From: Oceanicaulis sp. HTCC2633
Lineage (GTDB): Bacteria > Pseudomonadota > Alphaproteobacteria > Caulobacterales > Maricaulaceae
Length of the DNA: 64,000 bases
NCBI RefSeq assembly: GCF_000152745.1
Contig: NZ_CH672428.1
Coordinates: forward strand, 1,937,327 to 2,001,326
Direction of reading: 5' to 3'
Under the pieces are notes generated by a model. That model ran no database searches. It was given only the letters and a program-made list of their open reading frames with translations, and was not told the origin of the DNA. This document shows positions 1 to 64,000 of the stretch, piece after piece. Within the stretch, counting starts at the first letter, position 1. Every line of letters starts with the position of its first letter. The position numbers and the translations under genes are program-made.

Positions 1-2
1 GG

Positions 3-287
3 GCGGGCCTTCTCGACATCGAGCACGGCGAGACCATCGGCCTCGTGGTGGAGACCGGCTGCCGCTATCACGCCGCCACGGCCTTTCCGGATGCTCTGGA
101 AGCGGGGGTGAAGGTGGCGCGGATCGGCTCAAGCTCGGTGCGCTATGAGATCGCCATCTTCAAGGCGGGCGAGGACACCGCCGCCGCCGAGGGCTTCTTC
201 GTGCATGTCTATGTGGACCGTCAGACCCGTCGCCCGAAGCCGCTGCCCGAGGCTTGGCGGTCGGAGCTGGAAGGCTGGATGGTCTAG
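3..287 (+). CDS. Acyl-CoA thioesterase (4HBT hotdog family), 3' part
   Basis: The reading frame is open from the window edge to a TAG at 285-287, so only the last 94 residues are present and the start lies outside. The visible part resembles the C-terminal two thirds of YbgC/FadM-type 4-hydroxybenzoyl-CoA thioesterases: a stretch reading [20 protein letters not shown], then a strand with GSSSVRYEI and the closing strand [11 protein letters not shown]. Such enzymes hydrolyse acyl-CoA thioesters in the cytoplasm. The catalytic Asp/Glu near the N-terminus cannot be checked. The stop codon overlaps by four bases the stop of the convergent membrane-protein gene that follows. Confidence 0.75.
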
Positions 288-916
288 ACGGGCGACAGCA
301 TGGGGACCAGCAGTCGGACCCAGGCTGCGGCCGTCACCAGAAACATCCCGCCCCAGACAAGACTCGCCAGCATGATCATACGGTTGGCTTCCACGAGTTC
401 AGGCAACTCACGGCGCGATAACTGTCGGAGCGCCAGACGGTCGAAGGGCCAGCTCACCTTCTTGCGGATGCGCATGGCGATCCGGGTGATCGATTCGGCG
501 CCAATCTGCGTCAGAAAGCCGGGAGTGGCATCCAGCAAGGCATTGAGGGTGTAAGCCATCAGACCACAGATGAGTGTCAGCACCAGCGCCAGATAGAGAC
601 CAAAATCCTGCGTCTCTGTACGCCAGACCCAGAACAGGCCCAGAATAAGTGGGAACCGGAGAATCCTGTAGGCCGTCAGGATGACGACCGTATCTCTGAC
701 AAGCATCGTTGCAGGCATGAACATAGACTTGGCGGGTTGGACCTGACGGATGAAATTCACATCACGTCGCCTGAACCCCGATCTGAGCAGGATGGGCGCA
801 ATCTCGTGACGCGGAAGCCCTATGAACTCGGTCCGCCAACGGCCTCGCCGCCAGGCGTTATGCTCGCCACGACCATAGGCGCGCCGGAGATGAAACCTTC
901 GACCAGACCGCCTCAT
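284..916 (-). CDS. Hypothetical membrane protein
   Basis: A 210-residue frame with a very basic, Arg-rich N-terminal 50 residues followed by three hydrophobic segments, roughly residues 74-98, 105-130 and 183-207. The charged stretch between segments 2 and 3 ([20 protein letters not shown]) is probably cytoplasmic. No known family was recognised. The Arg-rich start suggests that the true start may be an internal Met (for example residue 65 or 67), leaving a shorter protein. The hydrophobic pattern argues for a real gene. The opposite strand here has only short frames. Confidence 0.5.
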
Positions 917-1067
917 AATCCCCTCAGGCGCGCATCAAGATAAAAAATTCAACGCACTGGCTAGCAGCTGTCAAAACAGGCCTCAAGACGCAATCCTTCT
1001 GCAACCTCATAAGGGTATAAGCGCATCCGTCTTGGCGGGGCGGGCGCATCATTGTATCGAGGCGGCC

Positions 1068-1160
1068 ATGCGCACCTTGCAACGTCCCGCCCTTGTCTGG
1101 CTCGCCGCCGCTGTCAGCTTTGCTCTGATCGCGACCGCAGCTCTGGTCTGGAGCCTTTGA
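1068..1160 (+). CDS. Possible 30-residue single-TM microprotein upstream of zapE
   Basis: ATG at 1068 opens a 30-codon frame ending TGA at 1158-1160. The product has a short basic start (MRTLQRPA) and then one continuous hydrophobic helix (LVWLAAAVSFALIATAALVW), as in small membrane-anchored proteins. Its stop lies two bases before the zapE start at 1163, which suggests translational coupling. A short GGCGG lies close to the ATG but no convincing Shine-Dalgarno is present. The frame could be chance, although a clean TM helix in exactly this position is notable. Confidence 0.35.
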   Translation: MRTLQRPALVWLAAAVSFALIATAALVWSL

Positions 1161-1162
1161 GA

Positions 1163-2284
1163 ATGGGTCCTGTGGACAGCCTGAAACAGGCGGTGGCCGA
1201 AGGTCGGCTGCAGCCCGATCCCGGTCAGGCTGAGATCGCCGCGCACCTTGAAGCGCTGTGTGAGGCGCTATCGGAGTGGAATGAGGGCAAGTCGGGCCTG
1301 TTCAGCAAGTCCAAACCCGCGCCCAGGGGCCTTTATCTCTATGGCGGGGTGGGCACCGGCAAATCCCTGATGATGGATCTGTTCTTTGACGCCGCCCCGG
1401 TGGCGAAGAAGCGCCGCGTCCACTTTCACCAGTTCTTGCAGGAGATTCAGGCGCGCATCACCCATGAGCGCGAGAAAAAGGATTCCGATCCCCTGCCGCG
1501 CGTCGCCAAAGCGCTGGCCAAGCAGACGCGGCTACTGTGCTTTGACGAACTGCAGGTCACCGATGTGGGCGATGCGATGATCCTGGGGCGCCTGTTTGAC
1601 GGCCTGTTCGCAGAGGGTGTGGTGATGGTCGCCACTTCCAACCGGCATCCAGATGATCTCTATAAGAACGGTCTGAATCGACAGCTGTTCGAGCCCTTCA
1701 TCGATCTCATCAAACAGACGCTCGATGTCCGCGAACTCGATTCCGGGCGCGATTATCGCCTCGAGCAGCTCGAAGCCGCGCCGGTCTATTACCATCCGCT
1801 GGGGTCGGAAGCGGATTCGGCGATGGATAACGCCTTCAAGCGCCTCACGCGGGGCGCCAAGGTGCAGACCTGCATTCTCGACGTGAACGGGCGCGAACTG
1901 GTGGTGCCGCGACAGGCGGCGGGTGTGGCGCGCTTCACCTTTGACGAGTTGTGCGCCAGGCCGCTGGGCCCGGCGGACTATCTGATGGTGTCGGAGACCT
2001 TCCACACCGTGATGATTGATCGCGCGCCGCTGCTGACGCCGGGCAAGCGCGACGCCGCCAAGCGTTTCGTGACGCTGATCGACGCCCTCTACGAAATCCG
2101 GACCAAGCTGATCATGAGCGCGGAAGCGGAAGCCTCCAGACTCTACCCCGAAGGCGATTACGCGTTTGAATTCCAGCGTACGGTGTCGCGCCTGATGGAG
2201 ATGAGCGGGCGCGCGTATCTGGCCGCCGAGCGCCGTGTGGGCGAAAGCGACGAGGACAGCCCAGACCGCACGCATTCTGAGTGA
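1163..2284 (+). CDS. zapE: Cell division protein ZapE (AFG1-like AAA+ ATPase)
   Basis: A 373-residue P-loop ATPase of the AFG1/ZapE family, which in gammaproteobacteria associates with FtsZ during constriction and in mitochondria (Afg1/LACE1) acts in protein quality control. Walker A GGVGTGKS is at residues 61-68 and Walker B LLCFDE at 124-129, followed by the family block LQVTDVGDAMILGRLF and a sensor-like ATSNRHPDDLY. The start at 1163 (MGPVDSLKQ) fits family length. An in-frame start at 1052 would add 37 residues without family character and run through the upstream microprotein. The gene stands just before mdh, a neighbourhood I recall for alphaproteobacterial AFG1 genes. Confidence 0.9.
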   Translation: MGPVDSLKQAVAEGRLQPDPGQAEIAAHLEALCEALSEWNEGKSGLFSKSKPAPRGLYLYGGVGTGKSLMMDLFFDAAPVAKKRRVHFHQFLQEIQARITHEREKKDSDPLPRVAKALAKQTRLLCFDELQVTDVGDAMILGRLFDGLFAEGVVMVATSNRHPDDLYKNGLNRQLFEPFIDLIKQTLDVRELDSGRDYRLEQLEAAPVYYHPLGSEADSAMDNAFKRLTRGAKVQTCILDVNGRELVVPRQAAGVARFTFDELCARPLGPADYLMVSETFHTVMIDRAPLLTPGKRDAAKRFVTLIDALYEIRTKLIMSAEAEASRLYPEGDYAFEFQRTVSRLMEMSGRAYLAAERRVGESDEDSPDRTHSE

Positions 2285-2310
2285 CGGGGGCCGCCTGCCA
2301 AGGCACACTT

Positions 2311-2331
2311 CCCAGATCATTGTCTGGGGAG
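2311..2331 (+). promoter_or_regulatory. Hairpin overlapping the Shine-Dalgarno of the next gene
   Basis: CCCAGA (2311-2316) and TCTGGG (2323-2328) form a six-pair stem with a six-base loop. The 3' arm overlaps the GGGGAG Shine-Dalgarno at 2326-2331, eight bases before the ATG at 2339. It could mask ribosome binding or simply end zapE transcription; there is no T-run. Confidence 0.35.
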
Positions 2332-2338
2332 ACGCACC

Positions 2339-2905
2339 ATGATCCGCATCACACTTGGCCTCACCGCCCTCGTGCTCGCGAGCGGCTGTTCGCCCGCCAG
2401 CAACACGGTCGCCGCTGAACCTGCAGCCAACGCGGCGTCAGTTGCGAGCGGATTCGAGATCGCCATGAGCTATGACGCCAGCGGCTATTACCTGCCCAAT
2501 GGCGGTCTTTCGGTCCATGGCTGGACGGTGGATCATCTGTTCATTGGCCACAGCACCGATTTCGAGTTCTGGCGCGAGGCGGGGTCGGCGCCTGATGAAA
2601 TCCCGGTCTGGCTGAGCCTGAACCCGGTCGAGGGCGAAACCGCCACGAACGAGCTGGGGCAGACCTATTATCTTGATGCGCGACGCATCCGGCCTGACAG
2701 TCTGATCCTCACCGATGGCGCTTTCGAGTTCCGCACCCGGGATGACACGCTGGGAGACATCCTGATCTCGGGCATGATCCAGCCTGAATACCTGCACACG
2801 CCCGGAGAAATCCCCCATAGCGATGCGGCGGCGCTGGCGGTCGGAGTCGAGATGGGCGGCGAGCGCATCCGCAACGCCAGTTTTATGCACTGGCTGGGCG
2901 ACTGA
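2339..2905 (+). CDS. Hypothetical lipoprotein
   Basis: A 188-residue protein with a lipoprotein signal: a short basic start, a hydrophobic core and lipobox LASGC with the lipidated Cys at residue 17. It is followed by an Ala/Asn/Ser-rich linker to about residue 38 and then a globular domain rich in Tyr, Trp and acidic residues. It would be anchored to a periplasm-facing membrane leaflet. No family was recognised. A clear GGGGAG ribosome site precedes the ATG. It sits between zapE and mdh on the same strand but is separated from mdh by about 126 bases. Confidence 0.75.
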   Translation: MIRITLGLTALVLASGCSPASNTVAAEPAANAASVASGFEIAMSYDASGYYLPNGGLSVHGWTVDHLFIGHSTDFEFWREAGSAPDEIPVWLSLNPVEGETATNELGQTYYLDARRIRPDSLILTDGAFEFRTRDDTLGDILISGMIQPEYLHTPGEIPHSDAAALAVGVEMGGERIRNASFMHWLGD

Positions 2906-4000
<1,095 letters not shown>

Positions 4001-4020
4001 GGTCTGGTCGATCCGGTGTG

Positions 4021-4056
4021 AAAACCCCCGGGGCCAGACCGGCCCCGGGGGTTTTT
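4021..4056 (+). terminator. Intrinsic terminator after mdh
   Basis: AAAACCCCCGGGGCC at 4021-4035 pairs perfectly with its complement at 4041-4055 around the loop AGACC, followed by further T residues. The flanking A and T runs make it usable on both strands. It lies 20 bases after the mdh stop. Confidence 0.9.
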
Positions 4057-4110
4057 CTTTGTCTGAGCCTGCGTCATTGTGCAGAGCAATATCATCTGAA
4101 GGAGAGATCC

Positions 4111-5136
4111 ATGGGTCTCAACGTCGCCGTTCTGGGCGCCACGGGCGCTGTCGGTCAGGAAATGCTGACCATCCTCGAGGAACGCCTCTTCCCCGCCGAA
4201 ACCGTCTACGCGCTCGCGAGCCGCAAATCCGTGGGCCGCGAAGTCTCCTATGGCGACAAGACCCTGACCATCAAGGACGCGGACACGTTCGACTATTCCA
4301 CCGTCGACATCGTGCTGATGAGTGCGGGCGGGGATGTGTCGCGCGAGATGTCGCCGAAGATCGCCAAGGCCGGCGCGCTCGTGATCGACAATTCCAGCGC
4401 CTGGCGCATGGATCCGGACGTGCCGCTGGTCGTGCCCGAAGTGAACCCGGACACGCTCAACGAACGCCCGAAGAAGAACATCATCGCCAACCCCAATTGC
4501 TCCACCATCCAGACCGTGGTGGCGCTGAAACCCATCCATGATGCGGCGGGGATCATCCGGGCGAACTGTTCCACCTATCAGTCCACCTCTGGCGGCGGTC
4601 GCGAGGCCATGGACGAGCTGTGGAACCAGACCAAGGCGATCTACGTCAACGACCCGATCGAGCCCGAAGTCTTCCCCAAGCAGATCGCCTTCAACGTCAT
4701 CCCGAAAATCGACGTCTTCATGGAGGACGGCGCGACCAAGGAAGAGTGGAAGATGACGGTCGAGACCAAGAAAATCCTCGACCCCAAGATCAAGCTCTTC
4801 GCCACCTGCGCCCGCGTGCCGGTGTTTGTCGGCCATTGCGTCGCCGCGCATCTGGAACTGGAGAAGGAACTCTCCGCCGAGGACGCCCGCAACCTGCTGC
4901 GCGAAGCGCCGGGCCTGATGGTGATCGACCGCGCGGATGAGGACGAACCGCAATTCGTCACCCCGGTGGAAAGCGTCGGTGAGTTCGCCACCTTCGTCAG
5001 CCGCATCCGCAACGACCCCACGGTCGAGAACGGTCTCGCCATGTGGATCGTGTCCGACAATCTGCGCAAGGGCGCAGCCCTGAACGCCGTCCAGATCGCT
5101 GAAGTAGTGGTCAACAAGGGCTGGCTGAAGAAGTAG
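4111..5136 (+). CDS. asd: Aspartate-semialdehyde dehydrogenase
   Basis: A 341-residue enzyme reducing aspartyl phosphate to aspartate semialdehyde with NADPH, the branch point to lysine/diaminopimelate, threonine and methionine. The N-terminal Rossmann motif GATGAVGQ is at residues 10-17, the NADP loop ASRKSVG follows, the active-site Cys is Cys130 in NPNCST, and the substrate-binding segment STYQSTSGGGREAMDEL follows. The C-terminal part carries CARVPVFVGH with the catalytic His. The start at 4111 is preceded by GAAGGAG; the open frame upstream to 4018 crosses the mdh terminator and is not coding. Confidence 0.96.
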   Translation: MGLNVAVLGATGAVGQEMLTILEERLFPAETVYALASRKSVGREVSYGDKTLTIKDADTFDYSTVDIVLMSAGGDVSREMSPKIAKAGALVIDNSSAWRMDPDVPLVVPEVNPDTLNERPKKNIIANPNCSTIQTVVALKPIHDAAGIIRANCSTYQSTSGGGREAMDELWNQTKAIYVNDPIEPEVFPKQIAFNVIPKIDVFMEDGATKEEWKMTVETKKILDPKIKLFATCARVPVFVGHCVAAHLELEKELSAEDARNLLREAPGLMVIDRADEDEPQFVTPVESVGEFATFVSRIRNDPTVENGLAMWIVSDNLRKGAALNAVQIAEVVVNKGWLKK

Positions 5137-5152
5137 GGCTGACTTCCCCCTC

Positions 5153-5170
5153 TCCCCCTTCGAAGGGGGA
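5153..5170. repeat. G/C-rich palindrome downstream of asd
   Basis: CCCCCTTCGAAGGGGG (5154-5169) is a perfect palindrome with one extra T/A pair outside. Short palindromes of this kind are common between genes in alphaproteobacteria. It sits 17 bases past the asd stop and has no T-run. Confidence 0.5.
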
Positions 5171-5262
5171 AAGGTTGGTTTTCAAAAGCGATTGAAATCC
5201 CGGGCGAGCGTCAGCGAAAACCCGGGACCTCCCTCCGCTAACAGCACCCTATCCTGACAGAG

Positions 5263-5295
5263 ACCCCGGCCCGGCGCTGCGCTTGGCCGGGGTTT
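5263..5295. terminator. Terminator between convergent asd and GGCT-like gene
   Basis: ACCCCGGCC (5263-5271) pairs with GGCCGGGGT (5285-5293) around a 13-base loop, followed by TT. It lies between the convergent ends of asd (+) and the 5345-6097 gene (-) and may serve asd. Confidence 0.5.
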
Positions 5296-5344
5296 CACGT
5301 TCTGGAATACACGCACCGCTCGGCCTACGGACCGAGAGGGAGAC

Positions 5345-6097
5345 CTAACGCACCTTGGACAGCGCCAGATCACGGGCCAGCCGCAGATCGGGATCGGCAG
5401 TGTTTTCCAGCACGAAATGATCCACCGACAGATCAAGCTCCAGCGCACGAATAGCCGCCGACTGGGCTTCCCACTGACCGCCCACGGGCCAGCCGCAGCC
5501 TTCGGAGGGGAAGGCGGAAACGCGCAGGGGCAGAGAGCCTGTCAGGCAGGCATAGGCCTCGAACGGCTTCTCGATGGCTTCCGGCACATGGATCGGGCTG
5601 ATCGGCACGCCGTCATAGATCTCACCGCGATCCTCGGTGCCGTTCATGATGGCGTAGTCGCGTTCGGTCAGAAGCGTCGCCCAAACCCGCACCGAGCCGC
5701 CAGGGCGCTCCACCAGCGTGGCCGGGATCGAGCCATAGACGGCGATGCGGTTGGCGTAGGCGACCACATGATCCGGCACGCTGATCTGTATGACCGGAAT
5801 GGCGACATCATCGAGATGGTCGCGGAATTTGCGGCGCAATTGCGCGGGCGCGGCGTTCGACCCCACCGCCGCCACGGCGTGATAGGCGCCGCGCTCAAAC
5901 TCGGCGAGGCGCTGTTCGCCCAGCGCGGACGCCATGCGCATCGGCCCCTTGGCGTGATCAATGATCCAGTCGCCGAACCCGCCCTGGGTCTGCATCAAGG
6001 GCCAGGTCGCGCCATCCAGAAAGATGAAGGGCGTTTGCGGACGCGGGAAGGGATAGCTCAGCGCCCATTGCAGATGCAGGGTATCGGTATCGATCAT
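5345..6097 (-). CDS. Gamma-glutamylcyclotransferase-like protein downstream of gshB
   Basis: A 250-residue protein with no certain family match. A central block resembles the AIG2/gamma-glutamylcyclotransferase fold: AAVGSNAAPAQLRRKF recalls the YGSN loop that binds the gamma-glutamyl group, and about 50 residues later come IAVYGSIPATLVERPGGSVR and an NGTED segment like the ATxxP/GxxV and LDxxE parts of that family. It starts seven bases after the gshB stop on the same strand, so the two are co-transcribed, which fits a role in glutathione or gamma-glutamyl peptide turnover. The start at 6097 is preferred because a longer start would run back into gshB. The function is inferred. Confidence 0.7.
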   Translation of the reverse strand: MIDTDTLHLQWALSYPFPRPQTPFIFLDGATWPLMQTQGGFGDWIIDHAKGPMRMASALGEQRLAEFERGAYHAVAAVGSNAAPAQLRRKFRDHLDDVAIPVIQISVPDHVVAYANRIAVYGSIPATLVERPGGSVRVWATLLTERDYAIMNGTEDRGEIYDGVPISPIHVPEAIEKPFEAYACLTGSLPLRVSAFPSEGCGWPVGGQWEAQSAAIRALELDLSVDHFVLENTADPDLRLARDLALSKVR

Positions 6098-6104
6098 GTC
6101 GCGC

Positions 6105-7049
6105 CTACCCCCGCTTGGCTTCGACCCAGTCAATCAGCAGCGCCGACACATCCACGCCGGAAAAGCGGCGCAATTCCTGAATGCCGGTAGGGGAGGTGAC
6201 GTTGATCTCGGTGAGGTAGTCTCCGATCACGTCAATGCCCACAAAGACGAGGCCACGACGCTTCAGCTCCGGCCCGATGATGCGGCAGATCTCGAGATCG
6301 CGCTCGGTCAGGTCGGACTGGATGGCCTTGCCGCCCACATGCATGTTGGCGCGCACTTCGCCCTCGGCGGGCACGCGGTTGATCGCGCCCACGGGCTCGC
6401 CATCCACTAGGATCACCCGCTTGTCGCCATTGCGAACGTCCGGAACAAAGGCCTGCGCCATCAGCGGATCACGGCTGGTCTGACCGAACAGCTCCACCAG
6501 CGAGGCGATGTTTTCCGCGCTGTCGCGGATGCGGAACACGCCCGCCCCGCCATTGCCGAACAGCGGCTTGACGATGATGTCGCGATCATGGCGCTCGAAG
6601 AAGTCGCGGATCTCCGCTTCCGAGCTGGTGATCAGGGTCGGCGGCATCACGCCTTCAAACGTGGTGACGAACAGCTTTTCGGGCGTGTCGCGCACATGGC
6701 GCGGATCATTGACCACCAGCACCTCGGGCATGAGATGCTCGAGCATGTGGGTGGTGGTGATATAGCTCATGTCAAAGGGCGGATCCTGACGCAGGAAGAC
6801 CGCATCCACCGTATGCAGGTCCAGCACTTCGGGCTCGGCCAGGGTGACATGCTCGCCCTGCACCCGCTGCAGCGTCTTCACCCGCTGCGCCGTCGCGCGC
6901 ACCTTGCCGTTCTCAAGGCTGAGATCCTTGGGCTCATACACCCAGATCTCATGGCCGCGCCCAAAGGCCTCCAGCGCAATGTCAAAGGTGGAGTCCGCGT
7001 TCACATTGACGGCGGTGATGGGATCCATCTGGAAAGCAATCGTCAGCAT
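6105..7049 (-). CDS. gshB: Glutathione synthetase
   Basis: A 314-residue ATP-grasp ligase joining gamma-glutamylcysteine and glycine to make glutathione. The N-terminus (MLTIAFQMDPI) and LRQDPPFDMSY are typical of proteobacterial GshB. The ATP-grasp core carries IIVKPLFGNGGAGVFRI (glycine-rich loop) and the metal-binding INVTSPTGIQE near the C-terminus. Length matches the family (about 315 residues). It heads a two-gene unit with the GGCT-like gene. The divergent lipoprotein gene starts 117 bases away at 7167. Confidence 0.96.
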   Translation of the reverse strand: MLTIAFQMDPITAVNVNADSTFDIALEAFGRGHEIWVYEPKDLSLENGKVRATAQRVKTLQRVQGEHVTLAEPEVLDLHTVDAVFLRQDPPFDMSYITTTHMLEHLMPEVLVVNDPRHVRDTPEKLFVTTFEGVMPPTLITSSEAEIRDFFERHDRDIIVKPLFGNGGAGVFRIRDSAENIASLVELFGQTSRDPLMAQAFVPDVRNGDKRVILVDGEPVGAINRVPAEGEVRANMHVGGKAIQSDLTERDLEICRIIGPELKRRGLVFVGIDVIGDYLTEINVTSPTGIQELRRFSGVDVSALLIDWVEAKRG

Positions 7050-7166
7050 GGGAAGCCTTTCGGGCAGAGGCGGGATCGATGGCCTGACAGGTAGGGGATG
7101 GCGGGCGCTTTGGGAAGGTCAGGGTTTGTCCTTGCAGGGATTTTGAGCGCCCCATAAACTCGCCCG

Positions 7167-7673
7167 ATGCGCGAGTTTTTCTCACTTCTTCTTGGGCTGC
7201 TGGCTCTGGCCGCCTGCACCCCGCTGGAGCCGCATGAACAGCGGATACTAGACGCCTGCGGGACGCTGGAGCCTGATCTTGAAGCCGTGCGGCAAGACGC
7301 GCTTATGGGAAACCTGGACGCCATCGACTGTGAGATTGCGGTCGCAGACGGCAGTTACAGCATGCGCGCACTCGACCCGCCCGAAGCGGTCGACAGCGTG
7401 CGCTGGCGCTATCTGCGCTGGATCGTGACAGGTGAAGAACCTGATGATCTCATGGATTTGACCGCCCATCTCGACCAGCAATATCTCGAAGCCAGCCTGT
7501 CGCTAATCTTCACCCATCATCTGGAAGCGACCGGCCAGCTTTATGCCGGGCGCTATGACGAGGCGGGGTGCTTCCTGCGCCCGCCCCGCATGGATCAGCT
7601 CTATCAGCGCGCCCAACCCCATCCCGACATGGCGGTGTGCGAGACCGCGGTGCGGGCGCATCCGTTTGGCTAG
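7167..7673 (+). CDS. Hypothetical lipoprotein
   Basis: A 168-residue protein with a lipoprotein signal (MREFFSLLLGLLALAAC, lipidated Cys17) and a soluble, mainly helical, acidic domain. Further Cys residues near positions 31, 52, 137 and 157 could form disulphides in the periplasm. No family was recognised. It is divergent from gshB, so its promoter must lie within 7050-7166. Confidence 0.7.
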   Translation: MREFFSLLLGLLALAACTPLEPHEQRILDACGTLEPDLEAVRQDALMGNLDAIDCEIAVADGSYSMRALDPPEAVDSVRWRYLRWIVTGEEPDDLMDLTAHLDQQYLEASLSLIFTHHLEATGQLYAGRYDEAGCFLRPPRMDQLYQRAQPHPDMAVCETAVRAHPFG

Positions 7674-8059
7674 CTCAGGCGGCGGCGGAGCTGTGAGGAG
7701 GGGGTGAAGCGGTAGCTCTTTTCGGAGCAAGCAACTGCATTCTCGATCCTTCAGACTTCATCGAGAGTCTCGAACACAGAATGCGGTTCATGAAGACAAA
7801 AGGCTTCCAAAAGCTCGCCTAGCGAATCCCCCCACCCTTGACTCTTCCCGCCCCCCCGCGTAAACGCCCACGCTTCATGCAAGCGTCTCTCCGCTTGCCT
7901 TACCCGCACACGGCGTCCTGCATTGATCAGGAGTGAACGCCTGGAGGCGGGCGAGGTCCCCCGCTCGACGAAGGCTCGTCCAGTGGGGCGGTTGCGGCGT
8001 GCGCGTTTGACACACACCTTGTTGGGTGTGACCAGAAGCGGACCAGGGCAGGCGAACAC
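7674..8059. other. 386-base non-coding stretch before ffh
   Basis: Only frames of about 100 codons or fewer with poor protein character are present. One on the minus strand ends at 7751 with a plausible-looking tail (GELLEAFCLHEPHSVFETLD), which may be a remnant of a lost gene. A six-pair hairpin CACACC/GGTGTG lies at 8013-8030, 30 bases before ffh, probably in its leader. I looked for the SRP RNA signature here because ffh follows and did not find it. Confidence 0.5.
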
Positions 8060-9607
8060 ATGTTCGACTCACTTTCAGAACGGCTTTCCGGCGTCTTTGA
8101 CAGCCTGACCGGGCGCGGCGCGCTCTCGGAAAAGGATGTGGACGCCGCGCTGCGCGAAATCCGCGTGGCGCTGCTGGAGGCCGACGTCGCCCTGCCGGCG
8201 GTGAAGGATTTCACTGCGAAGGTCCGCGAAAAGGCGATCGGCGAAGAGGTCATCCGCTCGGTCAGCCCCGGCCAGCAGGTCATCAAGATCGTCCATGACG
8301 GTCTGGTGGAGCTGTTGGGCGGCGAGGGCGAACCCGAAGGCCTGACCCTTACCGGCGAACCGCCTGTGGCGATCCTGATGGCGGGTCTTCAGGGCTCGGG
8401 TAAAACCACCACCACCGCCAAGCTCGCCAAGCGCATTTCCGAGCGCGAGAAGAAGAAAGTCCTCGTCGCCTCGCTCGACACCCGCCGTCCGGCGGCGATG
8501 GAGCAATTGGCGCAGATGGCCGAGAAGGCCGGCGTCGCCTGCCTGCCGATCGTGGCCGGCCAGTCCGCCGTCGAGATCGCCAAGCGCGCCATGAGCGCGG
8601 GTCGCCTTCAGGGCTATGACGTGGTGATCCTGGATACTGCGGGCCGTACCTCCATCGATGAAGAGATGATGGGCGAGGCCGCCAAGATCGCCGAAGTGGC
8701 GCGGCCGCGTGAAACCCTTCTGGTGGCGGACTCCCTGACCGGTCAGGATGCGGTGGAGACCGCCAAGCGCTTTGACGAGCGTTTGAAGCTGACCGGCCTG
8801 GTGCTGACCCGGATGGATGGCGATGGCCGCGGCGGCGCCGCGCTGTCCATGCGTTGGGTCACGGGCCTGCCGATCAAGTTCCTCGGCGTCTCTGAAAAGG
8901 TTGATGGCCTGGACGCCTTTGACGCCAAGCGCCTTGCCGGCCGCATCCTCGGGCGCGGCGACATCGTCTCGCTGGTGGAGAAAGCCGCCGCCGAGGTCGA
9001 TCACGAGAAAGCCGAACGCCTCGCCAAGAAAATGGCGAAGGGCAAGTTCGATCTCGACGACATGGCCGACCAGTTGCGCCAGCTTCAGAAAATGGGCGGC
9101 GTTGCAGGGCTGATGGGCTTCCTGCCGGGCATGAACAAGGCGGCGAAGGCCCAGATGGCCAATGCCGGCTTTGACGACAAGATGCTCAAGCGCCAGGAAG
9201 CGATCATCCTGTCGATGACCAAGGAAGAGCGCGCCAAACCGGATCTGCTCAAGGCCAGCCGCAAGCGCCGCATCGCGCTCGGCTCGGGCGTTGAGGTGCC
9301 GGAGGTGAACAAGCTTTTGAAAATGCACCGCCAGATGGCGGACATGATGAAGAAGATGGGCAAGAAGGGCAAAAAAGGGGGTTTCCCCGGCATGCCCGGA
9401 ATGCCGGGTATGGGCGGCGGCATGGCCGGCATGGGTGGCGGAATGCCCCCCGGCCTCGGCGATGCGGCGTCCGATCTTCTCAAGGGACAAGCGCCCAAGG
9501 GCGCAGACCTGCCGGGGCTGGGCGGCCCAGGCAAACAGGGCCTGCCAGGCATTGGCGGACCCCTGGGGCCGGATGGCCTACCGCTCGGCCTCTCGAAGAA
9601 AAAATGA
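8060..9607 (+). CDS. ffh: Signal recognition particle protein Ffh (SRP54)
   Basis: A 515-residue SRP GTPase that binds signal sequences of nascent membrane proteins and docks with FtsY. The N domain covers about residues 1-95. The G domain has G1 GLQGSGKT at 109-116, DTRRPAA at 140-146 and DTAGR at 192-196. The Met-rich M domain is at about 300-430 (FLPGMNKAAKAQMANAG). It is longer than E. coli Ffh (453) because of an approximately 80-residue Gly/Met/Pro-rich, collagen-like tail starting after a Lys cluster near residue 435. It leads the ffh-rpsP unit, with rpsP 18 bases downstream. Confidence 0.97.
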   Translation: MFDSLSERLSGVFDSLTGRGALSEKDVDAALREIRVALLEADVALPAVKDFTAKVREKAIGEEVIRSVSPGQQVIKIVHDGLVELLGGEGEPEGLTLTGEPPVAILMAGLQGSGKTTTTAKLAKRISEREKKKVLVASLDTRRPAAMEQLAQMAEKAGVACLPIVAGQSAVEIAKRAMSAGRLQGYDVVILDTAGRTSIDEEMMGEAAKIAEVARPRETLLVADSLTGQDAVETAKRFDERLKLTGLVLTRMDGDGRGGAALSMRWVTGLPIKFLGVSEKVDGLDAFDAKRLAGRILGRGDIVSLVEKAAAEVDHEKAERLAKKMAKGKFDLDDMADQLRQLQKMGGVAGLMGFLPGMNKAAKAQMANAGFDDKMLKRQEAIILSMTKEERAKPDLLKASRKRRIALGSGVEVPEVNKLLKMHRQMADMMKKMGKKGKKGGFPGMPGMPGMGGGMAGMGGGMPPGLGDAASDLLKGQAPKGADLPGLGGPGKQGLPGIGGPLGPDGLPLGLSKKK

Positions 9608-9625
9608 CCTCAAAGGACCACAACC

Positions 9626-10048
9626 ATGTCTGTTAAAATTCGTCTCGCCCGCGGCGGCGCCAAGAAGCGTCCGTACTACCGCATCGTCGTCACCGATTCC
9701 CGCATGCCGCGCGATGGCCGCTTCATCGAGAAGATCGGCCACTACAACCCGATGCTGCCGAAAGACCACGAGAACCGCATCTCCGTGGACACCGAGAAAG
9801 CCGCCGAGTGGATCAAGAAAGGCGCCCAGCCGTCTGACCGCGTCGCGCGCTTCCTGAAAGACGCTGGCGTCTATGAATGGACCCACGGCAACAACCCGAA
9901 AAAGGGCGAGCCGGGCGAGAAAGCCAAAGAGCGCGCTGCTGAACGCGCTGAAAAAGAAGAAGCCAAGAAGGCGGCTGAAGCTGAAGCCGCTGCGGCTCCG
10001 GCTGAAGAAGCCCCGGCCGAAGAAGCTGCTGAAGAAGCGTCTGAATAA
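9626..10048 (+). CDS. rpsP: 30S ribosomal protein S16
   Basis: A 140-residue S16. The first 80 residues carry the conserved [20 protein letters not shown] start, followed by [14 protein letters not shown] and the IGHYNPM turn. The last 60 residues form a low-complexity Lys/Glu then Ala/Glu extension, longer than the compact S16 of E. coli (82) but common in alphaproteobacteria. AAAGGA gives a good ribosome site. In most relatives rimM, trmD and rplS follow directly; here a terminator and inserted genes separate them. Confidence 0.97.
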
Positions 10049-10073
10049 GACCTTTTGCTTCCGGCATTTGATC

Positions 10074-10105
10074 AACCCCGCCGTGGAAACGCGGCGGGGT
10101 TTTTC
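10074..10105 (+). terminator. Intrinsic terminator after rpsP
   Basis: AACCCCGCCG (10074-10083) pairs with CGGCGGGGTT (10092-10101), followed by TTTT. It ends the ffh-rpsP transcript about 25 bases after the rpsP stop. Confidence 0.85.
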
Positions 10106-10168
10106 ACATCTGGAGTCAGGGATTCACGCCGCGATCTGACTCTTCCCGCTTTCCCGGTGAACGCATTT

Positions 10169-10183
10169 GTTCTAGTTTTGTTC
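10169..10183 (+). promoter_or_regulatory. LexA (SOS) box upstream of dinB
   Basis: An exact GTTC-N7-GTTC direct repeat, the alphaproteobacterial LexA operator, 32 bases before the dinB ATG at 10216. An identical-pattern site lies upstream of mmcB at 29465-29479. Confidence 0.85.
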
Positions 10184-10215
10184 TGTAGCGGACAGCCGCC
10201 TGCGGAACACGAACC

Positions 10216-11463
10216 ATGCGCAAGCCAGAGACCATCGAGCAGCTCTATCTCGACTTTGACAGCTTCTTTGCGAGCGTCGAGCAATACGCCGATCCGCGCC
10301 TGCGTGGCCGCCCTGTCGGGGTGATCCCCATGCAGGGCGCGCGCAATACCTGCATCATCGCCGCCTCCAAGGAAGCCAAGGCGAAGGGCGCAAGCTCGGT
10401 GATGACCGTGCGTGAGGCGCGCGAGGCGGTGCCCGACATGATCCTGGTGGATCAGAAGCCGGATCTCTATCGCCGCATGCACGCCCTGATGATCGCCGAG
10501 ATCCGGGCCGTGCTGCCCATTGGCGCGGTGAAATCCATTGATGAGCTGACCTGCCCGCTCGACGGCCGCGCCATCGCCGACCCTGAAGGCGTCTCGAACG
10601 CCATCAAGGCGCGCATCGCGGCGCAGACCGACGGCGTCGTCACCTGCTCGATCGGCATGGCGCCCAATCGCTTCCTCGCCAAGATGGCCTGCAAGCTGGG
10701 TAAACCAGACGGTTTGACCATCTGGCGGCCCGAGGATTTGCCGGGGCCCTTGCTCAAACGTCCGCTCGACGAAGCGCCGGGCATTGGCTCCTCCATGCGC
10801 AAGCGCCTTCTGAAGGCGGGCGTGGCGGACATGAAGGCGCTCTGGGCGCTGCAGCCCAAGCAGATGCGCGCCCTGTGGCGCAATGTGGCGGGCGAGCGCT
10901 TCTGGTACGCCCTACACGGCTATGCGGTCCAGGCCGAGCCCGCCAAGCGGCGCATGTATGGCCATGGCCGCGTGCTGCCGCCCAGCCACCGCACCTGGCC
11001 CAGCGCCTATGACTGCGCGCGATTGCTGACGGTGAAGGCCGCCCGCCGCATGCGCCGGGACGGCCGCACCGCCGGGCGCATGGGTTTGTGGCTGCGCCAT
11101 ATCGAGGGCGGGTGGAGCGGGGAATTGCCCCTGCACAGCGCCCGCACCGATCGCGATTGCCTCAAGGCGCTCGACACGCTGTGGGCCGCCGCCCAGCGGG
11201 CGGACCCGCGCGCCCGCCCCATGCGGGCCGGCATGTATCTGGCCGATCTTGATGATCCCGGCGTCACCCAGACTGACTGGCTGATTGACGACAAGCCCGA
11301 GGATCGCGCCCGCCGCGACGCCCTGCAGGACGCCATCGACTCCATCAATAGCCGCTACGCCAAGTCGCTGGTGACCCAGGGCGTCTGGACCCCGCCGCCC
11401 GGCGGCTATGCCGGCGGCAAGATCGCTTTCACACGCATTCCCTATGCCGAGGACTTCTGGTGA
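10216..11463 (+). CDS. dinB: Y-family DNA polymerase (DinB-like)
   Basis: A 415-residue error-prone translesion polymerase. The palm has YLDFDSFFASVEQ with catalytic Asp13 and KSIDEL with Asp109/Glu110; CSIGMAPNRFLAKMACKLGKPDG is the expected next block; a helix-hairpin-helix (EAPGIGSSMRKRLLKAG) and a C-terminal little-finger region follow. It diverges from canonical Pol IV in the little finger (GHGRVLPPSHRTWPSAYDCA), and I see no QLSLF-like clamp-binding peptide at its end. A LexA box stands 32 bases upstream, so SOS induction is expected. The stop TGA overlaps the start of the next gene by one base, giving a two-gene operon. Confidence 0.93.
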   Translation: MRKPETIEQLYLDFDSFFASVEQYADPRLRGRPVGVIPMQGARNTCIIAASKEAKAKGASSVMTVREAREAVPDMILVDQKPDLYRRMHALMIAEIRAVLPIGAVKSIDELTCPLDGRAIADPEGVSNAIKARIAAQTDGVVTCSIGMAPNRFLAKMACKLGKPDGLTIWRPEDLPGPLLKRPLDEAPGIGSSMRKRLLKAGVADMKALWALQPKQMRALWRNVAGERFWYALHGYAVQAEPAKRRMYGHGRVLPPSHRTWPSAYDCARLLTVKAARRMRRDGRTAGRMGLWLRHIEGGWSGELPLHSARTDRDCLKALDTLWAAAQRADPRARPMRAGMYLADLDDPGVTQTDWLIDDKPEDRARRDALQDAIDSINSRYAKSLVTQGVWTPPPGGYAGGKIAFTRIPYAEDFW

Positions 11464-11714
11464 TGACCTGGAAAACCGAACTGCGCCTTGACGATCTCGA
11501 CCCGCACAGCCGGCTCGAGGCCTTTTGCACCGCCTGCAGCGCGGCGCGCTATTACACCGTGCAGGAATTGCTGGCCCGCCGCGCGCTGGCCCACGCCCAT
11601 CTGGATGAGGTGGAAACCGCGCTTCAATGCGCCCAGCCCGGCTGCCGCGCCCCCGTCACGCTTTACGAAGTGAGCGCGGGCGAGACCGAAGCCTTCCAGG
11701 GCGGCATGCCCTAG
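11463..11714 (+). CDS. Small zinc-ribbon-like protein in the dinB operon
   Basis: An 83-residue protein whose ATG overlaps the dinB stop (TGATG at 11461-11465), so translation is coupled. It contains Cys22-x2-Cys25 (FCTAC) and Cys56-x4-Cys61 (CAQPGC), a layout suited to binding one zinc ion. An alternative GTG start one codon upstream is possible. Its function is unknown. Being coupled to an SOS-controlled polymerase suggests a role in the damage response, such as binding DNA or the polymerase, but that is inference. The last four bases overlap the convergent PLA2-like gene. Confidence 0.8.
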   Translation: MTWKTELRLDDLDPHSRLEAFCTACSAARYYTVQELLARRALAHAHLDEVETALQCAQPGCRAPVTLYEVSAGETEAFQGGMP

Positions 11715-12541
11715 GGAGTGATCCGCTTGACCGTGTTACAGCCATTCATCGACATGCGCTCCAGATTGACGGCCTCAAGATCGCCGCGAGAGCTGACCAT
11801 GCGCTCTTCAAAATGGTCAAAATGGCAGGTGAAGCTGGACTGCAGGGCCTGAACGGGAACCGCATTGCAGGTCCCCGGCGTGTCGGGAAAACCCGTCAGC
11901 ATCCGCGACAGGGCGGTGAAGGCGGCGGTCTCCAGCGAGTTCCTGAGCCCGCTCACCTCCCCGATGGATCGGGTATCAAGGCGTTCATCGAGCGCACGCT
12001 GGGCGTCATCATTGCCAAAGAAGGCCAGGATCGTATCCGTATTGTTCTGCGCCTGAAGCCGCTCATAGGCTTCCGTCTCGGCATCCGTGCGCTCCAGACG
12101 CGCCCGGTTCTCCAGACCCCGCCCGAAGGCGAACTTGGTGTGAAACGGCGTCTGGATTTCATGAGCGAGGTTAATGCAGGCATCCTCCTCATCGCTGGTC
12201 ATGGCGAACAGGCCTTCGGGCACGGACGCTTCGGAGAAATAGCTCAGAGCGCCCACCATCGCGTAATCACAGCCGGGATGGTCGCGGCCATGGGTTTCAT
12301 AGCAGACGTCATGGGCGCGGCAGATGGCGTCAATGCCGTCCACCGGAACCAGCGTGTTGAGCACCTCAAGCTGAAGCGCCGAGTCCTCACTGACCCGTTC
12401 CGGAACCCCCGGACCGCAGAAATTGCCGTAATGATAGGCGCGGCCTTCCTCGGGAAACGCATACTGACTGGTCAGTGACGCGGTTTCACAGCCGCTCAAG
12501 GCCACAAGACCTGCAAGACTTACAACCAGAGCCCTATTCAT
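11711..12541 (-). CDS. Lipoprotein with phospholipase A2-like active-site motif
   Basis: A 276-residue lipoprotein starting at 12541 (signal MNRALVVSLAGLVALSGC, lipidated Cys18). Residues 38-45 (YGNFCGPG) resemble the calcium loop of secreted phospholipase A2 and residues 71-81 (DAICRAHDVCY) match the PLA2 active-site helix pattern C-x2-HD-x-CY with His77/Asp78. A further GCDYA at 90-94 is where the family keeps a Cys-Asp pair. The remaining C-terminal half has no recognised domain but has paired Cys. If active it would cleave the sn-2 ester of phospholipids at the membrane surface. An upstream start at 12598 would add 19 residues before the signal and is less likely. Confidence 0.75.
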   Translation of the reverse strand: MNRALVVSLAGLVALSGCETASLTSQYAFPEEGRAYHYGNFCGPGVPERVSEDSALQLEVLNTLVPVDGIDAICRAHDVCYETHGRDHPGCDYAMVGALSYFSEASVPEGLFAMTSDEEDACINLAHEIQTPFHTKFAFGRGLENRARLERTDAETEAYERLQAQNNTDTILAFFGNDDAQRALDERLDTRSIGEVSGLRNSLETAAFTALSRMLTGFPDTPGTCNAVPVQALQSSFTCHFDHFEERMVSSRGDLEAVNLERMSMNGCNTVKRITP

Positions 12542-12726
12542 TACCCAACGCCCCCTCACCCTGACGGATCCGAACGTCCTTTTGAGGAGGCGAGCCAACG
12601 CATAAAGACGCTCGAAGTCATTACATCAAAATTTTCAAATCTCCACTAAGACAGAGGCCGCGCGCAGCGACGATCTTGAGCCTTGGGCCATCTTTGGGCA
12701 CAGAGAGCGCAGAAAAGGATCCCGCC

Positions 12727-13257
12727 ATGCCCGCACCCAAAGAAGAGCTTGTCGTCATCGCCGCTGTCGCGGGCGCCCACGGGGTGCGCGGGGACGCCAA
12801 GCTCAAGCCGTTCGGCGACGCTGCCCAAGTGTGCAGCTATGGCCCCTTCCTGGACAAATCCGGCGCGGTGATCCTCACCCCCACCCAGGCCAAGCCCGGC
12901 CCCAATGGCACGGTGATCGTACGGCTGAAGGAAACCCTCACCCGCGAGCAGGTGCAGGCGATGAAGGGCACGCTCTTGCATGTGCCCCACAGCAACCTGC
13001 CCGAGCTCGACGAGGACGAGTTCTATTATTCCGACCTCATTGGCCTCAATGTCGAGAACCTTGAGGGCGAGACGCTTGGCAAGATCAAGTCCGTGCAGGA
13101 TTTCGGAGCGGGCGATCTTCTGGAAATCTCCGGCCCGGACGGGGTCTGGTTCCTGCCCTTCACCAAGGACGCCGCCCCCCATGTGGACCTGAAAGCGGGC
13201 AAGCTCGTCGCCAATCCGCCCGAAGTCATCGAAGGCGATGAAAAGGACGGCGAATAG
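12727..13257 (+). CDS. rimM: Ribosome maturation factor RimM
   Basis: A 176-residue 30S maturation factor that binds S19 and assists 16S rRNA 3' domain assembly. The N-terminal barrel starts VVIAAVAGAHGVRGDAKLK, the family signature around G-A-H-G-V-R-G, and the C-terminal PRC-barrel contains DEDEFYYSDLIGLNVE and the closing WFLPF. The upstream in-frame start at 12676 would add 17 residues lacking family character. In relatives rimM sits directly between rpsP and trmD; here it stands alone. Confidence 0.95.
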   Translation: MPAPKEELVVIAAVAGAHGVRGDAKLKPFGDAAQVCSYGPFLDKSGAVILTPTQAKPGPNGTVIVRLKETLTREQVQAMKGTLLHVPHSNLPELDEDEFYYSDLIGLNVENLEGETLGKIKSVQDFGAGDLLEISGPDGVWFLPFTKDAAPHVDLKAGKLVANPPEVIEGDEKDGE

Positions 13258-13842
13258 CTTCTGAAACCCAGGCCAAGCGCAGCGCAGGGCCGGGGGCCTC
13301 GTGCAGGATAAGGCGCTTCACGCGGAAAAGGTCCCGGTCTTCGCATTGCTCGCCCAGCAATTCATCTGCCGTCTCGAGACATCGTCATTCCGGGCTCGAC
13401 CCGGGGCCCCATGCACCACCAGCCCCGCGCGCCAACGCAGGGGAAAGCATAAGACGGGTCGCGCGAGAGCGGGTCGTCTCGTGTTGAAGATGTGCAGTTT
13501 AAGAACCGGACCCGGCTCCCGCGCTTGAGATGACTTGTCGGGATCACCGTCCGGAGACTTCTGCGCTGTCGCGCCGCCGGTGCAGTCACCGTCTCATCAG
13601 ACACCGCTGCCCTGGACCGCCCGGTGATTGCCCGCCTTTTCGGCAGAGGCTGCGTTACGGCCTCTGTCCTCGGGACATCCCGCCCCTCCCAGCCTGAACG
13701 CGCCGGCCGCCCGTCATGGGAGGAACGGGAGGAAGTATGGCTCGACTTTCAGAGGGGGCGGATAAGTTCGCGGCTACCCCTTGCCGCTGGGACTCCCATC
13801 TGTCCTTGCGTCGCAGGCCTTGGCGCCCCATAAGCGCGCGCC
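13258..13842. other. 585-base stretch without a gene between rimM and trmD
   Basis: No frame here has convincing protein character. It holds a REP-like palindrome (CCGGG/CCCGG at 13390-13404) in a context reading CATTCCGGGCTCGACCCGGG, typical of dispersed alphaproteobacterial intergenic repeats, and a seven-pair hairpin CAGAGGC/GCCTCTG at 13644-13666 without a T-run. The trmD-rplS promoter must lie at its 3' end. An unknown structured RNA cannot be excluded. Confidence 0.5.
13390..13404. repeat. REP-like intergenic palindrome
   Basis: CCGGG (13390-13394) and CCCGG (13400-13404) form a five-pair stem with a CTCGA loop. The surrounding sequence matches the look of dispersed intergenic repeats in this class. 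Only one copy of this form was noticed in the window. Confidence 0.4.
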
Positions 13843-14547
13843 ATGACGTTTAACGCCTCGGTGCTCACCCTCTATCCGGACGCTTTTCCGGGTCCGCTTG
13901 GGGTCTCCTTGCTGGAGACTGCAAGAAAGAACGGACTCTGGGCGCTTGAAACGGTGGACATCCGGTCGTTTTCCCGTCATAAGCACGCCTCCGTTGACGA
14001 CACGCCGGCTGGCGGCGGCCCAGGAATGGTGCTGCGCCCCGATGTAGCGGCAGCGGCGATCGACAGTCTTCCAAGGGATGGACGGCCGTTGATCTATCTG
14101 ACGCCTCGCGGCAAGCCGCTCTCCCAGACCATGGTCCGGGAGTGGGCGGCGGGTCCGGGCGTTATTGTCTTTTGCGGCCGCTTCGAGGGTCTCGACCAAC
14201 GGGTCATCGAAGCGCGCGGCATGGACGAGGTGAGTGTCGGCGACGCCGTGCTCGCCGGGGGGGAAGCCCCCGCCATGGTCCTCATCGAGGCCTGTGTGCG
14301 GCTGATCCCCGGCGTTCTCGGCAAGCTCGAGAGCACCGAAGACGAGAGTTTTGAGGGTGATCTGCTCGAATACCCCCACTACACGCGACCGCGTGAATGG
14401 GAAGGGCACGAAATCCCGGACGTTTTGCTGTCAGGCGATCATGGCCGGATCGCCCGGTGGCGTAAGGAACAGGCCGAACACATAACGCGACTGCGCCGAC
14501 CCGATCTCTGGACGAGATATCAGCGGCGTCAAGGAGAAGAGCCATGA
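13843..14547 (+). CDS. trmD: tRNA (guanine-N1)-methyltransferase TrmD
   Basis: A 234-residue SPOUT methyltransferase making m1G37 in tRNAs with G36, which prevents +1 frameshifting. The N-terminus [18 protein letters not shown], the SAM-knot segments [24 protein letters not shown] and [11 protein letters not shown], and [21 protein letters not shown] before the C-terminal tRNA-binding domain are all present. ATGA overlap at 14544-14547 couples it to rplS. Confidence 0.97.
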
Positions 14548-14942
14548 ACCTGATCCAACAGCTCGAGCAGGAAGAAGCCGTCCGCGTGCTCGGCGACAAG
14601 AAGATCCCGGAATTCTCCCCGGGTGACACGCTGACCGTGAACGTGTGGATCCGCGAAGGCGACCGCCAGCGCGTCCAGCGTTTCGAAGGCGTCTGCATCG
14701 CCCGCTCCGGCGGCGGCCTGAACGAGAACTTCACCGTGCGCAAGATCAGCTTCGGCGAAGGCGTCGAGCGCGTCTGGCCGGTCCACAGCCCGCTGATCGA
14801 GTCCATCGAGGTCAAGCGCAAGGGTAAAGTGCGCCGCGCCAAGCTGTACTATCTGCGTGACCGCCGCGGTAAGTCCGCGCGTATCGCCGAGCGCACCACC
14901 GGTCGCGGCATCGAGCCGCGCGGCAAGAAGAAAGAAGGCTAA
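14544..14942 (+). CDS. rplS: 50S ribosomal protein L19
   Basis: A 132-residue L19, a 50S protein at the subunit interface. The N-terminal [36 protein letters not shown] and the conserved RIAERT near the C-terminus identify it. The start is coupled to trmD by a four-base overlap and a strong hairpin terminator follows. Confidence 0.97.
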
Positions 14943-14974
14943 GCCCTTCTTCCTTCACTCAGGTGACAAGATAA

Positions 14975-15007
14975 CGCCCGCCGGAGCTATCCGGCGGGCG
15001 CTTTTTG
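14975..15007 (+). terminator. Intrinsic terminator after rplS
   Basis: CGCCCGCCGG (14975-14984) pairs with CCGGCGGGCG (14991-15000) around a six-base loop, followed by CTTTTTG. It ends the trmD-rplS transcript. Confidence 0.9.
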
Positions 15008-15142
15008 TTGTGGTTTTTAGTTGGACCCTGCGGGCTGATCCTCGCTTACGCTGCGGGCGCGCTTTGCGCTTGCGAGCCCGTTGGGCTCGGTGTCCTGCGC
15101 CAACGGGCCGGAGCGTGTGACCCCGACCCCGTTCAGCCCAAG

Positions 15143-16168
15143 CTACTCGGCGGCCATCTGGTCGCGCACCGCCACGGCGGTGCCGGGGAAATCGGCGAAG
15201 ACGCCGTCCACGCCCTCGGCATAGAGCGCGCGCAGCTCGTCCTGCACGCTGCCGCCGACCACCGGCTCGCGATCATCGCGCACGGTCCAGACATGGACAG
15301 CCAGGCCCAGATCATGCGCCTGCGCCACAAAGCCCGTGCTCTCCCCCTCAGGAGTGAAGAGAAGGGTCTTGTAGGCGCCCACACCGTCGGCAAATTGCGC
15401 AATCTCCTCCAGGCTGCGTCCGCCGGCATTCGCGCCCTCGGCGTCGGGCCCGGCGTAGAGCATGGCCAGTCGCACGTCTGACTCTGCGTTCAGGCGCTCA
15501 AGGAAGTCCGCATCAAAGGACTGGATGACCACTGGCGCATCGGCGCGGTTGAGATCATGCGCCTCAAGGGACGCAATCAGGGTCGGCAGCGGATCAAGGC
15601 CCATGGCCGTCAGCTCGGCGGGATATTTCACTTCCGGCTCAATGGCGATTTCACAGGCGCAGCGCTCTTCTTCCGCCGCCACGAAATCGAGAAACTGGTC
15701 AAAGGTCAGCACCGGGAACTGCCCGTTATAGGACTGATCGCGATCCTCCATGGTCTGGCGGGCGGTCAGGGTCGTCAGCTCAGCCGCGGTGAAGGTCGGG
15801 ATCCACCAGTCCTCATGCCCCATCATCTCGACCCGGCGGTCTGCGAATTCGGGCCGGTTGGCGATATCGGTCGAATGGGACAGATAGGGGTCATGGCGCA
15901 CGATCAGAACGCCGTCCGCGGACATCACGAGATCAGGCTCGATCACGTCCGCGCCCAGATCCAGCGCCAGCTGATAGGCGGCCTGACTGTGTTCGGGACG
16001 AAGACCGGACGCGCCGCGATGGGCGATCACCAGAGGCGGCTGACCGTCCAGCGTGCGCCATTGCGGGACCGGAGTTTCGGCCTCCCGGGCCTCGCCGGGC
16101 GCTTCGGACGGCGAACAGGCGGCGGCCAGAAGCGGCGCAATCAACAGCAAGGACGCGAAACGGGTCAT
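15143..16168 (-). CDS. Glycerophosphodiester phosphodiesterase, lipoprotein
   Basis: A 341-residue GlpQ-type enzyme hydrolysing glycerophosphodiesters to glycerol-3-phosphate and an alcohol. The signal ends in lipobox LAAAC (Cys18), so it is periplasmic and lipid-anchored. The catalytic pair His50-Arg51 (VIAHRGASG), metal ligands Glu77 and Asp79 (VIEPDLVMS) and His92 (RHDPYL) are all present, and the barrel ends with HVWTVRDD and VDGVFADFP. It would recover phosphate and glycerol from phospholipid headgroups. Its end faces rplS across a terminator. Confidence 0.92.
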   Translation of the reverse strand: MTRFASLLLIAPLLAAACSPSEAPGEAREAETPVPQWRTLDGQPPLVIAHRGASGLRPEHSQAAYQLALDLGADVIEPDLVMSADGVLIVRHDPYLSHSTDIANRPEFADRRVEMMGHEDWWIPTFTAAELTTLTARQTMEDRDQSYNGQFPVLTFDQFLDFVAAEEERCACEIAIEPEVKYPAELTAMGLDPLPTLIASLEAHDLNRADAPVVIQSFDADFLERLNAESDVRLAMLYAGPDAEGANAGGRSLEEIAQFADGVGAYKTLLFTPEGESTGFVAQAHDLGLAVHVWTVRDDREPVVGGSVQDELRALYAEGVDGVFADFPGTAVAVRDQMAAE

Positions 16169-16260
16169 GGTTATCCCCCATACCGGACAAAGGTGTGGGG
16201 ACGGACTTTACTCATGCCCGCGACAATTCTGAGTGATGTTTTCGTGACGGCGCGGAGCGA

Positions 16261-16470
16261 CTAGCCGCGCACGCCGCGCCCCGTCGGATCAATGGGATCG
16301 TCCACCGGGCCCGGACCGCCCGGCTCTGACGGCGCGCAATAGGGCCAGCTGGCCGAATTGGGACCCTGACCGGTACAGGTGGAGTCGCCCGAAGGAAACG
16401 CAGCGCAGCCCGACAGCGCGACAAGCACGATGAGCGGCGCGACGGCGCGGATGATACGGCGAATGGTCAT
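16261..16470 (-). CDS. Small lipoprotein, Pro/Gly-rich
   Basis: A 69-residue protein: signal with lipobox ALSGC (Cys21), a short Ser/Cys-containing segment with a possible disulphide pair, then a Pro/Gly/Asp-rich tail. GGGGAG precedes the ATG at 16470, which supports that start over the longer frame to 16551. The role is unknown; possibly a small envelope component. Confidence 0.6.
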   Translation of the reverse strand: MTIRRIIRAVAPLIVLVALSGCAAFPSGDSTCTGQGPNSASWPYCAPSEPGGPGPVDDPIDPTGRGVRG

Positions 16471-16608
16471 GACGGCTCCCCTTTGCGGCCTCGCCACCTT
16501 CCCCTGCTTGTCAGGCGAGCGCAAGCACAGAGCCATGCTTTTATAGTTCACGCGACCTTAACGACGGTTCCGGCATGAAAGGCGGGTCTATTCACTGCGG
16601 ACGCCCCG

Positions 16609-18585
16609 ATGACCCGATCTTCGCGCAAATCCCGACGCAAATCCGGCTCCATGCCGGTCTGGCTGCGCGCAATGGTCATCACGGTGATCATCGGCGGCCT
16701 TCTGACCATTGGCGGCGTGGTGCATCTGGCGCGCACCCTGCCCGATCTCAGCGCCATCGCGCCGGCGCCCCATACGGGCGAAGTGGTGCTCCTGGATCGC
16801 GAAGGCCGCACCATCGCCCGCCGCGGCCAGTCCACCAGCGCCGTCATCACCGCCGACGCCTTGCCCCAGAACCTTGCGGACGCCGTCATTGCCGTCGAGG
16901 ACCGGCGCTTTTACAGCCATTTCGGCATCGATCTCATCGGCACAGCCCGGGCGATGATGTCCAATATCCGCGCAGGACGCGTGGTTCAGGGCGGCTCCAC
17001 GATCACCCAGCAGCTCGCCAAGAACCTGTTCCTGAGCCCCGAGCGCACCTATCGGCGCAAGGCGCAGGAAGTGTTGCTGGCGCTGTGGCTCGAGAACCGG
17101 TTCACCAAGGACGAAATCCTCGCCCTCTATCTCAACCGGGTCTATTTCGGCGCCGGCGCCTGGGGGGCCGAAGCCGCCTCGCGGCGCTATTTCTCCAAGC
17201 CCGCCGACGAGCTGAGCATTGGCGAAGCGGCGCTTCTGGCGGGGCTGCTGAAAGCGCCCTCGCGTTACGCCCCCACCAATGACGCCCGCCGCGCCTCGGT
17301 CCGCGCCACGGTGGTGCTGGACCTGATGTACGCCACCGGCCGGATCAGCCAGGACGAGCGCATCGCCGCCGCCTCGACCCCGATCCGGGTGTCGCGCGGC
17401 AGCTCCAGCCCCGGGGCCGGCTGGTTCGCCGACTGGGTGATGACCCAGGTGCGCGAGATGGCGCCCGGGCATCAGGGCGATCTGATTGTTCGCACCACGC
17501 TGGATGTGGACGCCCAGCGCGCCGCGGAATCCGCGCTCAGCCTGGGTCTTGAAACCCCGGACTGGGCTCGCGGCGCCACCGAAGGCGCGCTCATTGCGCT
17601 TGACAGCCAGGGCGGGGTGCGCGCCATGGTCGGCGGGCATGACTACGCGCAGGCGCCCTTCAACCGCGCCGTGAACGCGCGACGCCAGCCCGGTTCGGCC
17701 TTCAAGCCGTTTGTCTACGCCGCCGCCTTCGAGGGCGGGCTCGGCCCTGATGACGTCTTCATGGATGCGCCGATCGCCTATGGTGACTGGGCGCCGCAGA
17801 ATTATGGCGACCGCTATGAGGGCGAGATGACGCTGGAACGCGCTTTCGCCCGATCCTCCAACGTCATTGCGGTCCAGGTCGCAGAAGCCACCGGTCGGGG
17901 CTGGGTGATGCGCACCGCCCAGCGCCTGGGGATCGAGAGCCCGCTTCAGAACACCCATGCGCTGTCCCTGGGGGCGTATGAAGTCACCCCGCTGGAACTG
18001 GGTCAGTCCTATCTGCCCTTCATGAATGGCGGACGCCGCGCCGACGCCTACGCCATCCTCTCGGTGCGCACAGCGGAGGGCGTCATGCTGTTCGAGCATG
18101 AACCGGTGCTGGGCGAGCGGGTGCTGGCGGACCGCATCCTGCGCCAGATGGACGGACTGTTTGACGCCGCCGTCAGCTATGGCACGGCGCGCGGCGCCCA
18201 GGTGGATGGTCGGCTGGTGCGCGGCAAGACCGGCACGACCAATGACAATCGCGACGCCTGGTTTGCGGGCTGGATGGACGGTCTCGCAGCGGTCGTCTGG
18301 ATGGGCAATGACGATTACACCGCCACCGATAGCGCCGTCGGCGGCGCAGGACCGGCCCGGGTCTTCTCCGCCTTCATGAGCGCGGCGCCCGTCCCCCCGC
18401 GCGGGCTCGACGCCTTGCTGGCGGACGCGCCACGCGAGGATGATCCCATCGCCAACCTGCTGAACCCGCCCGAAGCTCCGTCAGCGCCAGAGACGACAGA
18501 GCCCGGCGAGCCGGAAGACGCCCCTCAGGACGAAGAGAGCGATCCCATCGCCGATCTTCTGGGCCGGATCGGCGGCGCGCAATAA
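16609..18585 (+). CDS. Bifunctional penicillin-binding protein, class A
   Basis: A 658-residue peptidoglycan glycosyltransferase/transpeptidase. There is a basic cytoplasmic start and one TM helix (about 21-40). The GT51 domain has catalytic Glu97 in VEDRRFYSHFGID, GGSTITQQLAKN at 128-139, RKAQE and the AALLAGLLKAPSRY motif. The transpeptidase domain has Ser363-x-x-Lys366 (GSAFKP), SSN at 416-418 and KTG at 540-542. It polymerises and cross-links the wall in the periplasm. The C-terminus is a Pro/Glu-rich tail carrying a repeated DDPIANLL and SDPIADLL motif, perhaps a partner-binding peptide. It is shorter than canonical PBP1A and resembles PbpC/Pbp1 paralogues of the Caulobacterales. Confidence 0.93.
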   Translation: MTRSSRKSRRKSGSMPVWLRAMVITVIIGGLLTIGGVVHLARTLPDLSAIAPAPHTGEVVLLDREGRTIARRGQSTSAVITADALPQNLADAVIAVEDRRFYSHFGIDLIGTARAMMSNIRAGRVVQGGSTITQQLAKNLFLSPERTYRRKAQEVLLALWLENRFTKDEILALYLNRVYFGAGAWGAEAASRRYFSKPADELSIGEAALLAGLLKAPSRYAPTNDARRASVRATVVLDLMYATGRISQDERIAAASTPIRVSRGSSSPGAGWFADWVMTQVREMAPGHQGDLIVRTTLDVDAQRAAESALSLGLETPDWARGATEGALIALDSQGGVRAMVGGHDYAQAPFNRAVNARRQPGSAFKPFVYAAAFEGGLGPDDVFMDAPIAYGDWAPQNYGDRYEGEMTLERAFARSSNVIAVQVAEATGRGWVMRTAQRLGIESPLQNTHALSLGAYEVTPLELGQSYLPFMNGGRRADAYAILSVRTAEGVMLFEHEPVLGERVLADRILRQMDGLFDAAVSYGTARGAQVDGRLVRGKTGTTNDNRDAWFAGWMDGLAAVVWMGNDDYTATDSAVGGAGPARVFSAFMSAAPVPPRGLDALLADAPREDDPIANLLNPPEAPSAPETTEPGEPEDAPQDEESDPIADLLGRIGGAQ

Positions 18586-18679
18586 CGTCCTTTTCGGCCA
18601 ACGCATGAGCGGACTGTGCTGGGTTTGACGCGCGCCTTGGGATAGGCTTGCGCCCACACTGCTCTCACAAGGATCGATC

Positions 18680-20206
18680 ATGGCCGTTCTCTCCCGCCGC
18701 GCCCCGCTCGCATTCGCGCTAGCCCTCGGACTGGGCCTTGCCGCCTGTGGCCCGGATGCGGGGGAGTCTGCACGTCAGGACGCGCGCCATGACCGCCCCG
18801 TCACTGAGGCTCAGGCCGAAACCGCGCTCGCCGCATTCGGTCTCGAGAGCCCGGGGCGCGCCAGCTGGAGCGAACGCCGTTTCGAGCGGGGCGGCTATGT
18901 CTTCACAGATTTCGCCATGGATCTGGAGAACGGCCGGATGCGCGCTGACGCACTGGTGCTGACCGGGCCGCAACTCCGGGACGGCCAGCCTTTCTTCACG
19001 GGGCTGGATCTTGAAACCCTGGCGATTGAAGCGCCGAGCGGGGCCATGCGCGCCGCCATGCTGGGCCTGTCCGAGCCAAGCCCCGAGCTCGCGCGCGCCA
19101 TCGCCGGCGTCCTGCGCGGCGATACGGATCTGGACGACCTTTCCGATCTCAAGGATGGATACGGGTTCTCCAGCCTCGAACTAGTCGCGCCGGTGATGCA
19201 GATCAATGACGCCCCGGACCTGACCGTCAGCCTGAGCGCGGACAGCGTCCGCCTGTCCGACTTCGCACAGGATGAACGGCTGGGATCAGTCGAATTCGCC
19301 AATTACGCCATGGAGGGTGTGGACGAACAGGGCCAGCCGATGGCGATGAGCGTCGCCTTTCTGGAAGCCTCCGGCGTGAAACTGGACGGATTGGAGACCG
19401 GCTCTCCTTTCGGCGCGGCGCTGATGTCGCCCGGCGCGGCGCCTTACGAGATGATCGACCTGCGCGGCATGGAGCTGGAAGCAGGCGGCGTGTTCATCAC
19501 CCTGCCCGAACTGAGCGCCCGCGTTCAGGAGCGGGCCGGCTCGATCATGAGCTCCAGCCTGGCCCTGCCCGAGCTGCGCATCGCCCCCGCCGCCTCTCAT
19601 CCCCAGAGCCCCCGCATCCGACAGAGTTTCGAGCTTCTGGGCTATGACGAGATCGTTCTGAGCGCCGCCGGGGAGACCCGCTATGACCCGGCCGAGGACC
19701 GGGCCTGGACGGAAGGCGACACCTATATCCGGCTCGAGGACGGGCTGACTCTGACCTTTGATCAGGAACTGACCGGCCTCGCGGCGTCTTCGGCGCTTGC
19801 CGAACAGGCCGCAGGCGAGATGGACAAGGACGCGGCGCGCATTCTGGCGCCGCTGATGATCCACCATGTCCGCCTGGAACTCGCCGACCAGTCCCTGATG
19901 GATCGCGTCACTGCACAGATGGCCCGCCAATCGGGCGTCAGCGAAGCGCAGGCGCGGGTCCAGCTGGGCGCCATGGCGCGCATGGGGCTGGCCTTCGCAG
20001 GCGCGCAGATGCCGGCCGGCGTGTTGCAACAGGCGGCCGGCGCCATTGACGGCTTCATCAATGCAGGCGGGGTTCTGACCATCGAGCTGGACCCGGCGGC
20101 GCCGGTTTCAGCCGCCGCCTTCGCCGATTACCCGGCGCCGGACGCCGACACGCTGGGCCTGACCATCACGCATGAACCGGCCGAGGCCGGAAACGACGGC
20201 GAATAG
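18680..20206 (+). CDS. Large hypothetical lipoprotein
   Basis: A 508-residue lipoprotein (lipobox LAAC, Cys23) with a long, acidic, largely beta-predicted body and no recognised domain. It contains several segments of similar outline (LETLAIEAPSGAM, GYGFSSLELVAPVM, MIDLRGMELEAGG), suggesting an internally repeated strand-rich fold like some lipid-transfer or AsmA-like proteins; that is only a visual impression. The C-terminal third is helical (QMARQSGVSEAQARVQLGAM). It sits 94 bases after the PBP gene and may share its transcription. Confidence 0.75.
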   Translation: MAVLSRRAPLAFALALGLGLAACGPDAGESARQDARHDRPVTEAQAETALAAFGLESPGRASWSERRFERGGYVFTDFAMDLENGRMRADALVLTGPQLRDGQPFFTGLDLETLAIEAPSGAMRAAMLGLSEPSPELARAIAGVLRGDTDLDDLSDLKDGYGFSSLELVAPVMQINDAPDLTVSLSADSVRLSDFAQDERLGSVEFANYAMEGVDEQGQPMAMSVAFLEASGVKLDGLETGSPFGAALMSPGAAPYEMIDLRGMELEAGGVFITLPELSARVQERAGSIMSSSLALPELRIAPAASHPQSPRIRQSFELLGYDEIVLSAAGETRYDPAEDRAWTEGDTYIRLEDGLTLTFDQELTGLAASSALAEQAAGEMDKDAARILAPLMIHHVRLELADQSLMDRVTAQMARQSGVSEAQARVQLGAMARMGLAFAGAQMPAGVLQQAAGAIDGFINAGGVLTIELDPAAPVSAAAFADYPAPDADTLGLTITHEPAEAGNDGE

Positions 20207-20209
20207 GGC

Positions 20210-21484
20210 CTAGCCGTTTTTCGCTCGCCGGGCGTCGTGCTCGGCCATGAACGCCTTCATCTTCGGTGCGATCTCCTCGCGGAACCGCCGGCCGTTGAAG
20301 ACGCCGTAATGGCCGACGCCGGGCTGGATATGGTCCAGCCGCAGGTCTTCCGGCAGGCTCGAGCACAGCGTGTGCGCGGCCTGGGTCTGGCCAATGCCTG
20401 AAATGTCGTCGTTCTCGCCCTCAACGGTGAGAAGCGCCACATCGGTGATGGTTTCCGGACGCACCAGGCGACCCTCCACCGTCATCTCGCCCAGCGCCAG
20501 CTTGTGCTTCTGGAACACGTCCTCGATGGTCTGCAGGTAGAATTCCTCGGTCAGATCCATCACCGAGAGATACTCGTCATAGAATTCGCGGTGACGGTCC
20601 GCACTGTCGCCATCGCCGGACACCATGTGCTGGAAGAAGTTCCAGTGGGCGTCCACATGGCGCTCGAAATTCATGTTGATGAAGCCGGTCAGCTGCAGGA
20701 AGCCCGGATAGACCCGGCGCATGGCGCCCGGATACACCGGCGGCACGGTCTGGATCAGATTGTCCCGGAACCACTCATAGGGGCGTTCCTCGGCCAGCTT
20801 GTTCGGCACGGTCGGCGATTTGCGCGCATCGATGGGCGACCCCATGAAGGTCATGGAGGTGGGGCGTGCCGGATCCTTGTCCTCGGCCATCAGGGCGATG
20901 GCGGCCAGGGTCGGCGGGCCGGGCTGACACACCGCGACCACGTGCGGGTTCGAGCCCAGCGCCGTGATCATCTCGCGCACATAGAGCACATAGTCATCAA
21001 GATCGAAACGGCCCTCGGCGACCGAAACCTTGCGCGCATCCACCCAGTCGGTGATGTACACTTCATGGTCGGGCAGGAAGGCTTCGACCGTGCCGCGCAG
21101 CAGCGTGGCGTGGTGACCGGACATCGGGGCCACGATCAGCACCGGCCGATCCTTGATCTCCGACACCTTCACGCCGCGCGCTTTCGCGAGCGCCTTGCGA
21201 TCCCGTTTGAAGTGCAGAAGCGAGCAGAAGGGCTTGCTCCACACGGTCTCGATATCGATATCGACCGGCTGGTCATTGACGTGGGTCGGGCTCAGCTCCC
21301 AGTCGGGCTTGCCGTAATAGCGCGTCAGGCTCTCGAACAGGTCGGCGGCCGCGGCCGTGGCGCGACCCGCCAGCGTGTCAGAGGCCGGATTGAGCGGGGA
21401 GCGCAGCGATCGCCGGGTCATGTTCGCGGCGGCGCGCCAGGGCAGCATGGCGGCCCGGCTCATTTCCAGAAAAGAGTAAAGCAT
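20210..21484 (-). CDS. phaZ: Intracellular polyhydroxyalkanoate depolymerase
   Basis: A 424-residue PhaZ that degrades granule-bound PHB to hydroxybutyrate oligomers or monomers. The alpha/beta-hydrolase nucleophile is Cys186 in VAVCQPGPP, the Cys-for-Ser lipase box characteristic of intracellular PhaZ. VEGENDDISG and the GVGHYGVFNGRRF block near the C-terminus hold the catalytic Asp and His. Family length is about 410-420. It implies that the organism stores PHB, although no phaC is in the window. The divergent short region 21485-21535 separates it from sco on the same strand upstream. Confidence 0.94.
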   Translation of the reverse strand: MLYSFLEMSRAAMLPWRAAANMTRRSLRSPLNPASDTLAGRATAAAADLFESLTRYYGKPDWELSPTHVNDQPVDIDIETVWSKPFCSLLHFKRDRKALAKARGVKVSEIKDRPVLIVAPMSGHHATLLRGTVEAFLPDHEVYITDWVDARKVSVAEGRFDLDDYVLYVREMITALGSNPHVVAVCQPGPPTLAAIALMAEDKDPARPTSMTFMGSPIDARKSPTVPNKLAEERPYEWFRDNLIQTVPPVYPGAMRRVYPGFLQLTGFINMNFERHVDAHWNFFQHMVSGDGDSADRHREFYDEYLSVMDLTEEFYLQTIEDVFQKHKLALGEMTVEGRLVRPETITDVALLTVEGENDDISGIGQTQAAHTLCSSLPEDLRLDHIQPGVGHYGVFNGRRFREEIAPKMKAFMAEHDARRAKNG

Positions 21485-21535
21485 AGCCTGTCTCCTCAGC
21501 GCCGGGACGTCCGCAGCACTGTCAGCTCAATTCGA

Positions 21536-22192
21536 TTATGCCGGATTAGTCTCTAGAAACTGTTGAAGGCGTGAGGCGATCTGATCCGGGGTCGCCTGAT
21601 GCGGAAAGACTTCAACAAACTCGCCATTCCGCCCCATCAGATAGATGAGCGAGGAATGGTCCATGGTGTATTCCGCCAGCGTGCCGTCATCCTCCACACG
21701 GGCGTAATAGACTCGATAGGCGCGGGCGGCCTCACGGATCTGCTCTTCGCTGCCGGTTAGGCCCAGCAGATTGTCGGGGAAGGCCGGCGACTGCACATAG
21801 GCGGCCAGCGCCTCGGGGGTGTCGCGTTCGGGATCCACCGTGATCAGGAGCGGCTGGAATTGTGCGCGCTGTTCAGGCGTCAGACGATCCAGAGCCGCCG
21901 CCATCACCTGAAGCGAGGTCGGGCAGATGTCCGGGCAGTAGGTGAAACCGAAATAGATCAGGGTCGGACGGCCTGCGAAGGTCTCTTCCGTCACCGTCCG
22001 GCCCGTATGATCCACCAGTGTGAACGGCCCGCCGATATCGGCCTGGCCGGACATGCGGACCGGAGCCGCCCCGGTGGTGTTCGCGCCTGTCCCGGCGCCC
22101 GGTGAGAGGGTCAGGATGGCGACCGCCGCGACGCCTGCGAGAATGGCGGCAATGGCGGGAAACAGCCAGATCGGTCGATTTTTCAAGTCCAT
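21536..22192 (-). CDS. senC: SCO1/SenC/PrrC family copper chaperone
   Basis: A 218-residue membrane-anchored thioredoxin-fold protein that delivers copper to the CuA site of cytochrome oxidase. An N-terminal TM anchor (about 8-30) is followed by Cys86-x3-Cys90 (FTYCPDIC) and His179 (MDHSS), the three copper ligands. The start at 22192 (MDLKNRP) removes 13 non-family residues. It is divergent from regB, reproducing the regB-senC-regA cluster known from Rhodobacter, where SenC/PrrC links oxidase activity to Reg signalling. Confidence 0.94.
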   Translation of the reverse strand: MDLKNRPIWLFPAIAAILAGVAAVAILTLSPGAGTGANTTGAAPVRMSGQADIGGPFTLVDHTGRTVTEETFAGRPTLIYFGFTYCPDICPTSLQVMAAALDRLTPEQRAQFQPLLITVDPERDTPEALAAYVQSPAFPDNLLGLTGSEEQIREAARAYRVYYARVEDDGTLAEYTMDHSSLIYLMGRNGEFVEVFPHQATPDQIASRLQQFLETNPA

Positions 22193-22393
22193 GTGTAGTC
22201 CTGAGGTTGAGAGCGCGCCGGCGCAGCGCAATCATCCCCTCTGAGGTACGACATTCTTGTGTCAGATGCGAGCCCCGTATATCGCGGTGCAGCATCGCCG
22301 GACGCGACCATGCGCGTCATCTCGTCTCGTTGACCGCAAGCGCGGTCATCGCTCAGCTGACCGTTAAAGACGCTCCTCGGGGGAAGCCACACC

Positions 22394-23752
22394 GTGCGTG
22401 ACAGCCAAATTGAACCTGACTGGTCAGAGCTTGACGCCGATCCTGACCTGACGCCCGTCTTCGGCCGCGTCCGACTGCGCACGCTGATCCTGCTGCGTTG
22501 GCTGGCGGTCGCCGGCCAGACGCTCGCCGTGATCGTGGTTTTCTACGGGCTGGGCTTTGATCTGCCCCTTGGCGCGTGTCTCGCCGTGATCGCCGCAAGC
22601 GCCTGGGTCAACGCCTGGCTGACGCTCGCCATGCCAACCCAGCGCTTCGCCAAGGACTGGGAAGCCTTTCTGCAGCTTGCCTATGACGTCATCCAGCTGA
22701 TGGTTCTGCTGGCGTTGACGGGCGGTCTCACCAACCCCTTCTCGGTCATGCTGGTGGGCCCGGTGGTGATCGCGGTCTCCGCCCTGCCCGGGCGCTGGTG
22801 GCTGACTCTCGCGGCCATCGCCATCATCGGCTCGATCTCGCTGAGCATCTGGCATCTGCCCCTGCCCTGGGCGGACGGTCAAAGCGTCACCCTGCCCTCA
22901 ACCTATCGCGCCGGCATCTGGATGGCGCTGGCCATCGCCATCGCCTTCACCGCCATCTATGCCTGGCGCGTCGGGTTCGAGGCGCAACGCATGGGCGCGG
23001 CCCTGGCGGCGACACAAAGCGTTCTGGCGCGCGAGCAACGCCTGTCGGCCCTGGGCGCGCTCGCCGCCGCCGCCGCACACGAGCTGGGCACGCCGCTGGC
23101 CACCATCCAGCTGACCGCCAAGGAAATGCTGCGCGCCGCCCAGGACGATATCGCGCGAGAGGACGCCGACCTCATCATTTCCCAGGCCCAGCGCTGTCGC
23201 GAGATCCTGCAGCGCCTGTCCCAATCGTCGCACAACACCGCGGACAAGATGCATGAGCGTATCGGCATCAAGGAGCTGATGGAGGAGGCCGCAGCCCCGC
23301 TCAAGGGCCTGGACGCCCATATCACGGTCAAGCTGGCCCCGCCGCCCGACCTGCCGGACGCGCCCGTGCTCAAGCGCCAGACCGAGCTGTTGTACGGCCT
23401 GGGCAACTTCATCGAGAACGCCGTGGATTTCGCCACCTCAGAAGTCCAGATCACCGGCGCCTGGACCGGCGACAGCCTGACCATCGTGGTCCAGGATGAC
23501 GGGCCGGGCTTTCCGCCGGACATTCTCGCCAAGCTTGGCGAACCCTATGTCACCACGCGCCGGGGCCAGCCCGGCTATGGCGGCCTGGGCCTGGGCGTCT
23601 TCATCGCCGTCACCCTGATTGAACGCATTGGCGGTCGCGTGGACCTGACCAACGCCCCCCAGGGAGGCGCCCGCGTGGTGCTGAACCTGCCCCGTGCGCC
23701 GCTGGAGGCGGAACCGCGGAGCGATGTGGGCGCATCAGACCTTTCGCACTAA
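22394..23752 (+). CDS. regB: Redox sensor histidine kinase RegB/PrrB
   Basis: A 452-residue membrane kinase, GTG start at 22394. Six hydrophobic segments cover about residues 28-190, including the ubiquinone-binding motif GGLTNPF at 110-116. The phospho-acceptor is His229 in AAAAHELGTPLATI. Cys268 in QAQRCREILQRL is at the place of the redox-active Cys265 of Rhodobacter capsulatus RegB. The ATPase domain has NFIENAVDFA, DDGPGFPPDIL and GGLGLGVF. It phosphorylates RegA under reducing conditions. regA follows 115 bases downstream. Confidence 0.94.
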   Translation: MRDSQIEPDWSELDADPDLTPVFGRVRLRTLILLRWLAVAGQTLAVIVVFYGLGFDLPLGACLAVIAASAWVNAWLTLAMPTQRFAKDWEAFLQLAYDVIQLMVLLALTGGLTNPFSVMLVGPVVIAVSALPGRWWLTLAAIAIIGSISLSIWHLPLPWADGQSVTLPSTYRAGIWMALAIAIAFTAIYAWRVGFEAQRMGAALAATQSVLAREQRLSALGALAAAAAHELGTPLATIQLTAKEMLRAAQDDIAREDADLIISQAQRCREILQRLSQSSHNTADKMHERIGIKELMEEAAAPLKGLDAHITVKLAPPPDLPDAPVLKRQTELLYGLGNFIENAVDFATSEVQITGAWTGDSLTIVVQDDGPGFPPDILAKLGEPYVTTRRGQPGYGGLGLGVFIAVTLIERIGGRVDLTNAPQGGARVVLNLPRAPLEAEPRSDVGASDLSH

Positions 23753-23867
23753 AATTTTCCGAATTGTCGAGCTGTCTTGCTTTCCATCCGACCTTTGCAG
23801 ACGAGGGGAGAATGGGGGTAGAGATTAGGCCTGAACAAACCGACCCAGTTAAAGGAGCCTGTCGGCC

Positions 23868-24425
23868 GTGACCGAACACACTGAACTGGACCTTCCTGAA
23901 GACAAGACGCTGCTGCTGGTGGACGATGACGAGCCGTTCCGGAATCGGCTGTCGCGCGCCATGGAGAGCCGCGGCTTTGACGTGATCAGCGCGGTCGGCA
24001 CGGTCGCCGAGGCCATCGTGATCGCCCGCAAGACGCCCCCCGCCTTCGCCGTGGTGGATTTGCGTCTGGATGACGGGGACGGCCTGGACGTGGTGCGCAC
24101 CCTGCACGAAAGCCGCGATGACTGCCGCGTCATCATGCTGACCGGGTATGGCAATATCGCGACCGCCGTTGCGGCGGTGAAATCGGGCGCTGTGGACTAT
24201 CTCGCCAAACCCGCAGACGCCGATGACGTGGTGAAGGCCTTGCTCGCCCAGCCTGACGCGAAACCCGCGCCGCCGGAGAACCCGATGAGCGCGGACCGGG
24301 TCCGGTGGGAGCACATCCAGCGCGTCTTCGAGCTGTGCAATCACAATGTGTCCGAGACGGCGCGCCGGCTGAACATGCACCGCCGCACCTTGCAGCGTAT
24401 TCTCGCCAAGCGCGCCCCGCGCTAG
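23868..24425 (+). CDS. regA: Response regulator RegA/PrrA
   Basis: A 185-residue regulator, GTG start after AAAGGAG. The receiver has the acidic triad Asp19-21 (LVDDDE), phospho-acceptor Asp64 (VVDLRLDD) and the conserved MLTGYGNIATAV and Lys in YLAKPA. The C-terminal Fis-type HTH (ETARRLNMHRRTLQRIL) is nearly invariant across RegA orthologues. It is expected to control respiratory, carbon and nitrogen genes in response to quinone redox state. Operon with regB. Confidence 0.96.
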   Translation: MTEHTELDLPEDKTLLLVDDDEPFRNRLSRAMESRGFDVISAVGTVAEAIVIARKTPPAFAVVDLRLDDGDGLDVVRTLHESRDDCRVIMLTGYGNIATAVAAVKSGAVDYLAKPADADDVVKALLAQPDAKPAPPENPMSADRVRWEHIQRVFELCNHNVSETARRLNMHRRTLQRILAKRAPR

Positions 24426-24491
24426 GCAGATTGGCCCGATTTGACCGTTTTGGTCACTTAAGGCCGCGCCGGGTCCGGTCTAGGATGAGGC

Positions 24492-25496
24492 ATGATCGCT
24501 TCCATCCCTGTCCGGACCCTGTGCTTCGTCGTCTATCCCGGCTTTGAGCTGCTGGATCTGACCGGCCCCTACGCCGTGCTCTCCAGCGCCGCCCGGCTGG
24601 CGCCGCAACTGGGATGGTCGCTCTGCATCGCCGCGCCCGAAGCAGGCCTTGTGACCTCAGGGCACGGGGTCGCCGTGCTGGCCGAACACGCCCTGCAGGA
24701 GCTGGAAGCGACCCCGCTTCACAGCCTGATCTGCGTCGGCGGAGACCGCGAGCCGGTCGAGACTGTTCTCTCCGATCAGGACTTTCTGGACCGTCTGCGA
24801 AGGACAGGCGAGGCCGCCGAGCGCTGCATCTCCATCTGCTCGGGCGCATATCTGCTCGCCGAAGCCGGGCTGGCCCGTCATCATCGCCTCACCACCCACT
24901 GGCGAGCCGTGCGGCATCTGTCGGAGCGTTATCCGGACATCAAGGTCGAGCCCGACGCCATCTACATCCAGGACGGAGCCATCTGGAGCTCAGCGGGCGT
25001 CACCGCCGGCATGGATCTGGCGCTCGCCCTGGTCGAACAGGAGGCGGGGCGCGCCCTCGCACTCAAGATCGCCCAGAACCTGCTGGTCCAGCGCCTGCGC
25101 TCAGGCGGGCAGAGCCAGTATTCCCCGGATCTGGCGGCCCAGGCCCGCCCTGAAAGCCGGCTCGCGCGCCTGTGTGACGCCGTGCGTCGCGAACCGTCCG
25201 CGGACTGGTCCATCGAAGCGCTATGCGACCGCTTTCACCTGTCCCGTCGCACCCTGAGCCGTCTGACCCGCACCGAGTTGAACCAGTCGCCCGCCCAGCT
25301 TGTGGAGCAATTGCGCGTGGAAGCCGCGCGCGCCCTGCTGGTGGAAACCGATCACGCCATCAGCGTCATTGCCGATATGTGCGGGTTCGGCGGCCTGCAA
25401 AGGCTGGATCGCGCCTTCCAGCGACAGCTGGGGGTGGCTCCACGCGACTTCCGCGCCCGCTTCCGCACCCCCTTTCCCCAGGAGACCGCATCATGA
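24492..25496 (+). CDS. GlxA-family regulator (DJ-1/PfpI domain plus AraC HTH)
   Basis: A 334-residue protein. Residues 1-200 form a DJ-1/PfpI domain (CFVVYPGFELLDLTGPYAVL near the start, SICSGAYLLAEAGL with the nucleophile-elbow Cys, then TTHWRAV). Residues about 225-330 carry two AraC-type helix-turn-helices (CDRFHLSRRTLSRLTRTE and ISVIADMCGFGGLQRLDRAF). Members are transcription activators whose DJ-1 part probably binds a ligand. The stop overlaps the ATG of the next gene (ATGA at 25493-25496), so it most likely regulates or is co-translated with the isocyanide hydratase. Confidence 0.92.
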   Translation: MIASIPVRTLCFVVYPGFELLDLTGPYAVLSSAARLAPQLGWSLCIAAPEAGLVTSGHGVAVLAEHALQELEATPLHSLICVGGDREPVETVLSDQDFLDRLRRTGEAAERCISICSGAYLLAEAGLARHHRLTTHWRAVRHLSERYPDIKVEPDAIYIQDGAIWSSAGVTAGMDLALALVEQEAGRALALKIAQNLLVQRLRSGGQSQYSPDLAAQARPESRLARLCDAVRREPSADWSIEALCDRFHLSRRTLSRLTRTELNQSPAQLVEQLRVEAARALLVETDHAISVIADMCGFGGLQRLDRAFQRQLGVAPRDFRARFRTPFPQETAS

Positions 25497-26173
25497 GCTT
25501 CACCATCGGCTTTCTTCTGTTTGACGATCTGACCCAGCTGGACTTCACCGGTCCCCTGCAGGTACTGAGCCGGGCGCCCGGCGCCGAGACGGCGCTGATC
25601 GCCCGCAAGGACGGACCAGTGCGCACCGATTGCGGCCCCTTCATCCTGCCCACCCATACGCTGGACACGGCGCCCGATCTCGATCTGCTGTGCGTGCCCG
25701 GCGGGTTCGGCGTGGACGCGATAATGCAGGACGCCGTCATGATCGAGTTCGTGCGCCGGCAGGGCGCGAAGGCCCGCTACGTCACCTCGGTCTGCACCGG
25801 CGCCTTCATCCTGGGCGCAGCCGGACTTTTGAAGGGCGTCCGCGCCACGACCCACTGGCGCTATCACGCGCATCTGTCCGCCTTCGGAGCCATTCCCGTA
25901 AATGAGCGCGTGGTGCATGACGGCCGGGTGATCACGGGAGGCGGGGTCACGGCCGGCATCGATTTCGCCCTGAGCGTGATGCGCGAGATCGCGGGCGACG
26001 CCGTCGCCGCCAGCATCCAGCTGGGGCTTGAATATGATCCGGCCCCGCCGCTGGACGCCGGCCATCCCGATCGCGCTTCATCCGACGTGCGCGAGGCTGT
26101 GGAGGCGCGCTTCGCCCCGCGCATGGAGGCCTTCGAAGCGCTGGTCGACGCGCTCACGGCTCAGGATGGATAG
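25493..26173 (+). CDS. inhA: Isocyanide hydratase-like DJ-1/PfpI protein
   Basis: A 226-residue DJ-1 superfamily protein. Asp17 (TQLDFTGPLQVL), Cys101 and Thr102 (SVCTGAF) fall at exactly the residue numbers of the catalytic Asp17/Cys101/Thr102 of Pseudomonas isocyanide hydratase, which converts isonitriles to N-formamides. Other blocks match as well (LLCVPGGFGVD, TTHWRYHAHL, GGGVTAGIDFAL). It is translationally coupled to the GlxA-type regulator. Substrate identity is inferred from family. The last 13 bases overlap the end of the convergent nuclease-like gene. Confidence 0.88.
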   Translation: MSFTIGFLLFDDLTQLDFTGPLQVLSRAPGAETALIARKDGPVRTDCGPFILPTHTLDTAPDLDLLCVPGGFGVDAIMQDAVMIEFVRRQGAKARYVTSVCTGAFILGAAGLLKGVRATTHWRYHAHLSAFGAIPVNERVVHDGRVITGGGVTAGIDFALSVMREIAGDAVAASIQLGLEYDPAPPLDAGHPDRASSDVREAVEARFAPRMEAFEALVDALTAQDG

Positions 26174-26837
26174 AGCCCCGTCCAGTAGCGCCGCCCCCGG
26201 TCCAGCTCATCCAGGCCCGCGGCCAGCGCCTCAAGGAAGACATGGCTCTGAACCAGCCTCACCGGGCCTTCCGCTTCACCTGCCCGGTCCAGGCTGACCT
26301 GTTCGGTGACGCCGCGCGCCAGATGATGACGCCAGAGCTGCTTGCGGATCGCCGCGTCGCCCTCGGCCAGACCCTTGTAAAGACCGGCATAGAGCTTACC
26401 GAGAACGGGGTCCCCGCAGGTGAGGTAAAGCCGCGTCAGGTCCTCGCCCAGCTTGGCGTCCGACATCTGACGCGCCGCATAGCGGCTGGCATTGGTCTTG
26501 GTCTCGATCAGGCGCGCCTCGAAACCCGCCTCGCCCATCCTGACGAAAATACCGTCCACGCCCTGCGGCCCGGGCCCCGGCTTGCCATTGATCGGCCGCC
26601 AGCCTTCAGCCGCCATCATCACACAACTCAGCGCCTCGCCGAATGCGCCCTGGTCATTGGAGCTGACAAACGCCCGCGGCGTGATCGGACGGAAGGGCGG
26701 CAGGACCAGCGGCGTCTCCCCCGTCCCGTCTCCATCCAGCCGGGCGCGCCAGCCCCGCCAGCCCCATCGGCCGGATATCCGGCGCCTGACGCGACCAGCG
26801 CGCTCAAACCCGCGAGCCCGAGCAGCTCCATCACCAT
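26161..26837 (-). pseudogene. PD-(D/E)XK nuclease-like protein with an apparent -1 frameshift
   Basis: The 3' part, 26622 down to 26161 (153 residues from a GTG), contains GVDGIFVRM and, about 15 residues later, LIETKTN, the D...E-x-K pattern of PD-(D/E)XK nucleases. QMSDAKLGEDLTRLY follows, as in toxin-type nucleases. The same frame is protein-like upstream of that GTG (TPLVLPPFRPITPRAFVSS) but has no start codon. A start with a hydrophobic leader exists in another frame at 26837 (MVMELLGLAGLSALVA). The two join if one base is added to the five-base C run (G on the coding strand) at 26718-26722. It therefore looks like a recent or sequencing frameshift in an approximately 225-residue secreted nuclease-like protein. 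If not, a shorter protein starts at 26622. It begins 30 bases after the transglutaminase gene on the same strand. Confidence 0.55.
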
Positions 26838-26867
26838 CGCGACGGCCTCGCCGAACCCGCCGTCCGG

Positions 26868-28871
26868 CTAGATCCAGGGCATGTCGGTATAAAGCTCATA
26901 GGACACCATTGTGGGGATCACGCCCGCATCTTCCATCAGCTCGGGGGTCACCACCACCCATTTGGTCTTGAAGCTCTGCCGCCAGTCGATCTCGAGCACA
27001 TTGTCCGCATATCGAACCGTCCGGCTGGCCTGAAAGGCTTCATTGTCCACCTCTCGCGCTCCGGTTTCGAAGGTCCAGACGTGGGACGGGCCGGGCAGAT
27101 GGACTTCCACAAGGTGCCGCGCGCTCATGGGAAAGGGCAACCGGGATTCCTCGTCGAGCTCGATCAGGTACTGGGCCGCATAGAGCAGGGCGTCGGTAGT
27201 GAGGACCCGCGTGCGCGCGCCCTCCGCATCCGCCTTGCCGAAAAAGCGGGGCGCGCTGAGCTCGAGCCCGATCCGAAAGGTATTGTCGCGTACATTGTCA
27301 TTGACGCTGAGATGATCGACCTGCACACCCTCAAACGCCTGATAGGCCTGTTGGAAGAAGGCCTCGCGATCGGCGTCGGACGCGTCCTCGAAGGCGGCGC
27401 GCATAAGGTTCGCATAATCCTCGCGATAGACCAGCTGCACATCAATCACCAGAGCGTCATCCGGACTCTGGGGGAGATGGTAGACCTGACGAATATCGGT
27501 CCAGGGATCGCCCGTCTCCCGGTCCGGCATGTCAATGAGTCCCTCCTCGCCGCCATCCAGCACCAGCGCCAAGTCGTAATCGGGTTGCTCACGCTGATCC
27601 ATCAGGCCGCGCTGAAGGCTCAGCGTCGGGTCCACCCAGTAGTGCTGGCCCTGCCAGGCGATGCGGACGATGACATGGTCAAAGGCTTGCGGCGTGGCTG
27701 CAATGTCCGCCAGATCCCGTCCATCCAGACTGTTCACCAGCGCTGCATGGGCCTCGACGCCAAGCGCCTTGAGCAACTGGATCAGCAGGAGGGACTTCGC
27801 TTTGCAGTCTCCATTCCGCGTGCGCAACGTCTCCTCCGGGCTGGCCGGGGTATACCCCTGCTCGCCCAGGGAAATCGCGAAATAGCTCACATGATCCTGC
27901 ACGAACTGGATGGCGCGCACCAGTTGAAGCTCAGGGTCGTCCGTGGAGCTGCGTATGCGGTCCGCCACCTCGCGCACATCCGCCGAAGGGCGGCCGGCGT
28001 CATAAAGATCATGCCCCCAGCGTTTGACGGCCATCCAGTCCTCGAACTGGGTGATCAGCCAGCCTGACGTCTGCTGGAAGCGGTTATAGGGGTCAAAGTC
28101 GAGATTGGCGGTGACGGCCTGTTCGGGATAGAGGAAGCCCTGATAGCCGTCCGCCTCCTCGATCTCGGGCTGGGCCGCGTCCCCGAGGGTCTGCAGCCGG
28201 GCGTCATCGGGCGCGAGCACGCGAATGCGGGCTTTCGGACTGTCCACATAATACTGAACCCCGACGAACTCGCTCACCCGTCCGTTCATACTGGGATGGC
28301 CGCCTGTCACCGACCAGCTCAGATCCAGCGTGTCGCCCGCCTGCACATTCGGGATGCGCACCAGCGCGCGCTCCAGCCCCGTCACCACGCCCTGGCCCAG
28401 CTGGTCCTCCGCCTGGATCTGGTCGATGAACAGGTCCGCCCCCCGGTCCTGACGCACCCCGTTCCGGATCACGGCGAAGTCGTGCAACAGAACACTTTGA
28501 TAATCGGGGTAAAAATCGATCAACCGGGTTGAAACCGCCTCGGCCGCCTGACGGTTGGCCAGATCCACCACCATACGGATATAGCGCACAGGACGCTCGG
28601 CGCGCAGATCGGTCTGCTGGTCGATCAGACGGTAATGCAGGCCAGTCTGGGAGTCCGCGAGCGCCTGACGATCGAACGGAACGGGTTCGAGCGGCTCCAC
28701 AAACCCCGGCGTCGGACTGAAGACCACCTCGCCCGCAGGGTGCGAGTCCTCGGCGAGCGGGGCTCCGGCCTCGCTGGGCGGCAGCTTCAAGAGGCCCGTC
28801 GCCGCCAAGCCGGCGACCACCAGCGCCGCCACGATGAACACGATATTGAAATAGCGTACGAAAGCTCGCAT
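26868..28871 (-). CDS. DUF3857/transglutaminase-like domain protein
   Basis: A 667-residue exported protein: an N-terminal TM/signal segment (about 8-28), a DUF3857-type beta domain to about residue 290, then a transglutaminase-like papain fold with the triad Cys (RNGDCKAKSLL), His (AFDHVIV) and Asp (YWVDPTLS). A C-terminal beta region ends the protein. Such bacterial proteins are usually periplasmic and may act as proteases or peptide cross-linkers, but their substrates are unknown. The nuclease-like gene follows 30 bases later on the same strand. The divergent side (28872-28998) contains no gene. Confidence 0.85.
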   Translation of the reverse strand: MRAFVRYFNIVFIVAALVVAGLAATGLLKLPPSEAGAPLAEDSHPAGEVVFSPTPGFVEPLEPVPFDRQALADSQTGLHYRLIDQQTDLRAERPVRYIRMVVDLANRQAAEAVSTRLIDFYPDYQSVLLHDFAVIRNGVRQDRGADLFIDQIQAEDQLGQGVVTGLERALVRIPNVQAGDTLDLSWSVTGGHPSMNGRVSEFVGVQYYVDSPKARIRVLAPDDARLQTLGDAAQPEIEEADGYQGFLYPEQAVTANLDFDPYNRFQQTSGWLITQFEDWMAVKRWGHDLYDAGRPSADVREVADRIRSSTDDPELQLVRAIQFVQDHVSYFAISLGEQGYTPASPEETLRTRNGDCKAKSLLLIQLLKALGVEAHAALVNSLDGRDLADIAATPQAFDHVIVRIAWQGQHYWVDPTLSLQRGLMDQREQPDYDLALVLDGGEEGLIDMPDRETGDPWTDIRQVYHLPQSPDDALVIDVQLVYREDYANLMRAAFEDASDADREAFFQQAYQAFEGVQVDHLSVNDNVRDNTFRIGLELSAPRFFGKADAEGARTRVLTTDALLYAAQYLIELDEESRLPFPMSARHLVEVHLPGPSHVWTFETGAREVDNEAFQASRTVRYADNVLEIDWRQSFKTKWVVVTPELMEDAGVIPTMVSYELYTDMPWI

Positions 28872-28998
28872 CGCTCACCCCCTCACAGCGATGACGCGAC
28901 CCCTCGCACCATCATTCCCCGTCACTAGCCTAGAAAGCGAACTTGCAGGCGTCCAGCACGAGAAAGGCGGAAAGAGCGATATTTTTCCTGAAGCTGGC

Positions 28999-29454
28999 CT
29001 AGATGGCGCGAAGCGCGCGCTCGGCGGCGTTGCGGGCGAACTTCAAGGTCAGCGCCTTGCGCCGGGCCGGGGCGAGCTTGGCGACCGGGCTTTCACGCAC
29101 CACCGCGCCGCCGAACCCGTCCGCAATGATGAGGCCGGTCTGCTGGGGCAGAATGTCGGACGGGAAGCGCTCGGAGACCGCGAAATAGAACCGGTCGCAC
29201 CAGGCGAAATAGTCGGGCCATTTCTCATCGGTCCTGAAATCCTGAACGCCGGACTTCACTTCCACGATCACCATCTCGCCCTTCGGGCCCAGGCCTGCAA
29301 GGTCCGCCCGGCGGCCGCAGGGCAGGGTGAACTCGGCGATCGCGGTGATCCCCAGATCCATCAGGAGTCGCGCCGCGCCGCGCATGAGGAGGCGCGCATC
29401 ATCAATCGCGGGATTGCTGGCGCGCGCGGTGGGAAGGGGATCAGTAACAGCCAT
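28999..29454 (-). CDS. mmcB: MmcB family DNA repair protein
   Basis: A 151-residue PD-(D/E)XK-fold protein. The core LPCGRRADLAGLGPKGEMVI followed by VEVKSG gives the D...E-x-K nuclease motif, and YFAWCDRFYFAVSERFP is typical of MmcB (DUF of the Caulobacterales SOS regulon). Orthologues contribute to mitomycin-C damage tolerance. A perfect GTTC-N7-GTTC LexA box lies 11 bases before the start, matching the known SOS control of mmcB. A metallopeptidase gene is divergent across the same promoter region. Confidence 0.92.
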   Translation of the reverse strand: MAVTDPLPTARASNPAIDDARLLMRGAARLLMDLGITAIAEFTLPCGRRADLAGLGPKGEMVIVEVKSGVQDFRTDEKWPDYFAWCDRFYFAVSERFPSDILPQQTGLIIADGFGGAVVRESPVAKLAPARRKALTLKFARNAAERALRAI

Positions 29455-29464
29455 GCCGCATCAT

Positions 29465-29479
29465 GTTCATTTTATGTTC
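29465..29479 (-). promoter_or_regulatory. LexA (SOS) box upstream of mmcB
   Basis: An exact GTTC-N7-GTTC repeat 11 bases upstream of the mmcB start at 29454 and 58 bases before the divergent gene at 29538. It is the second such site in the window. Confidence 0.85.
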
Positions 29480-29537
29480 TCGCGGCAAGCCCCTGCGGGC
29501 TCTGGTCTCGGACCCGACGGCGCCCTATCTGTCCATC

Positions 29538-29954
29538 ATGTTCAGAAGTCGAGACCTTTCCCGCCTCACCGCGCCCGACGAAGCGCAGTTTCTCGAGATC
29601 GCCCAGAGCGCCTGGGACGGTCTGCCCGAACAATTTCGGGCCCTGTGCGGCAATGTGGTGATCCAGACCCCGGACTTTGCCGACGAGGCGACCCTGGCCC
29701 ATTTCAACATGGACAGCGCCTATCAATTGACCGGGCTCTACCATGGCGTCGATCTGACCCGGAAATCCGTGCTCGATCCGGCGGCGGGGCCTGATTACGT
29801 CTTCCTGTACCGCCTGCCGATCCTTCTGGAATGGTGCGAGCGGGGCGATGTGACCCTGTCAGAGATCATCACCCATGTGCTGGTGCACGAGATCGGCCAT
29901 CATTTTGGCCTGTCGGACGATGACATGCATGTGATCGAGGATCAGGCGGACTGA
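29538..29954 (+). CDS. Zincin-like metallopeptidase family protein
   Basis: A 138-residue member of the minimal zincin family (COG3824-like). HEIGH at residues 117-121, extended to HEIGHHFGLSDDDM, gives the HExxHxxGxxD zinc and catalytic pattern. The N-terminal half has LPEQFRALCGNVVI. The start at 29538 (MFRSRDL) fits family length; the frame is open back to 29463 but that would overlap the LexA box region. Function is unknown in the family. The next gene starts 18 bases downstream. Confidence 0.88.
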   Translation: MFRSRDLSRLTAPDEAQFLEIAQSAWDGLPEQFRALCGNVVIQTPDFADEATLAHFNMDSAYQLTGLYHGVDLTRKSVLDPAAGPDYVFLYRLPILLEWCERGDVTLSEIITHVLVHEIGHHFGLSDDDMHVIEDQAD

Positions 29955-29971
29955 TCTGCTAGAAGCGGGCC

Positions 29972-30820
29972 ATGGAGACGATCCCGCCCCTTGCAGCGCT
30001 GGCCGCGCTGATATCCGCCATGGCCCATGCCGGCATGGCGCTGTTCACCAAGCGCGCCGAGGACACGCTCACCTTCCGGGGCGTGTCCATGGTCTTTTCC
30101 GCCCTCTGGCTCAGCCCGGTCCTGTTTCTGTTTCCGCTCCCCGGCTGGGAGGTCTGGCGCTTCCTGCTGATGGGCGCCGGACTGATCTGGGCCTTCAACA
30201 TGCTCATGATCTCCGCCTTCCGACGCGGATCAATGAATCTGGTCTATCCGGTGATGCGCGGCGCCGCCCCGGCGATCGCGGGCCTGTTCGCCTTCGTCTT
30301 TCTGGGCGAACCCCTGAGTCCGCTGGCGATCATCGGCCTGTCGGTCGCCTCCGCCGCCATCATCGCCTTCGCCTGGCCTGAAAGGAGCGGCGCCCCCAAG
30401 GCCGCAGCGCTCGGCTTCGCCCTGTCCGCTGCAGTCATGACGGCAAGCTATACGGTGAATGACGCCTCGGGGGTGCGCGCCGCCGGATCAGCGCTCATTT
30501 ACGCCGCCTGGTTCTTCGTGCTGAGCGCGATCACGCTGGTGGGGACCGCCTGGATCCGACGCGGAGATCAGCTCATCCGCGTCGCCCGGTCCGAACTCAG
30601 ACGCGGCTTCTACGCCTCCTTCTTCAACATCACCACCTATGGCCTCGCGCTCTACGCCTACGCCAACGCACCCGTCGCGCCCATGGCGGCGCTGCGGGAG
30701 ACTTCGGTGGTGTTCGGAGCCATCGTCGCGGCGGCCATCCTGAAGGAGCCGCTGGGCGTGCGCCGCATCGGTCTGGCGGTGGTGCTGGCGCTCGGGCTGG
30801 CTGCAATTCAGCTGGGATAG
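29972..30820 (+). CDS. EamA/DMT family transporter
   Basis: A 282-residue integral membrane protein with about ten TM helices in two repeats; residues from VYPVMRGAAPAIAGLFAFVF and from LRETSVVFGAIVAAAILKEP are the paired EamA signature ends. The family exports metabolites or amino acids, but the substrate cannot be told from sequence. Short gaps to the metallopeptidase gene before it and to yciB after it (71 bases) suggest a common transcript. Confidence 0.9.
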   Translation: METIPPLAALAALISAMAHAGMALFTKRAEDTLTFRGVSMVFSALWLSPVLFLFPLPGWEVWRFLLMGAGLIWAFNMLMISAFRRGSMNLVYPVMRGAAPAIAGLFAFVFLGEPLSPLAIIGLSVASAAIIAFAWPERSGAPKAAALGFALSAAVMTASYTVNDASGVRAAGSALIYAAWFFVLSAITLVGTAWIRRGDQLIRVARSELRRGFYASFFNITTYGLALYAYANAPVAPMAALRETSVVFGAIVAAAILKEPLGVRRIGLAVVLALGLAAIQLG

Positions 30821-30891
30821 CCGATCTGACTTTCGCCCGCCTGCGTATTAGGGCATCAAGGATGTTCAATAAGCCAAGCGGACACGAACCC

Positions 30892-31575
30892 ATGTCAGAC
30901 GCCCAGACCGTCACCTCCAAGAGCACCATCGGACAGGGCTCCAAGCTGCTCGTCGACGTCGGGCCGGCGGCGATCTTCATGATCACCTACAATGTCGCCA
31001 AGCGACTGGTGGAGGATCAGGCGATCTACTGGGCGACGGGCATCTTCATGCTCGCCACGGCTGCGGCCGTGGTCTACGCCATCGTCACCCAGAAGCGCTT
31101 TCCGCCCATGCTGGCGGTGACCTTCGTCATCGTGACGCTGTTCGGCGGCATGACGATCTATCTGCAGGATCCGATCTTCATCTTCATCAAGCCGACGATC
31201 ATCAATCTGATCTTCTGCTTTGCGATCCTGTTCAGCTTCGCGCTCGGCTTCAATGTCTGGAAGCGCCTGTTCGGGTCGATCTACTCCATGCCCGACCATG
31301 CCTGGGTCATGCTGGGCATTCGCTGGGCGTTGTTCTTCGCCTTCCTGGCGGTGCTGAACGAGGTGATGTGGCGGCACATTGTCGACGCCAACGTGCCCGA
31401 AAGCGCACGCTGGTTCGCGGGGCTCGAGCTGAGCGAGGCCTTCTGGGTCAATTTCCGCTTCTTCGGCACCTTCCCGCTCTTCTTCCTGTTCGTGCTGGCC
31501 AATGTCCCGATGACGCTGAAATACGCCAAATCGGCCGAGGAGAGCGAAGAGAGCGCGACGAAAGACTCCCATTGA
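30892..31575 (+). CDS. yciB: Inner-membrane septation protein YciB/IspZ
   Basis: A 227-residue membrane protein with five hydrophobic segments. Family blocks LLVDVGPAAIFMITYNVA, FGGMTIYLQDPIFIFIKPTI, FGSIYSMPDHAW and LNEVMWRHI are clear. The family acts in septation and envelope integrity. It has a charged, Glu-rich C-terminus. Another ATG ten codons upstream (30862) is possible, but 30892 has the better spacing to AGCGGA. Confidence 0.93.
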   Translation: MSDAQTVTSKSTIGQGSKLLVDVGPAAIFMITYNVAKRLVEDQAIYWATGIFMLATAAAVVYAIVTQKRFPPMLAVTFVIVTLFGGMTIYLQDPIFIFIKPTIINLIFCFAILFSFALGFNVWKRLFGSIYSMPDHAWVMLGIRWALFFAFLAVLNEVMWRHIVDANVPESARWFAGLELSEAFWVNFRFFGTFPLFFLFVLANVPMTLKYAKSAEESEESATKDSH

Positions 31576-31634
31576 AACAGGCCATAACGGCCCTGTGAAT
31601 TTCAAGCGAGCGGGATATGGGCTAGTAAGCACTT

Positions 31635-32360
31635 ATGCTTACCTGGCTCTCCGTTCTGGCCGTGCTGTTTCAGGCCCATGCCGCCCCGTCTCATGAGACG
31701 CAGGCGATGCCCGAGCGGGCTGTGCCCGCCCCGTCTGACAGCGTGCGCGTGGTGGAGTTGTTCACCTCCCAGGGCTGCCCGCTCTGCCCGTCCGCCAATC
31801 AGCTTCTGGCCGAATTCGGCGCAGAAGAGAACGTGATCGCGCTGGCCTGGGGCGTGAACTACTGGGACGCCTATGGCTGGACGGACCAGTTCGCCATGCC
31901 CGAATTTGTGGATCGTCAGAAAGCCTATGTGGAGGCGGGCGAGGCCATGCGGGTCTACACGCCGCATTTCGTGCTCAATGGCGCACCCGAGCAATTGCGC
32001 TTTGATCCTGATCGGATCAGCGCCGCCTTCAACGCCAGCCCCCCCATCCGAGCCGCTCGCATCGAGGAAACCGGGACGGGCGCGCTGACGCTCGCCCTCA
32101 CAGGCGAACGCGCGACGCCCGCTGAAATCTGGATTGTCCAGTACGAGCCCGGCGTTCAGACCCGCCAGATCGAGAGCGGCCGAAACGCCGGTCTGCGCAT
32201 GACCCATTTCAACATGGTCCGCGCAGTTGAAAAGCTGGCGGACTGGAATGGCGGAGAGGCCTCCTATGTGCTGCCCGATACGGCTGACGGGCTCGACGCC
32301 GTGGTGCTGGTTCAGGACGGGCAGGGCGGTCGCCTGCTGTCAGCGGCGAAACTGCCCTAA
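31635..32360 (+). CDS. DUF1223 thioredoxin-like exported protein
   Basis: A 241-residue protein with a short hydrophobic signal and the DUF1223 core VELFTSQGCPLCPSANQLL, a CxxC thioredoxin-like motif, followed by ALAWGVNYWDAYGW and TPHFVLNG. It is probably a periplasmic thiol-disulphide protein. Its end overlaps by four bases the convergent DUF1579-like gene. Confidence 0.85.
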   Translation: MLTWLSVLAVLFQAHAAPSHETQAMPERAVPAPSDSVRVVELFTSQGCPLCPSANQLLAEFGAEENVIALAWGVNYWDAYGWTDQFAMPEFVDRQKAYVEAGEAMRVYTPHFVLNGAPEQLRFDPDRISAAFNASPPIRAARIEETGTGALTLALTGERATPAEIWIVQYEPGVQTRQIESGRNAGLRMTHFNMVRAVEKLADWNGGEASYVLPDTADGLDAVVLVQDGQGGRLLSAAKLP

Positions 32361-32920
32361 TCCGCCGGCGCGTAGTGCTGATCGAAATAGAGCTGCCAGC
32401 TCTCGCCGCGATCCGCGCTCATATAGACCTCGAAGGCATGACCGTCCGAGCCGGTGAAGTCATGCACCAGCTTGAAATGAAGCTGTCCGCCCTCGATGGG
32501 ATAGGATGTGTCTGCGCGCAGATTGGTCGTCACCAGGCGCCCCTGCGCGTCAAACGCGCCCTCATAGATGTCCAGAAGGCCAAAGGCGTCATCCATGACG
32601 CTCAGCCGGTAGACCTCGCGATACGGGTCATAGGTGAAGAGCGTGCGCAGCTCGGTCAGGCCCTCTGAGCCGAGATCGATCCGTGCGGTCTCCTCCAGTC
32701 CGCGATCATTGAACGCATAACCCGCTTGCGCCATCCCCGGCTCGAGCGCCTGAGCGCCTGACGGGCCCATGATCTGGCCCGTGACAACCCATTCGCCCGC
32801 GAGCGGCGCGAGACGCGCCATCGCCTCAAGCTGGCGGGCCGACACATCATCCTGCGCATGTGCGGCCGTTGCGCTCGCCACCATGCAAGCCGCGCCCAGC
32901 ACGATCGATCTCAAGTCCAT
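32357..32920 (-). CDS. DUF1579-like exported protein
   Basis: A 187-residue protein with a cleavable signal (cut after AHA) and a beta-barrel-like domain: LAPLAGEWVVTGQIMGPSG near the start, then FTYDPYREVYRLSVMDDAF. The GxW near the start and the alternating strands suggest a lipocalin-like fold as in DUF1579. Function is unknown. It is a single gene between convergent DUF1223 and the ABC operon. Confidence 0.7.
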   Translation of the reverse strand: MDLRSIVLGAACMVASATAAHAQDDVSARQLEAMARLAPLAGEWVVTGQIMGPSGAQALEPGMAQAGYAFNDRGLEETARIDLGSEGLTELRTLFTYDPYREVYRLSVMDDAFGLLDIYEGAFDAQGRLVTTNLRADTSYPIEGGQLHFKLVHDFTGSDGHAFEVYMSADRGESWQLYFDQHYAPAD

Positions 32921-32989
32921 GACGTCCTCCCCGCCTGTCCCGAGAGATCAGACTGGCGCAGAGCCGGAAGGGCGCAAAGTGAATTGGGG

Positions 32990-34021
32990 TTAACGTACGG
33001 GCTCGGCCACCTGATCGAGCGCCCGGGTCAGACGTTCATAGGCGTCTTCGCTGACCAGGAAGGCCCAGCCCTCCACCTGGTCATTGAAATGCTCCGCCCG
33101 GGGGGCCGCGTCATCGGCGAGTGCGGCGAGTTCGATGGTCGCCCAACGCTCATCGCCTTCGGCGAAGAACAGCATTTCGTAGGCGAGCCCCGAGAAGGTC
33201 ACCGCCGCATGGCGGGCCACATAGGCGCCCACCAGCTCCTGATCGGGTTTGACGTCGCGGAAGCGCAATTGCGCGCCCGCCGTGGCCACGCCATTGGCGG
33301 CGCCGGCCGTCACAAGACGCCAGCCCGACGGTTCGCGCAATTCGTAATAGCGCTGCGCCTCGCCCGCGCGCATGACCCGCCAGCTCGGCCCGAATTCAGG
33401 CTGGATTTCCGCGCGCGCGATGGCCGAGGCGTCATGGGTCCAGAAATCAAGCCCCATCCAGCGGCCCGCATCCCCCAGAGTGTCCGCGCCCGCCACCGGC
33501 CCGGACGCCGCATAGGCGCGCACACCGCCCGGACGGCGCACATAGAGGCCGCGCTCGCCGCGCAAGCGCCCGATGATCAGATCGGCCAGCACCTCGTCCT
33601 CGGCATTGCTGATCGTCACCCTGACGCCGTCGCCGCCCGTCTCGGGATCGCCCAGGCCCAGACGGTCAAACTTGTCGGCGTCCCGTGTCATGGCCTCGGC
33701 GAACTTAAGCCCCTGAAGCAGCGTATCCAGCTCGGCGATGCGTTCGGCGCGGACGGGATAATCCCCCCGGTTCGCCATGACCCATCGGCCGTCTCGTTCT
33801 TCCATCACGAACGCGCCGTCGGCGGTCTCTATACGGATGCGTGACGCGTTCGCCGCCTGCCCGGACCAGTCCGGAACGACGGGACCGCTGACCTCCGGCG
33901 CTTGCCCCAGACGCGCATCGCGCCACACAGCGGTCGCCCCCAGCGCCAGCAGGGCCAGCGCCGCGCCCAGGCTGATCAGCGCCTGCAAACCGCGTCGTTT
34001 GTGGGGCGTTTGCCGGCTCAT
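32990..34021 (-). CDS. DUF4340 protein of the Gld-like ABC operon
   Basis: A 343-residue protein with one N-terminal TM helix (about 13-30) and a periplasmic beta-rich body (IRIETADGAFVMEERDGRWV, then VTISNAEDEVLADLIIG) typical of DUF4340. It is the last of four coupled genes; its ATG overlaps the stop of the GldG-like gene. DUF4340 proteins are usually found with GldF/GldG-like ABC components, and the operon probably builds or supports an envelope transporter. Substrate unknown. Confidence 0.85.
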   Translation of the reverse strand: MSRQTPHKRRGLQALISLGAALALLALGATAVWRDARLGQAPEVSGPVVPDWSGQAANASRIRIETADGAFVMEERDGRWVMANRGDYPVRAERIAELDTLLQGLKFAEAMTRDADKFDRLGLGDPETGGDGVRVTISNAEDEVLADLIIGRLRGERGLYVRRPGGVRAYAASGPVAGADTLGDAGRWMGLDFWTHDASAIARAEIQPEFGPSWRVMRAGEAQRYYELREPSGWRLVTAGAANGVATAGAQLRFRDVKPDQELVGAYVARHAAVTFSGLAYEMLFFAEGDERWATIELAALADDAAPRAEHFNDQVEGWAFLVSEDAYERLTRALDQVAEPVR

Positions 34022-35865
34022 GCCCGATGTCTCCTGCGCCAGACCGCAGCCAGCACGCCCAGAACCAGCACCACCAGCGGCGGCAGCCAGAGCGTCCAGA
34101 GCAGAAGCCGGTTTTCAAGGGCATCGATCTCGACCCGGAAGCCGCGCTCGATCTCACGCAGACGCTCCCGGGCGTCCAGGATCTGCGCGCGCAGGGCGTC
34201 CGCCTCGGCCGCATCCGCACTGCCCGCCCCGCCCAGCGCCGACGCCCGGCCCAGACGGGTGAGCTCCTCCAGACGCCCCTCGGCTTCGCTCAGCTCGGCC
34301 TGAAGGCTGTCCTGCAGCGTCAGATAGCGCGCTTCCGCAGCCGTGCGCAGGGCGTCCACGCGCGTCATGGGGCGATCCGAGCGCGAGCGCGAGCGCAAGG
34401 TGACCAGCGCCCGATCCCCCGCCAGCCGGTCCACAAGGTTCAGGACGAGCGACAGATTATCCGCCACCACCTGTTCGCCCTGGACCGGGTCGGCGCGCAG
34501 ATAGAAGGCCGGGTCAAACAGGTCCACATCCGCGAGCACGATCACCTCGCCTGATCCTGTGCTTTCGACCAGATGTTCGGTCCGGATCGGCGCGCCGTCA
34601 TCCACGGGCGGGCCGTCGGGAAAGGCCGTGCGGAACCGGCCGTCCAGCAATAGCCCCAGGGTCAGGGGCGCATCGGTCGCCGGCTCGAAACCGCGCATCA
34701 GTTCTTCGGGCGAGGGGCTCGACGCGGCGATGTCTGCGTCAAGGCGCGCGCCCTGGGCGCTGGTGGACAGGAGCGGCGTCGCGTTCAGACCCGTTTCCGG
34801 CTCAAAGCCCAGCACGCCCGGCGAGCCCAGATTGACCGCCCGCGACAGGCCCGCAAGGCCGGGCAGGGCCTGATTGAGACCCGCAGGCGGTACGGAAAAC
34901 CACAGCGGATAGGCGCGCATGCGGGTGCGCCCAGCCTCCACGATCTGGACAGGAAGACCTGTCTCCCCGTCCATGCCGACGGCGTTGCGATCATAAAGCA
35001 CGCCCCAGCTGGCGAACAGGCGCGGCAGATCGGTCGCCCGCTGCGCGTTCAGCGGCGGCAAACCGTCCGGCCCGGGCTTGAGCGCGAGATGCGCCATCGG
35101 GTCCACCGCGACCATCACCAGGCCACGGGCAAGGGTGAACTGGTCGATGAGATAGAGCTGACGCTCGCTCATGACCGGCGGGTGGATCACCAGAAGCGCG
35201 TCCGCATCCTCAGGGATGACATCGAAATCGGGCTCCAGCCAGCTCAGCTGATAGGTGGCGCCCAGCTCGTCAATAATCCGGTTGCCGCTGCGTCCGTCCC
35301 GGTCCGGCGCGAAGGGCAGGTCCGATACGATGGCCAGATGCGGCGTTCTCGCGCGTTCCAGCTCGGCGATCAGACGCACGATCTCGTATTCCAGCCGCGC
35401 TTCGTCCTGCGGATCAAAGAAGGCGATGATGCGCGCCTCGTCCACGGCGTTGCGGCCCACCAGACCGAAGAAGATCTGTCCGCCGCCCTCGACCGGGACG
35501 GGCTGAAGGCCCGAGGAGATGGCTGCATCCTCTTCGGGAGAGAAAGGCGACGGATCAATTTCTTCGAGGCGCAGCGCGCCGCCCGACCGCGCTGACAGCG
35601 TGCGCAGGAGCTCGCGCACCCGGGCGCCATAGGCCCGCAATTCGGGATAGCCCGCCGCCTCGGCGCGCGAATAGTAGAAATCGAGCGTCATCGGCTCATC
35701 AAGCCGGCCCAGCACATCGCGCGTGCCGTCCGAGAGCTCGTAAAGGCTGCGTTCGGTGAGATCGAGACGGGCGCCGTCCAGAAGAAGGCGCGCGGCCATG
35801 TTCAGGCCGGCGAAGCCCAGGATCAGGCTGAGGATCATCACCCACAGGAAACGCGTCCGGTTCAT
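34018..35865 (-). CDS. GldG-like ABC transporter auxiliary subunit
   Basis: A 615-residue protein: an N-terminal TM helix (about 8-28), a large extracytoplasmic GldG/DUF7088 domain (SLYELSDGTRDVLGRLDEPM, VIHPPVMSERQLYLIDQF, LVMVAVDPMAHL), a Glu/Arg-rich coiled coil near the end (LQAELSEAEGRLEELTRLG) and a final TM helix. The start at 35865 gives family length; the frame is open to 36252 but overlaps the permease. Both ends overlap its neighbours by four bases. Confidence 0.87.
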   Translation of the reverse strand: MNRTRFLWVMILSLILGFAGLNMAARLLLDGARLDLTERSLYELSDGTRDVLGRLDEPMTLDFYYSRAEAAGYPELRAYGARVRELLRTLSARSGGALRLEEIDPSPFSPEEDAAISSGLQPVPVEGGGQIFFGLVGRNAVDEARIIAFFDPQDEARLEYEIVRLIAELERARTPHLAIVSDLPFAPDRDGRSGNRIIDELGATYQLSWLEPDFDVIPEDADALLVIHPPVMSERQLYLIDQFTLARGLVMVAVDPMAHLALKPGPDGLPPLNAQRATDLPRLFASWGVLYDRNAVGMDGETGLPVQIVEAGRTRMRAYPLWFSVPPAGLNQALPGLAGLSRAVNLGSPGVLGFEPETGLNATPLLSTSAQGARLDADIAASSPSPEELMRGFEPATDAPLTLGLLLDGRFRTAFPDGPPVDDGAPIRTEHLVESTGSGEVIVLADVDLFDPAFYLRADPVQGEQVVADNLSLVLNLVDRLAGDRALVTLRSRSRSDRPMTRVDALRTAAEARYLTLQDSLQAELSEAEGRLEELTRLGRASALGGAGSADAAEADALRAQILDARERLREIERGFRVEIDALENRLLLWTLWLPPLVVLVLGVLAAVWRRRHRA

Positions 35866-36602
35866 CGACCGCCTCCCCGGCGCGCATCGATCAACGCCAT
35901 GGCGAGCCCCAGCCCAAGCCCCATCAGGGAGAAGAAATAAATCAGGTCCGCCAGGCTGATGACGCCGCGGCGCAGGCTGTCGAACCGGGCCAGGGCGGAC
36001 AGATCGGCCAGCGCCTCGGCCACCGCGCCAGGCATGTGCGCGGAAAGGGCGTCGAGCACGAAAGGAGCGCCCGATACGGTCACGAGAAAACACGCGCCCA
36101 CGCCCAGTACGAAAGCGATCACCTGGTTGGGGGTGGAGGCGGACAGGGCCTGGCCCAGCGCCAGATAGCCGCCCGCCAGCAACAGCGCGCCCAGATAGGC
36201 GGTGGCGATGGCGGCGTTGTCCGGATTGCCGAGATAGTTCATCGCGCCCCACATGGGGAAGGTCAGCGCCAACGCCAGCGCGGCGACGCTCAACGCGGCC
36301 AGGAATTTGCCCAGCACCATCTCTGACAACGCGATCGGGCTCGCCAGCAGCACTTCCAGAGTGCCCCGGTCGCGTTCCTCCGCCCAGGCGCGCATGGCGA
36401 GCGCAGGCATCAGCACCAGCAAGAGCCAGGGCATATAGTCAAAGAGCGGAGCGAGATCGGCGCGACCGGTATCAAACAACCGCCCGACCCGCCAGGCGAA
36501 GGCGGGAGCGGCGAAGGCGAACACCGACAGGAAGACATAGGCGAGCGGCGTCTCGAAATACGCCGCCACTTCGCGCCGATAGATGGCGATCAGACCGGTC
36601 AT
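35862..36602 (-). CDS. GldF-like ABC transporter permease
   Basis: A 246-residue permease with six TM helices. It starts IAIYRREVAAYFETPLAYVF, as in ABC-2/GldF permeases, and has EERDRGTLEVLLASPI in the first cytoplasmic loop. The ATG at 36602 overlaps the stop of the ATPase gene. It pairs with the ATPase 36599-37351. Confidence 0.9.
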   Translation of the reverse strand: MTGLIAIYRREVAAYFETPLAYVFLSVFAFAAPAFAWRVGRLFDTGRADLAPLFDYMPWLLLVLMPALAMRAWAEERDRGTLEVLLASPIALSEMVLGKFLAALSVAALALALTFPMWGAMNYLGNPDNAAIATAYLGALLLAGGYLALGQALSASTPNQVIAFVLGVGACFLVTVSGAPFVLDALSAHMPGAVAEALADLSALARFDSLRRGVISLADLIYFFSLMGLGLGLAMALIDARRGGGR

Positions 36603-37351
36603 GCGCGCGATCCTGGACGGTCGGAGAGGACCGGATCCTCCATGGCGCGGGTCAGGCCGCGGAACGCGCTTTCCAGGCTGCCGCCAAACTGGCGCGCCAC
36701 ATCGGCAGGCGTCCCGTCCACCTTGATCCGACCCTCTGCGATGACCACGGCGCGCGAGCACATGGCCTCCACTTCATCGAGCAGATGAGTGGAGATCAGG
36801 ATCGCCTTCTTGGGCGCCATCTCGGAGATCAGGGCGCGCACCCCGTCCTTCTGGTTGGGGTCGAGGCCGTCAGTGGGTTCATCCAGGATCAGCACGGGCG
36901 GGTCATGGGCGATGGCGGCGGCGAGCGCCGCCCGGCGCTTATAGCCCTTGGACAGGGCGCCAATGGCCTTGTCCGCCATCTTGCCCAGTTGCGCGCGATC
37001 GAGCGCCACACGGGTCGCCTCATCGAGATTGGCGCCGGCATAGCCCCGCGCGCGCAAGCCAAAGCGCACGAACCCCCGGGCCGTCATGGAGGGATAGGCG
37101 GGGGCGCCTTCGGGCAGATAGCCCAGATGCGATTGCGCGGAGCGGCGGTCGATATGGCAATCGAAATCGGCGATCAGAGCGCGGCCGTCATCGGGCTCCA
37201 GACACCCCGCCAGCATGCGCATGGTGGTGGATTTGCCCGCGCCATTGGGGCCGAGGAACGCGACCACTTCGCCGCGTTCGACCGTAAAGGACACTTCATC
37301 CACGGCGGTGAAGCCGGCGAAGCGTTTGATCAGGCGGTCAGCGCGGATCAT
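36599..37351 (-). CDS. ABC transporter ATPase (GldA-like)
   Basis: A 250-residue ATPase: Walker A GPNGAGKST, Q-loop region HLGYLPEGAPAYPSM, signature LSKGYKRR (a variant of LSGGQ), Walker B LILDEPTDGLDPNQ and the H-switch STHLLDEV. It drives the GldF-like permease. First gene of the four-gene operon, so its promoter lies within 37352-37679. Confidence 0.95.
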   Translation of the reverse strand: MIRADRLIKRFAGFTAVDEVSFTVERGEVVAFLGPNGAGKSTTMRMLAGCLEPDDGRALIADFDCHIDRRSAQSHLGYLPEGAPAYPSMTARGFVRFGLRARGYAGANLDEATRVALDRAQLGKMADKAIGALSKGYKRRAALAAAIAHDPPVLILDEPTDGLDPNQKDGVRALISEMAPKKAILISTHLLDEVEAMCSRAVVIAEGRIKVDGTPADVARQFGGSLESAFRGLTRAMEDPVLSDRPGSRA

Positions 37352-37679
37352 GGGCGGCGGATCATCCCGTCAGCGGCGGAAAACTGCACAACAGGGGTAG
37401 CTTACCTCTTCCCCTCACACCAGCTTTCTAGAGGCCCGGAATGACCAAAGCCTGAAAATTCAAAATCCGATGTCAGGAAGAAGGTGTCGACCGGCGCTCA
37501 CCGCCAGACCCGGGGGGCTGGGGGGGCTGTGAATCCAGATCAGGCGGGTTTTGTATGCGCCAGCCGACCGCTTTAAGGTGGTGACGGGGTTAGGCTGCCC
37601 GAGGACGAAATTGAGGCGAGATTGCGGCAGACTGTGAAAAGTTCGTAAGGTCCAGATCAAAGGTTAATTCAGAACAGAC
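37352..37679. other. 328-base divergent intergenic region with G-rich tract
   Basis: It lies between the ABC operon (-) and the DUF2794 gene (+) and must hold promoters for both. A notable tract near 37510-37530 has two long G runs separated by CT. No clear operator, box or coding frame was found. Confidence 0.5.
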
Positions 37680-38027
37680 ATGGCTTTGACTCCCCTTCCC
37701 ACGCCCCGCCCGCGCGACGACCGGATCATGTTTCATCGCACGGAGCTGGACCAGATCCTGAGGGTTTACGGCATGATGGTGGCGGGCGGCGAATGGCGCG
37801 ACTACGCCATAGACGGTCTCAAGGATCGCGCTGAATTCTCCATCTTCAGGAACGCCGCCGAAGTGCCGATCTATCGCATCGTGAAAACCCCGGCCGACGC
37901 CCGCAGACAGGGCGCCTGGAAGGTGGTTGCGCCGGGCGGAACCATCCTCAAGCGCGGTCATGACCTGTCCAACGTGCTCAAGGTCTTCGACAACCAGCTC
38001 AGGAAGCTGAGCTGGAGCGGTTCCTGA
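37680..38027 (+). CDS. DUF2794 family protein
   Basis: A 115-residue cytoplasmic protein of DUF2794, restricted largely to alphaproteobacteria. Conserved blocks HRTELDQILRVYGMMVAGGE, WRDYAID, EFSIFRNAAEVPIYRI and ILKRGHDLSNVLKVFD are present. Function is unknown. A strong bidirectional terminator follows immediately. Confidence 0.9.
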   Translation: MALTPLPTPRPRDDRIMFHRTELDQILRVYGMMVAGGEWRDYAIDGLKDRAEFSIFRNAAEVPIYRIVKTPADARRQGAWKVVAPGGTILKRGHDLSNVLKVFDNQLRKLSWSGS

Positions 38028-38030
38028 AAC

Positions 38031-38064
38031 AAAAAACCCCGGAGCATTCGCTCCGGGGTTTTTG
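38031..38064. terminator. Bidirectional terminator between DUF2794 and Bax-inhibitor genes
   Basis: CCCCGGAGC (38037-38045) pairs with GCTCCGGGG (38050-38058) around ATTC, flanked by an A run on the left and a T run on the right. It can end both convergent transcripts. Confidence 0.9.
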
Positions 38065-38081
38065 CTGGACTGGTGGATCGC

Positions 38082-38843
38082 CTAGTCGCGATTGCCCAGG
38101 ATCATCAGGATGATCTGGAACATGTTGATGAAGGCGATGTAGAGGTTCAGCGCGCCGTAATAGGTCAGCACGCCCAGGGACCGCTGGTCGCCGCGCGCCT
38201 CCACATAGGTCAGTTTCAGCGATTGGGTCTGCCAGGCCACCACGCCCGCCATCAGGCCCAGGATCGCGAACTGGATCAGCCATTGCAGACCCGAGCTCTC
38301 GATCAGGAACACGTTCAGCAGCGAGATCAGCACCACGCCGATCACCGCCATGACGAGGAAGCTGCCAATGGGCTGCAGGTTCGTCTTGGTGGTGTAGCCA
38401 TACAGCGAGAGTCCGAAGAAGGCCGCCGCAGTAATGAAGAAGGCCTGCGCGATCGTGCCCATGGTGACCGAGATGGTCCCCGTCAGGGTCTCGGCGCTGG
38501 CGCCGGTGGTCGCCATCAGGACCCAGACCCCGAGGCCCGTGCCAATGAGGGAGACAACGGCCCAGTACAGGACCGCCGCGCCCAGCGGGGACGGGTTGCG
38601 CATGAAGAACATGGAGCCGAACAGCAGCACGATCGGGCCGAACTGGACGACAAAATAGAGCGGCGAGTTGAAGACGAGCTGCGTCACCGGATCCACAGTG
38701 CCCGCCACGAAGGCGAGAACGGCGGAGAGGACGAGCCCGAGGCCCATCTTGTTGTAAACGCCCAGCATGAAGCTGCGCAGGCCGGCATCCACAGAGGTGT
38801 CGAGCGTCTGTGCGCCGTAAGCAGGGTGCGAAAACTGGTTCAT
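38082..38843 (-). CDS. Bax inhibitor-1/YccA family membrane protein
   Basis: A 253-residue protein with seven TM helices. The family blocks are LRSFMLGVYNKMGLGLVLSA near the start, TGASAETLTGTISVTMGTIA, AFFGLSLYGYTTKTNL and ILGLMAGVVAWQTQSLK, followed by YGALNLYIAFINMFQIIL. TMBIM-type proteins are proton-regulated calcium leak channels or modulators of membrane protease FtsH. Single gene with its own promoter side at 38844 onward. Confidence 0.92.
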   Translation of the reverse strand: MNQFSHPAYGAQTLDTSVDAGLRSFMLGVYNKMGLGLVLSAVLAFVAGTVDPVTQLVFNSPLYFVVQFGPIVLLFGSMFFMRNPSPLGAAVLYWAVVSLIGTGLGVWVLMATTGASAETLTGTISVTMGTIAQAFFITAAAFFGLSLYGYTTKTNLQPIGSFLVMAVIGVVLISLLNVFLIESSGLQWLIQFAILGLMAGVVAWQTQSLKLTYVEARGDQRSLGVLTYYGALNLYIAFINMFQIILMILGNRD

Positions 38844-38956
38844 GATGTCCTTCTCAACCAGAAACAGGTGAACGCGACGATGCGCGCCTTGTGGTGTTGA
38901 ATATCGGAGTTTTGCGCTCGGGTTTCAAGAGAAACCGGAACGGATCACATTCTGAT

Positions 38957-38977
38957 ATCCCTTATTATTAAAGGGAT
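38957..38977. repeat. AT-rich inverted repeat between yccA-like gene and thpR
   Basis: ATCCCTT (38957-38963) and AAGGGAT (38971-38977) form a seven-pair stem around ATTATTA, in the divergent region of the Bax-inhibitor and thpR genes. It could be a regulator-binding site. Confidence 0.4.
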
Positions 38978-39037
38978 TTCACGTATCCTGCGCCGCGCCC
39001 GCTTGACGCAGCCGCCCCGCGCATGCCCCCTGAAACC

Positions 39038-39586
39038 ATGTCGCTTCGTGTTTTCGCCGCCCTGCCCCTGTCTGACACGGTCGCCGATCAGGCCTGCGCC
39101 GAAATGACCGGCGTGCCGGACGCCAACTGGCGCCCGCGTGAAAACCTGCACATCACCTTGTGCTTTTACGGCGAGCTGGATGAACCGGTGATCGAGGAGC
39201 TTGATTCCGCGCTCGGTCAGGTCCGGCTGGCGCCCTTCGAGCTGAGGCTGGAAGGGGCGGGCCGGTTCGGCGGCGGCGATCCCAGCGCCATCTGGCTGGG
39301 CGTGGAGCATCATCCCGCCCTGATGGATCTGGCCCGGCAATGCCGGAAGGCGGCTCGACAGGCGGGCGTCGAGATCGAGAAGCGCGCCTATCTGCCCCAT
39401 CTCACACTGGCTTACCTGAACCGGGATGTGGACATGGGCCGCGTCCAGCGCTTCGAGCAGAGACTGGGCCTGTTCAAGTCCGTCCCGTTCACGGTGGATC
39501 GCTTCCATCTGTACTCGAGCTGGGCGCGCAAGCCGCACACGCCCAATCTCTATCGGATCGAGACGGAATATCCCCTGATCGCCTAG
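39038..39586 (+). CDS. thpR: RNA 2',3'-cyclic phosphodiesterase ThpR
   Basis: A 182-residue 2H phosphoesterase. The two HxTx motifs are HITL (in ENLHITLCFYG) and HLTL (in AYLPHLTLAYL), and it starts LRVFAALPL as the family does. It opens 2',3'-cyclic phosphates on RNA and may ligate tRNA halves. An ATG five codons earlier (39023) is an alternative start. Reads away from the Bax-inhibitor gene. Confidence 0.92.
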   Translation: MSLRVFAALPLSDTVADQACAEMTGVPDANWRPRENLHITLCFYGELDEPVIEELDSALGQVRLAPFELRLEGAGRFGGGDPSAIWLGVEHHPALMDLARQCRKAARQAGVEIEKRAYLPHLTLAYLNRDVDMGRVQRFEQRLGLFKSVPFTVDRFHLYSSWARKPHTPNLYRIETEYPLIA

Positions 39587-39684
39587 CGACAGGCCCGTCT
39601 CGATCAGGCCAGGTCGCGCACAGCCCGGCCCGCTTGGACCGCCCGCAAGAGGCGCGGCCATAGACATGTCAGCTCAATTCCTAA

Positions 39685-39710
39685 ATATGAATATGAATTC
39701 GTATTCGTAT
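39685..39710. promoter_or_regulatory. 26-bp inverted repeat, probable TetR operator
   Basis: A palindrome centred on GAATTC (39695-39700) with 11 of 13 pairs matching, made of TATGAA/ATTCGTA-type units repeating every six bases. It lies 14 bases before the CPBP protease ATG at 39724 and faces the TetR gene at 40472-41137, so it fits a repressor-binding site. Confidence 0.6.
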
Positions 39711-39723
39711 CAGAGGCCCTGAC

Positions 39724-40515
39724 ATGTCCATATCTTCCACCCCTCCTTCGCTTGCCGAGCGTCTGGTCGCCGCTGTGGCGTCCGAGCCCGCGCTCTGGTT
39801 TGGCATGGTCGCGATCGTGATCGCCTTCATCTACGCCGAGCTCAGCACGAAAGCCGCGCGTCGCCGCGCCAGGCTCCAGACTGAACGCGCGGCCCTGAAG
39901 ACCATGACCGAAACGATCGTGATGCTCTGGCTGCTGGGCGGAATCTGTCTGGTCTGCTGGCTCGCCTCGGGACGGGATGTCATCAGCCTTGGCCTGAACC
40001 TGCCAGCCTTGACCGGTGAGAGCGCTTGGCGCGGATGGGCCGGATGGGCCATCGCCTGCGTGTTTGTCCTGTTTCTGCTCAGCCAGCTCTTGCCGTTGCG
40101 CACGTCTGAAGGCCGTGCGGAGATGGCCAAGGCGCTCGAGGGCATGGAGGGCGTGGACCTGATCCAGCCGCAGACCGGGGCGGAGCACCGCCGCTTTCAG
40201 CTGATGGCGGTCAGCGCCGGCTGGAACGAGGAAATCATCTTTCGCGGCTTCCTGCTGGGCGCGCTGGTGCTGGTCATGCCGCTCTGGGCCGCCGCACTGG
40301 TCTCCATGGTGATCTTCATCGGCTTTCACACCTATCAGGGGGTGTCCGGCATGATCCGCATCATTCCCATCACCCTCGGTCTGACCGTTCTGGTGGTGCT
40401 GTCTGGCTCACTCTGGCCGGCGATCATCGTGCATATCGCCGCCGACATGGTGGGCGGGCTCTATCTCTATCTTAGCCGCAAGCCGGTTCCGACGCTGGCG
40501 CCCGCTGCGCCGTAA
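39724..40515 (+). CDS. CPBP family intramembrane metalloprotease
   Basis: A 263-residue membrane protein with about seven TM segments. The glutamate-zinc type motifs are EEIIFRGFLLG, FIGFHTYQG and HIAADMVGG, matching CAAX-protease/bacteriocin-processing (CPBP, Abi) proteins. Its role may be processing prenylated or hydrophobic peptides or immunity. A palindrome just upstream and the convergent TetR gene (44-base overlap of the two ends) suggest dedicated regulation. Confidence 0.9.
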   Translation: MSISSTPPSLAERLVAAVASEPALWFGMVAIVIAFIYAELSTKAARRRARLQTERAALKTMTETIVMLWLLGGICLVCWLASGRDVISLGLNLPALTGESAWRGWAGWAIACVFVLFLLSQLLPLRTSEGRAEMAKALEGMEGVDLIQPQTGAEHRRFQLMAVSAGWNEEIIFRGFLLGALVLVMPLWAAALVSMVIFIGFHTYQGVSGMIRIIPITLGLTVLVVLSGSLWPAIIVHIAADMVGGLYLYLSRKPVPTLAPAAP

Positions 40516-41137
40516 GATAGCCCCAGGCGAAATCGGCCAGTTCCTCCGCCAGCGTTTCGAGGCTCAACCCCTTGGGCGCTGGCGGTCCGAGATCGGGATA
40601 CAGACCCGCCTCGATCAATGCCGTATTGAGAAAATAGGCGAGCGTCTCGATGGCCCTTGTCCGGTCGCGCTGGGTGATCTCGGCGTCAAAATGATCATAG
40701 AGGGCGCCCAGGGACTGTCGCGCGGTCTCCGTAATCTCTTCCCAGCCCTCGCCAATCAGATCCGGCCGGATGCGCGCATACAGATGCACCGACCGCATGA
40801 GATGGGCTTCGCGCGCCATGAAGCGCGCGCCGACCCGCAAGGTCCGTTGCAGCACCCCGCGCAGGCTCTCATCGGTATCCTGCTCGGCCTCGGCGTGCTG
40901 ATCGGCGGCGTGATCCTCAAGCCGGGCCTTGTAGAGCTCGAACAGGACCGGAATGAAGGCGTCCTTGTTCTCGAACCGGTTGTAGACCGCCCCCACAGAC
41001 ACCCCGGCTTCGTGCGCGATCTCGGCGACGGAGATCTGCTCGAACGCCTTCTGGCGCAACAGACGCTCCAGCGCAGCGACCAGTTTGTCGCGCGTGTGCT
41101 GGGATCGGGTCTGCAGAGCCGGTTTTGCGCCTTTCAT
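40472..41137 (-). CDS. TetR/AcrR family transcriptional regulator
   Basis: A 221-residue repressor: basic N-terminus, HTH at about 20-60 (ISVAEIAHEAGVSVGAVYNR, FENKDAF) and a ligand-binding helical domain. The start at 41137 (MKGAKPAL) is used; the frame upstream to 41233 runs into recF. It lies 37 bases after recF on the same strand, but is functionally more likely tied to the convergent CPBP gene, whose end it overlaps by 44 bases and whose promoter has an inverted repeat. Confidence 0.9.
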   Translation of the reverse strand: MKGAKPALQTRSQHTRDKLVAALERLLRQKAFEQISVAEIAHEAGVSVGAVYNRFENKDAFIPVLFELYKARLEDHAADQHAEAEQDTDESLRGVLQRTLRVGARFMAREAHLMRSVHLYARIRPDLIGEGWEEITETARQSLGALYDHFDAEITQRDRTRAIETLAYFLNTALIEAGLYPDLGPPAPKGLSLETLAEELADFAWGYLTAQRAPASEPACG

Positions 41138-41174
41138 GAGAGGTGTTGAACTCCGATCAGCTCCACTTGGCAAG

Positions 41175-42341
41175 TCAGTCCAGAAGCCGGGCGGAGCCGT
41201 CTCGGACTTCCACCCGCTGGGCGCCGGTTCCAAAGGCCTCGAACAGGACCGGCTCCACGCCGGTCATGAACGCCTGAACCCCGAGATCGAGCACGGTTTC
41301 AGCGAGGCCGTCCCGGCGCGCGGCGTCAAGATGGGCGCACGCCTCGTCAAAGATCAGCACCGGACCGCGGCCCGACAGGCGACGAATGGCGGCAGCCTGG
41401 GCCAAAGCAAGCCCCAGCACCATGGATTTCTGCTCCCCCGTCGAGCAATCAGAAGCGGGCTGGGACTTGGCGCGATGCCGCGCGTCCAGCTCGGTGCGAT
41501 GCGGTCCGGTCAGCGCCCGGCCCGCTGCGCCGTCGCGCGGTCGCACCCGCTGGAGCTCGTCCGCGAACCAGTCTTCCGCCTCGCCCGCCTTCAGACCTTC
41601 AGCGAGTTTGGCTTCCACCGCCCCATCAAGCGCCAGGTCCGCCTTGGGAAACTGGCTTTCAGGGCGCGTGTCGATCTCGTCCTGCAAGCGCGCGAGGGCA
41701 TCGAGCCGCGCGGCGGCCAGCGCCACGCCGGACGCCGCCATTTCCGCCTCCAGCGCGTTAAGCCAGTCAGGGTCCGCCCGGCCGCCTTCGGCGACCCGGT
41801 CCAGAAGCCGCTGACGCTCCTTCATGGATTTCTCGTACGCGCTGGCCGAGCTGGCGTGATCCGGCGCGGCGGCCAGCACCAACCGGTCAAAGAAGCGCAA
41901 GCGGTCGGCCCGCGGCCCGGCCCAGAGCCTGTCTTCACGCGGGGTCAGCCACAGCATGGGGATCAGGCGCGCCAGCTCGGTCTGGGTCGCGGCGGCGCCA
42001 TCGAGTTTCGTGCGGCGGCGGGTCGGGTTCTGAGGGTCGGCGCCGGTGGCGAGGCTGACCGGGCCTTCCGGCGTCATCGCCTCGGCATAGACCGCCCAGA
42101 GCGGGTCCACGCCCTGATCGGTGCGACGACGCACGGCGTCCGCCCCGGCGGCGCGCAATCCGCGCCCCGGCCCGAGAAAGGACACCGCTTCCACAAGATT
42201 GGTCTTGCCCGCGCCGTTCTCGCCAAACAGAGCAACCGGTCGCGCATCGAGCGCGAGATCGAGACGGGCGTAATTGCGAAAACCGGTGAGCTTGAGCCGC
42301 GTGACGGCGGGCCCACCGGTATCAGGGCCGCTCGAGGTCAC
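41175..42341 (-). CDS. recF: DNA replication and repair protein RecF
   Basis: A 388-residue SMC-like ATPase that loads RecA at gaps. LTGFRNYARLDLALDARPVA and Walker A FGENGAGKTN, the coiled-coil region, the signature segment STGEQKSMVLGLALAQA and the Walker B FDEACAHLDA are present. The stop of dnaN overlaps its start by four bases (42338-42341), so dnaN and recF are one operon. Confidence 0.96.
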   Translation of the reverse strand: MTSSGPDTGGPAVTRLKLTGFRNYARLDLALDARPVALFGENGAGKTNLVEAVSFLGPGRGLRAAGADAVRRRTDQGVDPLWAVYAEAMTPEGPVSLATGADPQNPTRRRTKLDGAAATQTELARLIPMLWLTPREDRLWAGPRADRLRFFDRLVLAAAPDHASSASAYEKSMKERQRLLDRVAEGGRADPDWLNALEAEMAASGVALAAARLDALARLQDEIDTRPESQFPKADLALDGAVEAKLAEGLKAGEAEDWFADELQRVRPRDGAAGRALTGPHRTELDARHRAKSQPASDCSTGEQKSMVLGLALAQAAAIRRLSGRGPVLIFDEACAHLDAARRDGLAETVLDLGVQAFMTGVEPVLFEAFGTGAQRVEVRDGSARLLD

Positions 42342-43456
42342 ACCCGCAGCGGCATCAGCACGTATTCCGCGTCCTTGTCGCCGGAATCGGTGACGCGGGT
42401 GGGCGAGCCGGAATCAGCAAGCTCGAAGATCGCTTCATCGCCTTCGATCTGGCTGGCCACATCCAGCAGATAGCGGGCGTTAAAGCCGATGGTCATCTCG
42501 TCCGCGCTGTAATCGGCGACCAGCTCTTCGCTGGCGGCGCCGCTTTCAGGGTTGTTCACGGTGAGGGTGACCTGACCCGGCGCGAGCGACAGCTTCACCG
42601 AGCGCGATTTTTCCTGGCTGATGGTGGCGACCCGGTCCACGGCCTGGGCGAAGGGCGCGCGATCAATGCGCATCACCTTGTCATTACCGCGCGGGATGAC
42701 CCGCTCATAGTCGGGGAAGGTGCCGTCGATGAGCTTCGAGGTCAGCACCGCGGCGCCGAGCTGGAAGCGGATCTTGCCTTCAGAGACAGACACATCAACA
42801 TCGCCGTCGAGATCCTCGAGCAGGCGGCGCAATTCCTGGATCGGCTTGCGGGGCACGATCACCGCCGGCATGCCCATGGCGCCGTCAGGCAGATCGGTTT
42901 CCGCCAGCGCCAGACGGTGGCCATCCGTCGCAACGGCGCGCAGGGTCTTGCGACCATCGCGCTCGGCGGCGTGCAGATGGATGCCGTTGAGATAATAGCG
43001 CGTCTCTTCGGTGGAGATGGCGAACTTGGTCTTGTCGATCAGGCGGGCGATCTCGCTGGCGGGCGCGGTGAAGCTGACCGCCAGATCCTCGCTCGGCATG
43101 ACCGGGAAGTCGCCCGGCGGCAGGATCGGCAGATTGAAGCGCGAGCGCCCGGCCGACAGCAGGATGCGCGGATCATCGCCGCCCAGCTCCAGCGTCACCT
43201 GGCTGCCCTCGGGCAGCTTGCGGGCGATTTCATAGAGGGTGTGCGCGGGCGCGGTGATCAGCCCCTCGCGCTCCACACTGGCTTCGGCCTCTTCCACGAT
43301 CTCCATGTCGAGGTCGGTCGCGGTGAAGCGGGCGAACCCGTCTGACGCATTGATCAGCACGTTGGACAGGATCGGAATGGTGTTGCGGCGCTCCACGACG
43401 GCCTGAACGTGGCCCAGAGCCTTGAGCAGGATCGCGCGCTCTATCGTGAGCTTCAT
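42338..43456 (-). CDS. dnaN: DNA polymerase III beta subunit (sliding clamp)
   Basis: A 372-residue beta clamp, three domains of about 120 residues. MKLTIERAILLKALGHVQAV begins the protein and ERRNTIPILSNVLI follows; MPLRV ends it. It holds polymerase III and other partners on DNA. It is coupled to recF and separated from dnaA by a strong terminator, so it has its own promoter between 43457 and 43527. Confidence 0.97.
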   Translation of the reverse strand: MKLTIERAILLKALGHVQAVVERRNTIPILSNVLINASDGFARFTATDLDMEIVEEAEASVEREGLITAPAHTLYEIARKLPEGSQVTLELGGDDPRILLSAGRSRFNLPILPPGDFPVMPSEDLAVSFTAPASEIARLIDKTKFAISTEETRYYLNGIHLHAAERDGRKTLRAVATDGHRLALAETDLPDGAMGMPAVIVPRKPIQELRRLLEDLDGDVDVSVSEGKIRFQLGAAVLTSKLIDGTFPDYERVIPRGNDKVMRIDRAPFAQAVDRVATISQEKSRSVKLSLAPGQVTLTVNNPESGAASEELVADYSADEMTIGFNARYLLDVASQIEGDEAIFELADSGSPTRVTDSGDKDAEYVLMPLRV

Positions 43457-43527
43457 GTGTCGCCTCGAACAGAGAATTCAGAACAGGAGGGCGAGAATCG
43501 CCTGATTTGGGTCAAGCACCATAGCCT

Positions 43528-43569
43528 AAAAAAAACGACCGCAAGAAGGGGGTCTTGCGGTCGTTTTTC
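43528..43569 (-). terminator. Intrinsic terminator after dnaA
   Basis: AAAAACGACCGCAAGA (43531-43546) pairs with TCTTGCGGTCGTTTTT (43553-43568) around AGGGGG, with eight A residues giving a T run on the minus strand. It ends dnaA transcription before dnaN. Confidence 0.9.
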
Positions 43570-43580
43570 AATGAAACTGC

Positions 43581-45017
43581 TTAACCCCGCAAGCGGCGGC
43601 GCAGCGCCTCCACATCCTCGGCCAGCACCGCGTCCGAGGTCAGGGTCTCGGTGATCTTGTTCACCGCATGAATGACGGTGGAGTGATCGCGACCGCCGAA
43701 GCGGCGACCAATGTCCGGCAAGGACCGCGTGGTCATGGTTTTCGCCAGATACATGGCGATGTGACGGGGGCGCACGACCGCCTTGGTGCGGCGCTTGGAG
43801 ATCAGATCATCCACCGTGATGGAGAAATAGGACGCGACGCTTTTCTGGATATCGTCCACCGTGATGCGGCGCTCGGCCTTCACCGGCAGCTCGCCCAGCG
43901 CCTCCTCCACCGTCTCCATGGTGACGGGGCGGTTCATATAGGCGGTGCGCACGATGATGTTGTTCAGGACGCCTTCGAGCTCACGCGCCGAGCTGGTGAC
44001 CCGGGCGGCGAGGAAGTCGCGCACGGTTTCGGGCACTTCCAGATCGGGGCAGTGATTGCGCGCCTGGGCGATCTTGCAGTCGAGGATCTTGCGGCGCAGA
44101 TCGAGATCCGGGCCCTGGAGCGGACAGTTGAAGCCCCCCGCAAGAATGTTGCGCAAGCGATCATCGGAGACGCTGAGCTGGGAGGGCGCGCAATGGGAGG
44201 CGAGCACGACCTGCTTCTCGGCGCTGATCAGCGCAGTGACGGTCTGCAGGAACTCGTCTTCCGTGCGCGGCTTGCCGCAAATGAAATGCACATCGTCAAT
44301 CAGCAGCATGTCGCAATCGCGCACCAGATCCTTGAAGGGCTGGACGTCGCGAGCGCGCAGGGCGGACTGGAAGCCGTTGAGGAATTCCTCCGCCGTCAGG
44401 TACAGCACCTTCTTGCGCTTGCCGCTGAGCGAGGCGGAATGAGCGATCGCCGCCAGCAGGTGGGATTTGCCCACGCCGTAATCGCCATGGAAGAAGACGG
44501 GATTGAAAGGCGGCGCATCCGCGCTGGCCACGGCCCGCGCCGCGGTCGCCGCCATCATGTTCGCCGAACCCACCATGAAGGTGTCGAAGGTGAAACGGGC
44601 CTCGCGCTTGGCCTCGGCCTCAACGGGTTCGGCCGGCGGCAGGGCCGCGGTTTCAGACACGCCGCCGGCATTGAGCGCGGCCACGGATACCGTCTGGGAC
44701 TTGGCGGAGGAGAGCGTTTTCTCCGTACAGATCACGATATCGCAAGCCTGTTCGGCGACGCTGGCCCAGAGCGCGCGCAGGCGGACGCCCACATTGTCCT
44801 CGACCCAGGCGCGGCCGAACTCGTTCGGACAGATCACGCACACGCGGCCCGCCGCATCCAGCTCCACCCGGAGCCGGGCGATCTCGGCGGCGTACACCAG
44901 ATCTCCGCATTCTTCACGCAAGCGCGCACGGACGGCGCGCCAGACGGTCACGATCGAGCTGGAATCCATCACGTCCATCCCGTCACGTCGCGCCGTCGCA
45001 TCTTGAGAATACCCCAT
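43581..45017 (-). CDS. dnaA: Chromosomal replication initiator DnaA
   Basis: A 478-residue initiator. Domain I covers about residues 15-90; domain III has Walker A GDYGVGKSHLL, Walker B MLLIDDVHFI and the AAA+ fold; domain IV has the DNA-binding signature RSLPDIGRRFGGRDHSTVIH. The start at 45017 (MGYSQDA) has AAGG nine bases upstream; a TTG at 45026 is a less likely start, and an internal ATG at 44969 (MDSSSIV) is also possible. Upstream of the gene, three GANTC sites in 56 bases suggest cell-cycle methylation control as in Caulobacter. Confidence 0.97.
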   Translation of the reverse strand: MGYSQDATARRDGMDVMDSSSIVTVWRAVRARLREECGDLVYAAEIARLRVELDAAGRVCVICPNEFGRAWVEDNVGVRLRALWASVAEQACDIVICTEKTLSSAKSQTVSVAALNAGGVSETAALPPAEPVEAEAKREARFTFDTFMVGSANMMAATAARAVASADAPPFNPVFFHGDYGVGKSHLLAAIAHSASLSGKRKKVLYLTAEEFLNGFQSALRARDVQPFKDLVRDCDMLLIDDVHFICGKPRTEDEFLQTVTALISAEKQVVLASHCAPSQLSVSDDRLRNILAGGFNCPLQGPDLDLRRKILDCKIAQARNHCPDLEVPETVRDFLAARVTSSARELEGVLNNIIVRTAYMNRPVTMETVEEALGELPVKAERRITVDDIQKSVASYFSITVDDLISKRRTKAVVRPRHIAMYLAKTMTTRSLPDIGRRFGGRDHSTVIHAVNKITETLTSDAVLAEDVEALRRRLRG

Positions 45018-45189
45018 GTGCCCCAACCTTCATTCCACTCTGCGCGCCCCGGTATGCCCGCGGTCGCGGCTTTAATTTTGAACGCAGTTCTCCCGCACCC
45101 AGCACGCATGTTATCGTGCTCGGCAGACTGGCTTCGGTCCGTGTGGGGACAACTCCGTCGAGGTCGTCAGGTTACCGTCGCGAGCGCGC

Positions 45190-45245
45190 GAATCAACATG
45201 ATTAACCCACGCATTTTTCGGATTCCGCGCTTGACAGGTTGATTC
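45190..45245. promoter_or_regulatory. Cluster of three GANTC (CcrM) methylation sites upstream of dnaA
   Basis: GAATC at 45190-45194 and GATTC at 45221-45225 and 45241-45245, 170-230 bases upstream of the dnaA start. In Caulobacter the methylation state of GANTC at the dnaA promoter times its expression. Confidence 0.5.
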
Positions 45246-45411
45246 CTAAAGCAGGTCGGGCGTTTGCGATCTGAAAAAAAATTTCGCTGTTTTCAGGGCT
45301 TGCGCCGCGGGGATTTCTTGATCTAGCGACACGACCATCCCTGCTCTGAATATGAAAATTAATCTACTGTTTTTATTGGAATTTTGCATCCGCACAAAAT
45401 TACCACAGAAC

Positions 45412-45453
45412 AAAAAAGAACGCCCGCACAGCTCTGTGCGGGCGTTCTTTTTT
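45412..45453 (-). terminator. Intrinsic terminator after rpsT (42-bp palindrome)
   Basis: A perfect 20-pair inverted repeat (CAACGCCC type core, arms 45412-45431 and 45434-45453) with a two-base centre and six A residues that become T on the minus strand. It lies 22 bases past the rpsT stop and shields dnaA from rpsT transcription. Confidence 0.9.
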
Positions 45454-45474
45454 CGTCCGGGTTTGGACCAGCTT

Positions 45475-45744
45475 TTAAGAAGCCGTCATCGACTTCACGC
45501 GGGCCGAAAGGCGCGAGACCTTGCGGGCGCCGGCGTTCTTGTGGATCACGCCCTTGCTGACCGCTTTCATCAGCTCGGACTCCGCGGTGCGCAGGGCGGC
45601 GCGAGCCTGATCCTGATCGCCGGTCGCGATGGCCGCGTCGACTTTCTTGACATAGGTGCGCATGCGCGTGCGACGGGCTTTGTTCAGGGCCGTGCGGCGC
45701 TCAATCTTGCGCGCCATTTTCTTGGCGGATGACGTGTTCGCCAT
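45475..45744 (-). CDS. rpsT: 30S ribosomal protein S20
   Basis: An 89-residue S20: [20 protein letters not shown] and the Lys/Arg-rich helical body with [18 protein letters not shown] near the end. It binds 16S rRNA h44 and h9. The gene upstream of dnaA on the same strand is the standard place for it in Caulobacterales and relatives. Confidence 0.97.
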
Positions 45745-45864
45745 GAGGTCTCCAGATCCGTATGATCAAGGGCGCCAGGCCAAAGCCGGCCGCCGGGTAA
45801 AACTATGAGGCGCGGCGTATACCGGTCTGCGGAGGTGCGGTCAACTGGTATACGCCAAGATTCA

Positions 45865-46641
45865 TCACCGATGCTTGAAATGCGCAGCGCGTTTGTCAGC
45901 AAACGCAGCCATGCCTTCGGTCTGATCCTCGGTGGCGAATTGCGACTGGAAGACGCGCCGTTCAAAGCGCACGCCCTCGGCCAGACCCATTTCAAAGGCC
46001 ATGTTGATGGCCTCTTTGGTCATCATGGCGATGGGCAGGGATTTGGAAGCGATCGTGGTCGCCGCTTCCATGGCGACGTCCAAGAGCTCTTCCGCCGGCA
46101 CGATACGGCTCACAAGGCCCGCGCGCTCGGCTTCCTCGGCGGGCATCATGCGGCCGGTCAGGCACAAATCCATGGCCTTGGCCTTGCCCACAGCGCGCGG
46201 CAGGCGCTGGGTGCCGCCCGCGCCCGGCATGACGCCGAGATTGATCTCGGGCTGGCCGAACTTGGCGGTTTCGCTGGCGATGATGAAATCGCACATCATG
46301 GCGATCTCGCAGCCGCCGCCCAGCGCATAGCCGGACACCGCCGCGATGATCGGCTTGCGGAAGCGCGCCACGCTCTCCCAGGATTCCGCGAAGGGATCGT
46401 GCTTGTAGAGGGACACGAAGTCCTTCTCCTGCAGTTCCTTGATGTCGGCGCCGGCGGCGAACGCCTTGGCCGACCCGGTGAGGATCACGCAGCCGATCTC
46501 TTCATCACGCTCGAACGCGGCGAGGGCGTCCTTGAGCTCATTGGTGAGCTCGTCGCACAGCGCGTTCAGGGCGGACGGACGGTCAAGCGTGATGACGCCC
46601 ACCCGGCCTTCGGTTTTCACTTGGATCGTATTGTAGGCCAT
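45865..46641 (-). CDS. Enoyl-CoA hydratase
   Basis: A 258-residue crotonase-fold enzyme hydrating trans-2-enoyl-CoA in beta-oxidation. The oxyanion-hole segment [11 protein letters not shown], the first catalytic Glu in [12 protein letters not shown] and the second in [21 protein letters not shown] are present. Family length matches. It is the gene between rpsT and mutM/ubiE in this conserved neighbourhood. Confidence 0.95.
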
Positions 46642-46764
46642 GCGGCCCTCCGATGCGGTTACGCGCTCATCTGCGCGGGATATGCGTCAAAACGGGCGCT
46701 CTCATAGCGGAAGCCCGACCGGTGGTCACCCCCGGCGGGCCCCGCTTTTCGCAGACGCAGCGTG

Positions 46765-47664
46765 CTACTGGACGCGGCGGACCTCGAGACCCTGGTTCTG
46801 GAGGAGGGCGATGACGCCTTCCTCACCGGGCATGTGACCGGCGCCCACCGCAATGAGAACATCCTCGTCCCCGTCCAGCGCCGCGGCGATTTCCGGCGCC
46901 CAGTTGCGATTGCGCTGAACCAGGATCACCTCGTAGAGCTCCGGCGTCTGCTCGCGCATGTCCGAGTTCATGATCTCGTTGAGACGGTCCATGTCGCCCT
47001 CGGCCCAGGCTCCGACCAGATCGTCGAACATGTCGGGGTTCTCCACCGCCTCATGCAGGCTCAGCTCCAGATTGGCGAGCTGGGTCTCATAGGGCATGTC
47101 GGCGAAAAAGCGCAGCTGTTCCTCGACGGTCTCGAGATAGTGAAACGTCTTGCCCTGATCGGCCAGGCGCTGGTTGAGCACGACCTCGACGCCGCTGGCG
47201 GGATCATATCCGGCCGCCTGCATCTGCAGCACGGCCAGCTGGATCGTGGCGATCCAGGGCTGGTAGGGGTCAAGCGCGGCCCTGAGCTGGTCCGGGTTCG
47301 CGCCCAGACGTCCCGCAAACGTCGCCAGATCGGTGTTCGCCTCATCGCTGAGCCTCTGGGTCATCGGCGTGTCTGTGGTGTTGAGCCCCAGTTGCGGGAT
47401 CAGCGTCGTCATCTGGGCGTTCGCTTCAGGCGACAACGTGTCCGCCTCGAACCAGACCTGCTCGACCTCTTCCAGCACCGTGTCGAGATAGGGCGTTCGC
47501 CAGTCCAGGTCAGGATGCAGGATATGAACCGTGCCCAGCAGATAGACCGTGCTGTCCTCGTCTGACATCGCCCAGATGGCCGGGGCCTCCGCCTCGGACT
47601 GCGCGACAGCGGGCGATACAGCGAGCATCAGGCCCGCGAGCGCGCCCAGAATTGGCTTGAACAT
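46765..47664 (-). CDS. TraB/GumN family protein
   Basis: A 299-residue exported protein with a signal peptide (cut after VAQ). TraB/GumN signatures are YLLGTVHILHPD at the start and AVGAGHMPGEEGV at the end, the GxxH motifs proposed to bind metal. Function is unsettled; the family is suspected to include metalloproteases. Confidence 0.9.
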   Translation of the reverse strand: MFKPILGALAGLMLAVSPAVAQSEAEAPAIWAMSDEDSTVYLLGTVHILHPDLDWRTPYLDTVLEEVEQVWFEADTLSPEANAQMTTLIPQLGLNTTDTPMTQRLSDEANTDLATFAGRLGANPDQLRAALDPYQPWIATIQLAVLQMQAAGYDPASGVEVVLNQRLADQGKTFHYLETVEEQLRFFADMPYETQLANLELSLHEAVENPDMFDDLVGAWAEGDMDRLNEIMNSDMREQTPELYEVILVQRNRNWAPEIAAALDGDEDVLIAVGAGHMPGEEGVIALLQNQGLEVRRVQ

Positions 47665-47773
47665 TCAGAACCTCGTTCAGGTTTACTCTTCACCCACAGG
47701 GATAAACAGCGCCGCGCCCGGTTCAACCCAAACCGGTATGGTTAACAAAAGTTCATGTTAAGAACAGGTCGGC

Positions 47774-48634
47774 TCAACGCTGACAGGACGGGCAGAAGAA
47801 GGTGGATCGGCCTGACTGCACGATGCGTTCGACACGGCTGTCCTCGCAGCGATGGCACGGCTCGCCCTCGCGTCCATAGACATCGAAGCGGTGCTGGAAA
47901 TATCCCATCGCGCCATCCGCTCCCGCATAGTCACGCAAGGTGGAGCCGCCCGCCTCGATGGCTTCTGAAATCACGGACCGGACCGCAGGCGCCAGACGCG
48001 CGGCCCGGGCGCCGGGGATGGACTGGCACAGACGGCGCGGGCTGATCTGCGCCCGCCAGAGCGCCTCGCAGACATAGATATTGCCCAGCCCCGCAACCAC
48101 ATGCTGATCCAGCAATCCCGCCTTGATCGGACTGCGGCGCCCCTTGAAGGCCGTGTTCAACAGGTCTTCTGAGAAACCGTTCGAGAGCGGCTCAGGCCCC
48201 AGATCCCTGAGATAGGGCTGGGCGGCTTCGGCGTCCGTCTCGAAAAGCGTCATGAAGCCGAAACGACGCGGGTCGTTATAGGTGACCGTCACCCCGCCCT
48301 CCATCTGGAAGACGACATGGTCATGGGCCGGATTGGCGGGAGCGGCATACACGAAATCCCCCGGCTGGCGGCTGATATCCTCCGCCGTCACCGAAAACCG
48401 TCCTGACATGCCCAGATGCATCAGCAGCGTCTCGCCCGATCCCAGGCGCGCCAGGAGATATTTCGAGCGCCGGTCGAGCCGTTCGACCACAGTTCCCGTC
48501 AGGCGCTCGGCGAAGCGGTCGGGGAAGGGGAAGCGCAGATCGGGTCGCCGCGCCTCGGCGCGCAGGATGCGTCGTCCCTCCATCGCCGGGATCAAACCGC
48601 GCCGCACCGTCTCGACTTCAGGCAATTCGGGCAT
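47774..48634 (-). CDS. mutM: Formamidopyrimidine-DNA glycosylase
   Basis: A 286-residue Fpg removing 8-oxoguanine and formamidopyrimidines. Catalytic Pro2 and Glu3 ([14 protein letters not shown]), the helix-two-turn-helix region ([14 protein letters not shown]) and the C-terminal zinc finger CHRC ... FCPSC are present. Divergent from the 48681 gene. Confidence 0.97.
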
Positions 48635-48680
48635 CTAGACTGTCCTTGAACACCGGATCCTCGGGGGGAGGAGATAGGCC

Positions 48681-49322
48681 ATGAGCGCCAGACGCGCGAG
48701 CCTTGTTGATGCGCGACAAGCAGGCCAGTGCGTGCAGGCGGCCCTGGTGGCGTTGACGGAGCGACGCGCGGGAGCGGATGCGCCCGTCGATTATGCCCGT
48801 CGGGTCCGCAATCCCTGGACCCGGGACCTGGCGGTCGAGCTGGCGCTGGAGATTGACCGCGTCATCCCGCACTCGGACGCCTTGCGTCAGGAAGTCTCCG
48901 CCAAGATGGGACCGCTCAACCGCGCCCTGCCCGAGCTGGGCGTCAGACTGGCCGAGGGCGGGCCCTATCCCGTGAGCTGGCGGGTCTATGCGGCGGATGA
49001 CAGCGCGCTGCGCGATCAGCCCGCCGTGATCCATGCGCAATGGCGCGGGCAATGGCCCCATCTCAGCCGCGCCTGTGATGATCTGGCCCAGGCCCGCACC
49101 GGTTTGCGCGTACTGCTTACCCAGGCCGACCCGACGCGGGAGGTGGACGGGCTCGATCTGGTCACCGCCTGCGCCTATCGCCTCAGCGCCTATGCTCCGC
49201 CGGGCGATTGCGTGATGCTGGGCTTTTACAGCCCTGACGGGGGATGGCGGGAGCGCGCGGGCTTCACCCTGTTCCGCTATATGACCGGCGATCAGGCGGT
49301 CACCGCGCTTGAGACCGATTGA
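48681..49322 (+). CDS. Hypothetical protein
   Basis: A 213-residue cytoplasmic protein with no signal or TM segment and no recognised family. N-terminal half helical and Arg/Ala-rich; the C-terminal half includes SWRVYAADDSALRDQPAVI and LGFYSPDGGWRERAGFTLFR, perhaps beta strands. The opposite-strand frame over the same bases is of shadow type (rich in Gly, His, Arg, Gln), supporting this strand. Sits between mutM and ubiE. Confidence 0.6.
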   Translation: MSARRASLVDARQAGQCVQAALVALTERRAGADAPVDYARRVRNPWTRDLAVELALEIDRVIPHSDALRQEVSAKMGPLNRALPELGVRLAEGGPYPVSWRVYAADDSALRDQPAVIHAQWRGQWPHLSRACDDLAQARTGLRVLLTQADPTREVDGLDLVTACAYRLSAYAPPGDCVMLGFYSPDGGWRERAGFTLFRYMTGDQAVTALETD

Positions 49323-49383
49323 GGCGTTTGGGCGCGGTAGATCAGGCTGGCGTTGAGCGCTTTCGCGCACTAGCTTGCCCGTC

Positions 49384-50157
49384 ATGACCCAGACCTCAGA
49401 TCAAGACACCGTCTCCTTCGGTTTCCGCGATGTGGCCCGCACTGAAAAGCAGGGCCTTGTCCGCACTGTGTTTGACCGTTCGGCGCGCAAATACGACCTG
49501 ATGAATGATCTGATGAGTCTCGGGGTGCACCGGGTCTGGAAGGACATCACGGTCACCAAGGCCGGGCCCCGCCCCGGCGCGCGCCTGATCGACGTGGCGG
49601 GCGGCACCGGCGATATCGCCCGGGCCTGGCTCGATCGCGCCGATGCGATGACCCTGCGGCGCGGCACGGATCAGTACGCCGAGGCCGTGGTCGCCGACAT
49701 CAATGAACAGATGCTGCTGGCGGGTCTGAAACGCGGCGAGCGCGACCGGCTGGACTGGTGCAGGGCCAACGCGGAATGCCTGCCTTTTGACGACGGGGTG
49801 GCCGACGCCATCACCATCGGTTTCGGCATCCGCAATGTCACCGACCGCATCAAGGCGCTCAAGGATATGCGCCGCGTGCTCAAGCCCGGCGGACGCTTTG
49901 TGTGCCTTGAGTTTTCCCGTCCCACCACGCGTCCGCTTGAAAAGCTCTATGACGCCTGGTCCTTCGGCGCGATCCCCAAGATCGGCGAATGGGTGGCGAA
50001 GGATCGCGACAGCTATCAATACCTTGTTGAATCCATCCGCAAGTTTCCCCACCAGGACGCCTTTGCGGCGGAACTGGAAGAGGCCGGTTTCGCACGCGTC
50101 AGCGTGACGAACCTGTCCGGCGGCATCGCCGCCATCCATATGGGCTGGAAGGTCTAG
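49384..50157 (+). CDS. ubiE: Ubiquinone/menaquinone methyltransferase UbiE
   Basis: A 257-residue SAM C-methyltransferase acting in ubiquinone synthesis. SAM motif I DVAGGTGDIARAW, the family segment FSARKYDLMNDLMSLGVHRV with MNDLMSLGxHRxWK, NVTDRIKALKDMRRVLKPGG and QLFSRPTT type elements near the end are present. An insert after motif I (LRRGTDQYAEAVVADIN) makes it slightly longer than E. coli UbiE. Confidence 0.95.
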   Translation: MTQTSDQDTVSFGFRDVARTEKQGLVRTVFDRSARKYDLMNDLMSLGVHRVWKDITVTKAGPRPGARLIDVAGGTGDIARAWLDRADAMTLRRGTDQYAEAVVADINEQMLLAGLKRGERDRLDWCRANAECLPFDDGVADAITIGFGIRNVTDRIKALKDMRRVLKPGGRFVCLEFSRPTTRPLEKLYDAWSFGAIPKIGEWVAKDRDSYQYLVESIRKFPHQDAFAAELEEAGFARVSVTNLSGGIAAIHMGWKV

Positions 50158-50265
50158 GCGGACTTTTTCAACTTTTTTCACGCGCCCTGTCGAAACAGAC
50201 CTGGCTCGCCCGTCCTTGGATCATCCCTGTCATGCCGGCAGGGAGAAACAGGGAGGGAGAGAGCG

Positions 50266-50631
50266 ATGCAGTTTGCACTCCTGATTTATGAAAGCGCGGG
50301 CGATTTCGCCCGCAGGCGCGGGCCGGAGGCTGCGGCCTATTGGTCAAGCTGGGCGGCGTATTCGGGCGCGCTGGATGACCGCATGCCCCTTGGGGCCTGC
50401 CTTCAGGCGCCCGAGACCGGCGTGGTGCTGCGCCGTGGCGGGGAGACCCGCCAGATCACGGACGGGCCGTATTCGGACTCGCCTGAGCAGCTGGGCGGCG
50501 TCATCATGATCGACATGGACAGTGTCGAGGATGCGCTGAGCTGGGCGGAGCGTTGCCCGGCGGCCCTGAACGGCGCCGTTGAAGTGCGCCCTATCGAGTT
50601 CATCAATGACAGCGTGGAGACCCTGATATGA
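50266..50631 (+). CDS. YCII-related (DGPF) protein 1
   Basis: A 121-residue YCII/DGPF-domain protein. It starts MQFALLIYES and has TDGPYSDSPEQLGGVIMIDM with the DGP-aromatic motif and a C-terminal VRPI strand. Overlaps the next DGPF gene by four bases (ATGA at 50628-50631). ECF42 sigma factors are characteristically encoded next to DGPF proteins. Confidence 0.9.
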   Translation: MQFALLIYESAGDFARRRGPEAAAYWSSWAAYSGALDDRMPLGACLQAPETGVVLRRGGETRQITDGPYSDSPEQLGGVIMIDMDSVEDALSWAERCPAALNGAVEVRPIEFINDSVETLI

Positions 50632-50972
50632 AATACGCCCTTCTGATCTATGGCGCAGAGAGCCAGTGGGCCGCCCTGAGCGAAGCCGAGCAAATGGCCA
50701 TGTTTGAAAAGCACGGCGCTTATTCTGAAGCCCTTGCCGCAGCGGGCGTCATGGTCGGCGGCGAACCGCTGGACGCAGCTGCGACCGCCAAACGCGTCAC
50801 CGATGCCGGCGTGCAGGACGGCCCCTATGCCGACACCAAGGAGCAATTGGGCGGCTTTTACGTGATCGAGGCGGACAGCATGAAGACCGCGCTCGACTGG
50901 GCGGCGAAATGCCCGCGTCTGCCCGGCGACCAGATCGAGGTCCGTCCCGTGCCCGCCTATGGCGACGCCTGA
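50628..50972 (+). CDS. YCII-related (DGPF) protein 2
   Basis: A 114-residue second copy: MKYALLIYGAES at the start and QDGPYADTKEQLGGFYVIEA in the middle. It is about one third identical to the first copy by eye. Its end overlaps the start of the sigma factor gene by 14 bases. Tandem DGPF genes suggest a duplication. Confidence 0.9.
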   Translation: MKYALLIYGAESQWAALSEAEQMAMFEKHGAYSEALAAAGVMVGGEPLDAAATAKRVTDAGVQDGPYADTKEQLGGFYVIEADSMKTALDWAAKCPRLPGDQIEVRPVPAYGDA

Positions 50973-52212
50973 GACTGAGTCTGGAAACGATGAGGCGCGC
51001 GCGATGGCGGAGGCTGTCGCGCGCACGTCCTATGGACGCCTTGTGGCGAGGCTGGCGCGACGCTGGGGCGATCTTTCCCGCGCCGAGGACGCCCTGTCAG
51101 ACGCCTTCGAGCGGGCCTTGCGCAGCTGGCCCGGGAGCGGACTGCCGGACCAGCCTGAAGCCTGGCTTCTGAAAACCGCACATCGTCGCCTGATTGATGG
51201 CGCACGCCAGTCCGGCGTGCAGGCCCGCGCCGAGCCGGAGATCGAGCGCTTGCTGGATGAGTTGACTGAGCGTGATGATCCGGACGCCCTGCCCGATGAA
51301 CGCCTCGGGCTGATGCTGGCCTGCGCGCATCCCGATCTTGATCCGACGCTTCATACCCCACTGATGCTGCAAGCGGTGCTAGGGCTGGATGCGGCCCGGA
51401 TCGGCGCCGCATTTCTGATCAGCCCCGCCGCCATGGGCCAGCGGCTGAGCCGTGGCAAGGCGCGCCTGCGCGAGCGCGGCGCCCGGTTCGACCTGCCCGG
51501 CAAGGACGAGCTGGCTGCGCGCATCACCCCGGTGCTGGACGCGATTTATGCCGCCTATGGCACGGGCTGGGACGAGATCGGCGCCAGTGAGAGCCGGGTG
51601 AGGGGCCTTGTGGGCGAGGCGCTCTATCTGAGCCGGCTTCTGACCGAGCTGGCGCCGGAGATCGCGGACGTCTGGGGGCTTTACGCGCTCATTGCCCATT
51701 GCGAAGCGCGCACCCCGGCAAGGCGGGACGCCGAGGGTCGGTTCATCCCGCTCTCCGAACAGGACCCGCAACTGTGGGACGCCGCGTTGATCTCTCAGGC
51801 CGAGAACGCTCTGCGCCGGTCGCTCAAGCTCGCCCCGCCCGCACGCTATGCGCTGGAAGCCTCGATCCAGTCGGTTCACGCCGAGCGGCGGGTAACCGCA
51901 GAGACCAACTGGCTGGCCGCCGCCGCGCTCTATGATGCCATGATCCGTCACGCCCCTAGCCTGGGCGCCCTGACGGCGCGCGCCTGCGCCCATGGCGAGG
52001 CGTTTGGGGCGGAGCGGGCGCTGGACAGTCTGGAAAAGCTTCAGGGTCAGGCGTCGGAGTATCAGCCGTACTGGGCGGCGCTGGCGCACTGGTCAGCGCG
52101 AGCTGGAAGACGCGAGGACGCCGCACGCGCCTATGACCGCGCCATCGTATTGAGCGCAGACCCGGCGGTGCGCGTCTATCTTGTCAAGTCGAGGGGCGCT
52201 CTACTGCGCTGA
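50959..52212 (+). CDS. ECF42-type RNA polymerase sigma factor (DUF6596)
   Basis: A 417-residue sigma factor. Region 2 (RRWGDLSRAEDALSDAFERAL, WLLKTAHRRLIDGAR) is followed by a region-4 HTH (AARIGAAFLISPAAMGQRLSRGKARLRERG) and then an approximately 240-residue C-terminal extension with TPR-like helices (ASIQSVHAERRVTAETNWL, YDAMIRHAPSLGALTARAC) typical of ECF42. No anti-sigma gene is adjacent. In the known ECF42 groups the extension is needed for activity and the linked genes encode DGPF proteins, exactly as seen here. Confidence 0.9.
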   Translation: MATPETESGNDEARAMAEAVARTSYGRLVARLARRWGDLSRAEDALSDAFERALRSWPGSGLPDQPEAWLLKTAHRRLIDGARQSGVQARAEPEIERLLDELTERDDPDALPDERLGLMLACAHPDLDPTLHTPLMLQAVLGLDAARIGAAFLISPAAMGQRLSRGKARLRERGARFDLPGKDELAARITPVLDAIYAAYGTGWDEIGASESRVRGLVGEALYLSRLLTELAPEIADVWGLYALIAHCEARTPARRDAEGRFIPLSEQDPQLWDAALISQAENALRRSLKLAPPARYALEASIQSVHAERRVTAETNWLAAAALYDAMIRHAPSLGALTARACAHGEAFGAERALDSLEKLQGQASEYQPYWAALAHWSARAGRREDAARAYDRAIVLSADPAVRVYLVKSRGALLR

Positions 52213-52383
52213 TAGACGTTCCTGAACCGCATTCGGGCGGCCCATCAGGGCATCAGACGCCCCGTCCAGAAGTGGGTCCATGACAAGCGGGCCCAGAAAG
52301 AACACGCCGAAGAGCAGACCAAGCCAAAGGCTAGATGGCAGTCCGAGCCAGGCCCCAGGCTTGGTGTCGTTGTCCTCCATCAT
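52201..52383 (-). CDS. Small single-TM hypothetical protein
   Basis: A 60-residue protein with one hydrophobic segment (SSLWLGLLFGVFFLGPLV). AGGAG lies ten bases before the ATG at 52383. It overlaps the end of the convergent sigma gene by 12 bases. Unknown function. Confidence 0.55.
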   Translation of the reverse strand: MMEDNDTKPGAWLGLPSSLWLGLLFGVFFLGPLVMDPLLDGASDALMGRPNAVQERLSAQ

Positions 52384-52578
52384 GGAGTTACGCTCCTGAT
52401 CACAGCGCCCAGCTCTATCCAAAGTCGAGGCGTTTCTCCTGAAACACTATCTTTCGCTTGACCACTGAGCAAGCCCGTCGCAAATGCAGCCCCGTGGTCC
52501 TGCGGATCACCATGACGCAGCGCGCAAGGCGCCGCGCCCCCTCGCCAAACCCGCCCTAGCGCCCTAAACCTCTCCCTC

Positions 52579-54108
52579 GTGTTTGGAACCATCTCGAACG
52601 TCTTTCGCCTGACGCGCGCCGCCTGGACGCTGGCCCGTCATGACGCGATCTTCCCGGCTGAGTACCAGTCGGCGTTTCCGGCGCCGGCGCGGGTGCTGGG
52701 CAAGTTCGCGCGTCTGATCGCCATCCGCGACCGGGCGAAGAATCCCGGCGAACGTCTGGCCCATGCTCTTGAAAAGCTGGGCCCGTCCTATGTGAAATTC
52801 GGTCAGGTGCTGGCGACGCGCGCCGATGTGATCGGCGCGGAGTTCGCCCGCGGCCTGTCCCGGCTTCAGGACAAGATGGAGCCCTTCGGCATGGCGCAAG
52901 CGCGCGCCACGATCGAGGCCGAGTTCGGCCAGCCGGTCGAAGCGCTGTTGTCCGAGTTTGGCGAGCCGGTCGCCGCCGCCTCCATCGCGCAGGTGCACAA
53001 GGCGAAGACGCTCGATGGTCGCGATGTGGCGGTGAAGATCCTGCGCCCGGACGCGGCCGAACGGATCCGCCGCGATATTTCCGCCATGCGTCTGGGCTCA
53101 AGGCTCGCAGAAGGCCTGTTCCCCGCCTCCAAGCGCATGGAGCCCCGCGCCTTCGTGGAGACGGTGGCGCGCTCTTTGGTGCTGGAGCTCGATCTTCGTC
53201 TGGAAGCGGCCTCGGCCAACGAGCTGAGTGAAGCCGCCGTCGCGGCGCAGAACTTCTTCATTCCCGAAGTCGTCTGGCCTCTGACCGCCAAGAAGGTGCT
53301 CACCACCCAATGGATCGACGCCATACCGATGACCGATCTCGACGCGGTGCGCGCTGCGGGCGTGGATACGGTGAAGCTGGCGGGCGATCTCACCGACGCG
53401 TTCCTGTCGACCGCGCTCGAGCAGGGCGTGTTCCACGCGGACCTTCATGCGGGCAATCTGTTCGTGACGAAGGAAGGCCTGCTGTGGGCGGTGGATTTCG
53501 GCATTATCGGACGATTGGGCCGGGGCGAGCGGCGCTATCTGGCGCGCATCCTTCATGGCTTCCTGACCCGCGATTATGACGGCGCAGCGCAAGCCCATTT
53601 CGACGCCGGCTATGTGCCCGAACACCATTCCCGCGCCGATTTCGCGAGCGCCCTGCGCGCCGTGGCCGAACCGATCTTCGGCAAGAGCGCGGGCGAAACG
53701 CCCATGAGCCGGGTGCTCATGCAATTGTTCGAGATCACCGATCTCTATGACATGCATCTCCAGCCCCAGCTGGTGCTGCTTCAGAAAACCATGGTGCAGG
53801 CCGAGGGCGTCTGTCGCCTGCTGACCGATGACCACAACATGTGGCAGGCGTCAGGCCCCGCCGTGGAGCGCTTCATGCGCCGCGAGCTGGGCCCGCAAGG
53901 CCGGATCGAGGATCTCAGCGAAGCCTTTGACCGCGCCAAGTCCGCCATCAAGCGCCTGCCCGACACGCTGGACGAGCTGACCGAGACCGCCCGCGTCATG
54001 CGGGAACGCGAAACCCCGGATACGTCCGGCTCACGCTGGCTGATCGCCGGGCTGGGCGTGATCGCCGGCGCCTCAACCGCCATCGCGGTGCTGCTGGCGG
54101 TGATGTGA
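52579..54108 (+). CDS. ubiB: Ubiquinone biosynthesis protein UbiB (ABC1/ADCK kinase-like)
   Basis: A 509-residue UbiB with GTG start. The KxGQ motif (YVKFGQVLATRADV), the Ala-rich AAASIAQVHKAKT loop, VAVKILRP, the kinase-like core FHADLHAGNLFV and VDFGIIGRL, and two C-terminal TM helices (LIAGLGVIAGASTAIAVLL) are present. It supports ubiquinone synthesis or transport. Confidence 0.95.
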   Translation: MFGTISNVFRLTRAAWTLARHDAIFPAEYQSAFPAPARVLGKFARLIAIRDRAKNPGERLAHALEKLGPSYVKFGQVLATRADVIGAEFARGLSRLQDKMEPFGMAQARATIEAEFGQPVEALLSEFGEPVAAASIAQVHKAKTLDGRDVAVKILRPDAAERIRRDISAMRLGSRLAEGLFPASKRMEPRAFVETVARSLVLELDLRLEAASANELSEAAVAAQNFFIPEVVWPLTAKKVLTTQWIDAIPMTDLDAVRAAGVDTVKLAGDLTDAFLSTALEQGVFHADLHAGNLFVTKEGLLWAVDFGIIGRLGRGERRYLARILHGFLTRDYDGAAQAHFDAGYVPEHHSRADFASALRAVAEPIFGKSAGETPMSRVLMQLFEITDLYDMHLQPQLVLLQKTMVQAEGVCRLLTDDHNMWQASGPAVERFMRRELGPQGRIEDLSEAFDRAKSAIKRLPDTLDELTETARVMRERETPDTSGSRWLIAGLGVIAGASTAIAVLLAVM

Positions 54109-54175
54109 TCCGTCCTCAGGTGACGTAAAGGCCTGTTCAGGGTAAGCCTGAGCTGAAACAGCCGCGGGGCATGTC

Positions 54176-54718
54176 ATGGCGGACAAACGCATTCTTCTGA
54201 TCATAGGCGGCGGTATTGCAGCCTATAAATCGCTCGAACTGATCCGCGAGCTGGCGCGCCGGTCGATCCGGACGCGCGCCATCCTGACCGAGGCCGGCAA
54301 GCAGTTCGTCACCCCGATGAGCGTGGGCGCCCTGACCGCCGACAAGGTCTATTCCGAACTGTTCTCGCTGACCGATGAAGCGGAAATGGGCCATATCGAG
54401 CTGTCGCGCTCGGCCGATCTCGTGGTGGTCTGCCCCGCCACGGCGAACCTGATGGCCAAGGCCGCCCACGGGCTGGCCGATGATCTCGCCTCCACAACGC
54501 TGCTCGCTACCGACAAGGCCGTGCTGATGGCTCCGGCAATGAATGTGCGCATGTGGACCCATCCCGCCACCCAGGCGAATGTGAAGACGCTGCGCAGCTA
54601 TGGCGTCACCGTGATGGAGCCGGATGAGGGCGAGATGGCCTGTGGCGAGTTTGGTCCCGGCCGCCTGCCCGAACCCGTGCGCATCGCTGACGCCATCGAG
54701 GCCGCGCTCAAGTCATGA
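54176..54718 (+). CDS. coaC: Phosphopantothenoylcysteine decarboxylase (CoaC)
   Basis: A 180-residue HFCD-type flavoprotein. IGGGIAAYKSLELIRELARR, the FMN site VVCPATANLMAKAAHGLADD, the MAPAMNVRMW active-site motif and the substrate-clamp EMACGEFGPGRLPEP are present. It decarboxylates 4'-phosphopantothenoylcysteine in CoA synthesis. In most bacteria it is fused to CoaB; here it ends TGA at 54716-54718, overlapping the ATG of coaB. Confidence 0.93.
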   Translation: MADKRILLIIGGGIAAYKSLELIRELARRSIRTRAILTEAGKQFVTPMSVGALTADKVYSELFSLTDEAEMGHIELSRSADLVVVCPATANLMAKAAHGLADDLASTTLLATDKAVLMAPAMNVRMWTHPATQANVKTLRSYGVTVMEPDEGEMACGEFGPGRLPEPVRIADAIEAALKS

Positions 54719-55347
54719 AGGCCATCGTCACCGCCGGCCCGACGCTGGAACCGATCGATCCGGTCCGCTTCCTTTCGAACCGCTCCTCGGGCCAGCAGGG
54801 CTACGCCATCGCCGAGGCCTTGCGCGATCTCGGCTTCGAGGTCGTGCTGATCTCCGGTCCTGTGGCGCTGAACGATCCCAAGGGGCTTCAGACCGTGCGC
54901 ATCGAGACCGCGCGCGAGATGCTGGCGGCGGTGAATGACCAGCTGCCCGCCGACGTCTTCGTCTCCGTCGCGGCAGTCGCCGACTGGCGCCCGGCGGAAA
55001 CGGCGGACAGGAAGCTCAAGCTCGACAAGGGCGCGATGGCGAGCCTGCCGCTGGCGGAGAACCCCGATATCCTGAAGACGATCTCTCATTATGGCCTCGG
55101 TCATCGCCCGCGTCTGGTGGTGGGGTTCGCCGCAGAGACCCATGACGTGGTCGCCCACGCCCGCGCCAAGCGAGATCGCAAGGGATGCGACTGGATCGTC
55201 GCCAATGATGTGTCCGGCGATGTGATGGGCGGGGCGGAGAACGCGGCGCTGCTGATCACGCCCGGCGGCGAGGAAGAGTTCGCTCGGGCGGCGAAGTCAG
55301 AGCTGGCCCGAAATCTCGCCAGTCGCATAAAGCAAGCGCTTTCATAG
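54715..55347 (+). CDS. coaB: Phosphopantothenate-cysteine ligase (CoaB)
   Basis: A 210-residue CoaB domain: IVTAGPTLEPIDPVRFLSNR, SSGQQGYAIAEALRDLGF, ADVFVSVAAVADWRP, LVVGFAAETHDV and KGCDWIVANDV. It uses a nucleotide triphosphate to join phosphopantothenate and cysteine. Translationally coupled to coaC by ATGA overlap. Together they make the two steps normally done by bifunctional CoaBC. Confidence 0.93.
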   Translation: MKAIVTAGPTLEPIDPVRFLSNRSSGQQGYAIAEALRDLGFEVVLISGPVALNDPKGLQTVRIETAREMLAAVNDQLPADVFVSVAAVADWRPAETADRKLKLDKGAMASLPLAENPDILKTISHYGLGHRPRLVVGFAAETHDVVAHARAKRDRKGCDWIVANDVSGDVMGGAENAALLITPGGEEEFARAAKSELARNLASRIKQALS

Positions 55348-55420
55348 ACTTCACACTGGGTTTGAATTCGCCCCTTTTCGCTTGTTAGGCTTGAGAGGTT
55401 AAGCAAACTCAGGACCTGAC

Positions 55421-55912
55421 ATGAAAACCGTACTGACTGCCCTCGCGCTTGCCGGCTTTGGCGCGACCGCCGCACAGGCGGACTGCTATTCGATCTACCC
55501 GCAAGGCGCCGGCCAGGAGCCGGTCCCGATGGTCGGGTACAGCGTGACTGAAGCCGCCGATCTGGAAGGGTTGATGGACGCCCCGCCGCTGGCGGAAGGC
55601 GCAAACGCCATCGCGTGTGAACGCGACAGCATCGTGCCGCGCCTGAACGATTTCGAGCTGGTGCGCTATCACTCCACTCCGCTTCTGATCTCCACCGGCG
55701 AGGGCGAGAACGCCCAGATGCTCATTCTGGGCTTCCAGCCGGCCATGGAGGACGAGAATGGCGAGATGACCGAGCCGCAATACCGCGTGCAAATGGCCCA
55801 GGGCGGGCTCAATGACGACGAGCGGACCGGCATTATCGGCGCGCTGGAAGGCTTTGCCGAAAGCGAGCAGGCGCTGGATGCGTATCTGCGCGCGCAAGAA
55901 CAAGACAGCTGA
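55421..55912 (+). CDS. Exported hypothetical protein
   Basis: A 163-residue protein with a cleavable signal (cut after AQA, then DCYS). The mature part is acidic, with IYPQGAGQEPVPMVGYSVTE and CERDSIVPRLNDFELVRYHS. Two Cys suggest a disulphide. No family was recognised. A strong hairpin separates it from dut. Confidence 0.65.
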   Translation: MKTVLTALALAGFGATAAQADCYSIYPQGAGQEPVPMVGYSVTEAADLEGLMDAPPLAEGANAIACERDSIVPRLNDFELVRYHSTPLLISTGEGENAQMLILGFQPAMEDENGEMTEPQYRVQMAQGGLNDDERTGIIGALEGFAESEQALDAYLRAQEQDS

Positions 55913-55932
55913 CTTCGCTCGCTTCAGGCGCT

Positions 55933-55967
55933 AACCCTTCCCGCACACTCAAGCGGCGGGAAGGGTT
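55933..55967 (+). promoter_or_regulatory. 12-bp hairpin covering the dut ribosome-binding site
   Basis: AACCCTTCCCGC (55933-55944) pairs perfectly with GCGGGAAGGGTT (55956-55967). The AAGGG at 55961-55965 is seven bases from the dut ATG at 55973 and would be its Shine-Dalgarno, so the stem could block dut translation. It may instead terminate the upstream gene, but no T run follows. Confidence 0.5.
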
Positions 55968-55972
55968 GCGTC

Positions 55973-56419
55973 ATGAAGCTGAATGTCAAAACGCTCGAAC
56001 ATTTTGAAGGCCTTGAGCTTCCGGCCTATCAGACGGCGGGCTCCGCCGGTCTGGACCTGCCCGCCGCCGTGCCTGCGGATGAGCCCGTGGTGATCGCGCC
56101 GGGCGAATGGAAGCTGATCCCGACCGGCATCTGCATCGCCCTGCCTGAAGGCTATGAAGCCCAGATCCGCCCCCGCTCGGGGCTCGCGGCCAAGAAGGGG
56201 ATTTCCTGCGTGAACACGCCGGGCACGGTGGACGCGGATTATCGTGGCGAGCTGCGCGTCAACCTGATCAATCACGGCAGGGAGCCCTTCGTCGTCCAGC
56301 GCGGCGAGCGCATTGCCCAGATGGTGATCGGCCAGTTCACCCAGATCAGCTGGAACCCGGTCGATGCGCTCGATGAAACCGCGCGCGGACAGGGCGGATT
56401 TGGCTCGACCGGCGTCTAG
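55973..56419 (+). CDS. dut: dUTP diphosphatase
   Basis: A 148-residue trimeric dUTPase removing dUTP and supplying dUMP. The five motifs are seen: [40 protein letters not shown] and the C-terminal [10 protein letters not shown]. The last four bases overlap the end of the convergent PIN gene. Confidence 0.97.
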
Positions 56420-57225
56420 ATCCCCAGCTTCTTCGCCAGCGATCCCAGTCGCGAGCGTTGCAAGGCCAGCGCAAAGCGCGGCGCGCTGAGGCCGAGCCTC
56501 TGCGCGGCTGTCAGAAGCGCCGCGCGGGCGGTCTCAGGCGCGAGACCCAGACGGGACGCGATGAAATCGCCGGACGGGCGTGCATACAGCCCCAGCGGTT
56601 TCAGCGTGGCGCGGGGGAAATCCTTCATGTTCTCGGTCAGGATCACCCGCGCCTGACCGGCGCTGGCGGCCTGCATGACATGGGCGTCGTCCGGATCAGG
56701 CAGCTTGCCGGTCACCTTGATCGCCATGGCGTCCTCGGTGGGCACCAGCGCTTCAGGATAGGCATGCTCGAGCGCCAGAACGAGGCGCGCGGCCTCTCCG
56801 GGACCATCCCGATCCGGCTTGCCGTCGACAATCCGGGCATGGGCGTGGCCGGTCTCGAACAGCACTTTCTCCGACCAGCGCGGATAGAAGAACCCGGCGT
56901 CAGCCAGCGCCAGCACCAGGTGCCGACGCACGGCGCCCGCCAGCACGCAGGCATCCAGAAACACGGCCGGCCGATCAAAGTCTTCTGGTAATTCAACCGC
57001 TTCAGGGGCGGCGATCACCGGCGCGTCCGAGCTGGACGGCGCCAGATGCAGGCCATCAATCCCGGCGAGGTCTTTCAGCGCCTGCGTTCGAACCCGGCGG
57101 CGCTGCTCGGCCAGCCGTTTGACGCTGCGTTCATCCAGCGCCTCGGCGAACTCGCCCTGCGCGACCAGCTGGTTGAGCCCCCAGGCATCAACCCCCAGCG
57201 CGATTTGCGCAGCCTCTGGCGTCAT
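56416..57225 (-). CDS. PIN domain protein with N-terminal HTH-like domain
   Basis: A 269-residue protein. Residues 1-50 ([30 protein letters not shown]) look like an excisionase-type HTH. Residues 88-205 form a PIN nuclease domain with Asp91 ([11 protein letters not shown]), Glu124 ([10 protein letters not shown]), DPDDAHV at 177-183 and LTENMKDFP at 197-204, so all acidic residues are kept. It resembles VapC-like toxins whose HTH antitoxin is normally a separate gene. A C-terminal helical part follows ([15 protein letters not shown]). Its ATG overlaps by four bases the stop of the helicase gene upstream, and its end overlaps dut. Confidence 0.8.
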
Positions 57226-58526
57226 CCGCCAATCCCCAGCGGAGCCGGATCACAGAACGCCTTCACGTCAAACAGGCGCTGATCGGTGATGATGTCGGAC
57301 GGTCTCAAGGCGCGCGACAGCTCCAGCCCTTCCAGCGAGCGGGCGCGCGACAGGGCCACATAGGCCTGACCATGCGCGAAGAGACGCCGGGATACATCGA
57401 GATAGACCTTGTCCAGCGTCAGACCCTGCGCCTTGTGAATGGTCATCGCCCAGGCGAGCCGGAGCGGATACTGGACGTAGGAGCCAATGGTCTCGCGCTT
57501 GAGCTTGCTCGAATTGCCGTCCGCCGCATAGCGGATGCGTTCCCAGCTGACCGGTTCGATGGTCACGACCTGATCGTTCACATGCACTTTCACGCCGTCC
57601 GAGGAGAAACCCAGAACCTCGCCGATGGAGCCGTTCACATAGCGCCCGCCCGGATCATTGCGGATCATCATCACCCGCGCCCCGACCTTGAGCACCAGCG
57701 GGTCATCGGTGGGGAAGAGACGCGGGTCGAACTCGCCCTCGACCTTGCCGGAAAAGCCGCGCGGCTCGCCCCGCAAGCCTTCAAGACGCGCCTGATTGAT
57801 GGAGGAGGCGGCCTGATTGGTGGGCGTCAGCACCACATGGGTGCCAGACGCTTCGAGCCCGATCCGGCCCGTCACGCGCGCATTGAGGATTTCCGCGAGA
57901 TCATCGGTCAGCTCGCCGTCGCGCACGGCATTGAGCACTTCGACGAATTCGGGATCCGCCTGGCGGTGGACCTCGGTCAGCTCCACCATGGTGAAACCGG
58001 CGTCGCGAAACGCGGGCGCGTGGAAGAAGAAGGGACCGCCATAGGTCTCTTCCAGGAACATTCCCTCCTCGCCCTGGGCGATGGGCGGAAGCTGCGCGAG
58101 GTCACCCACAAGGATGATGCGCACGCCGCCAAAGGGTTCATTGCTGTCGCGATTGAGGCGGAGGGAGAAATCGACCGCCTGCATCATGTCAGAGCGGACC
58201 ATGGAGATCTCGTCGATCACCAGAGTGGTCAACGCCTTCACCGTCCGCGCATTGCGCAAGCGGCGGATATCGCCGGGCGTGATCAGGCGCGGCGGCAGGC
58301 GAAAGAAGCTGTGCAGGGTCTGTCCGCCCGCATTCATGGCCGCGACGCCCGTGGGCGCCACCACCGCGGCCTGCGGGCCAAGGCGTTCGAGGATCGCACG
58401 CGTGACCGTGGTCTTGCCCGTGCCCGCGCGACCGGTCAGGAACAGGTGCGCGCCGCCGCCAATGGCGTAATCGACCACGGCCTGCTGGTCAGGAGAAAGC
58501 GTAATTCCGGGGCGAGGGGTCAGCAC
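57222..58526 (-). CDS. PIF1/RecD-like superfamily 1 helicase
   Basis: A 434-residue SF1 helicase: Walker A TGRAGTGKTT at 31-40, the Q/HSFF region (QTLHSFFRLPP), Walker B LVIDEISMV at 102-110, VGDLAQLPPI, a RecD-like IMTIHKAQGLT segment (AMTIHKAQGLTLDKVYL) and motif VI YVALSRARSLEGL. GTG at 58526 is chosen because AAAGGAG lies eight bases upstream; a start at 58565 would run across that site. It is coupled to the PIN gene by a four-base overlap. Confidence 0.9.
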   Translation of the reverse strand: MLTPRPGITLSPDQQAVVDYAIGGGAHLFLTGRAGTGKTTVTRAILERLGPQAAVVAPTGVAAMNAGGQTLHSFFRLPPRLITPGDIRRLRNARTVKALTTLVIDEISMVRSDMMQAVDFSLRLNRDSNEPFGGVRIILVGDLAQLPPIAQGEEGMFLEETYGGPFFFHAPAFRDAGFTMVELTEVHRQADPEFVEVLNAVRDGELTDDLAEILNARVTGRIGLEASGTHVVLTPTNQAASSINQARLEGLRGEPRGFSGKVEGEFDPRLFPTDDPLVLKVGARVMMIRNDPGGRYVNGSIGEVLGFSSDGVKVHVNDQVVTIEPVSWERIRYAADGNSSKLKRETIGSYVQYPLRLAWAMTIHKAQGLTLDKVYLDVSRRLFAHGQAYVALSRARSLEGLELSRALRPSDIITDQRLFDVKAFCDPAPLGIGG

Positions 58527-58599
58527 GGTCTGGGCTCCTTTGAGGGAGCCCGACCCTGCCCTCATTCGGCGCTGCGATCCAGCGTGGAGCGCGGTGCGC

Positions 58600-59055
58600 C
58601 TAGCTGCGGATCGTCAGGCAGAGATCATTGGCGACCGAAACCGACTGGACGACCCCGTCCGGACCGCTGACCGCCTCGATGGTGCACAAAACCGGCGCAT
58701 AGGCGGGGTTAGACAAGGGCGCGAAGGAGGATTTGCGCGTCTCGATCACGAGGCCATCGTCATTGTAGACCGATTGGGTCATCGTATAGGTCTGGGAGCG
58801 GGGCGCATTGGCCAATTGCGCGCGCGCTTGCGGGCTCAGCTGGCGAAGGTCCTCGCTCGACACGGTCTCGTAGACATAGAGCTGACGCCCGCCCTCAAGG
58901 GCCGCCACGCTGACCGGCTCGCCATAGGTGGCGCTGAGCTGGTCAACAGCGACGCCGACGAACTGGCGCGGCATGAAACCGGATGAACCCGTGCTCTGAC
59001 AGGCCGTCAGAACCAGGCCGCCCAGCGCAGCCACGATCGTCAAGTTCACACGCAT
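58600..59055 (-). CDS. Hypothetical lipoprotein
   Basis: A 151-residue lipoprotein (lipobox LTAC, Cys19) with an SmpA/BamE-like outline: FVGVAVDQLSATYGEP then a strand-rich body, and a C-terminal pair of Cys (LCTIEAVSG, NDLCLTIRS). BamE-like proteins act at the outer membrane. Family not certain. Followed on the same strand (upstream) by another lipoprotein with a similar small domain. Confidence 0.65.
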   Translation of the reverse strand: MRVNLTIVAALGGLVLTACQSTGSSGFMPRQFVGVAVDQLSATYGEPVSVAALEGGRQLYVYETVSSEDLRQLSPQARAQLANAPRSQTYTMTQSVYNDDGLVIETRKSSFAPLSNPAYAPVLCTIEAVSGPDGVVQSVSVANDLCLTIRS

Positions 59056-59192
59056 GCCGGATGCTCCTTATACGCGCAATAAGCGTCAAATCTCGCGTAT
59101 CAGGATACAATCGGGTCCGCGTTCAATCATACAGTTCCTCGGCCACAGGCATCGCCGACAAGCGGAAGTCGCGCACGACACCGGCGGGATCA

Positions 59193-59540
59193 TCACGATA
59201 CGGGTCTCGCATGCACCCAGCGCGACTCGTCAGGCTCATACACCGTCTCGTCATAGCGCTCGATCCGCGTGTGGCGCTCGCCATTGGAATCCACATAGGT
59301 GACCCGGCGCTCATTGGGGATGGTGCGATAGCCGCCCGGAATGACGCGCTGCTCCTCGCGCATATAGCTCCAGACCTCGCCGCCATCGCTGAGCTCATCA
59401 ACGCGGTCGGGCGAGCCGAACTCGACCAGAACCACATCCTGGGTGCGCCCCACAAGCTGGCTCATATGCTGGCGATAGCCCTCGGATGTGGCGCAGGCCG
59501 TCAGGACAAGGGCCAGGGCGGCGGCGATCTGGTATTTCAT
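59193..59540 (-). CDS. Hypothetical lipoprotein, possibly frameshifted at its end
   Basis: A 115-residue lipoprotein (lipobox LTAC, Cys16) with LVGRTQDVVLVEFGSPDRVD, like the small SmpA/BamE repeat of its neighbour. The end in this frame is a short PVS. The next frame continues with a sensible tail (DPYRDDPAGVVRDFRLSAMP) to a stop at 59123, so a base may have been gained or lost between about 59196 and 59215. Confidence 0.55.
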   Translation of the reverse strand: MKYQIAAALALVLTACATSEGYRQHMSQLVGRTQDVVLVEFGSPDRVDELSDGGEVWSYMREEQRVIPGGYRTIPNERRVTYVDSNGERHTRIERYDETVYEPDESRWVHARPVS

Positions 59541-59646
59541 CTGTGCATCCCCATGGTTGGCGGTTCACTCTGAGCTACACTCGCCTTCATGAACGCAGGC
59601 TGAGCGCACAGGCGCCGCCCGTCAGCAAAGAGCAGGTCTGACCGAG

Positions 59647-60423
59647 ATGAGCGTGGACGTCAAACGACATGCGAGACACATCGTGCTCAGGGAGCTGGGC
59701 GGACCAGGCCAGCAGAGACTGTCCCGCGCCCGCATCACGGTGATCGGCGCGGGCGGGCTGGGCGCGCCGGCGCTGCTGTATCTCGCCGCGGCGGGGGTGG
59801 GCCAGCTCAGGATCGTGGATCCCGATACGGTGTCGCTGAGCAATCTGCAGCGACAGATCCTGTTCAGAACCGAGGATGTGGACGCCAGCAAGGTGGAGCG
59901 GGCCGAGGCCGCGCTCAAAGCGCTTGATCCGGGCGTCGAGATCGAGGCCCTGAGCCTGAAGGCGACAGCGGACACCTTGCCCGATCTACTGGCGGACGCC
60001 GATCTGGTGCTGGACGGCTGTGACGATTTTCCGACCCGGTTTGCGGTGAACCGCGCCGCGATCAAGGCCCGCATCCCGCTTGTGTCGGGCGCTGTGGGCC
60101 GCTGGGAAGGGCAAGTCGGCGTGTTCGCCCCGCATCTTCAGGACAACGCGCCCTGCTATCAGTGCTGGGTGCCCGAGATTCCGCCCGATGCCGAGGATTG
60201 CGCCGTGATGGGCGTTGTGGGCGCGCTGACCGGCGTCATCGGCTCTATGATGGCCATGGAGGCGATCAAGCTGATTTCAGGGGCGGGCGAGCCGCTCACA
60301 GGCCGGATCGGGCTTTATGACGGATTGTCGGGCCGGATGCGGACGGTCAGTCTGCCGGCATCCCGCAGCTGCCCGGCTTGCGCATCGGACAGAACTGGCA
60401 CCCTCCGCAGCCCCCTCGCTTGA
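59647..60423 (+). CDS. HesA/MoeB/ThiF family adenylyltransferase
   Basis: A 258-residue E1-like enzyme. The ATP-binding GAGGLG is at residues 34-39 (VIGAGGLGAPALLYLAA), followed by DPDTVSLSNLQRQILF (Asp and Arg that bind ATP), DGCDDFPTRFAVN, and the zinc-binding cysteines APCYQCWVP and SCPACAS. It adenylates and may sulphurate the C-terminus of ThiS or MoaD. The specific pathway cannot be told. Ends over the minus-strand Cys-rich gene by 77 bases. Confidence 0.9.
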   Translation: MSVDVKRHARHIVLRELGGPGQQRLSRARITVIGAGGLGAPALLYLAAAGVGQLRIVDPDTVSLSNLQRQILFRTEDVDASKVERAEAALKALDPGVEIEALSLKATADTLPDLLADADLVLDGCDDFPTRFAVNRAAIKARIPLVSGAVGRWEGQVGVFAPHLQDNAPCYQCWVPEIPPDAEDCAVMGVVGALTGVIGSMMAMEAIKLISGAGEPLTGRIGLYDGLSGRMRTVSLPASRSCPACASDRTGTLRSPLA

Positions 60424-60601
60424 TGCGGAACCAGGCAATTCCGCCCAGCAGCAATCCGGGCGCGAGGCCCAGCAGCACCGCGAGCGTGAAGCTGCGCCCC
60501 AGAACGCCCACGACCAGCGCCACCGCCATCCCCAGAACCAGGAAGCTCAGAAGGGTCAGATCTGCGCGGCGGCGCGGATAGGTTGCGGTGTTGGTGAACA
60601 T
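60347..60601 (-). CDS. Small membrane protein with Cys-rich C-terminus
   Basis: An 84-residue protein with two TM helices (about 16-35 and 39-58) and a C-terminal tail with five Cys (GGCGGCQFCPMRKPGSCG). The Cys could bind metal. It overlaps the 3' end of the thiF-type gene by 77 bases on the opposite strand, so it may be spurious, but the hydrophobic pattern is convincing. Confidence 0.5.
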   Translation of the reverse strand: MFTNTATYPRRRADLTLLSFLVLGMAVALVVGVLGRSFTLAVLLGLAPGLLLGGIAWFRIKRGGCGGCQFCPMRKPGSCGMPAD

Positions 60602-60663
60602 GGACGGAGGGCCTGAGACAATGTGTCTCTTCCCTACCCCAAACCGCGCTGCAACAGCAAGCG

Positions 60664-60873
60664 TCAGATCCGGCCGCGATGCTTGCCCTGATGATGCTGG
60701 GCGAGCGTTTTCGCGGCCCGGCGCGCATTGACGACGACGAACAGATAAATGCCGCCGGCGAAGACGAGGCCGACGGCCCCGCCATACGTCCAGCTGCCAA
60801 GCAGGCCCGTGAAGACGAGCCCCATGACCAGTGCGATCATGACGATCAGGGTCAGAATGCGCGGTTCCGGCAT
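60664..60873 (-). CDS. Small membrane protein
   Basis: A 69-residue protein with two hydrophobic segments (ILTLIVMIALVMGLVFTGLL and YGGAVGLVFAGGIYLFVVV) and a basic tail. Start at 60873 (MPEPRIL); the frame upstream to 60972 runs into the metallo-beta-lactamase gene. No family seen. It lies just after that gene on the same strand. Confidence 0.55.
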   Translation of the reverse strand: MPEPRILTLIVMIALVMGLVFTGLLGSWTYGGAVGLVFAGGIYLFVVVNARRAAKTLAQHHQGKHRGRI

Positions 60874-60889
60874 CCAGACCGTTTGAGTC

Positions 60890-61789
60890 TTACTCGATTT
60901 CACCCGTGATATCCCGATACAGCGTCCAGACCATGCGTTCGGTGGTGATGAAACCCCAATTCCAGTCATCATGGAAGTCCGCCAGCGGCGCCGCGTCCTG
61001 AACCTGCTGCAGGTTGAGGCCCTGATCCACCAGCGCCTGAACCCGGGCCTTGGCCTCGGTCAGCATGGCGATGCTGGCTTCGAGATCCGCTTCGGTCGAC
61101 AGCGGCCCATGACCGGGAATGATCTGGGTGTCGGCGTCCGCCACGTCCACGATGGCCTGCATGCCGGCGATATAGCCGTCCACCGTGCCGCCATTATCGA
61201 GATCGATATAGGGGAACCAGCCCGAGAACAGCAGGTCGCCCGCATGGATGACATTGGCGTCCTCGAACACCACGAACAGATCGCCATTGGTGTGCGCCGC
61301 CGGGGTGTGATGCAGATGCGCGGTCAGACCATTGATCGTCACCACATCGCCGTCATTCACGCCCACGGTCGGCAGATAGCCGCCCGAAAGCGGCTGCGGG
61401 GTGGAGCCGGTAAGCTGGGCGGTCACCGGGTTCATCAGACCGTCCCGCACGCTGGGATGGGCCATGATCGTGGCGCCCTGCTCGGCGAAATAGGCGTTTC
61501 CGAGCACATGGTCGCCATGCAGATGGGTGTTCAGCACCAGATCCACGGCGCGGTCGCCGGACACCTCGCGCTGGGCCTGGTCAATGGCGGCTGCGAACTG
61601 CTCCATCTGGGTGTCGATCATGAACACCCCATCCTCGCCGACGCTGACGCCCACATTGCCCGCCTGATTGGTGGCGAGCATGTAGAGCCCGGATCCCAGA
61701 TCGGTGGTCTCCACATAGACCTGGTTGTCAGACTGGGCATGGGCCGTGGCGCTGAGAGCCAGGCTGGCGACAAGGGCGGTGCGGATCAT
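60890..61789 (-). CDS. Metallo-beta-lactamase fold hydrolase, exported
   Basis: A 299-residue MBL-fold protein with a cleavable signal (MIRTALVASLALSATAHAQ). The metal motifs are THLHGDH, HTNGDL, HAGDLLF and PGHGPL. It resembles periplasmic quinoprotein-relay/SoxH-type or cyclase proteins (GNVGVSVGEDGVFMIDTQ). Substrate unknown; no sign of a true lactamase. Confidence 0.9.
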   Translation of the reverse strand: MIRTALVASLALSATAHAQSDNQVYVETTDLGSGLYMLATNQAGNVGVSVGEDGVFMIDTQMEQFAAAIDQAQREVSGDRAVDLVLNTHLHGDHVLGNAYFAEQGATIMAHPSVRDGLMNPVTAQLTGSTPQPLSGGYLPTVGVNDGDVVTINGLTAHLHHTPAAHTNGDLFVVFEDANVIHAGDLLFSGWFPYIDLDNGGTVDGYIAGMQAIVDVADADTQIIPGHGPLSTEADLEASIAMLTEAKARVQALVDQGLNLQQVQDAAPLADFHDDWNWGFITTERMVWTLYRDITGEIE

Positions 61790-61928
61790 GGCGGTTTCCC
61801 CGAAAGCTGCAATCTGGGCGCAAGATGGGTGCGGTCCCGCCCCATATCCAGTCCCTGCGAAAAACAATCTTAATCATGCGCCGTCACCCTGAACCGGTGA
61901 TTCACTCTGACCGGGATGACGCAACCCC

Positions 61929-62519
61929 ATGCGAAAGCTGTTTGCCCTGATCTTGCTGTTGAGCGGCCTGCTGGCCCCTGAAAGTGCAAGCGCGCAAACC
62001 TGCGACACCTTCTCGGGCCTGCCGGTGCCGCGCTTCGTCTCGCTGAAATTCAACGAGACCCGCGGGCGCGCCGGCCCCTCCTTCACCCATCCCGTCGCCT
62101 GGCTCTATCAGCGCAAGGGCCTGCCCATGGAAGTGGTTGCGGAAACCCCGGACTGGCGCCGGGTGCGCGATCCCGAGGGCGAGGAGGTGTGGATGCACCG
62201 GCGCACCCTGACAGGCCGCCGCTCGGTCTGGGCCAGCGAAGCGACCCGCCTGCTGTCGCGACCCGATACAGACGCCTCCCTGATCGCCGACGTGGAAGCG
62301 GGAGCCGTGCTCTGGCTTGAACGCTGCCGCGCCGGCTGGTGCCGTCTGGAAGCGGATGATCGCCGCGGCTGGGCGCGCGCAGACGCCTTCTGGGGCGTCT
62401 ATCCGGAAGAGACCCAGCCGAGCCCCGCGCTTGAGGGGGAACAAGCGTCATGCTACCGCTCTGCGTCTGAACCAGACGTGCTGGGGGCGGACCCGGACAA
62501 TTCCGCTTCAGCCGACTGA
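61929..62519 (+). CDS. SH3-like domain exported protein
   Basis: A 196-residue protein with a signal peptide (cut after ASA). It begins with VSLKFNETRGRAGPSFTHPV and contains MEVVAETPDWRRVRDPEGEE, the bacterial SH3_4 (DUF1058) pattern, followed by a second SH3-like unit. It binds probably cell wall components. It has a variable acidic tail with one Cys. Confidence 0.85.
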   Translation: MRKLFALILLLSGLLAPESASAQTCDTFSGLPVPRFVSLKFNETRGRAGPSFTHPVAWLYQRKGLPMEVVAETPDWRRVRDPEGEEVWMHRRTLTGRRSVWASEATRLLSRPDTDASLIADVEAGAVLWLERCRAGWCRLEADDRRGWARADAFWGVYPEETQPSPALEGEQASCYRSASEPDVLGADPDNSASAD

Positions 62520-62633
62520 CGGATCTGAACCCAGGATGAGAGCCTGGCGCAGTGCGGACCCCGTGCAGCGCTGGCGCGTTCGCCGCAACTCCCGACCCCG
62601 GCGCAGTTTTGCCGGACCGGCTCGACGGACCCC

Positions 62634-63170
62634 ATGACAGACCAAAAAAACAGTTACGATTACAATGACCTGATCGCCTGCGGCAAAGGTGAACTCTTTG
62701 GTGAGGGCAACGCCCAGCTGCCCCTGCCGCCCATGCTGATGTTTGATCGCATCACCGAGATCACCGCCGAGGGCGGCGCGCACGGCAAAGGCGTTCTGGT
62801 CGCCGAACTCGATGTGAACCCCGATCTGTGGTTCTTCGACTGCCATTTCCAGGGCGATCCGGTGATGCCCGGTTGCCTGGGGCTCGACGCGATGTGGCAG
62901 CTTGTGGGCTTCTTCCTGGGCTGGACCGGCGCGCCGGGCAAGGGCCGCGCGCTCGGCGTGGGCGAGGTGAAATTCACCGGTCAGGTGCCGCCCAGCGTCA
63001 AACAGGTTCGCTATGTCATTGATCTCAAGCGTGTGATCAATCGTCGCCTTGTGCTCGGCATCGCCGATGGTCACGTAGAGGCGGACGGTCAGACCATCTA
63101 CACCGCAAAAGACCTGCGGGTGGGCCTGTTCCGGCCTGAAGAGATCAACAATGGCGGAGGACAAGCATGA
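62634..63170 (+). CDS. fabA: 3-hydroxydecanoyl-ACP dehydratase/isomerase
   Basis: A 178-residue hot-dog enzyme that dehydrates 3-hydroxydecanoyl-ACP and isomerises trans-2 to cis-3-decenoyl-ACP. His71 and Asp85 ([20 protein letters not shown]) are the catalytic pair of E. coli His70/Asp84 shifted by one. Coupled to fabB by ATGA overlap (63167-63170). Together they set anaerobic-type unsaturated fatty acid synthesis. Confidence 0.97.
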
Positions 63171-64000
63171 GGCGTGTCGTCGTAACCGGTATCGGCATCG
63201 TTTCATCCATTGGCGACAACGCACAGGAAGTCGCGGCCAGCCTGAAAGCGGGCAAGTCGGGCGTCATTGCTGCGCCGGAATACGCCGAGCTGGGCTTCAA
63301 GTGTCAGGTGCACGCGCGTCCCAAGGCCGATCCGGCCGAGCATGTGGACAAGCGCGCCTATCGCTTCATGGGTGAAGGCGCTGGCTGGGCCTACATGTCC
63401 ATGCAGCAGGCCATTGCGGATGCAGGGCTTGAGGAAAGCGACGTCTCCAACGAGCGCACCGGCCTGATCGTGGGCACGGGCGGTCCGTCTGTCGAGGCGA
63501 TCGTGAAGGCCGCCGACATCACCCGCGAGAAGGGCCCCAAGCGGATCGGTCCGTTCGCGGTGCCCAAGGCCATGTGCTCGACCGGCTCGGCGACCCTCGC
63601 CACCCCGTTCAAGATCAAGGGCCTGAACTATTCGATCAGCTCGGCCTGCACCACGTCCCTGCACTGCATGGGCGCGGCCGCCGAGCAGATCCAGTGGGGC
63701 AAGCAGGACGTGATGTTCGCAGGGGGCGGCGAAGAGCTGCACTGGGCGCTATCGAACCTGTTTGACGCCATGGGCGCCATGAGCTCGAACTATAACGACA
63801 GCCCGTCTGTGGCCTCGCGCGCGTTCGACAAGAACCGCGACGGCTTCGTCATTGCCGGCGGCGCGGGCATTGTGGTGCTCGAAGAGTATGAGCGGGCGAA
63901 AGCGCGCGGCGCGACCATCTACGCTGAAGTGCTCGGCTATGGCGCGACGTCTGACGGCCATGACATGGTCCAGCCGTCCGGCGAAGGCGCGGCGCGCTGC
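63167..64000 (+). CDS. fabB: Beta-ketoacyl-ACP synthase I, 5' part
   Basis: The frame runs open from ATG 63167 through the window end, giving the first 278 residues. [20 protein letters not shown] begins it; the nucleophile Cys161 is in [13 protein letters not shown], matching E. coli FabB Cys163. The last part continues with [19 protein letters not shown]. Elongates unsaturated acyl-ACP. The C-terminal His pair is outside the window. Confidence 0.96.

Follow-up and report, generated by a model that had tools for sequence, protein, structure and literature searches.

A Small Cys4 Protein Encoded with a Y-Family DNA Polymerase, and Its Candidate Role as an Accessory Subunit, in Alphaproteobacteria

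Introduction

In the UmuC-UmuD system (Pol V), a LexA-controlled Y-family polymerase with a clamp peptide and a RecA-NT motif adjoins the gene of a small partner; UmuD is an S24-type self-cleaving protein. Passages in two papers trace the RecA-NT motif in UmuC, YqjW, and other polymerases, and describe the putative YqjW-YqjX and UvrX-YolD systems of Bacillus subtilis, in which an SOS-induced RecA-NT polymerase is accompanied by a small neighbouring subunit (PMC6511836; PMC12926913). The main text of a 2026 survey of bacterial polymerases distinguishes 11 complex types, whose small partners are UmuD', YqjX/YolD and variants, ImuB-C, and SRAP-like proteins; it includes PolY with a stand-alone ImuB-C, a UmuC-like polymerase with an SRAP-like protein, and the ImuA-ImuB-DnaE2 mutasome, which carries out LexA-controlled mutagenic synthesis in Proteobacteria (PMC12926913). 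A zinc-ribbon partner is not named in that main text, where the word "zinc" occurs once, in the title of a reference (PMC12926913), and none is described for a Y-family polymerase in the titles and abstracts listed by full-text searches of open-access PMC articles.

Here we describe a two-gene unit consisting of a Y-family polymerase and a small Cys4 protein (SP), found in a 64-kb stretch of DNA (the window). The unit is like Pol V in having a putatively LexA-controlled Y-family polymerase with a candidate clamp-type peptide, a possible RecA-NT-like motif, and an adjoining small partner gene; unlike UmuD, SP is a Cys4 domain encoded 3' of the polymerase, and no S24 family appears among the matches of 30 SPs. 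With YqjW-YqjX/YolD it shares a small neighbouring gene and may share a RecA-NT-like polymerase and SOS induction, whereas YolD is an SH3-like barrel of PF08863, a family matched by none of the 30 SPs. The PolY/ImuB-C and UmuC-like/SRAP arrangements also place an accessory gene near the polymerase, but their accessory proteins belong to other families; SRAP genes adjoin one polymerase-SP unit and two lone SP-like genes. The LexA-controlled mutagenic synthesis of ImuA-ImuB-DnaE2 is also predicted for the pair, and the two have partly complementary distributions; however, that system needs DnaE2 and an inactive Y-family homologue, whereas the window polymerase keeps its catalytic residues and its genome has one DnaE. 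Pol IV (DinB, PRK02794) has the same Y-family fold and catalytic residues but is not an orthologue. The pair combines a Y-family polymerase with what may be a new sort of small subunit.

Results

Organization of the locus

The unit lies between rpsP (Ribosomal_S16 match) and a convergent gene on the opposite strand. Its features, in window coordinates, are as follows.

10074..10101, + strand: hairpin and U-run, probably terminating the rpsP unit that lies upstream (MFE -25.4, z -5.95)
10169..10183, + strand: LexA-type (SOS) box GTTCTAGTTTTGTTC, an exact pattern match in a conserved place
10216..11463 including the stop codon, + strand: Y-family DNA polymerase of 415 aa with catalytic D13, D109, and E110 kept
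11269..11283, + strand: QTDWL, a degenerate form of a clamp-type peptide by sequence comparison with group A
11317..11382, + strand: RecA-NT/DUF4113-like motif DALQDAIDSINSRYAKSLVTQG, recognized by eye and from weak DUF4113 matches of relatives
11401..11460, + strand: conserved C-terminal tail GGYAGGKIAFTRIPYAEDFW of the polymerase, from the alignment
11463..11714, + strand: SP, an 83-residue Cys4 (zinc-ribbon-like) protein whose ATG start overlaps the polymerase stop
11694..11711, + strand: SP C-terminal tail FQGGMP, with low model confidence; F78 and G81 are invariant in 30 aligned SPs

The hairpin at 10074-10101 is absent from the list of a separate pattern scan. The box GTTCTAGTTTTGTTC starts 47 bp and ends 32 bp upstream of the polymerase ATG at 10216. 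The first-pass annotation had described a small Cys4 gene coupled to the polymerase, and the overlap of stop and start codons at 11463 confirms it; an overlapping GTG at 11460 is an alternative SP start (ORF 11460-11714, 84 aa). The convergent gene (11711-12541, - strand) starts like a lipoprotein, as judged by eye, and matches phospholipase A2 weakly (E 0.001, below cut-off).

Identity of the polymerase

The gene at 10216-11463 encodes a Y-family DNA polymerase. It matches PF00817 (Pfam, E 1.6e-31), D13 and D109 are present in all 140 aligned sequences and E110 in 139 of them, and the predicted structure (pLDDT 85.5) has a Y-family fold, with Dpo4, Dbh, and DinB as Foldseek matches in the PDB. 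The name dinB, given to it at first, belongs elsewhere: the genome has two Y-family genes, and its Pol IV is the other one, which scores 632 bits against a cut-off of 371 for PRK02794. Orthology of the window polymerase to Pol IV was rejected, the best model (subfamily PRK03858) reaching only 135 bits against a cut-off of 367 and the best equivalog Pol IV model (PRK01810) 122 bits against 399. The genome's Pol IV (L001:799-2076, - strand) has an N-terminal Cys4 motif of its own, CRSC...CARC.

Polymerases of the order fall into a group with SP (group A; 511-779 bits to the polymerase profile) and two groups in which no SP was seen (groups B and C; 313-494 bits); further matches in the order, Pol IV among them, lie at or below 137 bits. 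In 17 of the 18 plasmid records listed, the polymerase is named "type VI secretion protein ImpB". This identity was also rejected, since all five Pfam families listed for it are of polymerase or helix-hairpin-helix type, apart from one weak match (Cdd1, E 0.11); the record name looks like a clash of gene names.

A conserved SOS box

The window holds 5 exact GTTC-N7-GTTC boxes against 1.33 expected (about 1 per 48 kb), and the genome 79 against 63 for the reversed pattern, so that a single exact box was not accepted as proof by itself. The box stands above chance because its place is conserved across relatives. In named genomes 396 polymerase relatives were found, and our counts cover the best 80: an exact box lies upstream in 73 of these, and in 71 of 77 upstream windows of 250 bp, against a mean of 0.7 and a maximum of 4 boxed windows among 77 in 200 dinucleotide shuffles and none in 77 downstream windows 300-550 bp past the polymerase. 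Seven of the best 80 of the 396 have no exact box in the upstream window; one (L203) has only 59 bp of upstream sequence, one (L145) has a one-mismatch box at -23, and in the remaining five no box appears even when a mismatch is allowed. Boxes also precede 17 of 19 loci from a viral collection, the two boxless ones having 40 bp or less of upstream sequence, and in the order-level set an exact box precedes 27 of 29 polymerases with SP and all 42 examined polymerases without it.

In the window's own genome an exact GTTC-N7-GTTC box lies before lexA, identified from an ORF piece cut by the locus end (LexA_DNA_bind, 52 bits; TIGR00498, 94.5 bits against a cut-off of 110.95), and one exact box and one with a mismatch lie beside recA. 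The earlier description of an exact SOS box before dinB thus holds for the box, exact and conserved in place, and fails for the gene behind it, which is not Pol IV. By the criterion of a conserved GTTC-N7-GTTC box, the polymerase-SP unit is a predicted member of the LexA (SOS) regulon in Alphaproteobacteria; LexA would bind at the box, and the unit would be induced by DNA damage. Two other ORFs of the genome (L027 and L029) directly follow GTTC-N7-GTTC boxes; one starts MAYATKSAGYARNAG, and the other presumably encodes a radical-SAM protein.

The small protein

SP of the window has cysteines at positions 22, 25, 56, and 61. Thirty aligned SPs all have D11, C25, C56, C61, F78, and G81, and nearly all have C22 and E49; W3 is nearly invariant among 14 closer SPs. 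The Cys22-x2-Cys25/Cys56-x4-Cys61 pattern originally given is true of the window copy but is not a fixed spacing, the second pair being C-x2-C in six order loci. With two conserved Cys pairs, SP is probably zinc-ribbon-like and may well bind zinc; zinc-ribbon models are matched by single members (the best, a TFIIS ribbon at E 8.3e-6, by 5 of 30), and the window's own SP matches none in Pfam at E <=1. The AlphaFold model is a compact domain (mean pLDDT 83.5) with residues 73-83 under pLDDT 50. The C-terminal end nevertheless reads F-x-[GAD]-G-[MLIV] in 90 of 91 distinct SPs, the third residue being Gly in 85; such conservation in a flexible end would be expected of a binding peptide. Its identification as a clamp peptide was rejected: among the 90 tails, F is followed by Gln in 26 and by Val in 57.

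No convincing known fold or family was found for SP. The 30 SPs match 19 families in all at E <=1, and the S24 peptidase family and PF08863 (YolD) are not among them. Foldseek with the SP model gave no match under E 1e-3, a second-look structure comparison (VIA) gave HypA at best (Z 4.4, rmsd 3.0 over 52 residues), a profile search of the PDB gave nothing under 0.04, and the best PHROGs match had E 0.0023. The window copy has no Pfam or NCBIfam model at E <=1, in agreement with its first description as an unknown protein.

Pairing of SP with the polymerase

A sequence search found SP in 14 of 200 genomes of the order, directly after such a polymerase in 13 of 15 places. SP is patchily distributed: profile searches gave SP-like matches, some of them weak, in 35 genomes of 398 from the order and 9 of 385 from the class. 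Within the order, SP stands beside all 29 group A polymerases above 500 bits and beside none of the 42 lower-scoring ones examined (of 93 places at 300-494 bits); a 6-bit SP match at one locus (L126) is a 42-residue ORF without the Cys pairs.

The earlier expectation that SP would adjoin the polymerase in relatives is borne out in named genomes, where SP follows the polymerase in 78 of the best 80 of 396 relatives, an upper-end figure because the query profile came from SP-bearing loci. Seventy-four of these were found by script and four by reading or at contig ends (SP is cut by the contig end in L169 and starts near it in L187, and lies a few hundred bp on in L179 and L180); L145 and L200 have no SP. 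The stop and start codons share 4 nt in 63 of the 74 scripted loci and 1 nt in 9. The best 80 are titled as Caulobacterales, Hyphomicrobiales, Sphingomonadales, Kordiimonadales, Rhodospirillaceae, and other Alphaproteobacteria, with a few metagenome-assembled genomes labelled Bryobacterales, Nitrospinaceae, or Proteobacteria. Over 60 pairs, SP and polymerase distances are correlated (rho 0.68, with none of 500 permutations as high), in a comparison that ignores species kinship.

In the window's genus, none of four other genomes matched in the first sequence search, and absence of SP from the genus was considered; it was rejected because two genomes (G218 and G277) match in the profile search and two more (G173 and G138) carry a divergent SP beside the polymerase. 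Polymerases of groups A-C are absent from ten further genomes of the genus: nine contain a single match at 104.9-124 bits, taken for Pol IV, and one (G363) contains none. The SP profile search covered nine of these ten (all but G398) and gave no match.

The pair also occurs on plasmids and in contigs of a viral collection. Eighteen plasmid records have a polymerase match; among eight plasmid regions opened, five have a small annotated gene directly after the polymerase, one has an unannotated SP, and the two with the most distant polymerases have no SP. In contigs of the viral collection, the label being the collection's own, SP follows in 18 of 19, and the 19th ends at polymerase residue 248. 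On the conjugative plasmid pBY3 of Aeromonas salmonicida (L244), a gammaproteobacterial host, the pair lies near an IS91-like element and beside tet(Y).

Two other explanations of the pairing bear on these data. If the pair were mobile cargo, and SP a companion of the polymerase that serves in stability, as an antitoxin, or in anti-defence, the patchy spread, the 18 plasmid records (one of them this conjugative Aeromonas plasmid), and the 19 viral-collection contigs would be accounted for; however, the window pair is chromosomal, after rpsP, gene order and overlap are kept in differing surroundings, and SP tracks the polymerase in sequence, and we consider this explanation improbable. That the neighbourhood is accidental, or the small ORF not a gene, is an idea encouraged by the lack of a Pfam or NCBIfam model for the window SP, but D11, the Cys pairs, F78, and G81 are conserved over distant relatives, and the small gene is annotated as protein-coding in five of the eight plasmid regions, which leaves the idea barely credible.

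The polymerase C-terminus

Past the little finger, a clamp-type peptide QLD[LMFIW][LFW] is found in 79 of 98 group A sequences, and Gln is first at this position in 97; in groups B and C, DLF ends the position in 38 of 42. The window polymerase and two same-genus relatives have QTDWL instead. The polymerase had been said to lack a visible clamp-binding peptide, which fits the window's genus but not the family, and the argument for an adaptor drawn from that lack is weak because most relatives carry the peptide. From the aligned sequences, we propose that the polymerase docks on the clamp via a QxxL(F)-type peptide, which is weakened in this genus.

The peptide is followed by a helix, D-x-L-N-x-[RK]-[YF]-[GA]-K, and a tail, GGKIAFTRIPxAEDFW. 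The helix appears to resemble the motif of the RecA-NT-bearing polymerase group of Timinskas and Venclovas. Positions 2-23 of DUF4113 are matched weakly in all seven relatives tested (E 0.0065-0.18, below the curated cut-off), and the window polymerase has no DUF4113 match; hhalign to RecA N-termini gave P 0.005 and a probability of 6.8%, with one of five control segments reaching P 0.0087. The tail was considered as an SP-binding site and rejected, as the SP-less groups keep a similar one. SP does not explain the polymerase tail, because groups B and C have both a similar tail and a similar motif; since the box is theirs too (42 of 42), some polymerases of the family do without SP.

SP-like genes away from the polymerase

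In one genus of the order (g54), 34 places with lone SP-like genes are listed; 30 have loci, and 29 were refound. Three of these adjoin a polymerase, leaving 26, all from a single genus and not independent. An exact box lies within 250 bp of the domain in 20 of the 26 (shuffle mean 0.24, maximum 2), and 22 count as boxed when one no more than 100 bp from the ORF start is accepted too; L277, L279, L280, and L290 have none, and several places have stop codons inside the match. In nine of the 26 (L263-L271) a long tail contains a clamp-type peptide, QLSLPL (4), QYDLPM (3), QLDLPL (1), or QLELF (1), the first of which we take to be the clamp peptide of Hda. None of these nine forms has the F-x-G-G-M end, as might be expected if their role changed after duplication.

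At two loci (L251 and L058) the SP-like gene is divergent to an SRAP gene, with a box between them, and in Maritalea a polymerase-SP unit adjoins an annotated SRAP gene. In L058/L254 (= L287) and L285 the SP-like domain ends a longer ORF with about 100 extra N-terminal residues and a box before it. Of six weak class-level matches, three have a box within 250 bp (L257, L259, and L261), two have none (L258 and L260), and one (L262) has two boxes about 500 bp upstream; two further places (L052 and L055) look like remnants, with neither polymerase nor box. The window's genome contains a short ORF (L018:545-745; C1 near 160636), beginning MNWRSGLQLRD, 29 bp after an exact SOS box; it resembles the first 24 SP residues (E 0.00056; tblastn 39.6% over 48 aa) and is perhaps a truncated lone SP. 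These sequences are further hints that the SP domain works in the DNA-damage response, and that some of its forms are connected with the clamp.

Because SP-like genes stand alone in one genus, SP may have a job of its own, as an SOS-induced protein (a replication brake bound to clamp or DNA, a checkpoint factor, or a transcription factor) that is merely co-expressed with the polymerase. The lone genes with their own box (22 of 26), the nine with clamp-type peptides, and the two divergent to SRAP genes across a box would all suit such a protein. In the loci seen across the class, however, SP keeps to a single polymerase clade, with which its codons overlap, and is found beside none of the 42 sister polymerases examined, and the nine clamp-peptide forms are those without the F-x-G-G-M end; we regard an independent job, the main alternative, as unlikely, while giving it appreciable weight.

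Distribution relative to DnaE2

LexA-controlled mutagenic synthesis in Proteobacteria is carried out by ImuA-ImuB-DnaE2, and the presence of a second DnaE was compared in hand-picked genomes from matched genera, the two pieces in one genome (G302) being counted as one gene. Among 65 genomes, 9 of the 28 that carry the pair have a second DnaE, as do 28 of the 37 that lack it (P 0.0009, kinship ignored); with five genomes added, three from the window's genus and two with a broken pair, the counts are 10 of 30 and 29 of 40 (P 0.0016, kinship again ignored). Within the window's genus they are 0 of 5 with the pair and 8 of 10 without it (P 0.007; before the additions, 7 of 7 genomes lacking the pair), two draft genomes (G363 and G366) having neither pair nor second DnaE. 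The window's own genome has one DnaE. A group B or C polymerase is present in some of the genomes that lack both SP and DnaE2, so what the contrast reflects may be the LexA-controlled polymerases and not SP.

Discussion

Our analysis favours a role for SP in the work of the polymerase: it is probably a zinc-ribbon accessory subunit of a LexA-controlled translesion polymerase, the two forming one LexA-repressed unit. DNA damage would lead to cleavage of LexA and transcription of the unit, and the overlapping stop and start codons would cause polymerase and SP to be made together. The polymerase would be docked by its clamp-type peptide and RecA-NT-like helix, as in UmuC-type polymerases, and SP would bind it and control its recruitment, stability, or access to the primer end, acting through the ribbon and the F-x-G-G-[MLI] tail, which is probably flexible; RecA would be a likely third partner. 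SP would thus play the part of UmuD' in Pol V, a part also proposed for YqjX/YolD in Firmicutes. The contact between SP and polymerase, and its effect on synthesis, are what we infer from their conserved association.

A broader reading is offered tentatively, and we think it somewhat doubtful: the pair may be a further multi-subunit mutagenic polymerase type, PolY-SP-RecA, beyond the 11 types of the survey, with a zinc ribbon where UmuD' and YolD stand; it could replace ImuA-ImuB-DnaE2 and travel on plasmids, and the zinc-ribbon family may have spread in some bacteria as LexA-controlled, clamp-targeted adaptors acting in trans.

Small partners restrain translesion polymerases, and few such partners are known. 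If the proposed role is true, the pair helps explain damage-induced mutation in bacteria without DnaE2, and it would correct public records that name the polymerase a type VI secretion protein. The recurrence of the pair in many Alphaproteobacteria and on some plasmids points to an unrecognized partner in the copying of damaged DNA.
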